From: Terriglobia bacterium | Lineage (GTDB): Bacteria > Acidobacteriota > Terriglobia > UBA7540 | Reading direction: 5' to 3' | DNA: 64,000 bases | Assembly (NCBI GenBank): GCA_035712365.1 | Contig: DASTAW010000033.1 | Location: 124,001 to 188,000 of the forward strand | In this document: positions 1 through 64,000 of the stretch, one piece after another | Numbering within the stretch: position 1 is the stretch's first letter | How the letters are laid out: every line of letters starts with the position of its first letter | Notes under the pieces: generated by a model | The model's database searches: none | Told to the model about the DNA's origin: nothing | Seen by the model: the letters and a program-made list of their open reading frames with translations, nothing else | Translations under genes and position numbers: made by a program

Positions 1-93
1 CCATTTGACCAGAAAGTATTCAGCCGCGAGCGCTCCACCCCCGATCAGGATGATTCCAAGCATAAACTTCGCTTGCATGGAGAGCTTCTTCAT
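1..93 (-). CDS. N-terminal piece of a small membrane-anchored protein (cut by window edge)
   Basis: The minus strand opens with ATG at 93 and reads 31 codons to the window edge without a stop, beginning MKKLSMQAKFMLGII. The piece is a short basic N-terminus followed by one hydrophobic segment (about residues 9-29), so it is either a signal anchor or an uncleaved signal peptide. It lies 49 bases downstream of selD on the same strand and may belong to that transcript. The family cannot be recognised from so short a piece. The frame is supported by the hydrophobic pattern and a clean start; the function is unknown. Confidence 0.5.
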   Translation of the reverse strand, partial: MKKLSMQAKFMLGIILIGGGALAAEYFLVKW

Positions 94-142
94 GGGGTCA
101 TCTTAGCCTGAGAAAGGGGCTTGCGCAATTCTTCGGGGCGCC

Positions 143-1183
143 TTAATCCACCCGCAGCAAGGGGGTGGTTTTTTCCACCACTCGGCCCACCTGCCGGGCG
201 CGAACTCCGCGTTCTGTGAGCTTCTTTACCAGCGCTGCTGAATCGCTTTCGCCTACCACCAGCAGCAGTCCGCCGCTGGTCTGCGGATCGAAAAACAGGT
301 TGCGGATTTCCTGCGGGACCTTCGGGTCAAACTCGACGCAGGCGCTCACGAACTCGGCGTTTCTTTTCAGCCCACCGGGAAGATAGCCCTGGCGCGAATA
401 GTCGAGAGCGCCGGGAAGGAACTCGATCTCGGTATGGTCGATCACCATGCTGACCTTGCTGGCCGAGGCCATGGCGTGCAGGTGGCCCAGCAACCCGAAG
501 CCCGTGATGTCCGTGGCGGCATGCACATCGAATTCGAGGGCCACTTCGCTGCCCACGCGGTTAAGCGTCCGCATCGATTCAACGGAGGCGCTGACTGCGG
601 CTTCACTCGCTTTCCGCTTTTTCAGCGCCGTGGCGATGATCCCGGTGCCGAGACGCTTGGTGAGGACCAGCCGGTCGCCCGGGCGCGCTCCCCGGTTGGC
701 CAGCACACGCTTGGGGTCCACCACTCCTGTGACAGCGAATCCGAACTTGATTTCGTCATCCCCGATCGAGTGCCCGCCAATCACCGTGCAGCCCGCCTCC
801 TGCATCTTGGCCACGCCGCCCTGCAGGATTTGTTCCAGCATGTCCAGGTCGCGGCCCGTGTTTGGGAAACCTACGATCGAAAGCGCGGAAACCGGACGTC
901 CACCCATGGCGTAAACGTCGCTCAGGGAGTTTGTGGCGGCAATCTGGCCAAACGTCCACGGATCATCCACGATGGGCGTGAAGAAGTCAACCGTCTGCAC
1001 CAGCGCGATGTCAGGTGCGATCAGATACACGCCCGCATCGTCGCCGGTATCGAAGCCGACGAGAACGTTGGGATCAGACTGTTTCGGCAGCCTGGGCAGC
1101 ACCGAGTCCAAAATACTTGGACTCAACTTGGCTGCTCAACCCGCCGCCTTCACCATCGCTGTGAGGCGCTTTCGTTCGTCCAT
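143..1183 (-). CDS. selD: Selenide, water dikinase (SelD), selenocysteine-containing
   Basis: SelD makes selenophosphate from selenide and ATP, the selenium donor for selenocysteine and selenouridine in tRNA. From ATG at 1183 the frame reads 15 codons, then TGA (1138-1136), then AAKLSPSIL and the whole SelD body. The context G-TGA-AAKLSP is the family's active-site loop (GCAAKLSP or GUAAKLSP), so the TGA falls exactly on the catalytic Cys/Sec, here residue 16. The body shows the expected aminoimidazole-ribonucleotide-synthetase-type fold motifs: GDDAGVY, QTVDFFTP, NSLSDVYAMGG, GGHS and ATDITGFGLLGH. The full length of 346 residues is normal. A conventional gene caller would start at the TTG at 1126 and lose the catalytic residue. 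A hairpin directly after the TGA supports recoding. The gene follows kbl by 82 bases and has its own TATAAT. selA and selB are not in the window. Confidence 0.95.
1104..1138 (-). promoter_or_regulatory. Selenocysteine codon with bacterial SECIS hairpin in selD
   Basis: The in-frame TGA is at 1138-1136. After 11 bases, a perfect 8-bp inverted repeat (GAGTCCAA and TTGGACTC, 1124-1104) encloses the 5-base loop GTATT. Bacterial SECIS elements sit in the coding region just 3' of the UGA and carry a GU in the apical loop. Here the loop starts with GU, 19 bases after the UGA, within the spacing reported for bacterial SECIS elements as I recall it. The hairpin would bind SelB. Confidence 0.88.
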
Positions 1184-1190
1184 AACTGGC

Positions 1191-1196
1191 ATTATA
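1191..1196 (-). promoter_or_regulatory. -10 box of a possible leaderless selD promoter
   Basis: A perfect TATAAT on the minus strand ends seven bases before the selD ATG, which would put transcription start at or one base before the start codon. No Shine-Dalgarno sequence precedes the ATG and no good -35 box is visible 17-18 bases upstream. selD might also be read through from kbl. Confidence 0.45.
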
Positions 1197-1265
1197 GGAT
1201 GAAGTCCGAGATTGATGTGGGGGTGATGCTTCGCGCGTGCAATTGAGGAAGTGTATACGAATGCC

Positions 1266-2450
1266 TTACGCTATCGAGGCCTGCACTTCCTTAAAGCTCT
1301 GCACAGCGAACTCGAGGTCGTCTCGTGTGTGCGCGGCGGAAATCTGCACGCGGATGCGCGCCTTGCCCTGTGGCACCACGGGATAGGAGAAGCCGACCAC
1401 GTAGATGCCCTTCTGGAGCAGCGCATCGGCCATGCGCGTGGCCTTGGCGGCATCGCCGATCATGATGGGCACAATCGGGTGCTCGCCCGGCACAATAGAG
1501 AACCCCAGCGCCGTCATCCGCTGGCGAAAGAAGCGCGTGTTTTCCATCAATCGCTCGCGCAGCTCCCCTGACCCCTGCAGCAGGTCGAGCACTTTCAGTG
1601 ACGCAGCTACGATGGAGGGTGACACGGAATTGGAAAAAAGGTAAGGCCTCGAGCGCTGGCGCAGCAGTTCGATGATTTCTTTGCGCCCCGTGGTGTAGCC
1701 GCCACTCGCGCCGCCGAGCGCCTTGCCCAGCGTCCCTGTAATGATGTCCACCCGGCCCTCGACGCCGCAATGTTCCGGTGTGCCACGCCCGTGCTCGCCC
1801 ATGAATCCCACGGCGTGCGAATCGTCCACCATCACCAGCGCGCCATACTTTTCAGCGAGATCGCAGATCTCGTCGAGCTTCGCGACGTACCCGTCCATGG
1901 AGAACACGCCGTCCGTCGCCACGAGCGCGTAGCGAGCCTCCGCTTTGGCCTGTTTCAACTTTTCTTCCAGGTCGCTCATGTCGCCATTGCGATAGCGATA
2001 CCGCTTTGCTTTGCACAGCCGGATGCCGTCAATGATGCTGGCGTGGTTCAGTTCGTCGGAGATCACGGCGTCATCGGCGTCCAGCAGCGTTTCAAACAGC
2101 CCGCCATTGGCGTCAAAACAGGAACTGTAGAGGACGGCGTCATCGGTCCGGAGAAAGCGGCTCAGCGCCTCTTCCAGTTCCTGGTGGATGGCTTGTTTGC
2201 CGCAAATGAATCGAACCGACGAGAGACCGTAACCCCAGCGTTCGAGCGCCTCCCTCGCCGCCTGCACAATGGCCGGATGGTTGGCCAGTCCCAGGTAATT
2301 GTTGGCGCACATGTTCAGCACGCTTTCGCCGCTCTGCAGTTCCACCCGCGTCTGCTGCGGGGAATTCAGCGTTCTCTCGTTCTTGTAGAGGCCGGCCTGC
2401 CGGATTTCATCGAGACGTACTGTCAAATGTTCGCGGATGCTTCCGTACAA
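1266..2450 (-). CDS. kbl: Glycine C-acetyltransferase (2-amino-3-ketobutyrate CoA ligase)
   Basis: This PLP enzyme cleaves 2-amino-3-ketobutyrate with CoA to glycine and acetyl-CoA, the second step of threonine breakdown. The 394-residue length is typical. It begins [17 protein letters not shown] and has the alpha-oxoamine synthase features: [10 protein letters not shown] near residue 50, [17 protein letters not shown] near 210, and the lysine segment [17 protein letters not shown] (about 238-254) whose Lys binds PLP. The start lies one base after the tdh stop, so the two genes are almost certainly cotranscribed as the two-step Tdh-Kbl pathway. selD follows on the same strand. Confidence 0.96.
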
Positions 2451-2451
2451 T

Positions 2452-3480
2452 TTATGCCCTCCAGTCCAGAATCACCTTGCCGCAATTGCCGGCCCGCATG
2501 GCGTCAAAGCCTTTTTCGTACTCCTGCCACTTCAGGCGGTGCGTAATCACGGAGCTGATGTCCAGGCCCGATTCCAGCATCACGGTCATCTTGTACCAGG
2601 TCTCGTACATCTCGCGGCCGTAGATGCCCCTGATGGTCAGCATGTTGAAGATCACCTCGTTCCAGTTGATGGACATTTCCTGGTTGGGGATGCCGAGCAT
2701 GGCGATCCTGCCGCCATGGCTCATGTTGCTCAGCATGCTCCGAAAGGCCGCCGGATTGCCGGACATTTCAAGGCCCACGTCGAATCCCTCCTGCATGCCC
2801 AGCTCTTTCTGCACCTGCTCAAGCGGAGTTTTCCTGGGATCGATGGCCCGTGTCACGCCCATCTTCTCAGCCAGCTTCAGGCGCTCCGGAACCAGGTCTG
2901 AGATCACCACAAAGCGCGCCCCGGCATGGCGCGCCACCGCTGCGGCCATCAGCCCGATAGGCCCAGCGCCTGTGATCAGCACGTCCTCACCCAGCACAGG
3001 AAACTGCAGCGCCGTGTGGACGGCATTACCGAAGGGATCAAAAATCGAGGCAATTTCCAGCGGCACAACGGGACTGTGCCGCCAGATGTTGGTCATCGGC
3101 AGAGCGACGTATTCAGCGAAAGCGCCGGGACGTCCCACGCCCACCCCCTTGGAATGCGCGCATAGGTGCCGCCGACCGGCCAGGCAGTTCCGGCAGCGGC
3201 CGCAAACCACATGGCCCTCGCCGCTCACCACCATGCCGGGCTCAAAGTCGGTGACGTTCGAGCCCACCTCGGCGATCTCGCCGACGAATTCGTGGCCGAT
3301 CACGAGCGGCACGGGAATGGTCTTTTGGGCCCAGTCGTCCCAGTCATAAATGTGCAGATCGGTACCGCAGATGCCCGCCAGTTGCACGCGGATGAGGACG
3401 TCGTTGATCCCAATCGCCGGTTTGGGAACATCTTCAACCCACAGGCCCTTATCTGCCCGGCTTTTTACCAGTGCTTTCAT
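2452..3480 (-). CDS. tdh: L-threonine 3-dehydrogenase
   Basis: Zinc-dependent NAD dehydrogenase oxidising L-threonine to 2-amino-3-ketobutyrate, the substrate of the adjacent kbl product. At 342 residues it has the normal length. The catalytic zinc site is visible ([15 protein letters not shown], then [10 protein letters not shown]), as are the structural-zinc cysteines ([19 protein letters not shown]) and the Rossmann stretch [19 protein letters not shown]. The C-terminal [19 protein letters not shown] is characteristic of Tdh rather than sorbitol dehydrogenase. ATG at 3480 is preceded by GGAGAG at short spacing. It is the first gene of the minus-strand tdh-kbl unit. Confidence 0.96.
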
Positions 3481-3911
3481 CAGTCTCTCCGGAATTCGAA
3501 TCGCGCGGACCTTATGCTGGCGGCCTGCGGGTCTCTCGTCTATGGCACATTAAGAGCTTTTGATTATCTCATGAAAAACACAGGCAGGTTTCGTCCCTCC
3601 CGGCTTCTGTACAGTTCCGCTATGAACGTACCTGTGGTCATCCGCAGCCCAGGCAGGGGTGGCAGCCTCTGATAGAGAGGTCCCGACCGTGTGCCCTCTG
3701 ACAAGGGACGCGACCCCGTTTGACGAAAGAGTTGACTGATTGCCGCCTTCACCTCTGGGCGGCGCTTGCCTGGTTGGACACGATCTGATTGCGTCCCGAT
3801 AGCCTATTTCGAGAACGGACCGGCGGGAGAACCTCGGATGTTTGCAGGAGCGCCCAATTTTTGGTGTAACCTTTCGCTTGTTCCCGCGTAATCAGCGTGA
3901 CAATTAGAGCG
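3481..3911. other. Intergenic region between divergent tdh and sigma-factor genes
   Basis: No convincing gene is visible. A 62-codon minus-strand reading frame (3564-3752) has no recognisable domain and no good ribosome site. The region should hold the tdh promoter (minus) and the sigma-factor promoter (plus). A GATAAT-like hexamer on the minus strand near 3565-3570 is a weak -10 candidate for tdh. Confidence 0.4.
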
Positions 3912-4418
3912 ATGGATTTTCAAAGCCTCTACGAGAAGCATGCTCCGGCAGTGCGGCGGTTCGCCCTGTTCTTATGCGGCAATCCGGAGATGGCGGACGA
4001 CATCACTTCGGAGACCTTTTTGCGTGCATTGCAGGCTCACGGAGAAATTCGCCAGCCGACGGTGAGAAGCTACCTCTTCGCCATTGCGCAGAATGCGTAT
4101 CGTGACCTGCGGAGGCGGTCGCACCGAGAGACAGAGCTTGACGAGAAAAGACCCGACACAGCAATCACCGCTCAAGCACATTTTGAACAGAAAGAGGAAT
4201 TGAGCGCGGTGCTTGCGGCGTTGCAGGAATTGCCGGAGACAGATCGCGCCATTCTGCTGATGCGTGTTGTGGATGAAATGCCCTACGAGGAAATTGCCTC
4301 CGCCCTGGATGTGTCCGTAACTACCGCCAAGGTGAAAGTGCACCGCGCGCGGGCGAAGCTAATGGCCATTCGAGAGCCTGCGAGCGAGAAGTTGACTGGT
4401 TCGGGAGAAAAGCTATGA
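3912..4418 (+). CDS. ECF-type RNA polymerase sigma factor
   Basis: An alternative sigma-70 factor of the extracytoplasmic-function type, about 168 residues. Region 2 is recognisable from FQSLYEKHAPAVRRFALFLCGN through ADDITSETFLRAL and SYLFAIAQNAYRDLRRR. Region 4 follows at the C-terminus: LQELPETDRAILLMRVVDEMPYEE then IASALDVSVTTAKVKVHRAR. I chose ATG at 3912 because the family starts close to this motif; a GTG at 3897 would add five residues. The next gene starts inside its stop codon (ATGA), which implies translational coupling to a membrane partner acting as anti-sigma factor. Confidence 0.9.
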   Translation: MDFQSLYEKHAPAVRRFALFLCGNPEMADDITSETFLRALQAHGEIRQPTVRSYLFAIAQNAYRDLRRRSHRETELDEKRPDTAITAQAHFEQKEELSAVLAALQELPETDRAILLMRVVDEMPYEEIASALDVSVTTAKVKVHRARAKLMAIREPASEKLTGSGEKL

Positions 4419-5005
4419 GCATTACGCGCAACGTGGTGATTGATTTGTTGCCAGTATATTTTTCCGGGGAGGCAAGCGACGACACACGTAAGCTGGTCGA
4501 GGATTACTTTCGGGAGGACCCTGATTTCGAGCGCGTCGCCCGGAGTGCAGCGACACCACTTGAAACGTTGAAGGCGGCTTCGTCGGTTGCGCCGGAAGCG
4601 GAAAGGGAAAAGCGCGACCTGGAGCGCATTGGATGGGAATTGAGGTCACGAAGAGTATGGCTTGTCATGGCGCTGTTTTACACGCTCCTGCCTCTCGTGC
4701 CGTTGGTCGGCGGAGAACTCGCTGGGTGGATTGGGGGACCCCACACCTGGGGAGGGAGAGTTGCAGATTTGGTCTGCGCGGCATTTTTTTGGCTCGTATA
4801 TATCACACGGATGTCACGGCGCAAAGTGCTGCTGGCGGGGGCAATCTTCGTGAGCTCAGTAGCGCTGGCGCCCGTTTTGAATAAGCTGAATATCATCACA
4901 AGTCCAGCGGTGCAAGGCACCGACTTGGAGATAATCGTTATCTGCGTGGGTGCGGCGTTTTTCTGGTTTTTGTATTTTCGCGGGCGAGCGCCGGTGCGGC
5001 GGTGA
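4415..5005 (+). CDS. Membrane protein, probable anti-sigma factor partner
   Basis: A 196-residue protein with a soluble N-terminal portion (about 1-75) followed by four hydrophobic helices: near 80-100 (VWLVMALFYTLLPLV), 112-130, 136-155 and 166-185. The start overlaps the sigma gene stop by four bases, the usual arrangement for a sigma/anti-sigma pair. The N-terminus (MSITRNVVIDLLPVYFSGEAS) matches the opening of many putative zinc-finger anti-sigma proteins, yet no His-x3-Cys-x2-Cys motif is present. The role is inferred from position and topology. Confidence 0.7.
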   Translation: MSITRNVVIDLLPVYFSGEASDDTRKLVEDYFREDPDFERVARSAATPLETLKAASSVAPEAEREKRDLERIGWELRSRRVWLVMALFYTLLPLVPLVGGELAGWIGGPHTWGGRVADLVCAAFFWLVYITRMSRRKVLLAGAIFVSSVALAPVLNKLNIITSPAVQGTDLEIIVICVGAAFFWFLYFRGRAPVRR

Positions 5006-5135
5006 CGTGTCACGCCTGGGGCAGACGCGCTCGGCAGGAACGATCGTCAGGCAATCGCAAGTCGCGCCCGGGTCAATTCGCCTTTTTCCGCGAGGCCCCC
5101 ATTCTCTTCACCATCGCCAGAACCCTAACATTTGC

Positions 5136-5164
5136 TTGCCCAGCCTGAAGATTTAAGATATAGT
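5136..5164 (+). promoter_or_regulatory. Promoter of the aromatic leader peptide and DAHP synthase
   Basis: TTGCCC (5136-5141; four of six -35 bases), a 17-base spacer, then TATAGT (5159-5164; five of six -10 bases). The predicted start at about 5170-5171 lies only three or four bases before the leader-peptide ATG at 5174, so the leader would be translated from a nearly leaderless transcript. This fits the absence of a Shine-Dalgarno sequence. Confidence 0.6.
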
Positions 5165-5173
5165 CGATGCACG

Positions 5174-5248
5174 ATGGTCAGTTTGAATTTTACCAACGCG
5201 TTTAGCTTTAGCTACTGGTATTGGGGCTTTTTTGCCTCGATCCGCTAG
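5174..5248 (+). CDS. Aromatic-rich leader peptide (24 residues) of the aroF attenuator
   Basis: ATG at 5174 to TAG at 5246-5248 encodes a 24-residue peptide with five Phe, two Tyr and two Trp. Eight of these nine fall in the 11-residue run FSFSYWYWGFF. It does not resemble a functional protein; it resembles the sensor peptides of the trp and phe operons, where ribosome stalling at scarce charged tRNA sets the fold of the downstream RNA. The terminator and antiterminator lie directly after it and the first real gene is DAHP synthase, the entry enzyme for Phe, Tyr and Trp. An overlapping 12-codon frame from ATG at 5167 is the alternative and lacks the aromatic run. Confidence 0.85.
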   Translation: MVSLNFTNAFSFSYWYWGFFASIR

Positions 5249-5301
5249 AGTGGCGTTGGCCTGACCAGGAAAAACGAGTTTTAAGAAAAGCCAGCCCACT
5301 C
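5248..5301 (+). promoter_or_regulatory. Antiterminator pairing of the aroF attenuator
   Basis: GAGTGG (5248-5253) pairs with CCACTC (5296-5301), and GTTGGC (5255-5260) pairs with GCCAGC (5290-5295, one G-U pair). This gives 12 base pairs with a single bulged C at 5254. The 3' strand covers the whole 5' arm of the terminator, so the two folds exclude each other. The 5' strand starts on the last base of the leader stop codon. A ribosome that finishes the peptide would mask it; one stalled on the aromatic codons (5201-5233) would leave it free. Confidence 0.8.
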
Positions 5302-5320
5302 AAGCCGAGTGGGCTTTTTT
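5293..5320 (+). terminator. Intrinsic terminator of the aroF attenuator
   Basis: A perfect 9-bp stem (AGCCCACTC 5293-5301, GAGTGGGCT 5307-5315) with loop AAGCC is followed by a run of six T. It ends 21 bases before the aroF start codon. It sits between a strong promoter and the gene it precedes, so it is best read as a regulated terminator and not as the end of the upstream gene. Confidence 0.9.
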
Positions 5321-5341
5321 GTTGGCGAGGGGAGATAAACC

Positions 5342-6382
5342 ATGATCATTTCCATGCGGCCGCATGCCACCAGGGAAGAAATTGACTACGTTTGCGAGCG
5401 GATACGCGAATTCGGATACAAGGTGCATTCCATCGAGGGCGAAGAAAGGGTGGTGATTGGCGTGATTGGTGTAGGCGATGTGACGGCTTGTCTGGAATCC
5501 CTGGAAGCGACTCCCGGAGTGGAGCACGCGGTGCGAATCTCGGCGCCCTACAAATTTGTGAGCAAAGAATTCAAGCAGGAGCGCTCGCGGATTCGCGTGA
5601 ACGGCTCGGAGATCGGCGGCGACGAGTTTGTGGTGATGGCCGGGCCCTGCTCGGTGGAAAACGAGGACCAGATTCTCGAAACCGCGGAAGCCGTGGCCGC
5701 CGCCGGCGCCAAAGTACTGCGCGGCGGCGCCTTCAAGCCGCGGACCTCGCCTTATGATTTTCAGGGCCTGGCGCTCGAAGGGCTTAAGCTGCTGGCCAAA
5801 GCGCGCCAGGCCACCGGGCTTGCCATTGTGACGGAAGTGATGAGCGAAGGCGACGTGGACACGGTGGCGGAGTACGCCGATGTTATGCAGGTAGGCGCGC
5901 GCAACATGCAGAATTTCTCGCTGCTGAAGGCGCTGGGCAAATGCCCGCGGCCGGTGCTGCTGAAGCGCGGCATGAGCTCGACTATCAAGGAGCTGCTGAT
6001 GTCCGCCGAATACATCACGGCGCACGGCAATCCCAACATCATTCTCTGCGAACGTGGCATCCGCACGTTCGAGACGGCTACGCGAAATACCTGCGACATC
6101 GCCGCCGTCCCTGTGCTCAGCGAGCTCACACACTTGCCGGTGATTCTTGACCCCAGCCACGCGACGGGCAAGCGGAGCGTGGTGCCTGCTCTCTGCCGCG
6201 CTGCCGTGGCCATTGGGGCAGACGGCCTGATCGTTGAGGTCCACCCGCAGCCGGAAAAGGCCATGAGCGACGGCGCGCAATCGCTCAGGACCGAACAGTT
6301 CGCAACCATGATGGCGGACCTGGAGCCTTACATCCGGCTCTGGAAGGAGAGCCGCGTTTCAGCCGCTGCAGCCTCGGTCTAG
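5342..6382 (+). CDS. aroF: 3-deoxy-7-phosphoheptulonate synthase (DAHP synthase)
   Basis: First enzyme of the shikimate pathway, condensing phosphoenolpyruvate and erythrose 4-phosphate. The protein (346 residues) has the two-part layout of the type I beta subgroup. A ferredoxin-like N-terminal regulatory domain covers about residues 1-70 ([20 protein letters not shown]). The KDO8P/DAHP synthase barrel follows, with [60 protein letters not shown] and [10 protein letters not shown]. The N-terminal domain in such enzymes can mediate feedback inhibition by aromatic amino acids. A GGGGAG ribosome site precedes the start. With the attenuator upstream, control is probably exerted both on transcription and on the enzyme. 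Confidence 0.97.
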
Positions 6383-6548
6383 CGTCTAGCGCTGCATTAC
6401 GTATCGGACCATCGCCACCTCCGCCGATTCACTAAAGCCGAGTGAATGCGGACCCATCGAAGCTTGTATCAATTTTCCGCGAGTTCTGCTATATCCTCTT
6501 GGGACCAATGGACTGCGTGCCGTTTGGGTTCTGACCCTGGAGGAACAA

Positions 6549-7748
6549 CTGAACCATTCTGCGTCGCTACTGGGCATTCTGGCAATCCTCGCCACCTGTT
6601 ACGCGCTTTCGCGGCGCCGCGATGCCATTAGCTGGCGGATTGTGGGTTGGGGCCTGGGTCTGCAATTCCTGATCGCCCTGTTTGTGCTTCGCACGGGGCC
6701 GGGCTACTGGCTCCTGGACGAAGCCTCACACGGCGTGGAGTGGTTCCTGCAGTTTTCGTTTGAAGGCTCCCGATTCGTCTTCGGCCCGCTGGGTGACCCG
6801 AAAGGCAATCTGGGCATGGTCTTCGCCTTCCAGGCGCTGCCCTTGATCATCTACGTGGCGGCAGCAATTTCAATTCTCTACTACATCGGCATCCTGCCGG
6901 CGCTGGTGTCCCTGGCGGCGAGGGCGGTGTTTAGGCTGATGGGAACCAGCGGCGCCGAATCCCTTGAAGTGATCGCCAGCATCGTTATAGGACAGGCAGA
7001 AGCCCCGCTCGTCATCCGTCCTCACCTGGAGACTTTGACCCAATCAGAACTCATGACCGTGATGACCGCCGGCATGGCCCACATCGCAGGATCGGTGCTG
7101 GGCGCCTACATCCTGTTCGGCGCGCAGGCGCGGGACCTGCTGACCGCCGTCGTCATGACGGCACCGGGAACGATGCTGGTGTCGAAGATGCTGATTCCGG
7201 AAACGGGCCAGCCGGAAACTGCCGGCGAGGTGAAGCTGGCGCTTGAGAAAGTGGAGGTCAATCTTCTGGACGCCATCACGCGCGGTGTTCTTGACGGTCT
7301 CTTCATTGCACTCAACGTGGGAGCCATGCTGATCGCCTTTGTCGCCCTCATCGCCCTGGCGAACGGCATTCTGGGATTCGCCCATACCACCTTGCCCACC
7401 GTGTTCGGTTATCTTCTGGCGCCGGTGGCCTGGCTTCTCGGCGTGCCGTGGCACGACGCCATGGCCGTGGGAAATCTGCTGGCTACAAAGGTCGTTCTGA
7501 ATGAATTTGTGGCGTTTTCCCTGCTGGGCCCGCTGAAAGGGCACATCGCTGCGCGTTCATTCACCATTGCCACCTTCGCGCTTTGTGGATTTGCGAATTT
7601 CGGCTCCATCGGGGTGCAGATTGGCGCGATCGGCGCGGTGGTGCCTTCGCGCAGGCACGACATGGCAAGGCTGGGGCTGTGGGCGCTGCTGGGCGGCACC
7701 CTGGCAAATTACCTTTCTGCAGCTATTGTCGGCCTGTTCATCAACTGA
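6549..7748 (+). CDS. Concentrative nucleoside transporter (CNT/NupC family)
   Basis: A polytopic inner-membrane protein of the CNT family, which imports nucleosides with a cation gradient. Family motifs are clear: IGQAEAPLVIRPHL in the first core hairpin, NEFVAFSLL, and ALCGFANFGSIGVQIGAIG near the C-terminus. The open frame from GTG at 6642 lacks the first transmembrane helix that family members have. Extending the same frame upstream restores it (SASLLGILAILATCYALSRRR) and leads to CTG at 6549, five bases after GGAGG (6539-6543). I therefore propose a CTG start, giving 399 residues. No ATG, GTG or TTG occurs in this frame between the nearby upstream sequence and 6642. A partly hydrophilic insert lies near residues 215-235. 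Confidence 0.88.
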   Translation: MNHSASLLGILAILATCYALSRRRDAISWRIVGWGLGLQFLIALFVLRTGPGYWLLDEASHGVEWFLQFSFEGSRFVFGPLGDPKGNLGMVFAFQALPLIIYVAAAISILYYIGILPALVSLAARAVFRLMGTSGAESLEVIASIVIGQAEAPLVIRPHLETLTQSELMTVMTAGMAHIAGSVLGAYILFGAQARDLLTAVVMTAPGTMLVSKMLIPETGQPETAGEVKLALEKVEVNLLDAITRGVLDGLFIALNVGAMLIAFVALIALANGILGFAHTTLPTVFGYLLAPVAWLLGVPWHDAMAVGNLLATKVVLNEFVAFSLLGPLKGHIAARSFTIATFALCGFANFGSIGVQIGAIGAVVPSRRHDMARLGLWALLGGTLANYLSAAIVGLFIN

Positions 7749-7940
7749 GGAGAGAGGTGTCGGCGGGCGCGGACAGCCTTGTCCGACCCCTCACCCCGTT
7801 CTCTCAAGACTTTGCTGTTGGCCTTCCACGTGGAAGCCCTCCATGTACGTCCCACGGAGTCCCGAGCAAGTCCAACGATCCAGACGACGGCCTTAAATCT
7901 TTACCACCCTCGGTGCGTATGCGCACAGACAAGAGCCGGA

Positions 7941-8753
7941 TTAGGGAATCCGGGAGCGCAGCGATTTCTCCCGAGCCTGCCACATGTCGAGTCCGTTGGA
8001 TTGTCCCGATCCTTTTAGCAAACCGATAGCTGCCTCCGCAATTCTCATAAGAGACGCTGGCTGCGCGTGGAATTTCTCCCCGAGAAGATATGCCTCGTCG
8101 CAGGACCTCAGGGCTTCGACAATCTTCCCTTCTTGCGAGTAGGCAGCACCGAGATACAGCAAGAGCTCCGACTTCTGGCGCCTTTGGTTATTAGCCACGA
8201 TATCTTGAGGGTCGTAGTCATCTGACTTCTTATAATGCTGGATGCATTCGTCAAGGTACCTGCTTGACTGTAGATAGAACGAGATGGCAGGTCCCCAGCG
8301 CCCCTGAGCGCCCTCGATCATGCCCAGCATTTGCAGATTCCCGGCAATTGAACTCTCAAATGTCTCATATTTCCTTTCAAGCGCAAGCCTCCGATGATAA
8401 ACCTCTTCTGCCTGTTGAAATTCCCGCAGGTATATGTAGGATTTGCCCAAATAATCGAGGGCATCATCCGTAGCTCGATTCCGCCGATATGCATCCTGTA
8501 CCTGGGACACAAAATCGAGAGCGGATTCGGCCTGCTTGATAGCTTTTGGATAGTCCTTTCGCCTCAACTCCTGGCTGGCACCCTCCAGAAATTCGTCGAC
8601 TCGGGTCTCCTTTTCAAGTTCTTCCTTTGAAATTCCAGCGTGGACCGTGGCACTTGTGCCCTGCGGCGGAGAGGCTGAATTCGGCGCCCGCCCGCCCCGC
8701 ACCATCGAGAAAACAAGGACTGTTGAGAGAATGCGGAGGATAACTGCAACCAT
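7941..8753 (-). CDS. Secreted or membrane-anchored TPR protein
   Basis: A 270-residue protein with an N-terminal hydrophobic segment (MVAVILRILSTVLVFSMV) followed by a low-complexity linker. It then has helical repeats resembling tetratricopeptide repeats: RKDYPKAIKQAESALDFV, DALDYLGKSYIYLREFQQAEEVY, LLLYLGAAYSQEGKIVEALR. TPR proteins usually serve as protein-interaction scaffolds; no catalytic motif is visible. Codon use is less GC-biased than that of its neighbours, which suggests a different history. The specific role is unknown. Confidence 0.75.
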   Translation of the reverse strand: MVAVILRILSTVLVFSMVRGGRAPNSASPPQGTSATVHAGISKEELEKETRVDEFLEGASQELRRKDYPKAIKQAESALDFVSQVQDAYRRNRATDDALDYLGKSYIYLREFQQAEEVYHRRLALERKYETFESSIAGNLQMLGMIEGAQGRWGPAISFYLQSSRYLDECIQHYKKSDDYDPQDIVANNQRRQKSELLLYLGAAYSQEGKIVEALRSCDEAYLLGEKFHAQPASLMRIAEAAIGLLKGSGQSNGLDMWQAREKSLRSRIP

Positions 8754-8824
8754 TCAGGCCTCCGTCGTAACCCCGACAGTTTAATCCAAAAATCCCACTC
8801 TGGCTGCTCGACCCGCGTGGAATC

Positions 8825-8976
8825 TTACGCGTCGCAGGAGAGTGGGATCAGGATTCCCAGCTTATCTTCAAGAGAAACCGGCAGGTTGCCTTCCGCAGCC
8901 TTGCGGCGGATTCGAGAGGGTGCTTTACCCGAGCGCAGGATATCCACAAGCGGGTCAGAAATGGCAGCGGCCTCAT
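8825..8976 (-). pseudogene. Short reading frame, possibly a truncated gene remnant, between rodZ and the TPR gene
   Basis: Just past the rodZ stop the minus strand continues in a shifted frame with protein-like sequence (DPLVDILRSGKAPSR, then KAAEGNLPVSLEDKLGILI). It stops at TAA 8827-8825. The pattern of an aliphatic helix followed by GKAP and a Pro-rich turn looks like the start of a longer helical-repeat protein, which makes me suspect a frameshifted or truncated remnant. No good start codon is visible; a GTG within the frame is possible. Low certainty. Confidence 0.35.
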
Positions 8977-9803
8977 TGGGAAGTCGGGTTCTTCAGGCTG
9001 TCCCAGGTAAGATGGACCTGCTTGACCTCGCCCTCACGGCCCAGCGATTTCTGTGTCTGGCCGTTGAGCGTGAGGATGACTCCCTGGGCGTTCCCGGTGA
9101 GAACGTCGAAAGAGGTGGTGGCTTTGAAGGTTTTCACCGTGTTCGGTTCCATGATGCCCTGCATCACCATGCTGCCGTCAGCATCGATAGCGATCCAGGA
9201 CCGCTCAGTCGTGGCGATTTGGAGGACCAGCCTGCCATCGGCATCCGCGACGGGCGGCAGCTTGGGAACGTCGGGCGTCACGACTGCAGATGTCGCCAGT
9301 ACGCCTGCTCCTGCGGTTTTGGAATTGGCCGGTTGCGAACTGCTGCCGTTCGCGTTTGGGGGATCCAGGGCGGGGCGGACGCTTGCGGCCGTGGAAATTT
9401 TCGCTCCCGGGGGTGCTTGCAGCGGCCGATGCGAGCGCCTCCAGAGGGCGACGCCAAGCACCAGGAGGATGACAACAATGACCACTGCCCATAACGTGTG
9501 GCGGGTCGGCGGTTCCGGTCGGGAATGGACATTAGGAGGAGAGAAGCGGCTGAGATCGACATCAGCCCTGGTCTTCGCAGCCATCTGGTACTCTTCGATG
9601 AGCGGGTCCTCATCCAGGCCCAGGTAGCGAGCGTAAGCCCTCACGAAACTGCGGCGAAATATCCCTCCCGGAAGCGCAGAAAACTCGTCAGTTTCAATGG
9701 ATTTAAGGAAGCGGACGCTGATCTTGGTGGCGGCAGAGATCTCCTCCAGCGTAATGCCGCGCATTTCCCTCTCGCGCTTCAGGTTCTCGCCAAATGAGCC
9801 CAT
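8973..9803 (-). CDS. rodZ: RodZ-like cytoskeletal/HTH membrane protein
   Basis: RodZ links MreB to the cell-wall elongation machinery. The 276-residue protein has the family layout. A cytoplasmic HTH domain (GENLKREREMRGITLEEISAATKISVRFL, about 4-70) comes first, including the conserved GGIFRRSFVRAYARYLGLD. A disordered Pro-rich linker and a single transmembrane helix (VVIVVILLVLGVALW) follow. A periplasmic DUF4115-type beta domain ends the protein (RLVLQIATTERSWIAIDADG to the C-terminus). The ATG at 9803 is preferred over the TTG one codon upstream. The gene is divergent from the diguanylate cyclase gene. Confidence 0.9.
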   Translation of the reverse strand: MGSFGENLKREREMRGITLEEISAATKISVRFLKSIETDEFSALPGGIFRRSFVRAYARYLGLDEDPLIEEYQMAAKTRADVDLSRFSPPNVHSRPEPPTRHTLWAVVIVVILLVLGVALWRRSHRPLQAPPGAKISTAASVRPALDPPNANGSSSQPANSKTAGAGVLATSAVVTPDVPKLPPVADADGRLVLQIATTERSWIAIDADGSMVMQGIMEPNTVKTFKATTSFDVLTGNAQGVILTLNGQTQKSLGREGEVKQVHLTWDSLKNPTSQ

Positions 9804-10040
9804 CAACCCGCTCTTCCTGCCGCCCTCCCCCGTTAATGTCTTCCATCATATTTCCGAGCCGCAACCGTGTCAATTCCTTCACGGGCACCCTCCGCCCCAG
9901 TACCGGTTCGAGTCCCCAGGAATTGAATCAGTCCGAAATTCACATAAACAAATTGAGGAAACGGCCGAAAGAAATACTGAAAAAGAGAAGTCGCATTTTG
10001 CAGGATCGGGGAAACCTGCACGGGGCAGGCTGGCAACCCA

Positions 10041-11099
10041 ATGGCAGGACGGACTGACAGAATTCGCGAGCTGGAGCAGCAGATTGCGCGGCTGTCTCTA
10101 TTTCATGAGGTGGGCAAAGCGGTTGCCTCCACGCTCGATCTGCAGAAGGTGCTCGAAACGATCATGACGAAGATCAGCGACTTTCTGCGGCCCGACACAT
10201 GGGCCCTGCTGATGCTCGATGAAAAGACCGGCGAGCTTCACTATGAGATCGCCGCAGGCGCGAACGCCGCCAGCCTCAAGGATGTCCGGATCAGGCTGGG
10301 CGAGGGAATTGCGGGCTGGGTTGCCGAGCATGGCGAGGTGATCCTGATCGAGGATGTTGCCAAAGAGCTCCGTTTCGGCCTGGACAAACAATCCTGGCAC
10401 GCCGGGGCGCAATCGATCATCTGCGTGCCGGTGAAAGGCCGGGGCCGCGTGCTGGGCGCCATTGAGCTTATGAATACGTCGAACAACCAGCACTTCCATG
10501 ACGACGATGTTCCGATCCTTGCGAACCTTGCTGACTATGCCGCCATCGCGCTGGAAAATGCGCGCTACGTCCGGCGCATCCAGGAACTGACCATCACGGA
10601 CGATTGCACGGCGCTCTACAACGCCCGGCATCTCAACTTCGTGCTCGACGCGGAGGTCTATCGCTCCATTCGCTACGGTTATGAGTTCTCGGTGATCTTT
10701 ATTGATCTTGATCGCTTCAAGCAGGTGAACGACAGCCACGGCCATCTGGCCGGCTCCAAACTTCTCTGGCACGTCGGCGCTCTCATCAAGGGCCATCTGC
10801 GCCTGATTGATTACGCCTTCCGCTACGGCGGAGACGAGTTTGTCGTGCTGCTGCCGCAGACGTCCAAACACAACGCGCTGAGCGTGGTCCGCAGGCTTCG
10901 CGAAATCCTGAATTCCAAAGTGTTCCTCGAGGAGGAAGGTCTGAACGTCAAGGTGACCGCCAGCTTTGGCGTGGCAGGCTTTCCCTCGGATGCCCGCACG
11001 CGCAAAGAGCTTCTTTCTTTGGCTGACGAGGCCATGTACCTGGTGAAGAACACCACCCGCGACAACATCGCACTGGTGGGCGAAGGCGTGATGAACTAG
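10041..11099 (+). CDS. GAF-domain diguanylate cyclase (GGDEF)
   Basis: A soluble 352-residue signalling protein. A short N-terminal coiled coil (IRELEQQIARLSLFHEVGKAV) leads into a GAF sensor domain (about 20-175, with GEGIAGWVAEHGE and SIICVPVKGRGRVLGAIEL). The GGDEF domain (about 185-345) has an intact active-site RYGGDEFVVLLP near residue 258 and the metal-binding IDLDRFKQVNDSHGH, so it should make cyclic di-GMP from two GTP. I see no RxxD inhibitory site directly before the GGDEF loop. The ligand of the GAF domain is unknown. A cytochrome P460 gene follows within 40 bases. Confidence 0.92.
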   Translation: MAGRTDRIRELEQQIARLSLFHEVGKAVASTLDLQKVLETIMTKISDFLRPDTWALLMLDEKTGELHYEIAAGANAASLKDVRIRLGEGIAGWVAEHGEVILIEDVAKELRFGLDKQSWHAGAQSIICVPVKGRGRVLGAIELMNTSNNQHFHDDDVPILANLADYAAIALENARYVRRIQELTITDDCTALYNARHLNFVLDAEVYRSIRYGYEFSVIFIDLDRFKQVNDSHGHLAGSKLLWHVGALIKGHLRLIDYAFRYGGDEFVVLLPQTSKHNALSVVRRLREILNSKVFLEEEGLNVKVTASFGVAGFPSDARTRKELLSLADEAMYLVKNTTRDNIALVGEGVMN

Positions 11100-11134
11100 C
11101 GCCGGTGGCAGATTTCCATGGCATAATCAGCCTG

Positions 11135-11761
11135 ATGCGCTTTCTAGCAGGCCCTTACGCTGCCAGGCTCATGGCGATTGCGGGGACGGCGATTGCTGCC
11201 GTTGTGCTGCTGCGGGGCGATGGCTCTCCGGCCGCTCCGGCTCCATCCGACGCCCCACAGTACACCGCCGATGGCCAGCTCATGTTGCCGCGCGATTATC
11301 GGGAGTGGATCTATCTCTCCTCCGGCCTCGGAATGGAATACAACCCCGACGGAAAGCCCGGCACCGAATTCACCAACGTGTTTGTCAAGCCTTCCGCCTA
11401 CCGCGCTTTTGTCGCCACCGGCCGCTGGCCCGACAGAACGATGTTTGTTCTGGAAGAGCGCGCCTCGGCTACTCGAGGTTCAATCAACCGCGGCGGCCAT
11501 TACCAGTCCGAGCTGCGCAGCCTGGCCGCTTCCGTCAAGGACGTGAAGCGCTTCCCGAAAACGTGGGCGTACTTTTCCTTCAACCGGGCGGCGCAACAGG
11601 CGCGCGCCAACCCTCCCGCCCACTGCTTCCAGTGCCACAACTCGAACGGCGCTGTGGACAACACCTTCGTGCAGTTCTATCCCACTCTCAAGCCCGTGGC
11701 AGAAAAGTACGGAACCTTCAACCAGACCAATGCCGCTTCAGAAACCCAAGCTTCTCACTAA
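11135..11761 (+). CDS. Cytochrome P460-family exported haem protein
   Basis: About 208 residues with an N-terminal signal sequence (RLMAIAGTAIAAVVLL). The mature domain is of the cytochrome P460 type (LPRDYREWIYLSSGLGMEY, FTNVFVKPSAYRAF, GRWPDRTMFVLEERA) and carries a C-terminal haem-binding CFQCH. P460 proteins are periplasmic c-type haem proteins; some oxidise hydroxylamine or detoxify NO, but many have no known substrate. I prefer ATG at 11135 to the GTG at 11105 because CATAAT ends seven bases before it, a spacing consistent with a leaderless transcript. Neither start has a good Shine-Dalgarno site. Confidence 0.85.
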   Translation: MRFLAGPYAARLMAIAGTAIAAVVLLRGDGSPAAPAPSDAPQYTADGQLMLPRDYREWIYLSSGLGMEYNPDGKPGTEFTNVFVKPSAYRAFVATGRWPDRTMFVLEERASATRGSINRGGHYQSELRSLAASVKDVKRFPKTWAYFSFNRAAQQARANPPAHCFQCHNSNGAVDNTFVQFYPTLKPVAEKYGTFNQTNAASETQASH

Positions 11762-12148
11762 CACCTGCCAGCCCCGCTACCGACAAGTTCTCGGTGATCG
11801 CCTGCACTATGCACGGCAATAAAACCGGACATGCAAGCGGACATTGTCAAGGACATCGGCAAAGCTAAGTGCGAGCCGGGTCAATACTTTTGATCGTTCG
11901 GAGAAGTGGACATGAAACCGGACATCACAAGCGTCGCTGGCCGGGATGACTCGGCCATCGTGACGGCTCTGGCACTAATCCGGCGCGCCTGGTCTGCAAC
12001 CCCTACCGTAGACGGCAGCCCATCGAAATGATAATTTGGTGCCTTATGACAATGCGCCGCGTGTTTGAGGGCGGCAGGAATGGCTCGAGCCCCAGGGGAG
12101 GGGTAAAGACTGAGCGCGCAGGCAACCGCTCAGAAAAGGAGGATCGAG
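11762..12148. other. Gene-free stretch after the P460 gene
   Basis: No coding signal is visible. The bases around 11819-11935 twice contain 'aaaccggacat' and 'gtggacat'-like words, reminiscent of decayed insertion-sequence ends, but no paired terminal repeats or transposase fragment can be shown. Confidence 0.3.
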
Positions 12149-12373
12149 ATGCTCTTCGAGGTCAGACGCAAGCACGTAACCATCAAGCTGAGTGACCACA
12201 ATCTGCTCAACGCGGTGGTCCGTGGAGAAGAAACCCAGGGGTTGTGGCTCACGCCGGGTGAGGATACCTCAGTGCCGGAATTCCCTGCCGGTGTGCAGGA
12301 GCCGATCATCTTTGTTCCTTTTAACCAGATGGTCTGGCTGGTCACTTCTTCCGTTCGCCCGCCTGACATTTAG
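12149..12373 (+). CDS. Small conserved-looking hypothetical protein
   Basis: A 74-residue frame starting at ATG 12149 with a strong ribosome site (AAAGGAGG eight bases upstream). The sequence opens MLFEVRRKHVTIKLSDHNLL and continues with polar beta-strand-like stretches (PIIFVPFNQMVWLVTSS). There is no signal peptide, membrane segment or known motif. The ribosome site and the alternating hydrophobic pattern support a real gene; the function is not recognised. Confidence 0.65.
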   Translation: MLFEVRRKHVTIKLSDHNLLNAVVRGEETQGLWLTPGEDTSVPEFPAGVQEPIIFVPFNQMVWLVTSSVRPPDI

Positions 12374-12589
12374 GATTCAGGGTTTTTCGCGGGCGCCGCC
12401 GGACACAGGCTGGCAAGGGGGGTCTTCGGCAGGACCGGCAATTTCGCCGCCTTAGACGCCCTGATTATTTTCTGGAGATGCGCCGCCTGAAACGTCAACA
12501 CGGGACCACCGGCGGTCCACTGCCTTCGCAGAGTCCCCGCCGCACAGATCGCGGTTGCCCGCGATCCATGCGACGCCAGCGATTGTCCC

Positions 12590-13108
12590 TCATCGGCCAA
12601 AATTGAAATTCAGTGAAATGAAGTCCTGCACGCGGTAGCCGTTGTCCACCAGCACCACGTTCTCGCCAAGGATGAAGTAGCGATAGCTGGGCGGTGGCGG
12701 CGGCAGCTCTTCCAGCATGACTACGGGCACCGGATGGCAATATGCCCGGTAGCGAGGCTCCACGACGTACCCGTAACCGACGACCACTCCGCGTGGCGCG
12801 GGCCCACGGAACCAGTGCTCGTCGTTGTGTTCGCGCACGTAGGCCACAAAGCCGCGCCGGTCGTTGTCATAAAAGCGGTAATGTCCAGCGCGATCGTGGT
12901 CCCAGCCCCGGTGCAGGCCGTTGTCATGGTGCTCGTGTTTGCCGTGGTGCTTCCAATCTTTGTCCTTGTCCTTGTCGTGGCCGTGGCCGTGGTCATGCTG
13001 GTCATACGGGCGATACGGCTGCGCCGCCCAGCCTGCCATAGAGCCGGAGCCCAGCGCCACGCCCGCGCCCACCAACGCCACCATCAAAAGCCGCTGAAAT
13101 TTCTTCAT
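12590..13108 (-). CDS. Secreted His/Asp-rich protein of unknown function
   Basis: About 172 residues from ATG at 13108, which follows GGAGAG. The signal peptide is MKKFQRLLMVALVGAGVALG with a likely cleavage after GWAAQ. A low-complexity segment rich in His, Asp and Lys follows (residues about 35-70), a possible metal-binding tract. The C-terminal half is a compact domain (GYGYVVEPRYRAYC, SYRYFILGENVVLVD) ending in NFNFGR. Similar short exported proteins occur with outer-membrane genes, but no function can be assigned. Longer starts upstream of 13108 would precede the signal peptide and are rejected. Confidence 0.75.
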   Translation of the reverse strand: MKKFQRLLMVALVGAGVALGSGSMAGWAAQPYRPYDQHDHGHGHDKDKDKDWKHHGKHEHHDNGLHRGWDHDRAGHYRFYDNDRRGFVAYVREHNDEHWFRGPAPRGVVVGYGYVVEPRYRAYCHPVPVVMLEELPPPPPSYRYFILGENVVLVDNGYRVQDFISLNFNFGR

Positions 13109-13657
13109 ATCTGTCTCTCCTTCGACCCGCCATGGAAGCCTTTTTCGGGAAAAGGGCAGTGAATGGCCAGGTATATCGTGGAGCGAATGCTCCCTGCCCC
13201 CTCCCCAGGTTCCCAATTTGCACCAGAAGGTTATTAACTGTCAAAGAACTATCGTACCAGTCCCATCCCCCGTTGGTGGTATAGAGGATAAACCATGATG
13301 GTTCTGTCACTTGCTGGAATATTATGCGGGACATCGGGCCGCGGCCTCATGGCCCTTTCTGTAGTGGGAGTATGCCACACGGTTTGATCCAACCGAGAGT
13401 TCGTTGTTGGGTCAACAAGCAGATACGACAGAGAAAATCATAAACCTATTGCGAGGTATCGATCCGCGCCGTAGTTTCCATTACGTATCGCGAAGCCATT
13501 GTGGAGTGCGGGAGCTTGATCCCGTCTTCTGCCCGCTGCAGGCCCCATGGGAGAGGCCGAAAATTGGAGCGCCAACGAAGAGGCCGGGCACAAAGCGGCC
13601 GCAAGCCGCCGCACTCCATACCGCGTAGGTATGCAGCGGTTCACTAGACGCACTACA
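13109..13657. other. Gene-free region holding a MITE-like repeat
   Basis: No gene is supported. The region separates the His-rich secreted protein gene from the TonB receptor gene and contains the inverted-repeat element at 13501-13619. Around 13384-13422 an imperfect inverted repeat (TTGATCCAAC and GTTGGGTCAA) is also visible, without a T-run. Confidence 0.5.
13501..13619. repeat. MITE-like element with inverted terminal repeats
   Basis: Left end GTGGAGTGCGGGAGCTTG and right end CAAGCCGCCGCACTCCAT are inverted repeats: GGAGTGCGG faces CCGCACTCC, with an interrupted AGCTTG/CAAGC extension. The roughly 119-bp unit has no coding capacity. Its ends resemble a palindrome family I associate with acidobacterial genomes (recollection, not checked). 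Confidence 0.6.
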
Positions 13658-16597
13658 CTAGAAGCTGAACCTCAAAAACAGGTTGATGGTGCGATTGGCT
13701 GATTGGTTGTTGAAGAATCCGCCCGCGAGCGAGTTGGAACGGCCGAACAGGGGAGACGTGATGTTGCCCACCGGCGTCCCAAGATTCACCTTGTTGAAGG
13801 CGTTGTTGGCCATGACGCCCAGCTCAAGCTGATATTGGCGGCTGCTGGAGCCGCCGAAGCGGGGCCCGCCGCCTCCGCTGCTCAGCCCGCGGCCGCCCAA
13901 CCCTCCGCGACCGCCCTCGCGGCCACCGCCGAACCCGCCTCGGCCTCCTCCGGTTTCCTTGCCAAACCCGAAGGTCTTGGAAAGCCGCGCGTTCATCGAA
14001 AATTGGCTGGGGCCAAAGAAATTATTGACGGGCACAAGCTGATCGCCGGCAACCGGATCGATGTTAAAAATCCCCAGTGACGTTTGCACACAGGTAGCGC
14101 ACATGCTTGTGGCCAGGGCTGGCCGATCGTTGAAGATGGAATCTCCGTTCAGGTCCTGTCCGAGGGTGATGTTGTAAGGACGGCCGGAAGTCATCACCAT
14201 AAAGGGGCTGAAGCTGAACCCATAGGGCAATCCGACGGACCCGCCCACGAAAAATCGGTTGCGGGTCGCCCATGCAGCCGTTCCGTAACTCTGAGAAAGA
14301 TCATATTGGTTCATCGGAAAGCTGGCGCCCGCGCTTTCTCCTAATCCGCCGCCAAACCCGGGTCCGCCAGAGCCGCCCGATCCTGCATTGGCGTTCGCAT
14401 AGCTGAGCGTGTAAAAGCCGAAGAGCGAAAGCGCAGGTCCCATTCGGATGTTGAAGTTGGCAATCAACTGGTTCTCATTGTACAGACCAGCGGATTCATA
14501 TTGATAAATATTTCCCACATCTCCGAAAGGCCGGACGCCGCTGGACGGGTCCGCGGGATCATAGGTGCCGGGCAGCGGCGCGTTGATGTTGCGTGCCAGG
14601 AGCTGGTGGATTCCGTGCGTTGTGACATAGGTGACCGAGGTTTTGATGTTCCGGGTTAGCTGCCTTTCCAGCCCCACCGCGCCCTCAATCACATAAGGCG
14701 TCTGGTAGTTCCGAGCAATCTGGTAGATGGTGGGGAAGGTCGCGGAACCGGCCAGCGTATTCAAGGGTGGGATATCGCCGGGGAAGAAGTCCGGCGAATT
14801 GACGATGTATTGTTGCTGGTTGATGCCGTTCAACTGCTCTGCTTGAAGGATGTTGCCCACGTCAAACCGGTCGTAGAAGATTCCCGCGCCTGCTCTCAGG
14901 ACGGTTTTGGGAGCGCTTCCGTTTCTGCCGATTCCCCAGGCGAAGCCCAGGCGGGGCGCCACGTCAAAATGGTCGCTGATGTGGTTCTGTCCCTCAAAGC
15001 GCAGGCCCAGCGTCAGCGAGGCATTGGGGCGCATCCGCCAGGTGTCCTCGGCGTAAAGGCCAAAGTCAATTCGGTTGGCCGTGGCAGCCGGGTTTCCTGC
15101 GGTGATGGCAAACTGCCGGGCGCCTCCTCCTGCGGCGATGATCTGAGCGTCCGTCAGACCTGCCGCGAGACCTTGCTGATAAACTGAATAACTGTCAATT
15201 CCCGTAAAGGTGAAACTGCCGTTGTAGCCGCTGGTGGTGTTTACCGCTTCGTTCATATAGCGCACGCGGCCGCCATAGGTCAACGCGTGTTTGCCAAGAT
15301 TTGTCGAGGTCAGGCTCTGGAATTCGTATTGGTTCCCCGTGCTCAACTGTGTCCCGGCGCTGCTGCCGCCGCCGGTGAAAGCGCCGATGACGTCGAGAGA
15401 CGGGTCCGTGCTCAAGGGAGCCTGGCGATCTTCGGAATGGCGATACTGGAAGCGGGCCTGGGTGACGGTGCGCGTGCTGATCACCTGGGTGTCGCTGATC
15501 TGCGCCATGTTCTCGGCGCCTGTCGAGTTTTGGCCCACTGAGGGAAGCTGGAATTGCCCGATGCCTGAATTCGTATTGTCGTTCGACCAGCGCTGATAAC
15601 GAATGGACAGCACATTGCTGCTGCTCAACTGCAGGTCCACGCGCGGGCTGATGTTCAATCTCGATGAGGGGCTGGGGACGGCTTCGGTGAAGGCGGTCCC
15701 TGCCGGGTTAAAGTTTGGGGCCGGGACGACCGCGTTCACAATGGATGAGTTGTCCGTGCTGCGGCGGAACACCGAGAAAAAGAATGAGGCTTTCTTGCTG
15801 AGCGGCCCGCCGAAATCGCCCCCTATCATGTCGGAATGGTTGTCCGGCTGCTCCGCCACAAAGGGATTTCTGGAATTAAGCGCCGAAGTGTTGCCGAAAC
15901 TGAAGATGCCGCCATGATATTTCTGGAATCCCGGCTTGGTGGTGATGTCAATCCGTCCATAGCCCAGCCTTTCATACTGCGCCGAGAAAGGATTCTGGTT
16001 GACGCGAACTTCCAGGATGGCGTCTTTGGGCGGCAACTGGCCTCCGGAGAACCCGTCGATATAGATTTGCCCTCCATTCGGTCCCGCCGCGGGACCTGCC
16101 AGTTCCTGGAGCTCCGTCTGTAATTCGTCGGGATCGTCGGAAAGCGATTTCAAGGCCTCGCCCTTCAGCACCACCGCGCCGACGTTGTTCTCAGGGCTGA
16201 CGCTTAACTGCTCCCCTTCGCCTTCGACGGTAACCTGTTGCTTTTCCATGGTGAGGGCGAGTTGAGCGTTCACAAGCTGCGGGTGGCCCGGAGCCACCTG
16301 AATGCCGGCCTTCGTGAAGGTTGAAAAGCCCTGGGTGCTGATGGCCACCGAATATGCGCCCGGCGGCAGATTGTGAAAGGCGTAGCGCCCTTGTTCGTTG
16401 GTCTGTGCCGTCTTCGTCGCGTGGTCCGGGCCCGTGAGGGTGACGGTCGCCGCAGGGATTGCCGCCCCGGACGGGTCCGTAACCTGGCCGCTCAGAGTTC
16501 CGCTTCCCGACTGCGCAAAAGCTGCGGCGTACAGGCAGAACAACGCCAGCAGTGTCAAAAAGGGCCGGCTGAATTTTCTAGAAAACCCGATTACCAT
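13658..16597 (-). CDS. TonB-dependent, Oar-type outer-membrane receptor
   Basis: About 979 residues. The signal peptide (FLTLLALFCLYAAAFAQ) is followed by a carboxypeptidase-regulatory-like domain (GTLSGQVTDPSGAAIPAATV, to about residue 110). Next come a plug domain (ILEVRVNQNPFSAQYERLGYGRIDITT) and a long beta-barrel ending in aromatic FLRFSF, the usual outer-membrane signature. Such Oar/CarboxypepD-TonB proteins are abundant in Acidobacteriota and thought to take up large carbohydrate-type substrates or export proteins; no substrate can be named. Near the C-terminus, about residues 870-910, an unusual Gly/Arg-rich stretch (FGGGREGGRGGLGGRG) interrupts the barrel and probably forms a surface loop. 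ATG at 16597 follows GGAGGTT. Confidence 0.93.
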   Translation of the reverse strand: MVIGFSRKFSRPFLTLLALFCLYAAAFAQSGSGTLSGQVTDPSGAAIPAATVTLTGPDHATKTAQTNEQGRYAFHNLPPGAYSVAISTQGFSTFTKAGIQVAPGHPQLVNAQLALTMEKQQVTVEGEGEQLSVSPENNVGAVVLKGEALKSLSDDPDELQTELQELAGPAAGPNGGQIYIDGFSGGQLPPKDAILEVRVNQNPFSAQYERLGYGRIDITTKPGFQKYHGGIFSFGNTSALNSRNPFVAEQPDNHSDMIGGDFGGPLSKKASFFFSVFRRSTDNSSIVNAVVPAPNFNPAGTAFTEAVPSPSSRLNISPRVDLQLSSSNVLSIRYQRWSNDNTNSGIGQFQLPSVGQNSTGAENMAQISDTQVISTRTVTQARFQYRHSEDRQAPLSTDPSLDVIGAFTGGGSSAGTQLSTGNQYEFQSLTSTNLGKHALTYGGRVRYMNEAVNTTSGYNGSFTFTGIDSYSVYQQGLAAGLTDAQIIAAGGGARQFAITAGNPAATANRIDFGLYAEDTWRMRPNASLTLGLRFEGQNHISDHFDVAPRLGFAWGIGRNGSAPKTVLRAGAGIFYDRFDVGNILQAEQLNGINQQQYIVNSPDFFPGDIPPLNTLAGSATFPTIYQIARNYQTPYVIEGAVGLERQLTRNIKTSVTYVTTHGIHQLLARNINAPLPGTYDPADPSSGVRPFGDVGNIYQYESAGLYNENQLIANFNIRMGPALSLFGFYTLSYANANAGSGGSGGPGFGGGLGESAGASFPMNQYDLSQSYGTAAWATRNRFFVGGSVGLPYGFSFSPFMVMTSGRPYNITLGQDLNGDSIFNDRPALATSMCATCVQTSLGIFNIDPVAGDQLVPVNNFFGPSQFSMNARLSKTFGFGKETGGGRGGFGGGREGGRGGLGGRGLSSGGGGPRFGGSSSRQYQLELGVMANNAFNKVNLGTPVGNITSPLFGRSNSLAGGFFNNQSANRTINLFLRFSF

Positions 16598-16968
16598 CGT
16601 GAACCTCCACAAACGCTCTCGAACAACTGCATCAACCCGCCCTTTGCGGAATGTCTGGCTGTGCCTGGGGACTAAAGCTATGGAAAGCCGAACCCTGACC
16701 TGTCCGTGACGCCCGGCCCTTGGCTGTGCAACCCGTTTCATGGGTCTACTTGCCGAACTGCTCTTACTGTTGGCCTAAGACGGTGTAGCCGGGATGGCGG
16801 TTGCGCTCGAATTGTTAAATCCATGTAAAACCGGGCTGTGACTCCGAGGCGAACCGTAGGGTCCTGCCCTATGGTTAACGGCGCCAGGGGCCAGTCGGTG
16901 GTGGGCAAGACAAGGCAAAACATGGACTGAAATAAGTCTTTCTACCGGGGAAGAGGACCTTCCGGCGG
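16598..16968. other. Upstream region of the TonB receptor gene
   Basis: No gene is supported. The longer open frame running into the receptor from 16741 lies before the ribosome site and signal peptide and is rejected as coding. The receptor promoter should be here, but no clear -35/-10 pair can be singled out. Confidence 0.4.
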
Positions 16969-17721
16969 CTAGCGTGCTTTGCGGGCCAGGTAAACCGTGC
17001 GCTGGCCGGGAAAGATCCTCCATTCGCGCGCGAAGGCGGCCTGGTCCCAGGCTCGAATGGTGCTGAAGCCGGCGCGGCGAAGGCTTTGGCGGACTTCGGC
17101 TGCGGTCCAGGCCACCTGCTCCACGCGCTCAACAGTCCGCTGCCAGCTTTTGCCCTTGCGAATGAACCACTCGGCGTTGCTCCAACCTTTGCGGCGACGC
17201 CGGTCGTAGCCGCCGTGCATCACCAGGACAACTCCAGCCAGCCCCAGCCGCCAGGTACCCGTCCAGGCCTTCTCAAACGCCAGCCGATTGTTCACGTCAA
17301 AAAAGAACCAGCCGCCCGGGCGCAACGCCCTCGCCACCGCGTGGGCCACGCGATCAAGATCGGACTTTCGCGGCACGTGGTTGACCGCGTCGAATTCGCA
17401 CGTCACCAGGTCCACGGCTTCCGGCAGGCGAAAGCTGCGCATGTCGCCGTGCAGCACGGTCAGGCGGACGCCCTTCTGCCGCGCCTTCTGCCGGGCCAGC
17501 CTGCACATGGCCGGTGAGGCGTCAACGCCATACATGCGGATGCCACGCCGGGCCAGCGCAACGGCCGTGGTTCCTGTCCCGCAGGCGAGGTCGCACGCCG
17601 ACTCCGCGCGCCGCACGACGTCCCCCAGCAGATGCCGCCGCACGCGCCCCATCGGCGCCCGCAGCGGCTCGAACAGCCGGTCGTAGTAAACCGCCAGCAG
17701 CTGGTAAGGAGAATCAGCCAT
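16969..17721 (-). CDS. Class I SAM-dependent methyltransferase
   Basis: About 250 residues. The Rossmann motif I (ACDLACGTGTTAVALARRG) and following acidic strand (YGVDASPAMCRLARQKA), then HGDMRSF, VDLVTCEFDAVNHV and LRPGGWFFFDVNN give a standard SAM-binding fold. The remaining C-terminus shows no feature that identifies the substrate. ATG at 17721 is chosen because MADSPYQLLAVYYDRLF matches family N-termini, while the 42 extra upstream residues are low-complexity. Confidence 0.82.
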   Translation of the reverse strand: MADSPYQLLAVYYDRLFEPLRAPMGRVRRHLLGDVVRRAESACDLACGTGTTAVALARRGIRMYGVDASPAMCRLARQKARQKGVRLTVLHGDMRSFRLPEAVDLVTCEFDAVNHVPRKSDLDRVAHAVARALRPGGWFFFDVNNRLAFEKAWTGTWRLGLAGVVLVMHGGYDRRRRKGWSNAEWFIRKGKSWQRTVERVEQVAWTAAEVRQSLRRAGFSTIRAWDQAAFAREWRIFPGQRTVYLARKAR

Positions 17722-17900
17722 AGCAATGTCCGCGCCCGGCTGCGCTGGCCGGCTTCCTGTCCCGCTTGATTTTGGCATTCCTCTTGCCCCTGGAGGAGAG
17801 TCAAGATCCCTTGGGGTGGCTGCGGCTCCCCGGCACGCTTCCCTCATTCCCTGGCTCAGAGGTCACGCCAGAAACGCACGCCGTTCCGAATATCACGGTT

Positions 17901-17954
17901 CCCTCGCCCCCTTGGGGGAGAGGGTGGCGAGCGACGCGAGCCGGGTGAGGGGGT
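17901..17954. repeat. Dispersed palindromic repeat, copy 1
   Basis: CCCTCGCCCCCTTGGGGGAG, then AGGGTGG, a small internal hairpin (CGAGCGACGCGAG), then CCGGGTGAGGGGGT. The same order of blocks recurs at 24395-24448 with a different internal hairpin. This is a non-coding dispersed element, here in the gap between the methyltransferase and SnoaL-like genes. Confidence 0.65.
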
Positions 17955-17997
17955 AGCGAGGCCCTGCGCATTGTCACGGACCCGGCGTGAAGCCCCG

Positions 17998-18363
17998 CTA
18001 GAAAATCCCGTTCTCGTTGGGGGATTCGTCCGGCACGTCCTGAGAAGCTTCCCACTCCTCCACGATCAGATCGCCTTCGAACCGGAAAATGTGAATCACC
18101 GACCAGTGGGAGTCCGGCGCGAGCGCCACTCTTCCGTGGATGGCAACCAGGTTTCCTTCCTCGACGGCGCGCAACATCTGGTAGGTCTTGCCGGGAAACT
18201 GTTTTGCATTTTCTTCCATGCCCTTAAGCAGCGATTGCCGGTCACCTTTGAAGTATGCATTGTGATGACGAAACTGCGGATGTATGTGCTTTGCATAAGC
18301 CTCCTGCACTCTGCCCGATGAAGCCAGCTTGAGAAATGACTCGGCGATTTCTTTCCTGGTCAT
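17998..18363 (-). CDS. SnoaL-like (NTF2-fold) protein
   Basis: A 121-residue protein starting MTRKEIAESFLKLASSGRVQEAY, followed by HPQFRHHNAYFKGDRQSLLKGM, MLRAVEEGNLVAIHGRV and HIFRFEGDLIVEEWEA. This is the pattern of NTF2-fold SnoaL-like proteins, small cone-shaped domains that may be enzymes (polyketide-cyclase type) or orphan binding proteins. ATG at 18363 lies nine bases after GGAGG. Longer upstream starts lack a ribosome site. The substrate is unknown. Confidence 0.82.
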   Translation of the reverse strand: MTRKEIAESFLKLASSGRVQEAYAKHIHPQFRHHNAYFKGDRQSLLKGMEENAKQFPGKTYQMLRAVEEGNLVAIHGRVALAPDSHWSVIHIFRFEGDLIVEEWEASQDVPDESPNENGIF

Positions 18364-18678
18364 GTCTGGTAGCCTCCCCGATTCAGACATTATCGCGCTT
18401 TTTGCGGCAGCGGAGAGTTTCCTCATCTGAAGGTACAGGAAGCTTTCCTTTTTAGCACAAGACGGCGGCCTCTGCTGTGGAAATTTCCGCTGCAGGTGCC
18501 GGAGCGGACCTATAGAGGGCCGGTTCATAAGCGCCGTCCCCCCACAATTCGGAATCGGTCAAAACTTTGGTAACATGACATGGGGCCGGGATACATTTCG
18601 TTCGTGACCGCATATAAACTCCGCGTCCGGCGAGCGGTACGCACCTGCCCAGAAAAACTGAGGATTGAGGCAAGACCT

Positions 18679-20337
18679 GTGAATCACCTGGAGGGCCGGC
18701 AGGGTGACGCTGCCCAGACCTGGTACAAGGACGCCATCATCTATCAGCTCCATGTCCGAGCTTTTTGCGACAGCAACGGCGACGGCATCGGGGATTTCAG
18801 GGGCCTGACGCAGAAGCTTGATTACATTCAGGAATTGGGGGCCACGGCCATCTGGCTTCTCCCTTTTTATCCCTCGCCTCTGAAAGATGACGGATATGAC
18901 ATTTCTGATTACTACAGCGTGCATCCCAGCTACGGGACGCTGGATGATTTCAAGCTGTTCATGGAACAAGCCCACTCGCGCGGCTTAAGGGTGATCACGG
19001 AGCTGGTAGTGAATCACACTTCGGACCAGCATCCCTGGTTCCAGCAGTCACGCAGTTCGCCGGACAACCCTTATCGTCACTGGTATGTCTGGAGCGACAC
19101 GGATGACCGTTACCGCGACGCGCGGATCATTTTTGTGGACACGGAAATGTCCAACTGGGCCTGGGACCCTGTCTCCAGGGCGTACTACTGGCACCGCTTC
19201 TTCGGCCATCAGCCCGACCTCAATTATGACAATCCCGAAGTCCGCGAGGAAATCTGGAACGCCATGAAGTTCTGGCTGGAGATGGGCGTGGACGGCTTCC
19301 GGCTGGATGCCGTGCCTTACCTCGTGGAGCGCGAAGGGACCAATTGCGAAAACCTCCTCGAAACCCACGAGATCCTCAAGACGCTGCGCAAACGGCTCGA
19401 CGAAAATTTCCCCAACCGGATGCTCCTGGCGGAAGCCAACCAGTGGCCGCAGGACCTGGGTCCTTACTTCGCGGACGGCGACGAATTTCACATGGCATTC
19501 CATTTTCCGCTGATGCCCCGCATGTTTATGGCCATCAAACTGGAGGACCGCAAGCCGATCATTGAAATTCTCCAGCGCACCCCGCAGATTCCCGAGAATT
19601 GCCAGTGGGGCATCTTTCTTCGCAACCACGATGAGCTGACGCTTGAAATGGTGACGGACGAAGAACGCGACTATATGTACGATGTATACGCCATGGACAG
19701 AATGATGAAGCTCAACGTGGGAATCCGCCGCAGGCTGGCGCCTCTGCTGGACAATGACCGGCGGCGCATCGAACTGATGAACGGAATGCTGCTGTCGCTG
19801 CCCGGCACGCCGATCATCTACTACGGCGACGAAATCGGCATGGGCGATAACGTCTATCTCGGAGACCGCAACGGCGTCCGCACGCCGATGCAGTGGAATG
19901 GCGGGTGGAACGCGGGCTTTTCGATGGCCGACCCGGAACGCCTTTTTTCTCCTTTGATCTCCAACGCCGTTTATGGCTACCAGGGCGTCAACGTACTGTC
20001 GCAGCAGCGTTCTGAGCATTCCCTGTTGTCCTGGATGCGGCGGATCGTAAAACTGCGAAAGATAAGCTCGGTTTTTGGACGAGGAACCATCGAATTCCTG
20101 GATCCCGAAAATCACCGGGTGCTTGCCTACATCCGGCAGTGGGAAAACCAGCGCATCTTGATCGTCAACAACCTCTCAAGTAGCGCCCAGGCGGCCGAGC
20201 TCGACCTCAAACCTCTGCGCGGCTTTATCCCTATTGAACTGTTCGGAGGCAGTCCGTTTCCCCGAATCGGAGAGCTTCCTTACCTCTTGACATTGGGCCC
20301 GTACCAATTCTACTGGTTTCGCTTGCGCCGGTTCTAG
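18679..20337 (+). CDS. treS: Trehalose synthase (maltose alpha-D-glucosyltransferase), GH13
   Basis: Interconverts maltose and trehalose in the cytoplasm. The GH13 barrel opens [20 protein letters not shown] and contains the conserved regions: [28 protein letters not shown] (nucleophile Asp), LLAEANQWP (acid/base Glu) and [10 protein letters not shown]. The [20 protein letters not shown] and [20 protein letters not shown] segments are typical of TreS. With 552 residues it is the catalytic form without a fused maltokinase. GTG at 18679 after TGAGG is chosen over the in-frame ATG at 18580, whose extra residues are not family-like. The next two genes follow closely and suggest a compatible-solute operon. 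Confidence 0.92.
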
Positions 20338-20383
20338 GGCCCCGGACGCCGGCAGCGTTGCAAAGGGTCCTTAAGGAGCAGCA

Positions 20384-21658
20384 TTGGCCGAGGAACTTTT
20401 TCTCTCCGACGAGTTTATCCGCAAGCTCACGGCCGTGGGCGAGGTGGACATCCTCGTCGGAGTGCCCACGTTCAACAATCGCCGCACCATCGAACAGGTG
20501 GTCAATGCCATCCAGTTGGGGCTGGTGAAGTATTTCCCTCGCGAGCGCGTGGTGCTGATCAACCCGGACGGCGGGTCCAACGACGGAACTCCGGAGGCGG
20601 TCAGAAACTCCTCCATCCTGGACTTTCGCACCCTGCTTTCTTTAAGCCCGTTGCGTACCATCCACCGCATCACCACCACGTATGGCGGCGTGGACGGCCG
20701 CGGCAGCGCCTGGCGCATCATCATGGCCGCTGCAGACCTGCTGCGCGCCAAAGCCTGCGCCGTGGTATCGCCCGATCTCGAGAGCATCTCTCCCGAGTGG
20801 ATCGAAGCCCTGGTCCGTCCCGTCTACAAGGAACACTGTGACATGGTCACACCCATCTACCATCGGCATAAATACGATGGCATGCTGGTCAACAACATCA
20901 TCGCGCCGGTTATCAGCGCGGTTTATGGCGTGAGGGTCCGCGAGCCCGTGGGCGGCGAAATTGGGTTCTCCGGTCGGCTGGCGTGCCGGTTCCTGGAACA
21001 GGACGTCTGGCATGAAGAATTTGTGCGGGCCCATTCCGAAATCTGGATGATCACTCGGGCGATTGCGGACGGCTGCAAGCTGTGTCAGTCGTTTCTCGGG
21101 CCCAAAATCCATGCCCCGGAAGCTTCCAGCCAGAATATTGTCGCCACCATTCAGCAGGCCCTGGGTACGCTCTTCCGCTGCATGGAGAGCCAGGAGGACT
21201 ACTGGCTTCCGCGCACCGAGGCCCCGCAGCCGGTGCCTGTCTTCGGCTTCGAATACAGTTCCGGGGTCGAGCCGCGGCGCTTCAACAGGAAAAAGCTGCT
21301 CGCCATGTTCCAGAACGGCGTCAGCCAGTTGACTCCGGTGCTGGAATCCATCCTTTCGGCAGAGACGCTCGCGCAGGTCCGCGATGTTGCGCAACAGAAT
21401 GGAACGCCCTTCCGCTTCCCAGACGAACTCTGGGTGAAGATCGTTTATGAATTCGCCGCTTCTTACCATCACTCGGTCATCAATCGGGAGCACCTTCTCC
21501 AGGCCTTGACGCCCCTCTATCGCGGCCGGATCTATTCGGTGGTCCTGGAAAACCAGCGAGCTGACAGTGAGCAGATCGAGAAAAGGCGTGAACTTCTGAG
21601 CGAGGAGTACGAAAAGCAGCGCCCTTATCTGGTGGAGAACTGGACCCGGAAACCGTGA
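20384..21658 (+). CDS. GT-A glycosyltransferase resembling glucosyl/mannosylglycerate synthases
   Basis: A 424-residue soluble glycosyltransferase. The N-terminus VDILVGVPTFNNRRTIEQVV and the SPDLESISPEWI segment (likely nucleotide-sugar/metal site) place it in the GT2-like GT-A fold. REPVGGEIGFSGRLA is reminiscent of the VGGE motif of mannosylglycerate synthase, and the C-terminal helical part (DELWVKIVYEFAASYHH) also fits that group. The start is TTG at 20384 with AAGGAG 11 bases before it. Being 46 bases after treS and eight bases before a mechanosensitive-type channel gene, it probably makes a glycosylglycerate-type compatible solute. Acceptor and donor are inferred. Confidence 0.75.
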   Translation: MAEELFLSDEFIRKLTAVGEVDILVGVPTFNNRRTIEQVVNAIQLGLVKYFPRERVVLINPDGGSNDGTPEAVRNSSILDFRTLLSLSPLRTIHRITTTYGGVDGRGSAWRIIMAAADLLRAKACAVVSPDLESISPEWIEALVRPVYKEHCDMVTPIYHRHKYDGMLVNNIIAPVISAVYGVRVREPVGGEIGFSGRLACRFLEQDVWHEEFVRAHSEIWMITRAIADGCKLCQSFLGPKIHAPEASSQNIVATIQQALGTLFRCMESQEDYWLPRTEAPQPVPVFGFEYSSGVEPRRFNRKKLLAMFQNGVSQLTPVLESILSAETLAQVRDVAQQNGTPFRFPDELWVKIVYEFAASYHHSVINREHLLQALTPLYRGRIYSVVLENQRADSEQIEKRRELLSEEYEKQRPYLVENWTRKP

Positions 21659-21666
21659 GGTGAATT

Positions 21667-22374
21667 ATGGGACAGCTTATTCTGAATACCCTGAGTCAAA
21701 CGTTGGGCAATTTCTTCAGCGCGCTCACCTTGTTCCTGCCGCGGGTCCTCTCGATGGTGGTCGTCATCGTGGCAGGCTTCCTGATCGCCCTCGTCCTCAA
21801 GTTGATCGTCCGCAGAATCTTTGGCATCGCTGGCTTCCGGAAATACTGTGACTCGGCGGGCCTCACCCAGATGATGCGCAAGGCTGCTTTGCCCCCTCCA
21901 GTCGACTTGCTGGGCCAGCTCATTTTCTGGGTGGTCTGGATTGTTTTCATCGTTCTGGGTGTCGATGCTCTCGGCATCGGGGCCCTTCGCGAGCAGATTT
22001 CCAGGTTCTTTCTCTTCCTGCCCCAGATTTTCGTGGCGCTGGTCGTTCTGTTCATTGGATTGCTGATTGCCAATTTCTTTTCGCGGGCCACCTTGCTGGC
22101 CGCCGCCAATGCCAATTATCCTTCGGCAAGGCTGCTCGCCACCCTGGTCCGATTGCTCATCATCATTTTCTTTGTCACGATGGCGCTGGAACAGATCGGC
22201 CTGGGGCGCCGAGTGGTCCTCATCGCCTTTTCCATCGCCTTCGGCGCCGTCATGATGGGTACTGCCATCGCCTTTGGACTGGGCGGCCGCGATGTGGCCA
22301 GGCGATTTCTGGAAAGGCAGTTTACGGATAAAGAAGAACCCACCGAGAAGGACGAAGAAATTTCCCCGCTCTAA
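21667..22374 (+). CDS. Mechanosensitive-channel-type small membrane protein
   Basis: A 235-residue protein with about five hydrophobic segments. It matches the conserved TM-helix repeat found in MscS-related proteins: MVVVIVAGFLIALVLKLIVRRI, then IFVALVVLFIGLLIANFFSRA and VLIAFSIAFGAVMMGTAIAFGLGGRDVARRF. The last of these is the pore-helix-like Gly/Ala-rich segment. There is no large MscS cytoplasmic domain. The gene starts eight bases after the glycosyltransferase stop, with GAGGTG as ribosome site. In this setting it could release or sense solutes during osmotic downshift (inference). Confidence 0.8.
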   Translation: MGQLILNTLSQTLGNFFSALTLFLPRVLSMVVVIVAGFLIALVLKLIVRRIFGIAGFRKYCDSAGLTQMMRKAALPPPVDLLGQLIFWVVWIVFIVLGVDALGIGALREQISRFFLFLPQIFVALVVLFIGLLIANFFSRATLLAAANANYPSARLLATLVRLLIIIFFVTMALEQIGLGRRVVLIAFSIAFGAVMMGTAIAFGLGGRDVARRFLERQFTDKEEPTEKDEEISPL

Positions 22375-22469
22375 GGCCCGCGCAGAATCCAGGGCCCGCG
22401 CACGGCTCACGCTCCGCGCCTCTTCCCATGCGCGCAACGCAGGTGGTGACTCAGTTTGGTTGCGGCCTT

Positions 22470-22554
22470 GTGGCACGGCCATCCCGTTCGCTGCGCTCAG
22501 GGCGGGCCTGGCCGTGTCATTTCACGGAAGCATGGGCGAGGACGCCCGTGCCAC
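22470..22554. repeat. Dispersed palindromic element with GTGGCACGG ends
   Basis: The stretch begins GTGGCACGG and ends CCGTGCCAC, a 9-bp perfect inverted repeat. Inside is a second stem (GGCCATCCCG and CGGGCCTGGCC). The right part CATGGGCGAGGACGCCCGTG closely matches the element inside the Ser/Thr kinase gene at 36949-36972. Confidence 0.65.
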
Positions 22555-22611
22555 GAATCAAACTGAATCACTACCGCAGGGTAACTGCCCCATTTCGCTG
22601 CTCTCTCGACC

Positions 22612-22620
22612 TGATATAAT
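22612..22620 (+). promoter_or_regulatory. Extended -10 promoter of the Hsp70-like gene
   Basis: TGATATAAT (22612-22620) is a perfect TATAAT with the upstream TG of an extended -10 element, 28 bases before the start codon. No clear -35 box is present 17 bases upstream, as is common with extended -10 promoters. Confidence 0.55.
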
Positions 22621-22647
22621 GGTTCGGCGGAGGCATTCAATCGAGAA

Positions 22648-24282
22648 ATGAAATTAGGGATTGATTTCGGGACAACCCGGATTGTGGCCGCATTTGTGGA
22701 CCGCGGCAACTATCCTGTGGTCGTCTTCGAAGCGCCGGACGGAAATTCGCTGGAATGGTTTCCGCCCCTGGTGGCCGTCAAGGGTGGCGAGCGGCGCTAC
22801 GGCTGGGAGGCATGGGCCGCCCAGGAAGAGCCGGGCTGGACGGTGGTCCGTTCCCTCAAGCGCGGGCTCGATTATGCCGGCCCCGGCACGCTGGTCCAGA
22901 TTGGCGATCAGCAAATCCCGATGTGGAACTTGCTCCACGAGCTGTCGCTGGCCCTCCGAAAGGCGCTGCTCGAAAGCTCCACGCTGCCGTCTGGCGGGGA
23001 CGAGACCCTCGACGTGATGCTGGGCGTGCCCGCAAACGCCAACAGCAACCAGCGTTTCCTCACGGCGGAAGCCTTCCGCCAGGCGGGCTTCAACGTGCTG
23101 GGCCTGTTGAATGAACCTTCAGCCGCCAGCATCGAGTTCGGCCACCATAAGCGCACTTCGCACCAATTCAGTGAAAAAATGCGCATCCTGGTGTACGACT
23201 TGGGCGGTGGGACCTTTGACGCCTCGCTGGTGGAACTGGACGAGCGCGAGCACGTGGTTATTGCTTCTGAAGGAATTCCCACGCTTGGCGGCGACGATTT
23301 TGACGAAGTGCTCGCCGGGCTCGCTCTCGAGGCAGGCGAGATCAGCGTCATCGACCAGGACAGCCTCTCGCAGGCCGAAATGTTCCGCCTGCACGAAGAG
23401 TGCCGCCAGAAGAAGGAGGGCCTGCACCCGAACACGCGGCGGATTGTGCTCGATCTCGGCAACGTGCGTCCCGGCTGGCCGCAGGTGACGGTTGCCATCG
23501 GCGATTTTTATGAACGCAGCCGGCCGCTGGTGGAAGAAACGCTGCACGCCACGGAAGATCTGCTCGAGGCGCAGGGCCTCGCTTCCGGCGGCGACGGCGC
23601 GAAGCAAGGCGAGCAGCCGCGGCTGGAAGCCTTATATATGACCGGCGGAGGCAGTGAGCTGCCGCTGATTGGCCGCATGCTCCGCGACACTTTCGGCCGT
23701 CGCGTTCGGCGATCGGCTCATACGCGGGCCGCCACGGCCATCGGACTGGCCATCCAGGCGGACGCCACCCAGGGCTACGTTTTGCGCGACCGATTCACCC
23801 GCCACTTCGGCGTGTGGCGCGAGGCTGAGGCGGGCCATCGAATCATCTTCGATCCTCTGTTCGCCAAAGGCACGCCGCTGCCCGGCCCGTCCGATCCTCC
23901 GCTGCTCAATTCGCGGCGCTACTATCCTGTCCACAACATCGGCCATTTCCGGTATCTCGAGTGTACGCACCTTACCGATGACGGCCGCCCGGCGGGAGAC
24001 ATCACCATCTGGGACGACATCCGCTTTCCCTTCGATCCGTCGCTGCGCGATAATGCTGCGCTGGACCAGGTAACCGTGGGATACCTCACCAATGGCCATC
24101 GCTGCGAGACGGAGGAAAGCTACGCCTGCGACCGCGGCGGGACAGTGACAGTGACCATCGCCAACCTGCCGGAAGGCTACAACCGAAGTTACCGGCTGGG
24201 ACGCTGGGCAACTTCAGAGGCGCTGGTGGTGCCAGGCCGTAAGAAGCCGCGCAGCCGAAAAGAAAAAAGACCCGGGCAGTGA
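22648..24282 (+). CDS. Hsp70-family protein (DnaK-like ATPase)
   Basis: A 544-residue Hsp70 homologue. The actin-like ATPase domain is complete: GIDFGTTRIVAAF (phosphate 1), NEPSAASIEFG, VYDLGGGTFDASLVEL (phosphate 2), GGDDFDEVL and YMTGGGSELPLIGRML (adenosine site). After about residue 370 the sequence does not look like the classical DnaK substrate domain. It is shorter, with beta-type segments (HFGVWREAEAGHRIIFDPL) and no helical lid. It therefore belongs to the divergent Hsp70 proteins. No DnaJ or GrpE gene lies nearby. The partner and substrate are unknown. Confidence 0.88.
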   Translation: MKLGIDFGTTRIVAAFVDRGNYPVVVFEAPDGNSLEWFPPLVAVKGGERRYGWEAWAAQEEPGWTVVRSLKRGLDYAGPGTLVQIGDQQIPMWNLLHELSLALRKALLESSTLPSGGDETLDVMLGVPANANSNQRFLTAEAFRQAGFNVLGLLNEPSAASIEFGHHKRTSHQFSEKMRILVYDLGGGTFDASLVELDEREHVVIASEGIPTLGGDDFDEVLAGLALEAGEISVIDQDSLSQAEMFRLHEECRQKKEGLHPNTRRIVLDLGNVRPGWPQVTVAIGDFYERSRPLVEETLHATEDLLEAQGLASGGDGAKQGEQPRLEALYMTGGGSELPLIGRMLRDTFGRRVRRSAHTRAATAIGLAIQADATQGYVLRDRFTRHFGVWREAEAGHRIIFDPLFAKGTPLPGPSDPPLLNSRRYYPVHNIGHFRYLECTHLTDDGRPAGDITIWDDIRFPFDPSLRDNAALDQVTVGYLTNGHRCETEESYACDRGGTVTVTIANLPEGYNRSYRLGRWATSEALVVPGRKKPRSRKEKRPGQ

Positions 24283-24305
24283 TTAATTTAATGGCTGGTG
24301 GGTGG

Positions 24306-24336
24306 CGCAGATATCGCGCTATTCGCGATGTCTGCG
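24306..24336 (+). terminator. Strong hairpin after the Hsp70-like gene
   Basis: A 13-bp stem with one G-T wobble (CGCAGATATCGCG 24306-24318, CGCGATGTCTGCG 24324-24336) and loop CTATT lies 24 bases after the stop. Only three T follow, so it is a weak intrinsic terminator or an mRNA 3'-end stabiliser. Confidence 0.5.
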
Positions 24337-24394
24337 TTTCAGGCGGCTCGAACTTGTTTACGTACTGTCCGCGCCGTCTCAAGTAAATGACAAG

Positions 24395-24448
24395 CCCTCT
24401 CCCAGGGGAGAGGGTGGTTCCGCCTGGCGGAACCGGGTGAGGGGGTTT
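24395..24448. repeat. Dispersed palindromic repeat, copy 2
   Basis: CCCTCTCCC, GGGGAGAGGGTGG, then an internal hairpin (GGTTCCGCC and GGCGGAACC), then CCGGGTGAGGGGG. It has the same block order as copy 1 at 17901-17954, with an unrelated internal hairpin. Confidence 0.65.
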
Positions 24449-24482
24449 TGCCATCATCGAGCCAATCACCTAGCCCTCTAGC

Positions 24483-24507
24483 GCGGACCTCCGCATTTGA
24501 GGTCCGC
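24483..24507 (+). promoter_or_regulatory. Hairpin directly upstream of rpiB
   Basis: A perfect 9-bp stem, GCGGACCTC and GAGGTCCGC, with a 7-base loop CGCATTT ends 23 bases before the rpiB ATG. It lacks a T-run, so it is more likely a 5'-leader structure or a small repeat than a terminator. Confidence 0.4.
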
Positions 24508-24530
24508 GGTTGCTCTCTGAGGAAAACAAA

Positions 24531-25001
24531 ATGCGAATAGCCATTGGCGCCGATCACGCCGGCTTTATGATGAAGGAAGAACTTGCCGCCGAGGTTCGCA
24601 AACTCGGCCACGACCTCCTTGACGTAGGGGCGCGCCACGCCGATCCATCGGACGATTATCCCGACTTTGCCGAGGCGGTCGGCAGGGCCCTCATGGAGGG
24701 CAAAGCCGAGCGCGGGGTGCTTATCTGCGGCAGCGGCGTCGGGGTCTCGGTGGCCGCCAACAAGATGCCGGGAATCCGCGCCGCGGTCTGCCACGACGCC
24801 TATTCGGCCCACCAGGGAGTCGAGCATGACAACATGAACGTGCTGGTGCTGGGCAGCCGCATCATCGGCCCGGAACTCGCCCGCGAACTCGTTCGAACTT
24901 ATCTCGCCGCCCGGTTCTCAGGCGAAGAACGCCACTGCCGCCGCCTGGCGAAAGTGGACGATATCGAACACCGCTATCTTGCTTCCAAATCAGCCCCCTG
25001 A
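24531..25001 (+). CDS. rpiB: Ribose-5-phosphate isomerase B
   Basis: Interconverts ribose 5-phosphate and ribulose 5-phosphate in the pentose phosphate pathway. The 156-residue protein begins MRIAIGADHAGFMMKEELA and shows DVGARHADPSDDYPDFA, GVLICGSGVGVSVAANKMPGIRA (active-site Cys and anion hole) and HDNMNVLVLGSRIIGPELA. These are all standard for RpiB/LacAB isomerases. ATG at 24531 follows GAGGA; an upstream in-frame start at 24510 is unnecessary. The C-terminus (CRRLAKVDDIE) is also typical. Confidence 0.95.
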   Translation: MRIAIGADHAGFMMKEELAAEVRKLGHDLLDVGARHADPSDDYPDFAEAVGRALMEGKAERGVLICGSGVGVSVAANKMPGIRAAVCHDAYSAHQGVEHDNMNVLVLGSRIIGPELARELVRTYLAARFSGEERHCRRLAKVDDIEHRYLASKSAP

Positions 25002-25171
25002 TCTCCCCTGGCCGGCAACTCGGCAGGCCCGCCCGCCCATCCTGGCGGCCCACAACACACTCTTTGCAGCCCCAAGACAAAATCCTGACAACTGCGCGGA
25101 GCCAGGACGGTAGAATCGTGTCAAATGCAGCTCAAAAGGGTGTGGTTAGTTTATCCACACGGGGGTATGGG

Positions 25172-25477
25172 ATGGCCAAAAGAATGCCGGATCCTTCTTC
25201 GACTCTGCGCCTGGCCGGAGCGGAGGTCACCGCCTGCGACGGCTTAACGTTTGCATTTACGTGCGAAACACTCTCCGATGGCACTCCGAGGACGATCTAC
25301 GCGAACGTCAGGATCATGAACAGCGGCGAAGTGAATGTGTGCGATTACGAAGTCCGGAGAGGGCAGGTTCCCCGCATGGACCGCGAACCGCCCATGCTCT
25401 TTCCGGACAGCGACGGTTTGGACGAAAGCACCCTTGAGGGCTATTGCCTGGCTGACTTTGTCAGTCGCACCCAGTAG
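25172..25477 (+). CDS. Hypothetical protein, about 101 residues
   Basis: ATG at 25172 follows a G-rich ribosome site (GGGGG). The sequence (MAKRMPDPSSTLRLAGAEV, then GLTFAFTCETLSDGTPRTIY, EVNVCDYEVRRGQVPRMDR, STLEGYCLADFVS) has balanced composition and alternating strands. There is no signal peptide or known motif. A longer start at 25064 would add 36 residues of poor quality. The family is not recognised. Confidence 0.5.
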   Translation: MAKRMPDPSSTLRLAGAEVTACDGLTFAFTCETLSDGTPRTIYANVRIMNSGEVNVCDYEVRRGQVPRMDREPPMLFPDSDGLDESTLEGYCLADFVSRTQ

Positions 25478-25808
25478 GCCGGCGTATAGGACGCCGTCAG
25501 ACGCGCCGACCGGGCGTTGCGCGAAATGGAACAGACATCTGAAGGTCCAGGCTCGATCTTCGGCGCTGCCAGCCTGACTTCCAACCTGGACATCGGCCTT
25601 CGTCACATTCTGCCTGTTGATCCATTCCTCATCGCAATCGCCGCTGCACTTAGATCCGGGCCTTTCACCGCGAGTCGCGGAAATACTTTTGTGCAAACCA
25701 TCCCGCCAATTCGATTGCTGGCCAATCGCCTGATTGATTCAGCGCCGCCGCGCGACCGCTTGGTTCTGGCCGGAAACGGTGCTACGCTTGTGTAAACGGG
25801 AGGACCCT
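25478..25808. other. Gene-free stretch before the Gly-rich protein gene
   Basis: No supported gene. A 92-codon open frame at 25517-25795 has no ribosome site or recognisable motif. The stretch presumably carries the promoter of the following gene. Confidence 0.35.
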
Positions 25809-26780
25809 ATGCGCAGCTTGCATATCCTTTTATTGTCCCTGGCAATTTCTTTCTTTGCCTCTGGCGCCAGCGCCTGGGCTCAACGAGGCGGTGGGTTTGG
25901 AGGTGGCGGTTTTCACGGTGGAGGCGGTGGTTTCCATGGTGGTGGTTTTGGTGGAGGTGGCGGATTCCACGGCGGCGGAGGATGGTCGCACGGCGGAGGC
26001 GGTTTCCACGGTGGAGGCGGCTGGTCTCGCGGCGGTGGAGGCTTCCATGGTGGTGGAGGCTGGTCACACGGAGGCTTCGGAGGCGGCGGATTTTTTGGTC
26101 GTGGCGGCTTTGGCCGCGGAGGCTTTGGCAGAGGATTCTTCGGTCGCGGTGGATTTGGGCGCGGGTTCCATGGCCGGAACATTTTTCTCTTTAACTTCGG
26201 GTTTTTCCCATTTTACGGATATCCCTTCTATCCGTACTACACATACTACCCGTACTACTCGTACTATCCCGCTTACTCACCCAACGGCTGCTACCCTTAC
26301 GGCCCGTACGATTGCTACGGGTACGGGAATGGGTATGGTGCGGCTTATGGTTCGCCTGACCCGTCGCCCTCGGCATACGCGTATTCCCAGACAACCGCAG
26401 CGCCTGCAACGCGCGCTCTGGACGCAGACGGCCAGTGGCACCGGTTTGGCGCGCAGCAGGCGGCCGCAGTGCGCCAGGCTGCGGTCCGGCCGGCGCCGCG
26501 CACTCAAACAAGCAGCCCGGCAAACACCTTCACAGCCGCCATAGCGGACGGGCAGTGGCATCGCTTCGGACCTGCCGCGGTGGTACGCGTTCCCCAAATG
26601 GCCAGGGTCTCTCAAGCGCACGCGCCAGCACGCGCTCGCAGCGCGCCTGCGACTACCGCGCAATCGCGCCATCTGGGTCCCAGGCCCGCGCCGGTCATAC
26701 GCGTCTCGTCGCCCCAACCCGCTCCGCGCTCCCGGACGAGCGAGTCGGCCGGCGCCTATAGCGCCGCGCTCATTCATTGA
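25809..26780 (+). CDS. Secreted Gly/His/Phe-rich low-complexity protein
   Basis: About 323 residues. The signal peptide is MRSLHILLLSLAISFFASG with likely cleavage after ASAWA. Residues about 25-130 are tandem degenerate repeats of a Gly-rich unit with one aromatic or His (GGGGFHGGGG, GGGGWSHGG, then GRGGFGRGF). A Tyr/Pro-rich segment follows (YPYYTYYPYYSYY). The C-terminal third holds two copies of a short DGQWHRFG motif (about residues 212-219 and 252-259) in an Ala/Pro-rich context. ATG at 25809 follows GGAGG. It looks structural or surface-exposed; no enzymatic domain is visible. Confidence 0.75.
   Translation: MRSLHILLLSLAISFFASGASAWAQRGGGFGGGGFHGGGGGFHGGGFGGGGGFHGGGGWSHGGGGFHGGGGWSRGGGGFHGGGGWSHGGFGGGGFFGRGGFGRGGFGRGFFGRGGFGRGFHGRNIFLFNFGFFPFYGYPFYPYYTYYPYYSYYPAYSPNGCYPYGPYDCYGYGNGYGAAYGSPDPSPSAYAYSQTTAAPATRALDADGQWHRFGAQQAAAVRQAAVRPAPRTQTSSPANTFTAAIADGQWHRFGPAAVVRVPQMARVSQAHAPARARSAPATTAQSRHLGPRPAPVIRVSSPQPAPRSRTSESAGAYSAALIH
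25890..26180 (+). repeat. Degenerate tandem Gly-codon repeat within the Gly-rich protein gene
   Basis: Repeated GGTGGAGGC/GGCGGAGGN words alternating with TTCCAC(G/T)GT, about 27-45 bases apart, run from the mature N-terminus to the Arg/Phe-rich segment. Such DNA is prone to slippage, so repeat number probably varies between strains. Confidence 0.6.
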
Positions 26781-27171
26781 GACCCGGTGATGCTGTCGCC
26801 TGAATAGCAAGCTGGCGGCCGTCGTGGGTTTTCGCGGATGTGGTTGTTGCCGATGCCTGCAATTCCAGCAGGCTGAATGCCGCCCTGCCTTGCCGATGGC
26901 ATCAGAGTTAGCGGGCGGGACGAGCCGCCAAGCGGCGACAGACTTTGGCCCATCGCGCCTTGCGGGATGGGAAAGCCGATCACCAACCACCAGAAAGCCC
27001 CGGCAAGGGGCGAAAGAATCTAAATGAACGGCCACGCCGCAAGTCTCAGCAGCGGCGCGGCGAGTTCGTTACGGTACGGCCGTGGCTGCTGCCGGCTTCC
27101 ACCGCTGGAAAGCCAAATCTGCAATTTGCGATCGTACGGTCGGCCCAGCAAAACGAAGGAGGATTTCCGAA
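26781..27171. other. Gene-free stretch
   Basis: No gene is supported. Short open frames on both strands lack ribosome sites and known motifs. The last 15 bases carry the GAAGGAGG ribosome site of the following gene. Confidence 0.35.
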
Positions 27172-27579
27172 ATGAAAAGAATGTGGCTCACCATCATCGT
27201 GGTGTTTCTGGTATTCACAGCGTTGAGTTATGTCATTCACGGCGTATTGCTGCAGCCGCTCTACCAGCAGTCGCCGCTGATGCTGCGAACCCAGCAGGAT
27301 GCCCAGAGCCACTTTCCTTTTATGCTGCTGGCCTTCCTGGTTTTCTCAGTTGCCTTCGTGTGGATTTATTCGCGCGGACTGGAGCCGAAGCCCTGGCTGG
27401 GACAGGGCCTGCGATACGGCGCGGCCGTGTGGCTGATTGCTTCCGTCAGCCGTTACCTTATATATTTTGCCGTCCAGCCCTGGTCGGGCAGCGTGATGGC
27501 CCTCCAGATCGGACTGGAACTCATCATGATGCTGCTGGTGGGAATTACTGCGGCGGCACTCTATCGCAAAGCGGCATAG
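27172..27579 (+). CDS. Four-helix integral membrane protein, unknown function
   Basis: A 135-residue protein with four hydrophobic segments: about residues 4-26 (MWLTIIVVFLVFTALSYVIHG), 46-66 (MLLAFLVFSVAFVWIYSRG), 76-96 and 105-128. The ATG at 27172 follows GAAGGAGG, a strong ribosome site. The pattern His-Gly after helix 1 and GLRYGAAVWL before helix 3 recurs in small uncharacterised membrane proteins. The function is not recognised. Confidence 0.72.
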   Translation: MKRMWLTIIVVFLVFTALSYVIHGVLLQPLYQQSPLMLRTQQDAQSHFPFMLLAFLVFSVAFVWIYSRGLEPKPWLGQGLRYGAAVWLIASVSRYLIYFAVQPWSGSVMALQIGLELIMMLLVGITAAALYRKAA

Positions 27580-27721
27580 GCGATTTTTGCCAGCAAAAGC
27601 AGCCTGGGGGTTCGCGCGCGGGAAACGCTGCCGCGTCGGATAGTAGCGAAGCCCTCTTAATTCGCAACTCGTAATTCGTAATTTCCACTCGCCACTGCCT
27701 TCTGACTCCTGCCTTCCGCCC

Positions 27722-28216
27722 TCACCACCATCGGCCCACCCGGTGTTGATATTCTTCGTATCGCGTTCCAAAAACCTGGCGCAGCTTTTCTTCTTCAACC
27801 GGGATGACAATCCTATTCAGATAGACCAAAACGAAGGGCAGCAAAAGCACCGGCCAAAGCTGGCGAAGAATCCCCGCCTCGCCAAGATACGCAATCGTGA
27901 GACCCAGATACATCGGGTTCCGGGTGAAGCGATAAGGTCCCCAGGTCACCATGGCGCTGGAAGCCTGGCCGGGGACCCTTGTGGTCCGCGCCTTGCGAAA
28001 CAACAGCCATCCCCAGGCGGCCAGCGCAGCCCCAGCCAGAAAAAAGAGGCCTCCGATTTCACTGAGCAGAGGCGTGGCCGAAAAAAAGTGACTTTGAAAA
28101 CACAGCGCCTCCAGCCCCGCACCCGCCAGATACGCCAGGACGAACACCCATGGCACCGGAATCCGCATCAAAGCGCGGGAGAACCCCCCGGCATTTTCGA
28201 GTAGTTGCTGGTCCAT
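27722..28216 (-). CDS. Isoprenylcysteine carboxyl methyltransferase-family membrane protein
   Basis: About 164 residues with four to five transmembrane segments. The C-terminal half carries the family signature: VTWGPYRFTRNPMYLGLTI, then VEEEKLRQVFGTRYEEYQHRVGRWW. This RNPMYLG...E-RY-Y...V-RW pattern is the SAM-binding catalytic part of ICMT/PEMT-type methyltransferases. The bacterial members mostly have unknown lipid or prenyl-thiol substrates. ATG at 28216 is preceded by GGGGGA. It converges on the four-helix protein gene. Confidence 0.85.
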   Translation of the reverse strand: MDQQLLENAGGFSRALMRIPVPWVFVLAYLAGAGLEALCFQSHFFSATPLLSEIGGLFFLAGAALAAWGWLLFRKARTTRVPGQASSAMVTWGPYRFTRNPMYLGLTIAYLGEAGILRQLWPVLLLPFVLVYLNRIVIPVEEEKLRQVFGTRYEEYQHRVGRWW

Positions 28217-28475
28217 AGTCCATCCCCCGCAGCCAGACGCATCACCGCCAAAGCAACCGACAACTATACACCCTGAACTCACAAATTCCTGGAAAGCATT
28301 TCTGAGTTTTTAGGCGGCTTTCGCAATTGCCCCGAGACACCCTCGGCGCAGGGTTTCAAATCTGAGAATTCAAATTTGAGGTTCCCGCACGCGAGAGCGT
28401 TTTCGCAGCGGCGACTTTCCGTCGCCATCATGCCTGGTCAAACCCGCGGCGTGGAGCCGTGTCTCTCCGTTTCGC

Positions 28476-29642
28476 TCAGGCCATGTTCTGCCGTGCCCGA
28501 TCGAATGCCGCCAGGGCGTTGTCCCTGTAGATTTTCTTCAGCAAATCGTCGGGCAGGTTGAAGCCGTTCAAGTACCAGTGGTAGCCGAATTGGAAGTGGT
28601 AGAAGTGCTCGTCGGCCGTCTCCAGGATTCGGAAAGTTGTGCGGTACATTTCCTCGTCGTATCCCATGTCCGTTCCATACAGGATGCGGTCGGGATATTT
28701 GCTGAAGAACTGCGCGACGGCGCGAGGGATGCAGGCGGTTTCGGCGTAGCGGGCGCCGATGTCGGCGTAAAGGTTGGGATTGCGGTCCAGCATCTCGCCA
28801 AGGCGGGAAAGATTGTTGCACTGGTTGGTCAGATGGCAGGCGAAGAAGATCGTCCTGGGGTGCTTCTTGACAGCGGCCTCCAGGCTCGCGATCAATTCCT
28901 CGTGCCCCATGACGCCCGGTTTCACGTCAATCCGCCACTTGTAACCGTTCATCAGCCCGTCGTTGGTATGGTCCATCGGCTCGTACGCCCACGGAGGGTC
29001 AGACACGTGGATGCTGGCCGGCATTCCCAGTTTTCCGCATCGGTCGAACAGAGCGTCCATGCTTGCGTCGCCGGGGTGGGGCCGCGGGCCCGTGGGCGGA
29101 ACGTGCCAGCTCGCCGGTTCCGTCCCGATGCGCGCTCCAATGCCGCGCCCTTTGTCCACCAGCTCTCCAACCCCAGTGGCTCCCGCGTCATGGCACCTTT
29201 CCAGCGCCTCCACTGACTGCCGCTCGAATCCGGCCGATTTGTATTGCGTGAAATCGAATCCACACCACATCTCAAAGCGGTCCTTGTGATTTGAAAATCG
29301 CTGCTGAATCTCTTTGAATCGGTCGCCGCTCGCCATGGTCATCACAATTCCCTTTTCCAGGCCAACGGCGTCCATGTTCTTGACCCACTGATCGGCTTCC
29401 GCGGATGTGCGGGCGTACGGGTGCGTGTGGCAATCGATCACCGGGTATTTCGCCTTCGTCACCCTCGTCTCCGGAACCTTGTAAATCGATTTGGGACGGT
29501 AATCCTTCAGCAGCAGGGTGTCTGGCGTGCTCTGTCCCTCTGGACGGGAAGTTCCCTGCGCAGCCTCTTGCCCCTGGCCCCACGCGCCGGGAATCCCGAT
29601 TGCCGCCCCGGACAGCATTGCCAATGATTGTCTTCTGTTCAT
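28476..29642 (-). CDS. Tat-exported amidohydrolase (amidohydrolase 2 family)
   Basis: A 388-residue protein with a Tat-like signal (MNRRQSLAMLSGAAIGIPGAW) followed by a metal-dependent TIM-barrel hydrolase. YPVIDCHTHPYARTS holds the HxH metal site, while FACHLTNQCNNLSRL and RILYGTDMGYDEEMY give the later metal ligands. The barrel is that of the ACMSD-like amidohydrolase 2 family, often decarboxylases or lactonases. The substrate cannot be named. Start ATG at 29642 is chosen because it begins the Tat signal; a longer frame exists upstream. Confidence 0.85.
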   Translation of the reverse strand: MNRRQSLAMLSGAAIGIPGAWGQGQEAAQGTSRPEGQSTPDTLLLKDYRPKSIYKVPETRVTKAKYPVIDCHTHPYARTSAEADQWVKNMDAVGLEKGIVMTMASGDRFKEIQQRFSNHKDRFEMWCGFDFTQYKSAGFERQSVEALERCHDAGATGVGELVDKGRGIGARIGTEPASWHVPPTGPRPHPGDASMDALFDRCGKLGMPASIHVSDPPWAYEPMDHTNDGLMNGYKWRIDVKPGVMGHEELIASLEAAVKKHPRTIFFACHLTNQCNNLSRLGEMLDRNPNLYADIGARYAETACIPRAVAQFFSKYPDRILYGTDMGYDEEMYRTTFRILETADEHFYHFQFGYHWYLNGFNLPDDLLKKIYRDNALAAFDRARQNMA

Positions 29643-30030
29643 GGTGTTTGTGTGCGGCGCCGGCGCTGGACCATTCTGCGCCAGGCGTGCCCTTGTCAAA
29701 ATCCTGCGGCGCCCTGAGAGCATCTTGCGGCGCCGGAATCCATCCGCGAGCCGGAACCAAGCGGCCATCGCCTGCTCCCGCATTCACGTGCGATGGTACA
29801 CCAGGCACTCATGCTGTCAAGCGCTTTTCATCCATCGTCTCACCGCCTTCTGCCTGCTGACTCCCGACCTCTGGCTCCTGCCTTATGTCGGGGATTTACA
29901 TATGGCGGCAAGTCGGTCAAAATCATCGTCGGCTTAGCCGGCTGTGCGGGGGGCTGGAGATTCGCAAGCTCCAGAGGACCGGGAGAGATTAGTCCACGGT
30001 TCGAACAAGACAACTAACCTGGGGAGATCT
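29643..30030. other. Divergent intergenic region
   Basis: Lies between the minus-strand amidohydrolase and plus-strand glycosidase genes. No gene is supported. A pyrimidine-rich word set near 29833-29885 (CTTCTGCCTGCTGACTCC) resembles 27690-27720 and may be a small dispersed repeat. The GGGGAGATCT before 30031 is the ribosome site of the next gene. Confidence 0.4.
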
Positions 30031-32688
30031 GTGAAAAAAGTAATCGTCTGCATGGCAATGGCAGGATTGGCTCTTGCCCTGTTGTCGGTCAAAGCAGCCC
30101 GCGGGGCTGATCACACCGGCAGCCTGCTGCTACCCTCTACGACCCTCAGCCGCACTGGCCAGGTCGCGGTCGTCTATCCCATGGACCGCGGCTTCACGGG
30201 CCAGGCGACGCTCCACATCGTCTGGACGGACAGCCTCGGTCGCACCGTCGAGGATCGGAGCGAAACAAAGGACCTGATCGACGAGACCTCGATCACCTTT
30301 TACATTGATATGTCGCGCGCGATTGCGATGGAGAACCACTTGCAGGCCGACGTGACGCTCGATGGCAAAGGCATTAATGGAGAGCCAGTCCAGAAGACGG
30401 AGACAGCCTCCGCCGACTTCATCGCCCAGCCTCCCTCCGGATGGAACGATTACGTCATCATGATGTGGCAGCAATATCCGGCCAACCTGCTTCCGGCCCT
30501 GCAAAAGCTTGGCATCAACGGCGCGCAGTTCTCTTCTCTCAGCAAGACGCCGCCCGAAGCTTTCATTGATAACAACATGCGGTGGTATGCGGAGAGCCTT
30601 GCCACGGATTACTATTCCGCCTATCACCTCTGGCGACCGGACCGCCGCAAGGACTTTGCTTTTACTCAGGCGAAGAAGCTCTATGAAGAGCATCCGGACA
30701 GCCTCGAAGCCTTCAAGCGGCATCCCAGCTTCTGGGACCCTTACTGGCGCAGGATGGTGCACGACCGCGGCGTCGCATCCGGAAAGCTCTACGCGCCGTA
30801 CCGCCCGTTCTTCTACAGCCTGGGCGATGAAGAGGGTCTCGCTGAGCTGGCAACGCAGTGGGATTTCGATTTTTCCGATCAGTCAATCGTGCCGATGCGG
30901 CGCTGGCTCCAGAAGGAATATGGCTCGCTCGGCGCTCTCAATAAAGAATGGGGCACGGATTTCACAAGCTGGAATCTCGTGATGCCGCAGACCACAAATC
31001 AGGCTATGAAGAACACGGACGGCAATTTCTCATCCTGGGCGGACTTCAAGACCTGGATGGACATCTCTTACGCCGAGGCGCTCCAGATGGGCGCGGACGC
31101 AATTCGGGAAGGCGACCCAAGCGCTTACGTAGGCATCGGCGGCGGCCAGATGCCGGGCTGGGGCGGCTATGATTACACTCGGATTGTGAAGGCGATCACC
31201 GCCATCGAGCCTTACGACATCGGCCACAGCGTCGATCTGGTCCATTCCCTCGACCCTTCGATGGCGATTGTCACCACGCGCTTCCGTTCCGGACCCTGGG
31301 AGAGGCACCGGGTCTGGTGGGAACTATTGCATGGCAATCGCGGGCTGATTCTCTGGGACCAGGGATTTGATGACGAGCGGAATCCTCAGACAGCCACGCC
31401 TCAGCGCCGCGATAGTCAGCCGGAGCCTTACGTCTTTCCGAACGGCCAGCCGAGCGACGCCGGCAAAGAAGCTGCGAAGTACTATCAGGAAATCCGCGAC
31501 GGCGAGGGCGCGCTCATCATCAACAGCCATCTCGTGAATGATCGCATCGCCATCGAATACTCCCAGCCAAGCTGGCGCACCCAGTGGATGCTGAATCATA
31601 TCCCGGAAGGTGACGCGTGGGTGCGCCATCCGCCCGGCTATCTTGCGAAGCACAGCAAATTCACCCAGCGGCGCGTTTCCTGGTGCGAGCTGATCGAAGA
31701 TGAAGGGCTTCAATATCGGTTCGTCGGTTACAACCAGATTCCGAACGGAATCCTGCTGAGGGATGGCTATCGCGTGCTGGTCCTTCCGGGCTCCAGCTCG
31801 CTCTCGCAGGCGGAGGCGGATGCCATCCGCCAATTCGTCTCTCAGGGTGGCGTGGTCATTGCGGATATGATGCCCGGCGCCTATGACGAGCACAGCAAGA
31901 AGCTCCCGAAGTCCTCGCTTGCCGATCTCTTCCCTGGACCCAATTCGGAGGAGATCAACGTCCACAATTTCGGACAAGGCAAGGCGGTCCTGGTGAATGC
32001 CGATATTCTCGATTATGTGGCCAGGCGCAACAATCGGCAGGAGGGCCCAATGCACCTGATGATGCAGAAGCTCTTCCAGTCGATTGGCGTCAATCCTGCT
32101 TACCCGGTGACGGATTCTTCGGGCAACAGCGTTGTCGGAATCGACACGCACGTCTTTGCGAACGGCGGCGTCCGCGTCGTCACCTTGCAGAACAATCCCC
32201 CGATCGGCGCTGACCGCCTCGGACCGCCGGATTTCGACTACACCGCGCGTTTCGACAAGCCGGCCACCGTTCAGTTGCGTCTGCCGGGCGAGATGTATAT
32301 TTATGACACGCGGACCGGCAAACCTCTCGGCCGTCATGACCAGCTCACTCTGACGGTTGACACGTATGGTCCCACGATTCTGACTACAAGTGACGCGCCG
32401 CTTCCGGCGATGCAGGTCTCGATGCCGGAACAAGCCGGGCGCGGATCGCAGGTCAGCGTCTCGGTCCACGCGCCCCGGAGCCCGGCGGCCGTCAGCATCT
32501 TCCACGTGGATGTTCGCGATCCGCAGGGCAATCGCAAAATCTTCTATTCGGGAAACATCATTGCCACGAACGGCGGAGGCGTCCGGCTGCTTCCGCTCGC
32601 CGCCAACGATCCAGCCGGCAACTGGACCATCACCATCCGCGATATCATGAGTGGTCAGACCGTTACCCGCACCCTGCAGGTGGATTGA
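30031..32688 (+). CDS. Exported GH42-like glycoside hydrolase (beta-galactosidase-like)
   Basis: About 885 residues from GTG at 30031, with a signal peptide (CMAMAGLALALLSVKAARGAD). After an N-terminal beta region comes a TIM-barrel with GH42-like features: FYSLGDEEGLAEL (candidate acid/base Glu), FRRWL-type linker MRRWLQKEYGSLGALNKEWGTDFTSW, and GLILWDQGF. A beta-galactosidase trimerisation-like Rossmann domain follows (YRVLVLPGSSSLSQAEADAIRQFVSQGG), then C-terminal beta domains. It probably acts in the periplasm or outside on plant or microbial oligosaccharides; galactoside specificity is not established. The MscS gene follows closely. Confidence 0.78.
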   Translation: MKKVIVCMAMAGLALALLSVKAARGADHTGSLLLPSTTLSRTGQVAVVYPMDRGFTGQATLHIVWTDSLGRTVEDRSETKDLIDETSITFYIDMSRAIAMENHLQADVTLDGKGINGEPVQKTETASADFIAQPPSGWNDYVIMMWQQYPANLLPALQKLGINGAQFSSLSKTPPEAFIDNNMRWYAESLATDYYSAYHLWRPDRRKDFAFTQAKKLYEEHPDSLEAFKRHPSFWDPYWRRMVHDRGVASGKLYAPYRPFFYSLGDEEGLAELATQWDFDFSDQSIVPMRRWLQKEYGSLGALNKEWGTDFTSWNLVMPQTTNQAMKNTDGNFSSWADFKTWMDISYAEALQMGADAIREGDPSAYVGIGGGQMPGWGGYDYTRIVKAITAIEPYDIGHSVDLVHSLDPSMAIVTTRFRSGPWERHRVWWELLHGNRGLILWDQGFDDERNPQTATPQRRDSQPEPYVFPNGQPSDAGKEAAKYYQEIRDGEGALIINSHLVNDRIAIEYSQPSWRTQWMLNHIPEGDAWVRHPPGYLAKHSKFTQRRVSWCELIEDEGLQYRFVGYNQIPNGILLRDGYRVLVLPGSSSLSQAEADAIRQFVSQGGVVIADMMPGAYDEHSKKLPKSSLADLFPGPNSEEINVHNFGQGKAVLVNADILDYVARRNNRQEGPMHLMMQKLFQSIGVNPAYPVTDSSGNSVVGIDTHVFANGGVRVVTLQNNPPIGADRLGPPDFDYTARFDKPATVQLRLPGEMYIYDTRTGKPLGRHDQLTLTVDTYGPTILTTSDAPLPAMQVSMPEQAGRGSQVSVSVHAPRSPAAVSIFHVDVRDPQGNRKIFYSGNIIATNGGGVRLLPLAANDPAGNWTITIRDIMSGQTVTRTLQVD

Positions 32689-32722
32689 TGGGTGGCGCAC
32701 CAGGGCGACACCGTTGGGAAGC

Positions 32723-34681
32723 ATGAAGATTGCTCAAAGATTGACGGAGGTGGCGCTGCTGGTGCTTCTGGCGACGGCGTTGGCGGGACTATATCTCACC
32801 TCGGGTCCCACAAACCCGGCCCCTCCAGGCAAAGGGGCCTCTTCGTCGCCGGGTGAGACGCTGACCATCAACACGCGCTATCTGGACACGGCGCGGCGGC
32901 TGGCGCTGATGGCCGCTACGCCCCAGGAACAGCAGGCGGCCACCAGTGCCATGGATGCCGCCGACCGCGAGCTGGACCTGGAATACGCTTACGACCTGCA
33001 ACTGGCGGCCAGCCAGCCTGTGGCTCAAACACCCGAGATCAAGGCGATTCAGGAGCGGATCGGGAGGATCAGCGCTGCCGTCAAAAAACGCCAGGCGGAA
33101 GCTGATGAGCTGAAGAGCGCCCTCAAGCGGGTGGGCGGAGCGCGGCACGCGGCCCTCGAACAGCAACTGGACGCGGCGGAAGCTGAGCTGAATCTTTCCA
33201 GAGAGGTGTTGGGCGACGCCAAAGATCAACTGGCGCGGGCCGGAGGCGACCCGAAGGGCCGCCTGGACAAGCTGAAGGCTGAGCATGAGTCGGCATCGAG
33301 AGAGCGCGACACTTTCAAGTTCGCTCCGCTCGAGCCGCCGGGCCCTTCAGGCAGCGTGCTGGCGAAATGGTCGCGCTGGAGGACCCTTCGCCGCAAGGGA
33401 TTCCAAATTCTCCAGGCGCAGCAGGAGGCCGTTGACGCTGCTGCCAGCCTGACCCGGCAACACAAGCCGCTCGAAGACCGCATTTCAGCCGAAGAAGCGC
33501 AACAGAAAGCCCTGGCGGCACACGATCTGACGCCGGAGCAGATTGCGGCGCTGGCGGGTTCGCGCCGGGGCAGCCCGGCCGCGGCCGGCAAAGGCAAGGC
33601 GCCTGCCGGCGCAGCCAGCGCACAAGCGCCGCAGGAACCTGCGGCGCCGAATTCAGCCAATGCTTCGGTCGCGGTGATCCAGCATCTTTCGACCGACCGG
33701 ACGTCGCTTCGGGTCCTCGAGCGGCGAATCGAGATGATGAATGATCTGGCCGCCGCCTACGGGAAGTGGGGCAGTCTGGTGGAAACGGCCAGGCGCTCCG
33801 CGTTGCACAGCCTGATTGCCGGGGGCCTGTGGATTGTCCTGATGATGGCCGTCGCGCTGTTCCTGAATCGCCTGATTGAGCACTTTTTCGCCGGGCTGTC
33901 ACTGGAACGGAAGCAGAAGACGACCTTGCAGGCCGTGCTTCGCATCAGCGCAAGGCTGATCATTGTGGTTGTGATTCTGATGGTGATCTTTGGAAAGCCT
34001 GACAACTTATCCACGGTGGTGGGGCTCACGGGCGCCGGCCTGGCCGTGGCGCTGCAGGATTTCCTGCTCTCGTTCCTGGGCTGGTTCGTGCTGATGGGCC
34101 GGCACGGCATTCGGGTGGGCGACTGGGTGGAAATCAATCCGAACTCCTTCACCGGTGTGCGCGGCGAGGTAGTCGAGATCACACTGTTCCGCACGGTGCT
34201 GCTCGAAACGGGCAACTGGAATGAGCCTGGCCACCTCACCGGCCGCCAGGTCGCTTTTATGAATATGTACGCGGTGACCGGCTACTACTTCAATTTCAGC
34301 ACCTCCGGCCAGTGGCTCTGGGACGAACTGCAAGTAGCCATTCCGCACAGCCAGAATCCTTATCCGCTGGTGGAAAAAATCCGCGCCATCGTGGCCCAGG
34401 CAACCGAGAGCAATACGCAACTGGCCGAGCGCGATTGGCAGCGAGTGTCAAGCCGCTACGGCACGCGTTCGTTCTCCGCCCAGCCCTCCGTTAACGTCAA
34501 ACCCACCGATAACGGAGTGATTGCCATCGTCCGCTACATTACTCGAGCTGACGAGCGCACTGCCACGCGGTATGGCTTGAACCATCAGATCGTCAAGCTG
34601 TTCCACAGCACGGAAGAACTTGTGTCTTCCGGGGCCGAAGTTGTGCTTGACTCCGAAGCCTCGGCACCCGACAGCCATTGA
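32723..34681 (+). CDS. Large MscS-type mechanosensitive channel with coiled-coil N-terminus
   Basis: A 652-residue inner-membrane protein. The hydrophobic N-terminus (MKIAQRLTEVALLVLLATALAGLY) is followed by a long charged coiled-coil region (about 55-340, with KKRQAEADELKSALKRV). Three transmembrane helices follow at about 385-405, 425-445 and 450-475. The MscS pore-helix pattern is VVGLTGAGLAVALQDFLLSFLGWF, then the beta domain GIRVGDWVEINPNSFTGVRGEVVEI. The layout resembles MscK/YbdG-type large channels that open on osmotic downshift. It starts 34 bases after the glycosidase stop; no functional link to that gene is evident. Confidence 0.88.
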   Translation: MKIAQRLTEVALLVLLATALAGLYLTSGPTNPAPPGKGASSSPGETLTINTRYLDTARRLALMAATPQEQQAATSAMDAADRELDLEYAYDLQLAASQPVAQTPEIKAIQERIGRISAAVKKRQAEADELKSALKRVGGARHAALEQQLDAAEAELNLSREVLGDAKDQLARAGGDPKGRLDKLKAEHESASRERDTFKFAPLEPPGPSGSVLAKWSRWRTLRRKGFQILQAQQEAVDAAASLTRQHKPLEDRISAEEAQQKALAAHDLTPEQIAALAGSRRGSPAAAGKGKAPAGAASAQAPQEPAAPNSANASVAVIQHLSTDRTSLRVLERRIEMMNDLAAAYGKWGSLVETARRSALHSLIAGGLWIVLMMAVALFLNRLIEHFFAGLSLERKQKTTLQAVLRISARLIIVVVILMVIFGKPDNLSTVVGLTGAGLAVALQDFLLSFLGWFVLMGRHGIRVGDWVEINPNSFTGVRGEVVEITLFRTVLLETGNWNEPGHLTGRQVAFMNMYAVTGYYFNFSTSGQWLWDELQVAIPHSQNPYPLVEKIRAIVAQATESNTQLAERDWQRVSSRYGTRSFSAQPSVNVKPTDNGVIAIVRYITRADERTATRYGLNHQIVKLFHSTEELVSSGAEVVLDSEASAPDSH

Positions 34682-34810
34682 ATAGAATGCGGCGAGCTCG
34701 ATTGCCGCAGTCCAGGCCTCAGGCAGCCAATGAACATCACACCGGCAGGCCCGCAGCAAACTGCTGACGTACTGGATTCATTTCGACTCTGGAATTTTCA
34801 TGCAGGGATG

Positions 34811-34837
34811 CTGGAGCGGGCGTGAAACCCGCCCCAG
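34811..34837. repeat. Inverted repeat between convergent genes
   Basis: CTGGAGCGGGCGTGAAACCC then GCCCCAG forms an imperfect hairpin (CTGG-AGCGGG against CCCGC-CCCAG). It is located between the convergent stops of the MscS gene and the next minus-strand gene. It may work as a bidirectional terminator or be a small dispersed palindrome. Confidence 0.4.
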
Positions 34838-34861
34838 CGGCGGGCAGGTCTGGCCACAAGT

Positions 34862-35365
34862 TTATTTTGCATTCACTGAGACCGGAATCCGCTGAATCAG
34901 CATGGGAGCTTCGGCAAGCTGAGTGTAGCCGTTGTGCTTTCCGTTGTGCGCTACGAGTTGCGCACCGCGCGGCATCGCAAAGCTTGCCGACTTGCCGATC
35001 CTGGCCATCTCAAGCGTACGGACGATGAGCGCGCCGCCTGCCCGGACACAAATCAGAGAGCTTTTAGAGGCAGAAGTTGTGTCGTTACCCAAGGGAGCAA
35101 TCAGGCCATGTGGAGCTCCTTTCGCTTTCCCGACAACTTCCACCACGAAGGGCCCTTGGTCGTTCAGAGTTCCGTAGTACAGATTGTAGTCCCCTGCCGG
35201 CAGAGTCATCCTTCCCCACTGGGCATCCGCGGGCAGCGTCATGCTTCCGGCAAAGTTGGTTGTGGAAAGACTTGGTGCTGACTGCGCCCTGGTCCCAACC
35301 GCGCCCAAGGCAAACAGCACCAGAGAAAGTCCCGCCATGGTCATCAAGCTTCGAATCGATTTCAT
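34862..35365 (-). CDS. Exported hypothetical protein
   Basis: A 167-residue protein with a clear signal peptide (MKSIRSLMTMAGLSLVLFALGAVGTRAQ). The mature part resembles a small beta-rich domain often found exported in Acidobacteriota (MTLPADAQWGRMTLPAGDYNLYYG, then FVVEVVGKAKG, ALIVRTLEMARIGKSASFAMP). Function unknown. ATG at 35365 follows GGAGG at six bases; the GTG one codon upstream is less likely. Confidence 0.8.
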   Translation of the reverse strand: MKSIRSLMTMAGLSLVLFALGAVGTRAQSAPSLSTTNFAGSMTLPADAQWGRMTLPAGDYNLYYGTLNDQGPFVVEVVGKAKGAPHGLIAPLGNDTTSASKSSLICVRAGGALIVRTLEMARIGKSASFAMPRGAQLVAHNGKHNGYTQLAEAPMLIQRIPVSVNAK

Positions 35366-35606
35366 CACACACCTCCGAATTTTGATTTGCCGCAGGCGGC
35401 CTTGGGGCGCAGCACCCCCCCAGCTTCCTGTCCTGTTCCCCTGCGGCTTCGTTGATCTGCCGCCTTCAATAAGGAAAACGCAAAATGGCAGGCGGAACTG
35501 TCACGGTGGGTCCAAAAATTGTTTGGGGCATTGGGGCTGCTGGATTGCCACTAACCCGCGTGGTATTCTTGAGCCACTGGCATCGTCCTGCCGAGGGGTG
35601 TGAAAC

Positions 35607-36194
35607 ATGGGGCCGGCAGCCTCACGAAGCAGCGACGTCACGCTTTTGCTTCGGGCCTGGGGCGAAGGAAGCAAAGAAGCCCTTGACCGCCTGGCCCCCG
35701 TGGTCCACCGCGAGCTCCGCCGCATTGCCGGGCGCCTGATGGCAGGCCAGCGCCCAAACCACACCCTGCAAGCCACCGCACTCGTCAATGAGGCCTATCT
35801 GCGCCTCGTGGACACGCAGCAGGCCAACTGGAAAGACCGCGCACACTTCTTTGCACTCTGTGCCCGCGCCATGCGGCAGATTCTCGTGGACCATGCGCGC
35901 AGGCGGGACAGCGCGAAACGCGGCGGCGGCCAGGTCGCAATCGAGCTTGAAGAGGGTTTGGCGGCTGATTCGTCGCCCGAGGCAAACCTTTTGGAGCTTG
36001 ACGATGCGCTCAACCGGTTGGCGGCGCTCGACTCGAGAAAGAGCCAGGTGATTGAACTGCGCTTTTTTGGGGGCCTGAGCGTCGAAGAAACCGCGGAAGC
36101 GCTGAAGATTTCACAGGAAACCGTGCAGCGTGACTGGAAGCTTGCCCGGGCGTGGCTTTATGGCGAGCTGAGCGGCAATAGACAAAATGGATGA
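35607..36194 (+). CDS. ECF sigma factor of the acidobacterial/planctomycete kinase-linked type
   Basis: A 195-residue sigma factor. Region 2 spans DVTLLLRAWGEGSKEALDRL through VNEAYLRLVDTQQANWKDRAHFFALCARAMRQILVDHARRR. Region 4 is LDSRKSQVIELRFFGGLSVEETAEALKISQETVQRDWKLARAWLYGEL. The RAHFFALCARAMRQILVDHARRR stretch marks the subgroup frequently encoded next to Ser/Thr kinases. Its last eight bases overlap the kinase start, so the two proteins are translationally coupled. The kinase probably controls this sigma factor or responds with it (inference). Confidence 0.93.
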   Translation: MGPAASRSSDVTLLLRAWGEGSKEALDRLAPVVHRELRRIAGRLMAGQRPNHTLQATALVNEAYLRLVDTQQANWKDRAHFFALCARAMRQILVDHARRRDSAKRGGGQVAIELEEGLAADSSPEANLLELDDALNRLAALDSRKSQVIELRFFGGLSVEETAEALKISQETVQRDWKLARAWLYGELSGNRQNG

Positions 36195-39171
36195 ACGCTG
36201 GCAGGAGATCGAACGGATTTATCACGCGGCCTGCGAGATCGACAAGAATGCGCGGGCCGAGTTTTTGACGAAAGCCTGCGCGGGAGACGAAAGCCTGCGC
36301 CGCGAAGTGGAATTCCTGCTGGCGCAGGACGAACAGGCTGGAGACTTCCTGGAGTCGCCTGCCATCGAGGTAGTGGCGGAGTCTTTGGCGAAGGACGAGC
36401 ACTTGTCAGGTCCCGCAAAACCATCGGTTGAAATCGGCGCCATGATTGCCCACTATCGCCTGGCAGCAAAGATTGGCGAAGGCGGAATGGGAGAAGTCTA
36501 TCGTGCGCGCGACACAAAGCTCCAGCGCGACGTGGCCATAAAGATTCTGCCGCACGCCATGGCCAGCGATGCCGACCGCATGGCGCGCTTCGAGCGTGAA
36601 GCTAAGGTGCTGGCGTCGCTCAATCATCCCAACATTGCAGCGATCTACGGTCTCGAAGAATCAAACGGCATCCGCGCGCTGGTGATGGAGCTGGTGGAAG
36701 GTGAGACCCTGGCGGAGAGAATCGTAGGGGAGGGCTCTGCCCTCCCGCGGGAGCCCAAAGGGCTCCCCTACACGGACGCCTTATCAATGGCCAAGCAGAT
36801 TACCGAAGCGCTGGAATATGCCCACGAGCGCGGCGTGATCCATCGCGATCTGAAACCCGCCAACGTGAAGATCACGCCCGAAGGCGCCGTGAAGGTGCTG
36901 GACTTCGGCCTCGCCAAGGTTCTCGGTGGCACGAGCGCCTCGCCCGTGCATGGGCAGGATGCCCATGCCACGGATCAGAATTCGCCCACGCTGGCCACCC
37001 AGCCGGGCATGATTCTGGGCACGGCCGCCTACATGAGCCCGGAGCAGGCCAGGGGGCAACCGGTGGACCGGCGCTGCGACATCTGGGCGTTCGGTTGCGT
37101 GCTGTATGAAATGCTCTCCAGGCGGAAAGCATTTGACGGTGAAACGATTTCAGACGTGCTTGCGGCCGTGCTCACGAAAGAGCCGGACTTGGCCACGCTG
37201 CCGCCAACAACTCCCTCCGGGATTCAAAGACTCCTCCGCCGCTGCCTGGTGAAAGATGCGAAGCAGCGCCTGCGCGACATTGGGGAAGCCCGCATCGCGA
37301 TTGAAGAAACCCTCGCAGGTGATGTAGGGGAGCGCTCCGCGCTCCCGCGGGAGGGCGAAGCCCTCCCCTACGTGCCACCACAGGTGTCACCCCTGCGCCG
37401 CGCCCTGCCGTGGCTGGCGACGACACTACGCAGGCCCGGCACGAACGGGTTCTTCGGGGGGCTGGCGGCGGGCATACTGATTGCTTTGATCGTGGCTTAC
37501 TGGCAGATGCCAATTCTTCCGCCACCAAGGGTATCAGGCTACCTCCAGCTAACCCATAACGGTCTTCCCAAGGAATTAGTTGGTACTGACGGCTCAAGAC
37601 TCTACCTGGTGGAGACTGCATCAGGAAGGCTTCGCAATATCGCCCAGGTTTCAGTCGCGGGGGGAGAGGTTGGCCTGATACGCGTTCCATCACCTGTTTT
37701 GCACGCGCTTAACGTCTCGCCGGACGGCTCAGACTTGTTGTTTGTAAATTCACCGAGCGACTCCACAGAGGGCGCTCTCTGGGCCGTGCCGATTTTGGGC
37801 GGATCACCCCGCCGGCTGACCGATGCCATTGGGTACGAGGGGGCATGGTCTGCCGACAAAAAAAGTCTCGTTTACTTCCGGAGCACTGATCTCTACGTGG
37901 CAAACGGCGATGGGACAAAGGCCAGAAAAATCGTCACACTACCGGGCGCCTTATCGGCGGATCCGCAGACGGGCACACGTTACGTGTCTGGCGCGTGGTC
38001 GCCCGACGGCCGTCAGATCCGCTTTACCATTATCGACGCCAAGACCCAGAGCGAATCAATCTGGCAGGTTTCGGCTGATGGCACAAACCTTCACCAGTTA
38101 CTGCCCGGCTGGCACCCCAGCGCGGGCGAGTGTTGCGGCAAGTGGATGCCCGATGGGAAATATTTCGTTTTCCAATCTCAAGGCCAGCTTTGGGCCAGAC
38201 GCGAGAGCGGCAGCTTTCTTCGCAAGACCGGCCATGAGCCCGTGCAGATAACTTCCGGAGCGGTGGAGTACTCCACTCCACTGCCAAGCAAGGATGGGAG
38301 GAGGCTGTTCGCCGTTGCGGGGTTCTCACGGGCGGAACTCGAGCGTTATGACACGAAATCTCAAAAATTCTTGCCGTTTCTTTCAGGCATTTCAGCCGGT
38401 GGCGTGAGTTTTTCCCGTGACCATCAGCGGGTTGCCTACGTGAGTTATCCAGAGGGCAATTTGTGGCTGAGCAAAGCGGACGGCAGGCAGCGGCTCCAGT
38501 TGACATTCCCGCCGATGAGCGTCGCGGCTCCCCGCTGGTCGCCGGATGGCAAGCAGATCGCTTTCGCGGGGGAACTCCCGAACACGCCAATGCAAATCTA
38601 TGTCATGTCCGCCGATGGCGGCTCTCCCGGGCAAGTGACCGACGGCAGCCGCGACTATGTTGACCCGACTTGGTCACCCGATGGAGCTTCTCTGGTTCTG
38701 GGTATTGCGGTGTGGGCAATCGAATCGGGTGTTGGCGGGATTTATGAGCTGAACTTGAAGACCCGAAAAGAGACGAAGTTGCCCGGCTCCGACGGGCTTT
38801 GGTCTCCACGGCGGTCTCCCGACGGACGCTACGTGACAGCCCTCACCCTCGATGACAAGAAAATGCTGCTCTTCGATTACAAAACCCGGAATTGGACCGA
38901 GCTGTCGTCGCTGGCCCAACAGGGGTGGCAAGAATGGTCACATGATGGGCAGTACATATTCTTCTGGGGAACGAACGGGCAAAGTGAACCGGGAATATAT
39001 CGCATGCGAGTCAGCGACCGCAAAATCGAAAAGGTGGTCAGCCTGAAGGATTTCCAAGAGGCTCCAGGGCTTCTTGGGGGATGGATAGGGCTCGCCCCCG
39101 ACGGTTCTCCTCTACTGGTAAAGGATACAGGCACGCAGGACGTTGTCGCCATGGATTGGGTCGCACCATAG
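36187..39171 (+). CDS. Transmembrane Ser/Thr protein kinase with TolB/WD40-like beta-propeller
   Basis: A 994-residue kinase. The catalytic domain spans about 85-370: IGEGGMGEVY (96-105), VAIK (116-119), HRDLKPAN (219-226), DFG (239-241), GTAAYMSPEQARG (278-290). All key residues are present, so it should be active. A single transmembrane helix lies near 420-443. The extracytoplasmic C-terminus is a six- or seven-bladed propeller of WSPDGKQI-type repeats (for example WSPDGRQIRFTI, WSPDGKQIAFAG, WSPDGASLVLG). Three palindromic DNA elements are inserted in frame at residues 180-195, 247-261 and 380-395. The second lengthens the activation loop. It shares eight bases with the upstream sigma-factor gene. 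Confidence 0.93.
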   Translation: MDERWQEIERIYHAACEIDKNARAEFLTKACAGDESLRREVEFLLAQDEQAGDFLESPAIEVVAESLAKDEHLSGPAKPSVEIGAMIAHYRLAAKIGEGGMGEVYRARDTKLQRDVAIKILPHAMASDADRMARFEREAKVLASLNHPNIAAIYGLEESNGIRALVMELVEGETLAERIVGEGSALPREPKGLPYTDALSMAKQITEALEYAHERGVIHRDLKPANVKITPEGAVKVLDFGLAKVLGGTSASPVHGQDAHATDQNSPTLATQPGMILGTAAYMSPEQARGQPVDRRCDIWAFGCVLYEMLSRRKAFDGETISDVLAAVLTKEPDLATLPPTTPSGIQRLLRRCLVKDAKQRLRDIGEARIAIEETLAGDVGERSALPREGEALPYVPPQVSPLRRALPWLATTLRRPGTNGFFGGLAAGILIALIVAYWQMPILPPPRVSGYLQLTHNGLPKELVGTDGSRLYLVETASGRLRNIAQVSVAGGEVGLIRVPSPVLHALNVSPDGSDLLFVNSPSDSTEGALWAVPILGGSPRRLTDAIGYEGAWSADKKSLVYFRSTDLYVANGDGTKARKIVTLPGALSADPQTGTRYVSGAWSPDGRQIRFTIIDAKTQSESIWQVSADGTNLHQLLPGWHPSAGECCGKWMPDGKYFVFQSQGQLWARRESGSFLRKTGHEPVQITSGAVEYSTPLPSKDGRRLFAVAGFSRAELERYDTKSQKFLPFLSGISAGGVSFSRDHQRVAYVSYPEGNLWLSKADGRQRLQLTFPPMSVAAPRWSPDGKQIAFAGELPNTPMQIYVMSADGGSPGQVTDGSRDYVDPTWSPDGASLVLGIAVWAIESGVGGIYELNLKTRKETKLPGSDGLWSPRRSPDGRYVTALTLDDKKMLLFDYKTRNWTELSSLAQQGWQEWSHDGQYIFFWGTNGQSEPGIYRMRVSDRKIEKVVSLKDFQEAPGLLGGWIGLAPDGSPLLVKDTGTQDVVAMDWVAP
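36724..36771 (+). repeat. 48-bp double-hairpin element inserted in the kinase gene, copy A
   Basis: Begins GTAGGGGAG and ends CTCCCCTAC. Two successive hairpins, GGGAGGGC-TCT-GCCCTCCC and GGGAGCCC-AAA-GGGCTCCC, are joined by CGC. It encodes VGEGSALPREPKGLPY in the kinase, replacing a short loop between the hinge and the helix before HRD. The length is 16 codons. Confidence 0.85.
36926..36971 (+). repeat. 46-bp double-hairpin element inserted in the kinase activation loop
   Basis: Starts GTGGCACG and ends CCATGCCAC (near-perfect inverted repeat), with an internal perfect stem GCATGGGC-AGGAT-GCCCATGC. It encodes about GTSASPVHGQDAHAT between DFG and the P+1 motif. Its right half matches the intergenic element at 22531-22555 with two substitutions and one gap. 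Confidence 0.75.
37324..37371 (+). repeat. 48-bp double-hairpin element inserted in the kinase gene, copy B
   Basis: Same length, same ends (GTAGGGGAG and CTCCCCTAC) and same codon phase as copy A. The stems are GGGAGCGC-TCC-GCGCTCCC and GGGAGGGC-GAA-GCCCTCCC. Relative to copy A both arms of each stem have changed together, so pairing is kept. It encodes VGERSALPREGEALPY between the kinase domain and the membrane helix. Confidence 0.85.
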
Positions 39172-39234
39172 TTGCAGCGGGAGTCGAAGCCGGCCATGCC
39201 GTGGCTATACCGTAGCTGAGCGGGAATAGACAAC

Positions 39235-39312
39235 ATGGATGAACGCTGGCAGGATGTTGAACAGCTTTATCATGCGGCGCCGGAGCGGGAAAGGAGCGCA
39301 GCCGGCGCGTAG
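39235..39312 (+). pseudogene. Remnant of a second Ser/Thr kinase gene (25 codons)
   Basis: ATG at 39235 opens MDERWQDVEQLYHAA, almost identical to the start of the kinase at 36187 (MDERWQEIERIYHAA). The preceding bases GCTGAGCGGGAATAGACAAC also match those before the real kinase (one or two differences). The frame drifts after ERERS and stops at TAG 39310-39312. No kinase domain follows. It is a truncated duplicate of a sigma-kinase cassette start. Confidence 0.85.
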
Positions 39313-39523
39313 GTGGGCGTCTCTAGCTCATTTTATTAGCCTACATTCAGGGATAACCTCCAAAATGGGACGCTTGGGATTTTCCTTCTCCTTTTCATCG
39401 TCTTTTCTAAGTTATTGAAAATACAGCCATTGAATTTTGAAGAAGGCCCGCTTCGATTCGAGTTTTTCGATTGTTGTTCATTTCCCGAACAGTGAGTAAA
39501 ATTTGCATCGTTGCTGCTCACGT
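39313..39523. other. Short AT-richer gap after the kinase remnant
   Basis: No gene. Together with the preceding 63 bases and the remnant it makes up the 352-base gap between the kinase and the dehydrogenase gene. Base composition is visibly more AT-rich around 39333-39500 than in the flanks, consistent with a junction of decayed or imported DNA. Confidence 0.35.
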
Positions 39524-40630
39524 TCAACGGAAGGCTTCCTTGTTGACCACGCACGCGACCTCCGCCAGGCTGCCGCTGGCTTCCAGCACATCGATGAGCG
39601 ACTGGACGGTACGCCCGGCCATGCCGCGCTTGGGATCCGTCGAAAGTCGCGTGATGCGGCCCGCGCTGGCAAAGTGATGGAACAGCCGCACCCGGTCTTC
39701 GAGCTGCGGATCGCGCAACGGCGAGTCCGATGGCAGCGGCTCCTTCTCAAAGACATCGAGCGCCGCGCCCGCGATCACACGCTCCTTCAGCGCGCGTGCC
39801 AGAGCCGCTTCATCCACGACCGGCCCCCGCGACGTGTTCACCAGGTAAGCCGTGGGCTTCATCGTGCGCAAGGTCTTCTCGTTGATCAGGTGAAACGTCG
39901 GAGTTGCGCCCTCGCGCACCAGCGGCACATGGAGTGAGACGAAGTCGGCTCCCGACAGGACTTCTTCGAGCGCCACCACACGGACGGTCCGCCGCTCGTC
40001 CGAAAAGCCATTGCGGTGCCGCAGGTCCAGTTCTTCCTGAACACCCTTGAGGAAATCTGATGGCGTGAAGTTCGAGTCGTAGCAAAGGAAATTCACATCA
40101 AACCCAAGCGCCTTTTTGATGAAGGCCTGCCCGATGCGTCCCAGGCCGACTACCCCGATTGTCTTGCCCGTGACCTCGTCCCCGAGAAAAGGTAGATAAG
40201 GATGCCAGGCGCCCCAACGGTTTTCTCTCACCAGGCGTTCGCTGGGATACAGCTTGCGCGCCACCGCGCCCAGCATAAACAGCGCGAACTCCGCCGTTGC
40301 TTCCGTGAGCACCTCCGGCGTGTTGATAAAAGGAACCCTGTACTCATTGGCGTCCGCGCGGTTGATGTTGTCGAAACCAACCGCGTCCTGCGCCACCACT
40401 TTCAGAGTTCCCTTGCCCGCCTCAAAAATCTCGCGGTCGATAGGATCGCGCAAGGTGGTGATCAGCACGTCAATTCCGGATCGGACTCTCTCGATGATCA
40501 GGGTTTTTGGCGGCGCTTCGAGCTGGTCGTAAACTTCCACCTGATAGCCGCGCTCGCGCAGCCGGTCCAGCGCCTCCCGGCCGATGTCGCAGGTGGCAAA
40601 AACGCGGATACTGCGCTTCGTTTCGTTCAT
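39524..40630 (-). CDS. D-isomer-specific 2-hydroxyacid dehydrogenase family protein
   Basis: A 368-residue NAD-dependent dehydrogenase. The cofactor motif TGKTIGVVGLGRIGQAFIKKALGFD and the downstream LHVPLVREGATPTFHLINEKTLRTMKPTAYLVNTSRGPVVDE and ALDVFEKEP identify the family. The catalytic Arg/Glu/His triad is partly visible: the usual terminal His region reads LFHHFASAGRITRLS. Substrate unknown; relatives act on glyoxylate, phosphoglycerate or D-lactate. ATG at 40630 begins seven bases after the stop of the aminotransferase upstream, implying cotranscription and possibly reduction of a keto acid made by that enzyme. Confidence 0.87.
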   Translation of the reverse strand: MNETKRSIRVFATCDIGREALDRLRERGYQVEVYDQLEAPPKTLIIERVRSGIDVLITTLRDPIDREIFEAGKGTLKVVAQDAVGFDNINRADANEYRVPFINTPEVLTEATAEFALFMLGAVARKLYPSERLVRENRWGAWHPYLPFLGDEVTGKTIGVVGLGRIGQAFIKKALGFDVNFLCYDSNFTPSDFLKGVQEELDLRHRNGFSDERRTVRVVALEEVLSGADFVSLHVPLVREGATPTFHLINEKTLRTMKPTAYLVNTSRGPVVDEAALARALKERVIAGAALDVFEKEPLPSDSPLRDPQLEDRVRLFHHFASAGRITRLSTDPKRGMAGRTVQSLIDVLEASGSLAEVACVVNKEAFR

Positions 40631-40637
40631 CAGGAGC

Positions 40638-41825
40638 TCACAGATTGTTTTTGGCCCAACCGTCGATGCGATCAAGAGCTATCCGGATATTCTCGACGGA
40701 GTTGGCGAACGAAAATCTCAAATAGCCTTCGCCCTGCCGGCCGAACGCCGTACCGGAAAGGCACGCCACGCCGGCTTCATTCAGCAGTGCATCGGCGAGT
40801 TCGCGTGAGCTTTTTCCGGTCCCTCTGATATTCGGGAACGCGTAAAAAGCTCCCCGGGGTTTCTGGCAACGAAATCCCCGAATGCGATTCAATCCGTCCA
40901 CGATCACTTCACGCCGCTCGTGGAATCTTTCGAGCATCGCGGTCACTGAACTCTGGTCGCCGCGCAGCGCTTCCACGCCCGCCACCTGAGTGAAGCTCGC
41001 CGTGCAGGAATTCGAATTGATCAGCAGCAGCGCGATCTGCCGCGCCACATCCGCGCGCATCACGCCATAACCCAGCCGCCATCCCGTCATGGCATAGGTC
41101 TTTGAAAATCCGTCGAGAATGATGACGCGGTCACGCAATTCCGGAAACGCCGCCGGACTCACGTGCTCGCCGCCGTAGCTCAGCCGGCTGTAAATCTCGT
41201 CTGAAAGCACCATCACGTCGCGATCTTTCAACGCCTCAACGAGCGTTTCCATTTCCGGGCGGCTGATCATTCCGCCGGTGGGATTATTGGGAGAATTCAG
41301 AATCAGCAACCGCGTGCGCGGGCTGATCTTCCTCATGATCTCTTTGACATCAATGCCGAACCCACGCTCTTCGGGGGTCGAGTAGGAGACAGGCGTGGCG
41401 CCGACAAAGTTGATCATGGAGGAGTAAATAGGAAATCCCGGATCGGGATAGAGAACTTCGTCGCCGGGTCCAGCCAGCGCGAGGATCGTGTAAAACATGA
41501 CGGGCTTTGCGCCAGGCGTGATCACCACCTCGGCAGGATCGACGGAGATTCGGCGCCGGAGGCTCACATCCTCCGCCACGGCCTGCCTCAGTTCGGGAAA
41601 ACCAGCGGGAGGGCCGTAATGGGTCCAGCCCTGGTCGAGGGCGCGCTTCGCCGCATCAACAATGTTGGGCGCCGTCGGAAAGTCCGGCTCTCCAATTTCC
41701 AAATGGATCACTTTTTTGCCCTGCGCCTCAAGTTCGCGCGCGCGGACCAGCACATCAAAAGCGCCTTCGGTGCCCAGACGAGACATGCAATCAGCAAATC
41801 GCAGCTTTTGCGTTTCCGTAGACAT
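40638..41825 (-). CDS. Class I/II PLP-dependent aminotransferase
   Basis: A 395-residue fold-type I aminotransferase. It shows IHLEIGEPDFPTAPNIVDA at the N-terminus, HYGPPAGFPELRQAVAED, ILNSPNNPTGGMISRPE, VLSDEIYSRLSYGGEHVS and the PLP-lysine segment ILDGFSKTYAMTGWRLGYG. The closing Arg that binds the substrate carboxylate lies in YLRFSFANSVENI. The family includes aspartate, alanine and aromatic aminotransferases; no specific choice can be made. ATG at 41825 follows GGGGA. The dehydrogenase gene follows directly. Confidence 0.92.
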   Translation of the reverse strand: MSTETQKLRFADCMSRLGTEGAFDVLVRARELEAQGKKVIHLEIGEPDFPTAPNIVDAAKRALDQGWTHYGPPAGFPELRQAVAEDVSLRRRISVDPAEVVITPGAKPVMFYTILALAGPGDEVLYPDPGFPIYSSMINFVGATPVSYSTPEERGFGIDVKEIMRKISPRTRLLILNSPNNPTGGMISRPEMETLVEALKDRDVMVLSDEIYSRLSYGGEHVSPAAFPELRDRVIILDGFSKTYAMTGWRLGYGVMRADVARQIALLLINSNSCTASFTQVAGVEALRGDQSSVTAMLERFHERREVIVDGLNRIRGFRCQKPRGAFYAFPNIRGTGKSSRELADALLNEAGVACLSGTAFGRQGEGYLRFSFANSVENIRIALDRIDGWAKNNL

Positions 41826-42050
41826 TGAAATCCCCTGAACGGGCAAGTGTAAACCGTTTGCGACGTGAACGAAAGAACATCAACAAAATAGTTCAACACG
41901 ACCGAGTTCGATGCCATTCTTGCCGGATCATCTCTGCCTATGCCTAACATCACAACCATCGCTTGCCGCGAGCCGCTCGGCAATGTTAACTTTAGGTAGG
42001 GACTTGGCGCCCCAGTTCCTGCCTGGTCCCTGCGGGCAAACATCGAAAAT

Positions 42051-43193
42051 ATGCGTTGGTCCTGGAAAATTGGCGAGGTCGCGGGAATCGGCCTCTACAT
42101 TCACGCCACGTTCTGGCTCCTCATCGCCTTCGTTCTCTTCCTGAACTGGTCAGATGGGCACAGTCTTCTAACGGCTTTTTACGCTGCCGGTTTCATCCTT
42201 GTCATTTTTGGCTGCATTACGCTCCACGAACTCGGCCACGCCGCCGCCGCCCGCCACTTTGGAATTCGAACGCGTGACCTCACTCTGCTGCCCATCGGAG
42301 GATTGGCGCGGCTTGAGCGCATGCCGGATGATCCCATTCAGGAACTCTGGGTGGCGCTCGCCGGGCCAGCCGTGAACCTCGCCATTGCCGGATTGCTCTA
42401 TGGCGCGATTGCGTCCTCCGGAGGCGGGGTCAGCCTCGATCAACTGATCGCCTTCGATGGAGATTTTCTGACCAGGCTGCTGATTGTGAACTTCTGGCTC
42501 GTCGCGTTCAACATGGTCCCGGCGTTTCCCATGGACGGAGGGCGCGTCCTGCGCGCGTTGCTTGCCACGCGGCTTGATTACCGCCGCGCCACTCGCATTG
42601 CTGCGCGCATCGGCCGTGGCATCGCATGCCTGTTCGCGCTGGCGGGGCTGTTCACCGATCCGTTTCTCATTTTTATCGGTCTGTTCGTCTGGACAGGCGC
42701 TGGCGAGGAGGATTCGTTTGCCAGAATGCACTCACCGGCCGGGGATATTGCCGTGCAGAACGTTATGCTGCATGACGTTCGCACGCTCCGGCCTGACGAT
42801 ACGCTGGGAGATGCGGTCAACCAGATTTTGTCGGGATGGCGGGAGGATTTCCCGGTGGTTTTCGGCGATCATGTTCTGGGTCTGCTGACGCGAGAGGGCA
42901 TGACCCGCGGCATTGCACTGACCGGGCCCGAAACCCGGGTTCGCGACGCCATGCGACGCGACATCTCCGGCATCGATCTCCGCCTGAGGCTTGAGCAGGC
43001 GCTGGTGATGATTCGCGAATGCAATAGCCGGTCACTCCCGGTAGTCCACGAGGGACGGCTGGTGGGCCTGCTGACCCTGGATAATGTGGGCGAGTTTCTA
43101 TCCATCCACTCTGCCTTGCTTCAGGCGGACCGCAAATCACGGGAGAAAAAGGAAGAAGACATCGGGCGCCGATCTCCTGACGCGATAAGCTAA
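42051..43193 (+). CDS. Site-2-protease-type M50 metalloprotease with CBS domains
   Basis: A 380-residue membrane protease. The zinc motif HELGH is at 60-64 and the third ligand is in NMVPAFPMDGGRVLRALL. At least five hydrophobic helices surround the site. Two CBS domains follow (about 240-370: VQNVMLHDVRTLRPDDTLGDAV, then VRDAMRRDISGIDLRLRLEQALVMI). CBS domains bind adenyl nucleotides and could tune activity to energy state. Substrates of such proteases are often anti-sigma factors or short membrane proteins; none can be named here. The next gene starts two bases after its stop. Confidence 0.92.
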   Translation: MRWSWKIGEVAGIGLYIHATFWLLIAFVLFLNWSDGHSLLTAFYAAGFILVIFGCITLHELGHAAAARHFGIRTRDLTLLPIGGLARLERMPDDPIQELWVALAGPAVNLAIAGLLYGAIASSGGGVSLDQLIAFDGDFLTRLLIVNFWLVAFNMVPAFPMDGGRVLRALLATRLDYRRATRIAARIGRGIACLFALAGLFTDPFLIFIGLFVWTGAGEEDSFARMHSPAGDIAVQNVMLHDVRTLRPDDTLGDAVNQILSGWREDFPVVFGDHVLGLLTREGMTRGIALTGPETRVRDAMRRDISGIDLRLRLEQALVMIRECNSRSLPVVHEGRLVGLLTLDNVGEFLSIHSALLQADRKSREKKEEDIGRRSPDAIS

Positions 43194-43195
43194 AA

Positions 43196-44671
43196 ATGCC
43201 CAAACAATACTTTCACTACAGGAGTCTCGCCGACCTTCGCGCCCACGCCGCAGAGCTGGGCGTTGACGTTCCATTGGTCGAGGACAAGGAGGAAATCCGC
43301 AGCCTTCTCGCGCGGCCCGTTAAAGTCCGAAGCCCCGGCGGCAAAACCTGGACAATTGGGAATTCCTTTGCCATCCATCCCATGGAAGGCTGCGACGGCA
43401 ATCCCGACGGCAATCCCGGCGAACTAACTTTCCGGCGCTACCAACGTTTTGGCGGCGGAGGGGCCAAGCTGATCTGGTTTGAGGCCTGCGCGGTGGTTCC
43501 TGAAGGCCGGGCCAATCCCCGGCAGCTCTGGATCCATCCAGGCTCCGCAAAGCAATTGAAAGAGCTTCTGCAAACCTGCCGCGAAGCCCATCAAAAAGAG
43601 TTCGGCACCTGCCACGATTTCGTCGCGCTCCTGCAGCTCACGCACTCCGGCCGCTACTCTTTCGAGAAGCAGAAGGTCGCGTCGCGGCATCCCGTGCTGG
43701 ATTTGTATCCGCTGGTCAACCGCGAGGGTCAGCCGCCGCGAGAAAATCTGCCCGAGCTTGCTTCGGATGATTATCTTGCGGCCCTTGAAGACCGGTATGT
43801 ACAGGCCGCAACTTTGGCGCGTGAGCTTGGCTTCGACGGCGTCGATATCAAGATGACCCATGGTTATCTGCTGTCTGAACTGATCGGCGCGCGCACTCGC
43901 GCTGGGACTTACGGAGGCTCGCTCGAAAACCGGGCACGGTTTACTCTGAGTGTTGCCGGGAAAATTCGCCGCCGGGTGGGCGACGATTTCCTTCTCGCGG
44001 TGCGCCTGGGCGTCTACGATGGCATCCCATACGCCGTCGGCAGTAAGGATTCCGTGGGAGTGCCGCGCGACTATCCGACTCCTTACAACTATGGCTTCGG
44101 CACTGACCCAAAAGATCCGTATCGAATGGACCTCTCGGAGCCCATCAAGCTTGTCGGCTGGCTGCAGCAGGCTGGCGTTCGCCTGCTGAACGTTTCGCTC
44201 GGAATTCCGTATGCCAATCCGCATCTTGGACGTCCGTTTGACAAATCGAACGAAGGATATTATGAAACGCCTGAGCATCCGTTGCTGGGAGTCGCCCGCC
44301 ATTTCTCCGCTACGGCGCAGATCCAGAACGCCTACCCCGACCTGGCCGTGGTTGGCACCGGCTATACGTGGCTGCGCCACTTTCTCATCCACGCGGCGGC
44401 GGCCAATGTGAAGCTGCATCGAACCACGCTCGCGGGCCTGGGCCGCGCGGCCCTCGCTTATCCTGATCTTCCACGGGTGACGTTCGAAAAGGCCGACCTC
44501 AATCCGCTCCGTACCTGCAAAACGCTCTCCTACTGCACCTATCTCATGCGCTCAAAGAAGAATGAACTTGGGCAATTCCCTGCCGGCTGCCCGCCCTTTG
44601 ATAAAGAAAGTTACGGCGAAATCATGAAGCAGGCACGCGCCGCCAACCGGGCGGCCGCAAAAGGACAGTAG
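43196..44671 (+). CDS. Old Yellow Enzyme-family NADH:flavin oxidoreductase
   Basis: A 491-residue FMN-dependent oxidoreductase. Family segments include NSFAIHPMEGCDGNPDGNPGE (near the FMN site), LLQLTHSGRYS, ELGFDGVDIKMTHGYLLSELI, GGSLENRARFTLSV, LAVRLGVYDG and LAVVGTGYTWLRHFL. The usual iron-sulfur Cys cluster of 2,4-dienoyl-CoA reductases is not evident, although LRTCKTLSYCTYLMRS offers two Cys. The N-terminal 60 residues are longer than usual. The substrate is unknown. It is nearly fused to the M50 protease gene (two-base spacing), so they are probably cotranscribed. Confidence 0.88.
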   Translation: MPKQYFHYRSLADLRAHAAELGVDVPLVEDKEEIRSLLARPVKVRSPGGKTWTIGNSFAIHPMEGCDGNPDGNPGELTFRRYQRFGGGGAKLIWFEACAVVPEGRANPRQLWIHPGSAKQLKELLQTCREAHQKEFGTCHDFVALLQLTHSGRYSFEKQKVASRHPVLDLYPLVNREGQPPRENLPELASDDYLAALEDRYVQAATLARELGFDGVDIKMTHGYLLSELIGARTRAGTYGGSLENRARFTLSVAGKIRRRVGDDFLLAVRLGVYDGIPYAVGSKDSVGVPRDYPTPYNYGFGTDPKDPYRMDLSEPIKLVGWLQQAGVRLLNVSLGIPYANPHLGRPFDKSNEGYYETPEHPLLGVARHFSATAQIQNAYPDLAVVGTGYTWLRHFLIHAAAANVKLHRTTLAGLGRAALAYPDLPRVTFEKADLNPLRTCKTLSYCTYLMRSKKNELGQFPAGCPPFDKESYGEIMKQARAANRAAAKGQ

Positions 44672-44841
44672 CGCGGGACTTGGTTTCAATGGTTCGCAGC
44701 AGTTGTCGGTTACTAACAGCCCCCCCTTAATAAAACCCGCAGACCAATCGACGCCGACCTGTACCGTGGGACCCATGGTACTTGCCGAAGGTTGTAAACT
44801 TGCTTGGATGAGGCTCAGTCATCCGGGCCCGGAGGTTTACT

Positions 44842-45501
44842 ATGACTGAAAAGGAATTTGCACGGCGGCTGGAAATCCTCGAGCGCGACAACAGGCGGTT
44901 TAAGCGCCTTGCAGCCGCCGGTCTTGCTCTGGCTGCGGCCGTGGGTGTCGTTTATGCGGTGGCCTGCTCTTCGGACCGAAATTCACGTGTCGTCAAGCCA
45001 GGCGCGGAGAAGGTGGCGGCGCGCGAGTTCGACGTAGTGGACAGTGCCGGCAAACTGCGGATCCAGATGGCTGTGACGTGCCTTCCCGCGACCAATTGCT
45101 GGCCCTCCATCAAGATGTTTGACCAGGATGGGAAGGAGGTTACCTCCATGCGCGCCGGCGCAGTAACTGTTTCCAGTGAAGGGGAGGCGGCTTCGTTGTT
45201 GGGCGATCATCTGCAATTCAGTGTAGCCGTCAAAGGAAGCGCGCCCCGTGTCACAGCCGAAGTTGGAAGCGGAACCGGCGGCGGTGGATTGCTATCACTC
45301 GCGGGCAGAGACGGTGGCTACGTTCTCGCCAATGCAAACTCTCCGAGCGTTGAGCTTAAAGACGCCCAGGGCTATGTGATGGACCTGGGGACGGTTGACC
45401 TAACGACCGTGCTCTCAGGCCAGAGTTCTCAGACCACCGCCGACTCGATTGTGATGTTTGGGAACGACCAGAAGCACCATCTGATCTGGCGGGCTCCCTG
45501 A
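44842..45501 (+). CDS. Membrane-anchored protein of unknown function
   Basis: A 219-residue protein. The N-terminus is a short coiled-coil-like cytoplasmic piece (MTEKEFARRLEILERDNRRFK) followed by one transmembrane helix (LAAAGLALAAAVGVVYAVAC). The exported part contains REFDVVDSAGKLRIQM and a repetitive beta region (SLAGRDGGYVLANANSPSVELKD). The motif 'FxLxDxxGKxR' is frequent in exported proteins of this phylum and may be a beta-helix repeat. ATG at 44842 follows GGAGG. Function not recognised. Confidence 0.75.
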   Translation: MTEKEFARRLEILERDNRRFKRLAAAGLALAAAVGVVYAVACSSDRNSRVVKPGAEKVAAREFDVVDSAGKLRIQMAVTCLPATNCWPSIKMFDQDGKEVTSMRAGAVTVSSEGEAASLLGDHLQFSVAVKGSAPRVTAEVGSGTGGGGLLSLAGRDGGYVLANANSPSVELKDAQGYVMDLGTVDLTTVLSGQSSQTTADSIVMFGNDQKHHLIWRAP

Positions 45502-45566
45502 CGGGCCACGGCGACGTGGCTGGCCGGCTCGCGGTGAGGCGCCAGCCCGTACTTTGAAGGTGATGG

Positions 45567-46454
45567 CTATTTCTTCCAGGGCGGCGTTTCCGGCAGGAGT
45601 TCCTGGAATTCCTCGATCAACCTGGTCTCGTAGTCGCCGGCGTATCTCTTGCTGAGGAACCGGTCGATGGCCTCATCGTGGAATCGCTGCCATGATCCTT
45701 CCTCGTGGCCGGGGTTGATGGGATAAAAGAGCGCGTTGTTGGCGCGAGCGGCAGCCAGGTCGCCGGGAGCATCTCCCACCATCAGGACGCAATCTTTCTC
45801 GTATTTTCCTCCCGTGGTCAGCTTCAGATGCTCCTTCTTGCTTCCCATTTCCTGCCCGGCAATCACCTCGGCGTACTTCGCGATGTCATGCTCGCGCCAT
45901 TCGCGCTCCAGGGCTTCGCCGGGCGTGGCGGATACGCAGATGATGTCTGCTTTGCTTTGCAGCTTTTCCGCGCTCTCCCGGAAAAACGGAAAAGGTGGAA
46001 CGCCTTCCACCATGTCGGCAATGCAACGGTTGACGGCCAGGCTCCACTCGAGCGTCTGCTGCAGCACCGGATCGTGCGCCCTGGCAATTTCGGCTTCGAG
46101 TGCGGGATTGCCCAGCGCTGCGCCGGAATCAATCCACGCCTGCAACGTGGGCACCTCCGGGATCCTCACGCCGCGCCGCATCGGTTCCGGCCACTCGCGC
46201 AGAAGCTGGAAAGTTCTGGTCAGCGCAGGGAAGCGATTGGTCCCCCGCCACTTCGAGTAGAGGTTCACAAACTCCGCCGCCTCGCGCGCGTACTTGGAGA
46301 TGGCCTGGAGCTTCCAGTACTTGATGATGTTGGGAATAAAGCATTCCTTGTGTTTGATCTCCATCGAGTCAAACACACAGCCATCGGAATCGATGCCGAC
46401 AAAGAATTTGTGCTGTGGCTTGAAGGCAAGAAGCTGGTCTTTGGGTGAGGTCAT
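45567..46454 (-). CDS. HAD-superfamily hydrolase
   Basis: A 295-residue soluble protein with the HAD motif I KFFVGIDSDGCVFDSME (nucleophile and acid Asp), motif II SKADIICVSATPGEALE, the Lys in SKKEHLKLTT and motif IV VLMVGDAPGDLAAARANN. A large helical cap lies between motif I and II (about 45-160). HAD enzymes mostly cleave phosphate esters; no substrate is indicated. ATG at 46454 (MTSPKDQLLAFKPQ) is chosen, since the longer frame upstream is unlike the family. Confidence 0.85.
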   Translation of the reverse strand: MTSPKDQLLAFKPQHKFFVGIDSDGCVFDSMEIKHKECFIPNIIKYWKLQAISKYAREAAEFVNLYSKWRGTNRFPALTRTFQLLREWPEPMRRGVRIPEVPTLQAWIDSGAALGNPALEAEIARAHDPVLQQTLEWSLAVNRCIADMVEGVPPFPFFRESAEKLQSKADIICVSATPGEALEREWREHDIAKYAEVIAGQEMGSKKEHLKLTTGGKYEKDCVLMVGDAPGDLAAARANNALFYPINPGHEEGSWQRFHDEAIDRFLSKRYAGDYETRLIEEFQELLPETPPWKK

Positions 46455-46584
46455 TGCGCCATCTTTCCAGTGTGGAATTTGCCGAATGGTGCATCTTAGC
46501 GCAATCGCGCTGGAGTGGGAAGGGTGAATAGGTCGCGGCATAGTTTGAAACGCATTGACTCCGAGTCCATCCGCATTATCCTCC

Positions 46585-46632
46585 GTAGCGGCGAGTTCAT
46601 CTCGCCAGATGCCGGCATGAAGCCGCCGCTAC
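46585..46632. repeat. Short inverted-repeat element
   Basis: GTAGCGGCGAGTTCAT at the left faces ATGAAGCCGCCGCTAC at the right, an imperfect 16-bp inverted repeat around TCTCGCCAGATGCCGGC. It lies in the 240-bp gap between two minus-strand genes and resembles a small dispersed palindrome. Confidence 0.6.
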
Positions 46633-46694
46633 ATCAAAAAGGACTGCTACCGGCAAATCCCGATCATCGACTGTGCACGCGCAAGGACATTCGG

Positions 46695-48608
46695 CTAAGT
46701 CAGCACCCGGTTCAGGAGCTGATTGACGGCGCGGTCTGATTCCATAAAGGCGTTGCGGTGGTCCATGGCTCCGGCCAGGTCAGCATGCGAGAAAGCGATT
46801 CTGCCGAAGGGGCCATCGCGCAGCGCGTCGCGGGCGGCAGGGTTCCCTTGAAGCCCGAAGAAGAAGCCCGGCTGCGGATTGATGAAGGCGTGACCAAACC
46901 GGTTCAGGACGATCCCGGCAATGTCGTGTTTGGCATCGAAGCCGGAAGCGCCGAACATTTCCATCATCTGCTCGCGGATTTGCCGCTCATAGGTCGCGAA
47001 CGGGGTGGACAGCAGTTCCGCCCGGCCCATCTGCCCCTGGGCAAGCGCCGGAAGCCCCGGCTTTGCGAAATCCACGAAGAAGGTCAGGACTGTCGGCAGG
47101 TCGGGACCGACTGTGGGCAGATCGACGCCAAACGTTGCGTCCTTGCGCACGTTAACGTAGCGGCCAAAACCCTCGAACCAAGACGCGCTTGAAATGCCCA
47201 GGTTGTACATGAAGCGCCAGTTGCGGACCGCCACGTTGGCCGTCATGTAGGGCGAGTACAGGAACTGGTCGTAACTCTTGCGCCGAGTTTCGTCCAGGTC
47301 ACGCACCACGTGCTTGGTTATCCAGCCGCCTCCGGCCATCACGACGGTTCGGGCTTTAACGCGATACACCTTGCCATCCTTCAGATACATGACTGAAACA
47401 AACTCTGCTTTGTCCGGTTCCCCCATGTGCTCCACCCGGACTGCTGTGGATCCAAGCCGAATGCGCATCGGCTGGCCGGGCCGGTCGAGCGCCTGGAAGT
47501 TGACCGGATCATTGTGGGTGGCGGCCATGGTCCGCGGTCCATCAACCGAGTCGGGAATCAGTGTCTTGACGATCAGCCGGGTCATGCCGGAGTTGCCGCC
47601 GGGAAACATCTGGAGCCCGGTTGCCATGCTGTCATCAACCGTCGGAATCACCTTGGACCACATGTACTGAAGAAATGCGGAGAGGACGTCGGGGCCAAGT
47701 CCGAATCCTCCCGAGGTTTCCGGGGTAACCAGCAGGCGTATGGTTTCGCGGCTCACGCCGTAGCTGCGCACGTAATAATCCTCGATGGTCATGCCGTCGA
47801 GCTCGCGCGAAACGGCGTCGCCGGGATAATCGTAAACCAGCGGCGCCTTCACATAACGGTCGCCGTGGATGGCCAGCAGTTCTTTCCGGACCGAGTCAGA
47901 AAACGGACATCCCGCGAGGCCCTTACCCCAGGGATCCTTGATCCATATTCCAGGCTTCTTTCCAAACTTCGCGCCAAAAAAGAATCCCTCGGCCGGTTTG
48001 CCGTTGATGTGCCCGACGCCGTAAGGGCTGCGCGGCAAATCGATCTGCGGCGATGGGCCTTGCCACGTCTGGTAGGACTTGAAGGCGTCCCAATCCAGGC
48101 CCATGGCATCGTAGACGTGCTCCAGGAAACTATCTGGATACGGCGGCTGAAAATGAACGGACGCCTGGGGAGCGAACAGGCGATGGCCGTCAACGACAAA
48201 CTCATTTCTCTTTGCGACGCCGCCAAATATGTTTGCGTTGTCCAGGATCAGGCAGGTGCGGTCCAGAGTCGTCCGCTGGTGGAAGAACAATCCAGCCGAG
48301 AGACCCGAGAACCCGCCTCCCACAACCACGCAGTCGTAGGTTTCGCCTGTGTCCGTGACGCCCGCGGGAGCTTTGTCGAATTCACCGTCGCGGACTTCGT
48401 GAGCGTCATGGATCACCTGCTCGGTGTTTCCGGCCGAACTTTTATAGTCGCCCTCACCCGTGTAGCCGGTCCATGCAGCCCAATCGGCCTGGTTGCTTCC
48501 CGCTGCCTGGGCGCCGAGCGGAAACGGGCACGCGGCGGCCAGCAGCATCCCTGTGGACGCAACCAGCGCTCCGTCCAGAAAATCACGGCGAGTGATTGGC
48601 TCGTTCAT
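46695..48608 (-). CDS. Tat-exported FAD oxidoreductase resembling spermidine dehydrogenase
   Basis: A 637-residue flavoprotein with a twin-arginine signal (ITRRDFLDGALVASTGMLLAAAC). It then has an FAD-binding Rossmann motif, YDCVVVGGGFSGLSAGLFF, followed by LILDNANIFGGVAKRNEFVVDGHRL. The GGVAKRNEF.VDG layout and the long middle region resemble spermidine dehydrogenase-type oxidases. A second FAD contact is visible as KARTVVMAGGGWITKHVV. It should act in the periplasm, perhaps on a polyamine; the substrate is inferred. The start may be ATG at 48608 (used) or the in-frame ATG at 48644, 12 codons earlier. Confidence 0.82.
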   Translation of the reverse strand: MNEPITRRDFLDGALVASTGMLLAAACPFPLGAQAAGSNQADWAAWTGYTGEGDYKSSAGNTEQVIHDAHEVRDGEFDKAPAGVTDTGETYDCVVVGGGFSGLSAGLFFHQRTTLDRTCLILDNANIFGGVAKRNEFVVDGHRLFAPQASVHFQPPYPDSFLEHVYDAMGLDWDAFKSYQTWQGPSPQIDLPRSPYGVGHINGKPAEGFFFGAKFGKKPGIWIKDPWGKGLAGCPFSDSVRKELLAIHGDRYVKAPLVYDYPGDAVSRELDGMTIEDYYVRSYGVSRETIRLLVTPETSGGFGLGPDVLSAFLQYMWSKVIPTVDDSMATGLQMFPGGNSGMTRLIVKTLIPDSVDGPRTMAATHNDPVNFQALDRPGQPMRIRLGSTAVRVEHMGEPDKAEFVSVMYLKDGKVYRVKARTVVMAGGGWITKHVVRDLDETRRKSYDQFLYSPYMTANVAVRNWRFMYNLGISSASWFEGFGRYVNVRKDATFGVDLPTVGPDLPTVLTFFVDFAKPGLPALAQGQMGRAELLSTPFATYERQIREQMMEMFGASGFDAKHDIAGIVLNRFGHAFINPQPGFFFGLQGNPAARDALRDGPFGRIAFSHADLAGAMDHRNAFMESDRAVNQLLNRVLT

Positions 48609-48981
48609 ACCGAGGATTTTATCGAGGTGAGGACATTTGCTCATGCTGTTCGGTCCTTTCCACAGGCTTCCCAGGCTTCAGGAAAATGGTTCAGTCACTT
48701 TCACCGCAATGTAGCTATCGTGCTGCGGCTGTCCGCCACAGTCTACACCCCGCTGGTTGGATCGCAACCACGATTTTGTAATCGAGAACATGGCAGCTTA
48801 GAGGTTTGATTGACGTGCTCGCGGCCAGCCTGCACATGGGTGAGAGCTGGCGACTACTCATATCAGCCACTCACAAGTTCGCAACGGCGTGTGCAAACCG
48901 CGTTGCCGACAGAGCTGCTTCTTCCCGATACAGTGGGCAAGATTTACTGCCAGAGCGCTCAAATCTCAGCTATCGGATCTG

Positions 48982-50058
48982 CTAGCCAGCCGAATAGATT
49001 TTGCCGGGCTTCATGGCGTGGCCCCAGCCGAGCGTTTCGGCATCCGGCAGGTTGAAGTCAGCGCCGGGAATCCGGCCCGCCTGGATCAGCGTTCCCAACT
49101 GGAAATAGGCCGCGTCAACATCCGAGTGCTCGCCGGAATAGTGGCTGAATCCGCCATCCGCCGTGCGGCAGGTGAGCGCCCAGTCGGCTCCGCGGCTGAT
49201 GGCTGCCCGGCACTGTGCCGTGTTGCCGCCCAGTTGCCGCAGAAGGAAAACCGCGTCAAAGCAGGCGTGGACGTCCCAGTCGGGAGGTTTCAGGTGCCAT
49301 CCGCCGTTGAGGCGCTGATCCTTGAGCACGCGCGCAACAAGGGCCGAAGAGCGCGGCGCGGGCCGGCCAATCAATCGGAAGAAGTGTACCAGGTGGAAAG
49401 TGGACGCCACATGATCGCCCAGGTAGCCATCGGAAGCCTGATGGCTCTGCAGCCAGCTTTCGATCGCGTTGCGGTGATCGTCGGGGAAATGCGCTCCCAG
49501 TGCCGCGTAGAACAGCGGATAAAAACTCATGGTGTACAACGGCAGCTTGCGGAACCGTCCGTTCTCAAAAAAGCGGTCAAGCGCGTGGATGGGATTAATC
49601 CGGGGCTTTTCGCCTAGCGCCCGCAAGCCCACCGCTCCTTGCACGGTGTTGTAGAGAATGGCGAGGTCGGCTTTGGGGTCCAGGTTTCCTTCGCGGTTGG
49701 CAAAAACGCCGTCCGGCTGCTGATGGCTCTGGATGAATTCAACCGAGCGAGCACCCGCGGGCAGCTTGCGCTGGAAAGTTTTCGTCAGCACCGCGGCGTA
49801 CGTTACGGCTGCCAGATCGCTTTCCGCCGTGTCAGAGCTGCCGTGATACCGAGGGTCAGGGGAAGGATTGTAACCGCCGTCTTTGCGGGCGCACTTTTGA
49901 AGGAAGGCAAAGGCTTCGTCCCGAATACGTGCGCCCTCGGCAGAAGTGAATGCCTGTTCCGGCGCGCGGGCTTTACCCCAGAGCGCCGCCGCGCCTAACG
50001 AGCCCGCGGCCAATAATGTTTTGGGGAGAGCTTTGCGTCGTGAGATGGGGAGGATCAT
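48982..50058 (-). CDS. Prenyltransferase/squalene-oxidase-repeat exported protein
   Basis: A 358-residue protein. The N-terminus (ISRRKALPKTLLAAGSLGAAALWG) is a Tat-like signal. The rest is an alpha/alpha-barrel with repeated QQPDGVF-, QASDGYLG- and TADGGFS-type turns (about residues 120, 220 and 300). These are the prenyltransferase/squalene-cyclase repeats. No DXDD cyclase motif is visible, so it is probably not an active hopene cyclase. It may be a carbohydrate- or lipid-binding toroid of unknown role. ATG at 50058 is selected by the signal; a longer frame upstream begins in unrelated sequence. Confidence 0.72.
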   Translation of the reverse strand: MILPISRRKALPKTLLAAGSLGAAALWGKARAPEQAFTSAEGARIRDEAFAFLQKCARKDGGYNPSPDPRYHGSSDTAESDLAAVTYAAVLTKTFQRKLPAGARSVEFIQSHQQPDGVFANREGNLDPKADLAILYNTVQGAVGLRALGEKPRINPIHALDRFFENGRFRKLPLYTMSFYPLFYAALGAHFPDDHRNAIESWLQSHQASDGYLGDHVASTFHLVHFFRLIGRPAPRSSALVARVLKDQRLNGGWHLKPPDWDVHACFDAVFLLRQLGGNTAQCRAAISRGADWALTCRTADGGFSHYSGEHSDVDAAYFQLGTLIQAGRIPGADFNLPDAETLGWGHAMKPGKIYSAG

Positions 50059-50333
50059 GAGTTCTTTCCCCAGGTTACCACGGCAAACTTTTTTTGTGCC
50101 GCGGGTCTTGTGTTCTCTGTGGGTTAAAAGCTTTAACAGAGCACCCGGAGAGCTCTGTGTTGCATCTTTTCCTGACACGGAGACCACAGACAGCACAAGA
50201 ATACCTGCCACGGCTGAAGCCGGACCATTGTTACGGTTCCTCGCACACATCGCAGACGGCACGATGTATGCGCCAGCCGCGAAGTGAGAGGCTCTGATTC
50301 AGAATGGTGTCGATGCGGGCATCGGTGCTTCGC

Positions 50334-51083
50334 TTACTGGATCACTACATCGACGAGATATGTTGCGAGACTATAGACGCCTCCCGCGATCAGCAGGGTA
50401 CCGTTATCAACGCTTGGCTTGAAGTCCGGACTGTTTCGCAGACCCGTCACGACATTCAGGACATTTTGTCTGATAGCTTCCTGAACCACCTGCTGCTCAG
50501 GGAAGGGAGGCCCCACAATTTTTCTGGCCGCCTTGACGGCCGGGTAGATCAGTTTGACAAATTCAAGTTTGTGGCCGGTCGGGAAGGATTCTACCGCCGC
50601 TATGACCGCACCGCATTGTGAGTGGCCAAGCACAAAGATCAGGCCCGCGCAAAGATGGCTTGTCCCGTAATAGAGGGACTCGGCCAGCGTTGCTGTTGCG
50701 CCGTTGCCCGCCACACGCGCCACAAACAGATCGCCGATTCCCTGATCGAAGACCAGTTCGGGCGGGACACGCGAATCCGAGCAGGAGATAATCGCCGCGA
50801 AAGGCGATTGCCCATGGTTAAACACGCACTCGCGGCGGACTGCATCCTCGTGCGGATGCGACTGCGTAAACGCCGCCCACTCTTGGTTTCCCGTTACCAG
50901 CGCCTGGAGCGCGGCCGCGGGAGTGGCTGGCCGGGTTCCATAGCATGGGTCCGCCTCCGTACAATCGGCGGGCCGCGCCTGACCAGTCCGAAACGCGGGC
51001 CATAGAGCTGTTCCGAGCCCCGTGAATGCACCAATCCGTAACACGTTTCTTCTGCTTACCAGTGATTTCGTGGATGCTCCCAT
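50334..51083 (-). CDS. Exported beta-class carbonic anhydrase
   Basis: A 249-residue enzyme that interconverts CO2 and bicarbonate. The zinc ligands are visible in CSDSRVPPELVFDQGIGDLFVARVAGN (Cys and the Asp-Arg dyad) and GHSQCGAV (His and Cys). The N-terminus VSRRNVLRIGAFTGLGTALWPA is a Tat-type signal, so it should fold in the cytoplasm and act in the periplasm. That is less common for the beta class. The residues just before the domain (ECTEADPCYGTRP-like DCTEADPCYG) add two cysteines of unknown role. ATG at 51083 follows AAGGAGG. Confidence 0.92.
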   Translation of the reverse strand: MGASTKSLVSRRNVLRIGAFTGLGTALWPAFRTGQARPADCTEADPCYGTRPATPAAALQALVTGNQEWAAFTQSHPHEDAVRRECVFNHGQSPFAAIISCSDSRVPPELVFDQGIGDLFVARVAGNGATATLAESLYYGTSHLCAGLIFVLGHSQCGAVIAAVESFPTGHKLEFVKLIYPAVKAARKIVGPPFPEQQVVQEAIRQNVLNVVTGLRNSPDFKPSVDNGTLLIAGGVYSLATYLVDVVIQ

Positions 51084-51387
51084 AGTGTCTCCTCCTTGAC
51101 GAAGCGTCTCTCGAAGACCATTGTCCAGGAACCAGACCGGGATCTGTGATAGATGGGTTGAGCCACTACTATATACCTGGATCGCACCCGCCCTTGATTT
51201 TTATTTTTCACCCGAGCGGGCAGCATAGAGTCTCGTTTTCTGAGACTCTGCGAGTTTGCGGGCACGAGCTCTGGGTGGAAGACGCGGCGAAGATTCGCGC
51301 TTCGGAGACCCGCAAGCAGAAGTTTGGTACTGCAAAGTTGTCCCGCCTGCACCAGCCCTGGAGATGGCGTAAGCCATGGGAAAGCTG
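51084..51387. other. Non-coding region between carbonic anhydrase gene and transposase remnant
   Basis: No gene is supported. It contains a perfect 8-bp hairpin, AGAGTCTC (51227-51234) and GAGACTCT (51242-51249), with loop GTTTTCT and no T-run. It also has an AT-rich stretch (51194-51209) that may be part of the carbonic anhydrase promoter. Confidence 0.4.
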
Positions 51388-51549
51388 ATAAATTCTGCTA
51401 AATTCCTCCTGGAACGAAACCCGCCGGTGGTGCTCCTCCTGCTCGCGAATGTATTTCGCCACCGAGGCGGCACTCGACTGGCTGACGCTGAAGGCGCCGT
51501 ATCCGGTTTGCCAGGCGAACTCCCGAAGCCCTCTTCGCGTCCGATGCAC
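51388..51549 (-). pseudogene. C-terminal fragment of a RAYT/IS200-like (Y1) transposase
   Basis: The minus-strand frame reads REFAWQTGYGAFSVSQSSAA then VAKYIREQEEHHRRVSFQEEF. This is the C-terminal part of the Y1-type REP-associated tyrosine transposase (...FAWQ-GYGAFSVS...YI..QEEHHR...FQEEF). The catalytic His-x-His and Tyr parts are absent: upstream the frame runs into sequence next to asnS, and downstream it leaves the family sequence before its usual end. No terminal repeats are evident. Confidence 0.8.
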
Positions 51550-51595
51550 CCGGCCCTCCGGAAGCCGAACTGAGCGATCTCGCCTTGGACGACCG

Positions 51596-52912
51596 CTACG
51601 GCGTCAGCCGGTAGAGCATGCGGGGGAAGGGAATGGTTTCGCGGACGTGTTCCAGGCCGCATATCCACGCCACGACGCGTTCGATGCCCATGCCGAATCC
51701 GCCGTGCGGGACGGTGCCGTAGCGGCGCAGGTCGAGATACCATTCGAAGGCTTCGCGCGGGAGTTTCGATTCTTCCATGCGCTTCACCAGCAGATCGTAA
51801 TCCGCCAGACGCTCGCTGCCGCCGATGATCTCGCCATAGCCTTCAGGAGCCAGCATATCGACGCACAAGGCGAGCTCGGGGCGCCCAGGGTCGGGCCTCA
51901 TATAAAAAGCCTTTACCTGGCTCGGGTAGCGATGGACAAGCACAGGACGATCAAAATTTTTGGCCAGTAGAGTTTCATCCGTGCCGCCGAAGTCGCCGCC
52001 CCACTCGATTTCACTTCCTTTTTCCTTGAGGATTTTGATGGCATCGTCGTAGGAAATTCGCGGGAAGGGGGGCGTGCAGCGCTCAAGCTTTGAAACGTCT
52101 CGCCCCAGGGTTTCGAGCTCCGGCCGGCACTTTTCGAGCACGTGCGCAACCACGTTTGCCACCAGGTCTTCAGCGAGCTGCATCACCTCATTGAGCCCGG
52201 CAAAGGCGACCTCCGGCTCAACCATCCAGAATTCCATAAGGTGTCGGCGGGTTTTGGATTTCTCCGCGCGAAAGGTGGGCCCAAAGCAGTAGGACTTTCC
52301 CACGCTCATGATGGCGGCCTCGCTATAGAGCTGGCCTGACTGCGCCAGGTAGGCTTTCTGCTCAAAGTAATCCACTTCAAACAGCGTGGTGGTGCCTTCG
52401 CAGGCGCTGGGAGTAAGGATGGGAGTATCCACCAGAACGAATCCGCGGTCGTCAAAGAAGTCGCGGCAGGCACGGATGATCTGGTGCCGCACGCCCAGAA
52501 TGGCCCGCTGGCGCGTGGAGCGCAGCCACAGATGGCGGTGGTCCATCAGAAATTCCACGCCGTGTTCCTTGGGTGTGATGGGATACGGCTGGTCGGCGGG
52601 AACAAGCTGGAGGACTTCGAGGCCCGTGACACCCAGTTCGTAGCCTCCGGGAGCGCGGGGCTCGGCGCGAACCTTGCCAGTGACGCGCAGGGACGATTCC
52701 TGCGTAAGCGCGCGCGCCCTTTCAAACAGTTCTGGCGGCACGGCGCTTTTAACCACCACGCCCTGCACCAGGCCCGTGCCGTCCCGGAAAATCGGAAAGA
52801 GAATTTTGCCGCTCTCCCGCAGGTTGTAAAGCCAGCCTTCCACCGTGACTTCCTGGTCCACGTGCCGGCTCAGATTGCGGATCTCAACGACTGGCGGCGA
52901 AGAGGTTCCCAT
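51596..52912 (-). CDS. asnS: Asparaginyl-tRNA synthetase
   Basis: A class IIb synthetase of 438 residues, charging tRNA-Asn. The N-terminal OB fold ([25 protein letters not shown]) binds the anticodon. The catalytic core has class II motif 2 [24 protein letters not shown] and motif 3 [29 protein letters not shown]. The [12 protein letters not shown] end and the substrate segment [23 protein letters not shown] favour AsnRS over AspRS. Its start is only two bases after the TIM-barrel gene stop, suggesting one transcript with ggt upstream. A transposase fragment lies just beyond its stop. Confidence 0.94.
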
Positions 52913-52914
52913 GC

Positions 52915-53736
52915 CTAGCGGATTTCCTCCATCCTTTTCATGGTTTCGCGCAGCTTGTCGAAACAGGTGGCGGCGGGCCCGAAATTGCGCAGCTCAAACA
53001 TGATGGGAACGTGGCCGTTGAGGCCCTGGAAGCGGCGCACCGCCCGCTGCCAGTCAATGCCCCCGGTGAACGGCACCAGATGATCATCATTTTCAAACCA
53101 GTTGTCGTGGACGTGCGTAGAGGCGATGTGGTCTTTCAACACCTGGAAGGCATGGTCAACGCCGCAGGTCATGTGGGCGTGGCCGGTGTCAAAGCAGACC
53201 TTCATTCCCATGTGGGTGTAATGCATGAAGCGGATGAGCCGCTCGGGCACCGTGAGTTCATTGGGAATATTTTCCAGCAGAATGCTGACGCCCCGCTCCC
53301 TGGCATAAATGTTCAAATGTTCGATCGAAGTGAAGGCGGCGTCAAACCTTTCCAGGTTGAATTCGTCTTTCGGCAGGCCCAAGTGGAGGATCAGATAGCG
53401 GAAGGGGACCTTCTCGGCCACATCGAGGGCCCGCTTGATCTCGTCCATACTCTCAATGCGCTTGCGGCGTTCCAGATAGGCCACGGAGATGGGCAGCCCG
53501 CCGGCGCGTCCCCACTCTTTGTCAGCGTAGATCGGCGCATGCAGAGAAAACAGTTCAAGGTCGTGGTCGCTGAACCAGTCCGCCACGTCGCGAACGTGGT
53601 TGGGATCACGATAATCCAGGTGCTGGGGCGCTGCGAAGATTTCAATCTGGCGGAAGCCCGCGCCCGCAATTCCGTCCAGGATGTGTGAGGAAAGCCGGTC
53701 GTTGGCAAAAAGGTGAGTGGAGAGCGCAAATTTCAT
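52915..53736 (-). CDS. Xylose isomerase-like TIM-barrel sugar isomerase/epimerase
   Basis: A 273-residue protein starting [86 protein letters not shown] and [24 protein letters not shown] are the AP-endonuclease-2/xylose isomerase barrel motifs that hold the metal ligands. It has no signal peptide, so it is cytoplasmic. The substrate is unknown. Its ATG shares one base with the ggt stop (TGATG) and asnS follows two bases after its stop. Confidence 0.86.
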
Positions 53737-55430
53737 CAGTAGCCGGCCGCCTTTCCCGTTCCCCGCGGGTCCGCCGCGCCGAAGCGCCAGCCGGTTTCGG
53801 GATTAACGTCGATGGCTTCGCATTCGCCCAGGCTGTCCGTCTCCTGGAGCTTGTATCCGGCTCTTCTCAGTTTATCAAGTGTGTCGGCAGAAAAGCCCCA
53901 CTTCTCAAGCGTTATCTGGTCCGGCATCCACTGGTCGTGAAAACGCGGCGCCTCGACTGCCCGCAACACGTCCATGTGGTAAACCACCACGTTCAGCAAC
54001 ACCTGGAGCACCGTGTTGATGATGGTGCCGCCGCCCGGCGACCCCAGCACCAGCCGCACCTTGTTGTTCTGCAGCACGATCACCGGCGTCATGGACGAAA
54101 GCGGCCGCTTGCGGGGCGCAATGGCATTGGCCTGGCTCTGGATCAGGCCAAACATGTTGGGTGTTCCGGGCTTGGAGGTGAAGTCGTCCATCTCGTCGTT
54201 CAGCAGAAAGCCCGCGCCGTCCACCAGCAACCCGCTCCCATAGCCGCTGTTCAGCGTGTAGGTATTTGAAACCGCGTTGCCCTCCGCGTCCACCACGGAG
54301 AAGTGCGTCGTATTCGGGCCCTCAAACGGCGCCGGGTTGCCCTGTTTCACCACGGCGTCAGGCTTTGATTTCAGGATGTCTTTCCGCAACTCGTCGGCGT
54401 ATTTCGGGCTGGTCAGCCCCTTCACCGGAACGGAAGCGAAATCCGCGTCGCCCAGGTAGGCAGCCCGGTCGGCGTAGGCGCGGCGCATGGCTTCGACCAC
54501 CAGGTGCATCGAGTCGTAGGACTCCGGCGGCCCCAGGTCAAGCGGGCCGAGAATGTTGAGCATCTCAATCAACGCCACGCCTCCCGAACTCGGCGGCGGC
54601 GGCGCCAGGATGTCGTACCCGCGGAAATGTCCCACCAGCGGCTCGCGCACCTTGGCGCGGTACTGCGAGAGGTCCTCCTTGCCGATGATGCCGCCATACT
54701 GCGACATGGCGGACATCATGAAGGCGGCAACCGGGCCCAGATAGAACGCATTGGGCCCGTGTTGGGCAATCCGTTCCAGCGTTCGCGCCAGGTCGGGCTG
54801 TTTGAAAATCTCTCCGGGCTGGTAAAGGTTCCCGTAGCGCAAAAAGATGCGGCTACTCCCGGTAAACTTCGAAAGCAGCTTCTGGTGGGCTTTGAGCGAT
54901 TGGCTCAGGTAATAGCTGACGGGAAAGCCTTCCCTGGCCAGGCGGATGGCCGGTTGCATCACGCGCAGAAGGCCCAGCTTGCCGTACTTCTGCTCGGCCG
55001 TCGAGAGTCCTGCCACGGTGCCGGGGACGCCTGCCGCCAGGGCGCCCACAATGGAAGCGTCGGGTATCACGCGGCCATTTTTGTCCAGATACATGTCGCG
55101 CGTGGCATGGCCGGGCGCTTCCTCGCGGTAATCGATCATCGCCGGCGGTTCACCCACCATTCGGACCATCATGAATCCGCCCCCGCCGATGTTCCCGGCG
55201 AAGGGATAGGTGACGGCCAGCGCAAATCCCACGGCCACGGCCGCATCCACGGCGTTCCCGCCGGCCTCGAGGATTTCAACTCCCGCCTGAGTGGCCAGTG
55301 GTTCGCTCGAAACCACCATTCCGTGCTGCGCGGCAACGGGCGTAAGCGCCACGGCTGGAACGGCAGGCACAAGGATCGCCAGCAGAAAAAGTTTACAAAA
55401 GGATGGAAGGCGCACGCAACCTCGCGTCAA
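53736..55430 (-). CDS. ggt: Gamma-glutamyltranspeptidase
   Basis: A 564-residue periplasmic enzyme that cleaves gamma-glutamyl bonds, for example in glutathione. The signal peptide spans FLLAILVPAVPAVALTPVAA. The large-subunit region has VVSSEPLATQAGVEILEAGGNAVDAAVA. The autocleavage/nucleophile Thr is in GPNTTHFSVVDAEGNAVS. The small-subunit motifs include TLNSGYGSGLLVDGAGFLLNDEMDDF and LSSMTPVIVLQNNKVRLVLGSPGG. The gene overlaps the TIM-barrel isomerase gene by one base and is the first of the minus-strand group ending in asnS. Confidence 0.94.
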   Translation of the reverse strand: MTRGCVRLPSFCKLFLLAILVPAVPAVALTPVAAQHGMVVSSEPLATQAGVEILEAGGNAVDAAVAVGFALAVTYPFAGNIGGGGFMMVRMVGEPPAMIDYREEAPGHATRDMYLDKNGRVIPDASIVGALAAGVPGTVAGLSTAEQKYGKLGLLRVMQPAIRLAREGFPVSYYLSQSLKAHQKLLSKFTGSSRIFLRYGNLYQPGEIFKQPDLARTLERIAQHGPNAFYLGPVAAFMMSAMSQYGGIIGKEDLSQYRAKVREPLVGHFRGYDILAPPPPSSGGVALIEMLNILGPLDLGPPESYDSMHLVVEAMRRAYADRAAYLGDADFASVPVKGLTSPKYADELRKDILKSKPDAVVKQGNPAPFEGPNTTHFSVVDAEGNAVSNTYTLNSGYGSGLLVDGAGFLLNDEMDDFTSKPGTPNMFGLIQSQANAIAPRKRPLSSMTPVIVLQNNKVRLVLGSPGGGTIINTVLQVLLNVVVYHMDVLRAVEAPRFHDQWMPDQITLEKWGFSADTLDKLRRAGYKLQETDSLGECEAIDVNPETGWRFGAADPRGTGKAAGY

Positions 55431-55879
55431 AGAAGCGAACTACGGTTCATACCGGGAACGGGACCCCTCCGGCAGCGCTTCTGAAGCAACCGTTCAAGGC
55501 GCTGTTTTTTGAACCTGTAATGTAAGCGAAAACCCGCCAAGCGTCAACTGGCAGCGAGCGACTGTGCGGCGCCACCTTCTCCGGTTTTTCGCCCGGCCGC
55601 TCGCACGAGCAGCGTCTGCACCGGCGCGCGTCCGTCCGTCTGATTTTCCAATGACGGGCGGCCATGGGGGGCGCCAAATAACGGTGAAGCGCGGGGAGAG
55701 GGTGCCGGAGGTCCGACGGCGGGTGAAGCGTAAGCTTGCTCCGCCGTTGAAAACCAAGCACCAGGATTTTTTCTCTGGCTCGGCCTCCGGCGGATGGCGC
55801 GTTCATCGCGGGGTGTGCGACGCGAGCGATTTCCGACGAAAAGTTCAAATGCTGGACCGCGGCCCTCGGCAAAAATGCC
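55431..55879. other. Gene-free region between divergent ggt and arsR-like genes
   Basis: No gene is supported; open frames on both strands lack ribosome sites and domains. A GGGGAGAGGGTG stretch followed by GGCGGGTGAAG near 55697-55730 looks like a worn copy of the CCCTC/GGGTGAGGG repeat family (17901, 24395). The ggt promoter should lie close to 55431-55480. Confidence 0.4.
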
Positions 55880-55914
55880 TTGACAGGCCCGAACATGTAA
55901 CCTTATGATTACAT
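55880..55914 (+). promoter_or_regulatory. Promoter and overlapping operator of the ArsR-like gene
   Basis: Consensus -35 TTGACA (55880-55885), 18-base spacer, and -10 TATGAT (55904-55909; five of six). The predicted start is at about 55915-55917, directly before the ATG at 55918, so the transcript is probably leaderless. A perfect inverted repeat ATGTAA-N8-TTACAT (55895-55914) covers the -10 box and is a likely binding site for the encoded repressor. Confidence 0.72.
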
Positions 55915-55917
55915 ATT

Positions 55918-56301
55918 ATGAGTTACCGCTCGGTTACATATTCTCCGGATGCCATCTTCAGCGCCCTCGCCGACCCCACCCGCCGCGCTGTCCTGGACCT
56001 CTTGCGACGCGGAAGCCTGCCTGCGGGCCGCATCGCCGAGGCCTTCCCTGTTTCCAGACCCGCCGTCTCAAAACACCTGCGCCTGCTGCGGCGCGCCCGT
56101 CTGGTGCGCGAGCGGCGCGAGGGCCGGCGCCGTCTCTACGAGCTGAACCCCGCCCCACTGCGGGCCGTTGATTCCTGGATCAGGCAATATCAGAGGTTCT
56201 GGCAGGCAAGCCTCACCGGGCTGAAGGCAGTGGCGGAATCCGAGCACAAGAAGAAAGCCAGCCGCCCTCCGGCAGAGAAGAAGAAAAAACGTCCGCGATA
56301 A
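55918..56301 (+). CDS. ArsR-family winged-helix repressor
   Basis: A 127-residue regulator: DAIFSALADPTRRAVLDLLRRGSLPAGRIAEAFPVSRPAVSKHLRLLRRARLVRERREGRRRLYEL is the standard ArsR/SmtB winged helix-turn-helix (about 10-80). It lacks the metal-binding Cys of arsenic or cadmium sensors. Together with the next gene (AHSA1 protein) it matches the common ArsR-SRPBCC pair of unknown inducer. The C-terminus is Lys-rich. A TTACAT palindrome over its own promoter suggests negative autoregulation. No Shine-Dalgarno sequence precedes the ATG. Confidence 0.92.
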   Translation: MSYRSVTYSPDAIFSALADPTRRAVLDLLRRGSLPAGRIAEAFPVSRPAVSKHLRLLRRARLVRERREGRRRLYELNPAPLRAVDSWIRQYQRFWQASLTGLKAVAESEHKKKASRPPAEKKKKRPR

Positions 56302-56314
56302 GGAGGCCGTGAGA

Positions 56315-56815
56315 ATGAAATCCAAGGCGACATCAAGAGTCACTCCAGACGCCGATGCCATCATCAGCGAAATTCTTATCGAATCGCCACCGGAGCAGGT
56401 GTTTCAGGCGCTGGTCGACCCCAATCTGGTGGTCGAGTGGTGGGGCGAGCCAGGCATCTACCGCTGCACGAATTTCCAGGCTGCCCTGCGCGTGGGAGGA
56501 AAGTGGAAAAGCACGGGATTGGACGGCGCCGGCAACAACTTTGAGGTGGCCGGCGAATACCTGGAAATCGACCGTCCGCGGCTGCTGGTTTCCACCTGGA
56601 CCGCAAGCTGGACCGGCCCTGCGAAAACCACCATCCGCTGGGAGCTCGAAGCAACGGATGGAGGAACGCTGGTCAGAATTCAGCACAGCGGCTTCCTGGC
56701 CCACCCGGAATTGGCGCAGAGTTACCGGGGCTGGCCAAGGATGCTGGGGTGGCTGCAGGCATTGTTAGAGCGCGGCGAGACTGTGGGCGATCGGAAACCG
56801 GACTCATCGAGTTAA
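56315..56815 (+). CDS. SRPBCC/AHSA1-domain protein
   Basis: A protein of about 166 residues with the AHSA1 helix-grip fold: ISEILIESPPEQVFQALVDPNLVVEWWG, GGKWKSTGLDGAGNNFEVAGEYLEIDRPRLLVSTW, TIRWELEATDGGTLVRIQHSGF. The fold binds hydrophobic ligands. ATG at 56315 is eight bases after AAGGAGG and is preferred to GTG at 56309. It lies 13 bases after the ArsR-like gene, and the pair is probably coregulated by that repressor. Confidence 0.88.
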   Translation: MKSKATSRVTPDADAIISEILIESPPEQVFQALVDPNLVVEWWGEPGIYRCTNFQAALRVGGKWKSTGLDGAGNNFEVAGEYLEIDRPRLLVSTWTASWTGPAKTTIRWELEATDGGTLVRIQHSGFLAHPELAQSYRGWPRMLGWLQALLERGETVGDRKPDSSS

Positions 56816-56891
56816 CGCTGCGCTCACCGCTGATGAGTACGGCTGGCGCGGAAATTTTCAGACAAGCCGAATGGGAGGAGGTTACCACGCG

Positions 56892-57362
56892 ATGGTAAAG
56901 AAAATGTTGTTATTTCTATTTATCGGGTTGTTTGGTCCACCACAGCTTGCGATGCGGGGACAATCAAAGGAGAGAACGAATATGGATACGGTAAGGGTTC
57001 GATATATGGTCAACGATCTTGACCCGGCGGTAAAGTTTTATACGACCTACCTGGGCTTTCAAGTGGAGCAAGAGGCAAGGCCTAACTTTGCGTTGCTCAA
57101 CCGAGGAAACTTGGAGTTGGCGCTGAGCACGCCGTTTGGCCCAGGAGGAGCGGCAAAACCCATGCCAGATGGCCGCAAGCCTGAACCAGGCGGATGGAAT
57201 CGCATCATCATAAACGTGCATAACCTTCGAGCGGAAGTCGCTCGTCTCAGAAAGGCAGATTTACATTTTCGGAACGATATCGTCAGCGGGCCGGGCGGAT
57301 CGGAGATACTGCTGAATGATCCCTCGGGAAACCCGATAGAGCTTTTCCAATCAGGTCGCTGA
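56892..57362 (+). CDS. VOC-superfamily (glyoxalase-like) protein with possible signal peptide
   Basis: The domain MVNDLDPAVKFYTTYLGFQVEQEA through NRIIINVHNLRAEVARLRKADLHF and IVSGPGGSEILLNDPSGNPIELFQ is a VOC (glyoxalase/bleomycin-resistance) fold. Starting at 56892 (after GGAGG) gives 156 residues with a hydrophobic N-terminus (KKMLLFLFIGLFGPPQLAM), which may be a signal peptide. A second ATG at 56982 also has a good ribosome site (AAAGGAG) and would yield the cytoplasmic domain alone. The gene is on the same strand as the ArsR and AHSA1 genes. Confidence 0.8.
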   Translation: MVKKMLLFLFIGLFGPPQLAMRGQSKERTNMDTVRVRYMVNDLDPAVKFYTTYLGFQVEQEARPNFALLNRGNLELALSTPFGPGGAAKPMPDGRKPEPGGWNRIIINVHNLRAEVARLRKADLHFRNDIVSGPGGSEILLNDPSGNPIELFQSGR

Positions 57363-57773
57363 AAAGTTGAATCTGCCAGCCGCGGTCACTTTCTCACAGA
57401 CGCGGGGCTGCCACCGCTGCGGTTCTCTTCAACGCACCAGCGGGTGAGTTCAGGAGCGACTTTGTCCGCCACGGCGCGAGGGACATCAGATTCCCTCGCT
57501 TGGTGAAATTGTAACCGATTGAACCAGGCCGCTGCCCGCACCCTATCCGGGGCTCAGTGTGGGCCACATACGAGGATTGCCATCCGAATTACAGTCCGTT
57601 CAGCCTAATAATCTTCGAATTAGCCGACCTACCGTCCGGTAATTAGAAACGATAATTCGTCTTGACATGCGACTGCTACCCTCCTAGGCTGGAGCCATCA
57701 TAGACAGACCGGGTACGACGGGGTACGTTAGGCGCGGGTTCGCCTGGCGGGGGGGACTGAAGGGAGTCGCGGA
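57363..57773. other. Gene-free region with possible gene remnant and rlpA promoter
   Basis: On the minus strand (about 57392-57555) a 50-codon frame reads AAAWFNRLQFHQARESDVPR then VADKVAPELTRWCVEENRSG to a TGA. It is protein-like but too short and without a ribosome site, so it may be a remnant. TTGACA (57662-57667), 17-base spacer, TAGGCT (57685-57690) is a plausible but imperfect promoter for the plus-strand rlpA-like gene. Confidence 0.4.
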
Positions 57774-58244
57774 TTGAGGAACCTCGTTATGGGCTGCGCA
57801 GTGGCAGCTCTGGTAGCGCTTTCTGCTCGCTCGGAAGCCAGGTCGCCTGAGCTGAGAGTGCTGCAGTCAAACACGACGGCAGGTGCAAAGGTGCAATTTG
57901 GCGTGGCAAGCTGGTATGGCCCGGAGTTTCATGGACTTCCAACTGCCAGCGGGCATCCCTTCGACATGAAGGCCATGACCTGCGCCCATCGCAAGCTCCC
58001 GTTGGGCACCCGGATCAAGGTGACCAACCTGTTAAACGCCCGGACACTGGTGCTTGAAGTGACTGATCGTGGTCCATGGGTGGCCAACCGGCTGCTGGAC
58101 GTCAGCATGGGGGCCGCAAAACGGTTGGGATTTATGGGCGCAGGGGTGACCCCTGTCCGCATCCAGGTGGTGTCGTATCCTCAGGCGACCGGTTCGCCCG
58201 CCAGCCAGGCAGCTACCCAGGCCTTAATGCCCCAAGCGAACTAA
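57774..58244 (+). CDS. rlpA: RlpA-like septal ring protein (double-psi beta-barrel)
   Basis: A 156-residue exported protein. After a signal peptide (MGCAVAALVALSARSEA) comes the RlpA barrel: FGVASWYGPEFHGLPTASGHPFD, CAHRKLPLGTRIKVTNLLNARTLVLEVTDRGPWVANRLLDVSMGAAKRLGF. This domain occurs in lytic transglycosylases acting on naked glycan strands. There is no SPOR domain and no lipobox Cys, so it is a short form. The start is TTG at 57774; GGGAG lies eight bases before it. Confidence 0.88.
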   Translation: MRNLVMGCAVAALVALSARSEARSPELRVLQSNTTAGAKVQFGVASWYGPEFHGLPTASGHPFDMKAMTCAHRKLPLGTRIKVTNLLNARTLVLEVTDRGPWVANRLLDVSMGAAKRLGFMGAGVTPVRIQVVSYPQATGSPASQAATQALMPQAN

Positions 58245-58366
58245 CCAGGCGCCAGTTCCGTAATGCCGTAGCGGCTACCGGCACGAAGCCTCGACCTTCC
58301 TGACCGAAACTGAAAGAAGCGCTTTCCAAAGGGCCAGCCCGCAGCGCATTAGAGCGCGCGGGGCGA

Positions 58367-59239
58367 TCAACTCAGGCGGAGATTCCGGAGGTACTCGTAG
58401 CTGATCCTGATGGCCTCGAACTCCGGCAGATTGCAACGGTCCTGCTCGACGAAGATATGTTTGGCTCCGGCTTCATGCACGTGGGCAAAGATGCGCTGCC
58501 AATCAATGCGGCCCTGGCCCACAGGAGCAAAGGGATTTGGGCCGCTTGTTCCAGGGTCTTTCTGAGGGCTGATCTTGACGCCCTTGCGCAAGTCTTTGAT
58601 GTGCAGCATGGGAAACCGCCCGGGATAGAGCCGCCAGTAGTGGAGCGGATCAGCCCCGGCATAGGTGACCCAGAAGATATCCATCTCCATCTTCAGAAGA
58701 TCAGGGTCGCAGTTCTTCAGCAGGATGTCGTAGCCAGTGGTGCCGCCCACTTTGGCGAATTCATGGAAATGAGCGTGGTAGCAGAACTGAATTCCGGCTT
58801 GCTTTGACACCCTCCCGCACTGGTTGTAGAAATCGGCACGGCGCCTCCAGGCTTCGGCGTTTAGAACAGGATTGTCACCGACCACGATGTACTGCAGGCC
58901 GTAATCGTGGGCTTGGCCGACGGCTTTCTTCCAGTCTTCAAGAGTCTTGGGTTCATCAAAATAGCCGCTTGGGGCGGTCAGGCCGGCGGCCCGCAGGTCT
59001 TGCCTCAGCGCGGCGGGTTTGCTGCCGGGGCCGATCTCGACCTCCCGGTAACCGGCAGCGGCAACTTTCTCCAAAGTTTCAGCAGGGTCTTTGGCGAAGC
59101 GGTCGCGAACCGTATAGAGCTCAAGCCCAATGGGACCTGGCCATGCCGGTTTTCCGGCAGCCCAAGCGTCCCGAATGGGCATCACCACCCCTGCCGCCGC
59201 TCCTCCCACCGCTCCAAGAAAACTGCGCCGCGTCAACAT
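58367..59239 (-). CDS. Tat-exported xylose isomerase-like TIM-barrel protein
   Basis: A 290-residue protein with the Tat signal LTRRSFLGAVGGAAAG, then the sugar-phosphate isomerase/epimerase barrel: IGLELYTVRDRFAKDPAETLEKVAAAGYREVEIG, FCYHAHFHEFAKVGG, KMEMDIFWVTYAGADP, MLHIKDLRKG and HIFVEQDRCN. The metal ligands (Glu, Asp, His) appear conserved. Export suggests action on a sugar derivative in the periplasm. The two Gfo/Idh genes that follow on the other strand are frequent partners. The substrate is unknown. Confidence 0.85.
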   Translation of the reverse strand: MLTRRSFLGAVGGAAAGVVMPIRDAWAAGKPAWPGPIGLELYTVRDRFAKDPAETLEKVAAAGYREVEIGPGSKPAALRQDLRAAGLTAPSGYFDEPKTLEDWKKAVGQAHDYGLQYIVVGDNPVLNAEAWRRRADFYNQCGRVSKQAGIQFCYHAHFHEFAKVGGTTGYDILLKNCDPDLLKMEMDIFWVTYAGADPLHYWRLYPGRFPMLHIKDLRKGVKISPQKDPGTSGPNPFAPVGQGRIDWQRIFAHVHEAGAKHIFVEQDRCNLPEFEAIRISYEYLRNLRLS

Positions 59240-59408
59240 TGTTCACCTCCCAGTCTGTGGCCGTCATTTAATATCAGACTCGACCCTGTGTCAACCGTGG
59301 GTAGCCGGAGAAGCCGGGTCTCGGCCTGCTTGAGTCTTTTCTGGGTCATGAATTACGATTGTGAAGGTTCAGCCTGGGTTGGTTTCTGGAACTCTTATTG
59401 AGGATCCA

Positions 59409-59900
59409 ATGCTCCGGATACGTCCGGCGGTGACCAAAGACATTCCGCTGATTGTCCAGCTCATCCACGAGCTGGCCGAATACGAGAGGGAGCCGCAACA
59501 GGCCATAGCTGCGGAGCAGGACATCCGGCGCGACGGTTTTTCCGCGAATCCGAAATTTCGCGTGATCATTGCCGAATGGAGCGGCCATCCGGCAGGCTTC
59601 GCGCTCTTCTTCTATAACTACTCCACCTGGATGGGCCGTGCCGGTCTTTACCTGGAAGACCTGTTTGTGCGGCCGGAGTTTCGCGGCAGGGGAATCGGCA
59701 AATCTCTGCTGACGCATCTGGCGAAGATGGCGGTTGACGAAGGCTGCGGCCGGTTTGAATGGCAGGTGCTCAACTGGAACACTCCGGCGCTTGAGTTTTA
59801 CAAGGCGCTCGGCGCACGCGTGATGGAGGAGTGGTCCACCATGCGCATCACAGGCGAACCGCTCAGGAAGCTGGCTTTGTTGAGCAAATCGCACACCTGA
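59409..59900 (+). CDS. GNAT-family N-acetyltransferase
   Basis: A 163-residue acetyltransferase: MLRIRPAVTKDIPLIVQLIHELAEYER at the N-terminus, FALFFYNYSTWMGRAGLYLEDLFVRPEFRGRGIGKSLLTHLAKMA (the RGxGxG acetyl-CoA loop) and RFEWQVLNWNTPALEFYKALGARVMEEW. This layout is that of diamine/thialysine-type acetyltransferases (spermidine acetyltransferase relatives), though the substrate cannot be fixed. ATG at 59409 is five bases after GAGGA; the longer frame from 59361 is unlikely. Confidence 0.9.
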   Translation: MLRIRPAVTKDIPLIVQLIHELAEYEREPQQAIAAEQDIRRDGFSANPKFRVIIAEWSGHPAGFALFFYNYSTWMGRAGLYLEDLFVRPEFRGRGIGKSLLTHLAKMAVDEGCGRFEWQVLNWNTPALEFYKALGARVMEEWSTMRITGEPLRKLALLSKSHT

Positions 59901-60031
59901 CGGCTGAGGCGGACGCCGCGAAAGTTTTGTGAACAAAAGCCTTTCCCTCTGCGCCCGTTTCTGTCAAACTTGCCCGTTATCTCAATTGTATCGATTCTTT
60001 TTTAGAATTACACGAGGAGGGCAGGTGTTCT

Positions 60032-61399
60032 ATGTCTAGAGATTCAATGACACGTCGTGATTTTATGCGAGTAGGAGCGGGGGCTGCCGCAGTCGGTTCG
60101 GCGGCCAAGGTGACCTTGCTGGAGCCGGCGCACGCCATGGCGTCGCCCCGGCCTGTGCCACCGTCGGACAGGCTGCGGTTTGCCTCGATAGGGACAGGAG
60201 TGCGGGGATGCGAAGATTTATCGACGGCGCTACGCGCACCCGGCGTCGATATGGTGGCGGTCTCCGACCTCTATGACGGGCGACTGATCGCTGCCCAGGA
60301 GCACGCCGGTAAGAAGCTGGACACCACCAAAGATTACCGCAGAATTCTTGACCGCAAGGACATCGACTTTGTGATTGTGGCCACCATGGACCATTGGCAT
60401 TCAAAGATTGTGGAAGACGCCTGTGCTGCCGGCAAGGACGTTTATTGCGAAAAGCCGATGACTCACAAAGTCCCGGAAGGCTTCAGAATCATTGACGCGG
60501 CGCAGAAATACGGACGAATGGTTCAGGTGGGCAGCCAGCGGCGAAGCAACATAGTCTTTGCCAAGGGGCGAGAGATTGTTGAGAGCGGTGCGCTGGGACA
60601 GATAACCGCCGTCGAGGGCTGGATCGATCGCAATGATCCGAGCGGCGCCTGGGTCTATCCCATCCCGCCTGACGCCAACGAGCAGACAATCGACTGGGAG
60701 CAGTTCCTCGGCGATGCGCCCAAGCGGCCTTTTGACGCCAAGCGGTTCTTCCGCTGGCGCGGTTATTCGGATTATGGTGAAGGTCTGCCGGGCGACCTGT
60801 ATGTCCATATCCTGACCGGAATTTACACCGCCATGGGATTCGAGGGGCCACCTCAGAAGGCTGTGGCCAGCGGCGGTCTATATCACTATAAAGACGGCCG
60901 TGACGAGCCCGACCTGATCTGGACGCTCTATACCTTTCCGGGAACGACGGTTTCCGTCCGCTGCAATCTGAATAACGATTCGCAGGGCGGAGACACCCGC
61001 ATTTATGGCACCAAGGGAACGCTGATGTTCAGTGGCGAGGAATCGGTGACTTTTGCCCCGCAGGATACACGTCCCCAGCCCGAACGGTATTCCGTGGATG
61101 GATGGCCGAAAAAGCTGCGCGAGGAGTACTGGGCGAAGTGGAAGGAGGAGCATCCTGCCCCGCCGTTGAGTTCGCTGACCGCTGTCGAACAGTCTCAGAC
61201 CTTCCGCGTGCCTGATGGTTACGATGAGGACCTGGTACACATGGAGAATTTCCTGAACGCAGTCAGGACGCGGAAACCCAACGATGAGGGACCCGTCTTC
61301 GGCAACTGGACAGCTACTGCGAGCCACATGGCGAATCATTCCTACTTCAACAAGGCTGAGGCCGTCTGGGACGAACAGGCAAAAACCATCCGCACTTAG
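60032..61399 (+). CDS. Tat-exported Gfo/Idh/MocA-family oxidoreductase (1)
   Basis: A 455-residue NAD(P)-dependent oxidoreductase with a Tat signal (TRRDFMRVGAGAAAVGSAA). The Rossmann start is RLRFASIGTGVRGCEDL, with the catalytic EKPMTHKVPEG motif near residue 147. The later part (GDLYVHILTGIYTAMGFEGPP, IYGTKGTLMFSGEESV) fits exported members acting on sugars or sugar acids. GAGGAGGG precedes the start. It shares about the same architecture as the next gene, so the two are paralogues in tandem. Confidence 0.9.
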   Translation: MSRDSMTRRDFMRVGAGAAAVGSAAKVTLLEPAHAMASPRPVPPSDRLRFASIGTGVRGCEDLSTALRAPGVDMVAVSDLYDGRLIAAQEHAGKKLDTTKDYRRILDRKDIDFVIVATMDHWHSKIVEDACAAGKDVYCEKPMTHKVPEGFRIIDAAQKYGRMVQVGSQRRSNIVFAKGREIVESGALGQITAVEGWIDRNDPSGAWVYPIPPDANEQTIDWEQFLGDAPKRPFDAKRFFRWRGYSDYGEGLPGDLYVHILTGIYTAMGFEGPPQKAVASGGLYHYKDGRDEPDLIWTLYTFPGTTVSVRCNLNNDSQGGDTRIYGTKGTLMFSGEESVTFAPQDTRPQPERYSVDGWPKKLREEYWAKWKEEHPAPPLSSLTAVEQSQTFRVPDGYDEDLVHMENFLNAVRTRKPNDEGPVFGNWTATASHMANHSYFNKAEAVWDEQAKTIRT

Positions 61400-61546
61400 C
61401 GCGGGAGACCAGATGTCAGCGCGGCGGCTCTGGCTTGCGTTTCGGCCAGCATGAGCGCAGCCGCGCAACCGAGGCGCGCGCCGGTTTTCCGGCAAGTGAC
61501 AAAGCATCGTCATAATTTGAATGATACGAAGGGGAGGTGCATCGAC

Positions 61547-62920
61547 ATGAGGAATGAGTCGATATCGCGGCGGGATTTTATGCGCAGAACTTCCACTGCT
61601 GCCGGCGCGGCGCTGGTTGGCAAATCGATCCTGCTCGAAGCTGAAAATCCTGCCGCTTCGCCCAGTCCTGTCCCGCCCAGCGACACGGTGCGCTTTGGCA
61701 TGGTCGGCATCGGCATGCAGGGCTCGGGTTTGCTGGGTACATCCATCAGGCTTCCCGGCGTTGAATGCGTGGCGGCCTGCGATCTATACGACGGGCGGCA
61801 CACCCTTGCCAATGCAATTATTCAAAGGGAAACCGGCAAAACAGTCCCCGCCACCCGGCAGTATAAGGAGCTGCTGGAAAACAAGGACATAGACTGCATT
61901 GTTGCGGCGGTTCCCGACCACTGGCACGAGCGCATCATCGTGGACGCCTGCAGCGCAGGGAAGGACATCTATTGCGAAAAGCCCATGACGCACGAAGTAA
62001 GCCAGGGCTTTCCCATCATCGAGGCCGCGAACAAGAACCAGCGCATTGTGCAGATCGGCAGCCAGCGCCGAAGTTCCATCATCTATGCCAAGGCCAAGGA
62101 ACTCATCGACTCAGGGGCCATCGGAGATGTCCGGCTGGTTGAAGACACGATGGGCAGGAATTCCCCTTGCGGCGCCTGGGTGTATCCGCCGCCACCCGGC
62201 CTTTCCACTGAGAACCTGGATTGGGAAACGTGGCAGGGTTCGGCTCCCAAGCATCCTTTCTCTCCCATTCGCTTCGCCCGGTGGAGAGCATTTCGTGACT
62301 ATGGGGAAGGCATTCCGGGCGACCTTTACGTGCATCTGCTCACCGGGATCCACTACATCATGGGCGTGACCGCTCCTCCGGAGCGCGCCTACTCCCAGGG
62401 AGGACTTTTCCAGTGGAATGTTGATGGGCGTGACTACCCTGACCAGATGTCCACGGTTTATGAATATCCGAATTTCCGTTGTATGATCCGCGTCACCCTC
62501 GACAATGATGAGGATGAGGTGGTGAAGATCCTCGGGACTCGCGGAACCATTGAAATTCAGGGGCGCGGGCTCACCGTTTCACCCCAGGATGGAAAGGACC
62601 ATGCGCCCTGCTACTATGCCTCGAGCTTCCCTCCCAAACTGCACGCCGAATATGTGAAGCAGTGGGAAGCCGAGCATAAAACCGCGCCGGGCACGGCACA
62701 GCCGATTGAGGGCGCCAGCTACCACACTCCACCCGGTTATAATGAAGACGCACAGCACCTTTGGAATTTCTTTCAGTCGGTCAGGACGCGGCGGCCGTCG
62801 GTGGAGGACCCGGTTTTCGGGAACAACACCGCCATCGGATGCCACCTGGCGAATTACTCTTATTTCCACAAGGCAGAGGCTATGTGGGATGCCGGGGGCA
62901 GGACGATTAAGGGTTTATGA
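61547..62920 (+). CDS. Tat-exported Gfo/Idh/MocA-family oxidoreductase (2)
   Basis: A 457-residue paralogue of the preceding gene. The Tat signal is ISRRDFMRRTSTAAGAALVGKS, then TVRFGMVGIGMQGSGLL and EKPMTHEVSQGF. Alignable segments with copy 1 include ATRQYKELLENKDIDCIVA, HWHERIIVDACSAGKDIYCEKPM, VQIGSQRRSSIIYAKAKELIDSGAIG, and GDLYVHLLTGIHYIMGVTAPPE. ATG at 61547 follows GGGGAGG. The pair suggests oxidation of related sugar derivatives outside the cytoplasmic membrane; the cofactor is probably bound tightly before export, as known for glucose-fructose oxidoreductase. Confidence 0.9.
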   Translation: MRNESISRRDFMRRTSTAAGAALVGKSILLEAENPAASPSPVPPSDTVRFGMVGIGMQGSGLLGTSIRLPGVECVAACDLYDGRHTLANAIIQRETGKTVPATRQYKELLENKDIDCIVAAVPDHWHERIIVDACSAGKDIYCEKPMTHEVSQGFPIIEAANKNQRIVQIGSQRRSSIIYAKAKELIDSGAIGDVRLVEDTMGRNSPCGAWVYPPPPGLSTENLDWETWQGSAPKHPFSPIRFARWRAFRDYGEGIPGDLYVHLLTGIHYIMGVTAPPERAYSQGGLFQWNVDGRDYPDQMSTVYEYPNFRCMIRVTLDNDEDEVVKILGTRGTIEIQGRGLTVSPQDGKDHAPCYYASSFPPKLHAEYVKQWEAEHKTAPGTAQPIEGASYHTPPGYNEDAQHLWNFFQSVRTRRPSVEDPVFGNNTAIGCHLANYSYFHKAEAMWDAGGRTIKGL

Positions 62921-63044
62921 CAGGGCGGCTTCGGCACGACTTGGCATTGGCGAGAGCTAGGTCAACCGCTCTCTCTCGGACGGGCTGGAACAAGATATCT
63001 CCCACGAATCACGTCTCTACCTTGGGCTCCGCGAGTTGGAAAAC

Positions 63045-63626
63045 ATGGCCCAGGATCCTACAGTTCGGCAATTGCTGGCAGGCATCACGCAGCGCGACGA
63101 GTCGGCGCTGGCTCAGCTCTATGACGTGGCAGCGCCCGGTCTCTTTGGGCTGATCACCGAAATCATCTCTGAAAGCGAGGCTGCGCAGGAAATCCTTAAA
63201 GACGTTTTCATCCGTCTGTGGCGCGATGCAAAGCGGATCGAGGCGGGAGGAGGCAGCGTCAGGGTCTGGCTGGTACTGGAGGCCCGCGCAAGAGCTGTCG
63301 ACTGGCAACGCTCGAAAGCAGGGTTGCGGACCACTGCCCATACCCGCGTGCAATGGCTGATGAAGTCGAATTCCTGGATGCCCCGCCCGGTTGACATTGA
63401 GTACGTTGAAAAACGACGGCACCTTCTGGAGAAGTTAGTTCGCCGTCTCCCCAGGCCCCAAAGCGAGTTGCTGACACTGGCGATTGTGAAAGGCTTTACG
63501 GAGACCGAAATAGCCCGGCAGGTTGAGCAGCCGCCGGGGCGGGTTGAGCATGAGTTGCGTGCCGGGCTGCGCTTTTTGCGGCACCGCCTGCGCGCCGTGA
63601 TGGGAACATGGAGTGTCAGTATCTAG
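63045..63626 (+). CDS. ECF-type sigma factor
   Basis: A 193-residue sigma factor: region 2 is DESALAQLYDVAAPGLFGLITEI through SEAAQEILKDVFIRLWRDA and VWLVLEARARAVDW, region 4 is LVRRLPRPQSELLTLAIVKGFTETEIARQVEQPPGRVEHELRAGLRFLRHRL. The middle is longer than usual. ATG at 63045 follows the TTG at 63036 by three codons and is preferred. The anti-sigma gene starts 19 bases inside its end, implying translational coupling. Confidence 0.85.
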   Translation: MAQDPTVRQLLAGITQRDESALAQLYDVAAPGLFGLITEIISESEAAQEILKDVFIRLWRDAKRIEAGGGSVRVWLVLEARARAVDWQRSKAGLRTTAHTRVQWLMKSNSWMPRPVDIEYVEKRRHLLEKLVRRLPRPQSELLTLAIVKGFTETEIARQVEQPPGRVEHELRAGLRFLRHRLRAVMGTWSVSI

Positions 63627-63835
63627 ACGACGTTTATGAACTGTTCCTGCTGGGCCTGCTGAAGCCGAAGGAGGCAGCGCCGGTGAAGGACCACATTGAG
63701 CGTGGCTGCCCGTACTGCATGGACCATCTTCGTGAGGCCGCCCAGTCCGTCTATTTCCTCCTCTCGGGGTCAAAAAGCCGCAAGCCTCCGCAGCAGGTAA
63801 AGTCTGAGATTCTGCGCAGCCTCCACCGGGAATGA
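63608..63835 (+). CDS. Small zinc-type (ZAS) anti-sigma factor
   Basis: A 75-residue soluble protein containing HIERGCPYC, which matches the His-x3-Cys-x2-Cys zinc-binding motif of ZAS anti-sigma factors. Helices surround the motif as in that fold (YLDDVYELFLLGLLKPKEA and MDHLREAAQSVYFLL). There is no transmembrane helix, so the protein is cytoplasmic. Its start overlaps the sigma gene by 19 bases. Release could follow oxidation of the cysteines (family knowledge; untested here). Confidence 0.82.
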   Translation: MECQYLDDVYELFLLGLLKPKEAAPVKDHIERGCPYCMDHLREAAQSVYFLLSGSKSRKPPQQVKSEILRSLHRE

Positions 63836-64000
63836 GATGGAATTCTGCCCCGTCCCTGACGGCCGTGGGAACAGATCGGGTCCGTGGACGAGGACGATGC
63901 GAACCGTCCCGAACTTGAAAATTCCTGAACAGGCCCCATGACCTTCCAAAGAGCGCGCAACTGACCACGAATCCTGAGCAGGCAGCCGCTTTCAGATGGT

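Follow-up and report, generated by a model that had tools for sequence, protein, structure and literature searches.

A probable ribosome-mediated transcription attenuator with phenylalanine, tyrosine and tryptophan codons precedes aroF in Acidobacteriota

In the window, by which we mean the whole stretch of 64,000 nucleotides analysed here, the plus-strand gene aroF (5342-6382) encodes a type I-beta DAHP synthase with a ferredoxin-like domain (PF00793 and PF18152; NF006421), the committed enzyme for all three aromatic amino acids. The nearest named records agree with an assignment of the DNA to Acidobacteriota. A probable Shine-Dalgarno sequence of aroF, GAGGGGAG, was read from the sequence at 5327-5334 on the same strand. 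A NupC-like nucleoside transporter gene lies downstream at 6642-7748, and the minus strand between 143 and 3480 carries selD as well as the genes for glycine C-acetyltransferase and threonine 3-dehydrogenase.

A sigma70-type promoter is located on the plus strand at 5136-5164, as the initial annotation had proposed. It consists of a -35 element TTGCCC (5136-5141), a 17-nt spacer and a -10 element TATAGT (5159-5164), with 9 of 12 matches. Since the -10 element ends only 9 nt before the leader ATG at 5174, the leader mRNA is probably leaderless; from the position of the -10 element, transcription is predicted to start at 5170-5173 (plus strand), i.e. 1-4 nt 5' of the AUG. An out-of-frame ATG at 5167 was dismissed as leader start because it lies upstream of this predicted transcription start. 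The promoter recurs in related leaders. In the first set of leaders (16 aligned), TTGC is found at the -35 place in all 15 that have enough upstream sequence, and a TA...T hexamer 8-9 nt 5' of the start codon was read from the alignment in 14 of 15, the odd one out being L008 with CACACT. Over the 48 scored leaders of the class (see below), a -10 element was located 7-11 nt ahead of the start in 31. The 17 leaders without it comprise nine of family f7, four of f5, two of f6, and L082 and L116, where its absence reflects a wrongly picked start rather than a genuine spacing; for L116, an in-frame ATG further upstream suits the -10 element better. A leaderless start would free the switch from Shine-Dalgarno initiation.

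The leader peptide MVSLNFTNAFSFSYWYWGFFASIR is encoded on the plus strand at 5174-5248 (ATG at 5174, stop codon TAG at 5246-5248). The claimed 24 codons with nine aromatic residues were thus found as described, eight of these residues being within the sequence FSFSYWYWGFF (codons 10-20, 5201-5233, plus strand), which we regard as the control codons. None of 3000 dinucleotide shuffles of 5042-5341 contained an ORF (length 8-50 codons) in which 8 or more of 12 codons are aromatic; the best ORF scored 7 in 4 of these shuffles and at least 6 in 54, and a chance ORF was rejected on these grounds as an explanation of the leader. It is also the only ORF of this length on either strand of the window that scores 8, two others scoring 6. 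The core of the control codons, Tyr14-x-[Tyr/Phe]16-Trp17, is conserved in the 16 aligned leaders: codon 14 encodes Tyr in all of them, codon 16 is aromatic in all of them and spelled by four different codons (TAT, TAC, TTT and TTC), and Trp17 is present in 15, the exception being genome G049, where this codon is TAG. In G049 (L013:14-52) the premature stop yields the peptide MVTAYASSFSYRY, and terminator and antiterminator are retained.

The predicted RNA structures downstream of and within the leader ORF comprise all four strands of the classical attenuator design. An intrinsic terminator is encoded at 5293-5320 on the plus strand, with a stem at 5293-5315 and a U-run at 5315-5320. Its 5' arm overlaps strand 3, the 3' strand of the antiterminator (GCCAGCCCACUC, 5290-5301, plus strand), which pairs with strand 2 (GAGUGG-c-GUUGGC, 5248-5260, plus strand) in 12 base pairs with one bulged C, an assignment supported by duplex and alignment tests. 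The calculated energy of this duplex is -21.9 kcal/mol; when the 5' strand was shuffled 200 times, one shuffle did equally well. Both structures had been put forward in the initial annotation and are borne out here, the 5' strand of the antiterminator beginning at the last base of the stop codon (5248). Absent from that annotation was a protector helix between strands 1 and 2, which appears in the minimum free energy fold and completes the set. Its strand 1 spans 5193-5227 (plus strand) and is made up of CCAACGC at 5193-5199, pairing with 5253-5259, and the 5' arm of an inner hairpin at 5205-5227. Its 3' side, 5234-5267 (plus strand), overlaps the end of the leader ORF, the stop codon and strand 2, so that control codons and ORF end together form the inner hairpin. 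The RNA 5174-5330 folds better than 200 of 200 shuffles (z -3.9); the fold of 5240-5325 by itself is unremarkable against shuffles (z -1.4).

The consequences of different ribosome positions were calculated with a folding model in which the RNA under or behind the ribosome was removed, assuming that the ribosome extends 10 nt downstream of the A-site codon. When strand 3 has been transcribed but strand 4 is not yet included, a stall at any of the aromatic codons between 6 and 20 inclusive gives the antiterminator a probability of at least 0.97. With strand 4 included, it is predicted at 0.99, 0.99, 0.87, 0.77 and 0.97 for stalls at codons 15, 16, 17, 19 and 20, and at 0.90 for a stall at codon 10. 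The corresponding values for codons 6, 12 and 14 are 0.05, 0.52 and 0.19, the terminator being favoured at codons 6 (0.95) and 14 (0.81) and nearly balanced at codon 12 (0.52 versus 0.48). Equilibrium folding is therefore not clean for every aromatic codon in this model, which counts against the attenuator. With the ribosome on the stop codon, the terminator forms with a probability of 0.997, and the same value is obtained without a ribosome. As modelled, the folding results match the requirements of ribosome-mediated attenuation, with the Trp15-Tyr16-Trp17 core as the best predicted stall site.

The distribution of the leader was examined at several levels of relatedness. The leader DNA used as a query matches 15 of 151 genomes of the class. 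Similarity to the two congeners sets in at window position 5123 for G042 and 5152 for G092 and stops where aroF does (6383 and 6369, respectively), which means that the genes further upstream are not common to them. In family f1, the covariance model matches 24 of 39 genomes, including all 14 that have a close aroF (at least 77% identity). Over the phylum, the covariance model R1 matched 20 of 396 genomes at an E value of 0.01, and of seven outside matches inspected only that of G013 precedes aroF. A search of the class with aroF itself gave some match in 113 of 121 genomes and 62 matches of at least 412 bits (56-100% identity). Of these, 61 upstream regions were scanned; that of G028 (81% identity) was omitted, its leader being already represented (L015, L068). 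A fixed rule demanded that, within 300 nt upstream, an ORF with 5 or more aromatic codons in 12 be accompanied by a terminator. It was passed by 43 of the 61 close relatives and by 0 of 1830 shuffles, a comparison dominated by the terminator part of the rule since shuffling destroys terminators. The aromatic criterion alone holds for 45 of 61 close relatives as compared to 5.2% of shuffles. Extension to 420 nt left the number at 43 of 61, a looser rule (4 in 12 plus terminator) scored 48 of 61, and four further leaders (L083, L086, L113 and L130) were seen by eye. A recognisable leader is absent in nine of the 61 (L078, L104, L105, L107, L111, L117, L118, L120 and L122). In L104 and L107 (G093 and G022), the region before aroF has a -10-like sequence closely followed by a CCCACTC-type hairpin, and no leader ORF lies between the two, a layout that looks as if the leader had been deleted. 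Genome G108 contains two contigs (L008 and L019), each with a family leader before the start of a DAHP synthase gene.

Among more distant DAHP synthases (53-57% identity), none of nine passes the fixed rule at 300 nt and one does at 420 nt. This is L137 of G084 (57% identity), with the leader MYSSLTHGRFFYYFSFWRRCQRAPA and a helix sequence of its own; the leader is thus not strictly tied to one ortholog group. Leader and terminator lie 354-249 nt before this DAHP synthase gene, leaving a gap of about 200 nt between terminator and gene. The 48 scored leaders, which were selected for aromatic count and terminator, contain Phe codons in 48, Tyr codons in 47, Trp codons in 46 and all three in 45 cases. 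For L082 (G074) the scored ORF is false and the true leader, MSRAYANLLNDPF, has only Tyr and Phe, which reduces the latter number to 44. Exceptional members of the family are this leader of G074, the above-mentioned MVTAYASSFSYRY of G049 and a thin one in G104.

Pairing was assessed in alignments of 34 distinct sequences for antiterminator and terminator, one partial reverse-strand match being ignored where gapped; the covariance model behind the antiterminator test did not include the antiterminator pairs. The antiterminator is 92.8% paired versus 30-47% in versions in which the strands were slid against each other, with a covariation score of 0.148 versus at most 0.055. The number of its pairs changed on both sides, 3 versus 1-4 in slid versions, gives no separation. 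The terminator is 98.0% paired versus 23-60%, with 4 versus 0-1 pairs changed on both sides. Protector plus terminator, evaluated over 16 sequences, are 91.8% paired versus 36-49% and have a covariation score of 0.244 versus at most 0.126; again, changes on both sides (5 versus 1-6) do not separate them from the controls. The helices between strands 1 and 2 are 84-91% paired across these 16 sequences. Thus covariation score and pairing, unlike changes on both sides, set the antiterminator as well as protector plus terminator apart from the slid controls.

More telling than counts of individual pairs, as judged from the sequences, are swaps of whole helices. The version GAGUGG/CCACUC of f1 and f4 is replaced by GGCGGGC/GCCCGCC in f7 and by CCAGGCG..GCUGAG/CUCAGC..CGCCUGG in f2; G084 has a 9-bp antiterminator of new sequence (UCAGCGGGC/GCCCGCUGA), and part of f5 uses yet another pair. 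An alignment of aroF leaders, proposed in the initial annotation as a check, therefore turned out in its favour: aromatic codons are conserved, and helix sequences change while pairing stays. In 68 scored leaders (class plus named records, not de-duplicated), the duplex of strands 2 and 3 has a mean z of -2.4. Forty-eight of them lie at or below 10 of 200 shuffles and 20 do not, including L077 of the same genus. For L131-L134, strand 2 is situated further upstream and was recovered only with a longer stretch. With f4-like strands, cognate pairing was hardly better than foreign pairing.

Other genes of this genome were inspected for such a leader as well. Its second DAHP synthase gene (C56, L002:1050-1290 in G000; 54% identity) has no leader; 5 nt separate its start from an upstream ORF resembling chorismate mutase by eye. 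Another PF00793 match, C8, which looks by eye like a KDO-8-phosphate synthase, has no aromatic ORF and is located behind a CTP-synthase-like end. No leader was found in the approximately 65 nt upstream of the only chorismate-binding gene of the genome (PF00425), which is trpE-like by eye.

In summary, the region contains a leader ORF, a terminator before the gene, a mutually exclusive antiterminator near the stop codon and a protector helix that includes the control codons. From the sequence and the folding model, we consider it very probable that aroF is under classical ribosome-mediated attenuation of transcription, with 5136-5341 as an attenuator that reads codons for Phe, Tyr and Trp. The central claim of the initial annotation is thereby upheld, with conserved codons, retained pairing and the ribosome-position model in its support. 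RNA polymerase would start 1-4 nt before the AUG, and a ribosome would load on this leaderless AUG and follow the polymerase. With charged Phe-, Tyr- and Trp-tRNAs plentiful, the ribosome would reach the UAG at 5246 and cover strand 2 (5248-5260), so that strands 3 and 4 would form the terminator and transcription would end near 5320. When any one of the three is short, the ribosome would be expected to stall within codons 10-20, above all at Trp15-Tyr16-Trp17, and to break the protector. Strand 2 would then be free to pair with the emerging strand 3, the terminator would be blocked and aroF transcribed. Without translation, the 1:2 protector would form and transcription would terminate. The response in vivo, and that all three amino acids count in it, is what we infer from this arrangement. 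Since all three residues occur in most scored leaders, joint sensing of Phe, Tyr and Trp by one leader is plausible. In enterobacteria, protein repressors and feedback adjust three DAHP synthases individually, one to each aromatic amino acid. A single leader of the kind proposed here would let the lack of any one product release one enzyme, and no DNA-binding regulator would be needed.

Several other readings of the same region have to be weighed. The attenuator could be real and yet respond chiefly to either Trp or Tyr, with the remaining aromatic codons suiting the helices or being tolerated. In the minimum free energy fold, the 5' arm of the inner hairpin includes or adjoins codons 14-17, so that these codons are also constrained by base pairing, and the ribosome-position fold is best at codons 15 and 16. 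Moreover, the Phe-Tyr-Phe leader of C. glutamicum answers to Phe, not Tyr, according to the excerpted text of PMC11802643. Against this speaks that all 16 aligned leaders have an aromatic residue at codon 16, encoded by four different codons, arguing for selection on the kind of residue rather than on one sequence, and that the very different leaders of other families again hold Phe, Tyr and Trp. We therefore treat a response to mainly one amino acid as a possibility to be taken seriously, albeit a rather doubtful one. Far less probable in our view is a trans-acting leader peptide, or one whose own sequence brings the ribosome to arrest in response to a free aromatic metabolite, as with TnaC and tryptophan, rather than to the level of charged tRNA. 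TnaC-like arrest normally rests on fixed tunnel-binding residues. The peptide is indeed well conserved within the family of the window leader, but between families the peptides vary widely while aromatic richness is kept, and the conserved non-aromatic residues Ala7 and Arg24 sit in columns that are paired in the 1:2 helices. A leader peptide with functions in trans is described for S. meliloti (peTrpL; excerpts of PMC7298713).

We give hardly any credence to the remaining explanation, namely that the terminator merely ends the transcript of an upstream sigma-factor gene pair (3897-5005) and that the ORF is incidental; it was considered and rejected. An intrinsic terminator downstream of this pair and on the same strand would fit such a role, but about 290 nt and a promoter separate it from the last stop codon of the pair, the congeners become similar only from 5123 and 5152 onwards, and leader and terminator accompany aroF in 43 of 61 close relatives. 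A T-box leader was likewise set aside, no T-box family being among the six Rfam matches up to E 10 in 5080-5400, and so was any other known Rfam leader, with no family at its gathering score in the window.

Beyond the class, the best 80 of at least 593 candidates in named genomes gave 79 loci with enough upstream sequence, to which a stricter rule (6 in 12 plus terminator) was applied. It was passed by 18 of 79 loci versus 0 of 2370 shuffles. Bryobacter-like records are among the named ones that have such a leader. Eleven of the 18 are among the 61 of 79 loci not labelled as Acidobacteria or their orders and include Geomonas, Desulfuromusa, a Planctomycetaceae, a Calditrichota and a Clostridiales record. 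Only four of these eleven reach 10 of 200 shuffles or fewer in the antiterminator test, and a wider class is therefore a lead. Very aromatic leaders with a terminator precede type I-beta DAHP synthase genes outside Acidobacteriota in L174, L177, L178, L187, L210, L219 and L237, examples of leaders being MINTGYFTFTNFYFWYGFYFRPSPRVEV in Geomonas propionica and MKRSWFRYFWFFYFTGLCPGAGGIS in a Planctomycetaceae record. Leaders from delta-proteobacterial and from syntrophic records (L172, L179, L183, L190 and L206) have a common VCPxxRR-like ending 3' of the aromatic run, which perhaps codes for strand 2. In a separate scan outside the class, 130 of 197 genomes had a match and 22 of 25 chosen loci were scanned; an aromatic ORF scoring at least 5 was found in four of the 22, all of family f38, one of them with a terminator that passes the rule. 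In three f38 loci (L253, L262 and L264), short aromatic leaders like MNNRFYSYYYYGSYQTDP stand before the DAHP synthase gene with a strong hairpin and no clear U-run. We put forward tentatively, as a view that falls a little short of an even chance, that a trivalent OR-type and mostly leaderless attenuator is the main control of shikimate entry in one Acidobacteriota class, and that, with comparable pan-aromatic leaders ahead of type I-beta DAHP synthase genes in Geomonas, syntrophic delta-proteobacteria, Planctomycetes, Calditrichota and Clostridiales, it would represent a widespread attenuator class hitherto undescribed.

E. coli trpL and pheL work by the logic proposed here, likewise using control codons, four strands and a terminator with a U-run. 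These leaders respond to one amino acid each and precede genes of terminal branches, whereas the window leader has codons for three aromatic amino acids and precedes aroF. The region 5080-5400 scores 19.9 bits (E 0.1; curated threshold 41) against the Rfam family Trp_leader (RF00513) and 21.3 bits (E 0.25; curated threshold 55) against Phe_leader (RF01859), and is thus a member of neither. Multivalent leaders are known for branched-chain operons, and an attenuator of aroR-aroF in C. glutamicum was reportedly described by Neshat et al. in 2014. In that system, according to the excerpts of the sources, a leader with Phe-Tyr-Phe lies before a DAHP synthase gene and stalling raises aroF transcription (PMC11802643, PMC4046766), with a response of the aroR leader to Phe but not to Tyr (PMC11802643). 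The window leader resembles aroR as an aromatic leader peptide ahead of a DAHP synthase gene; it is set apart, by description, in that it has Phe, Tyr and Trp, no Trp being reported for aroR in these excerpts, and in that it belongs to another phylum. By description rather than structure, it is also akin to uORFC-13-1 of Acholeplasma, an aromatic-codon uORF with a terminator before aroF. The excerpted text describes uORFC-13-1 as a uORF with at least one Phe codon, a ribosome binding site and a terminator directly before aroF, known from 24 representatives, all of them from Acholeplasma or environmental sequences (PMC8632094). The S. meliloti trpL leader RNA has its 5' end at the ATG of the leader ORF (excerpts of PMC7298713) and is possibly leaderless, as the window leader probably is, but belongs to trpE(G), tryptophan and another phylum. 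Among the literature matches listed, there was no three-aromatic, mostly leaderless leader conserved through an Acidobacteriota class. The initial annotation knew of no described case for this enzyme in that phylum, and among these matches none was found; the hint of novelty nevertheless needs trimming because DAHP synthase leaders have been described in Corynebacterium and Acholeplasma. The principle of the attenuator itself is textbook knowledge, and what is probably new, judging from the literature matches listed, is its combination of all three aromatic amino acids with a probably leaderless mRNA in Acidobacteriota.
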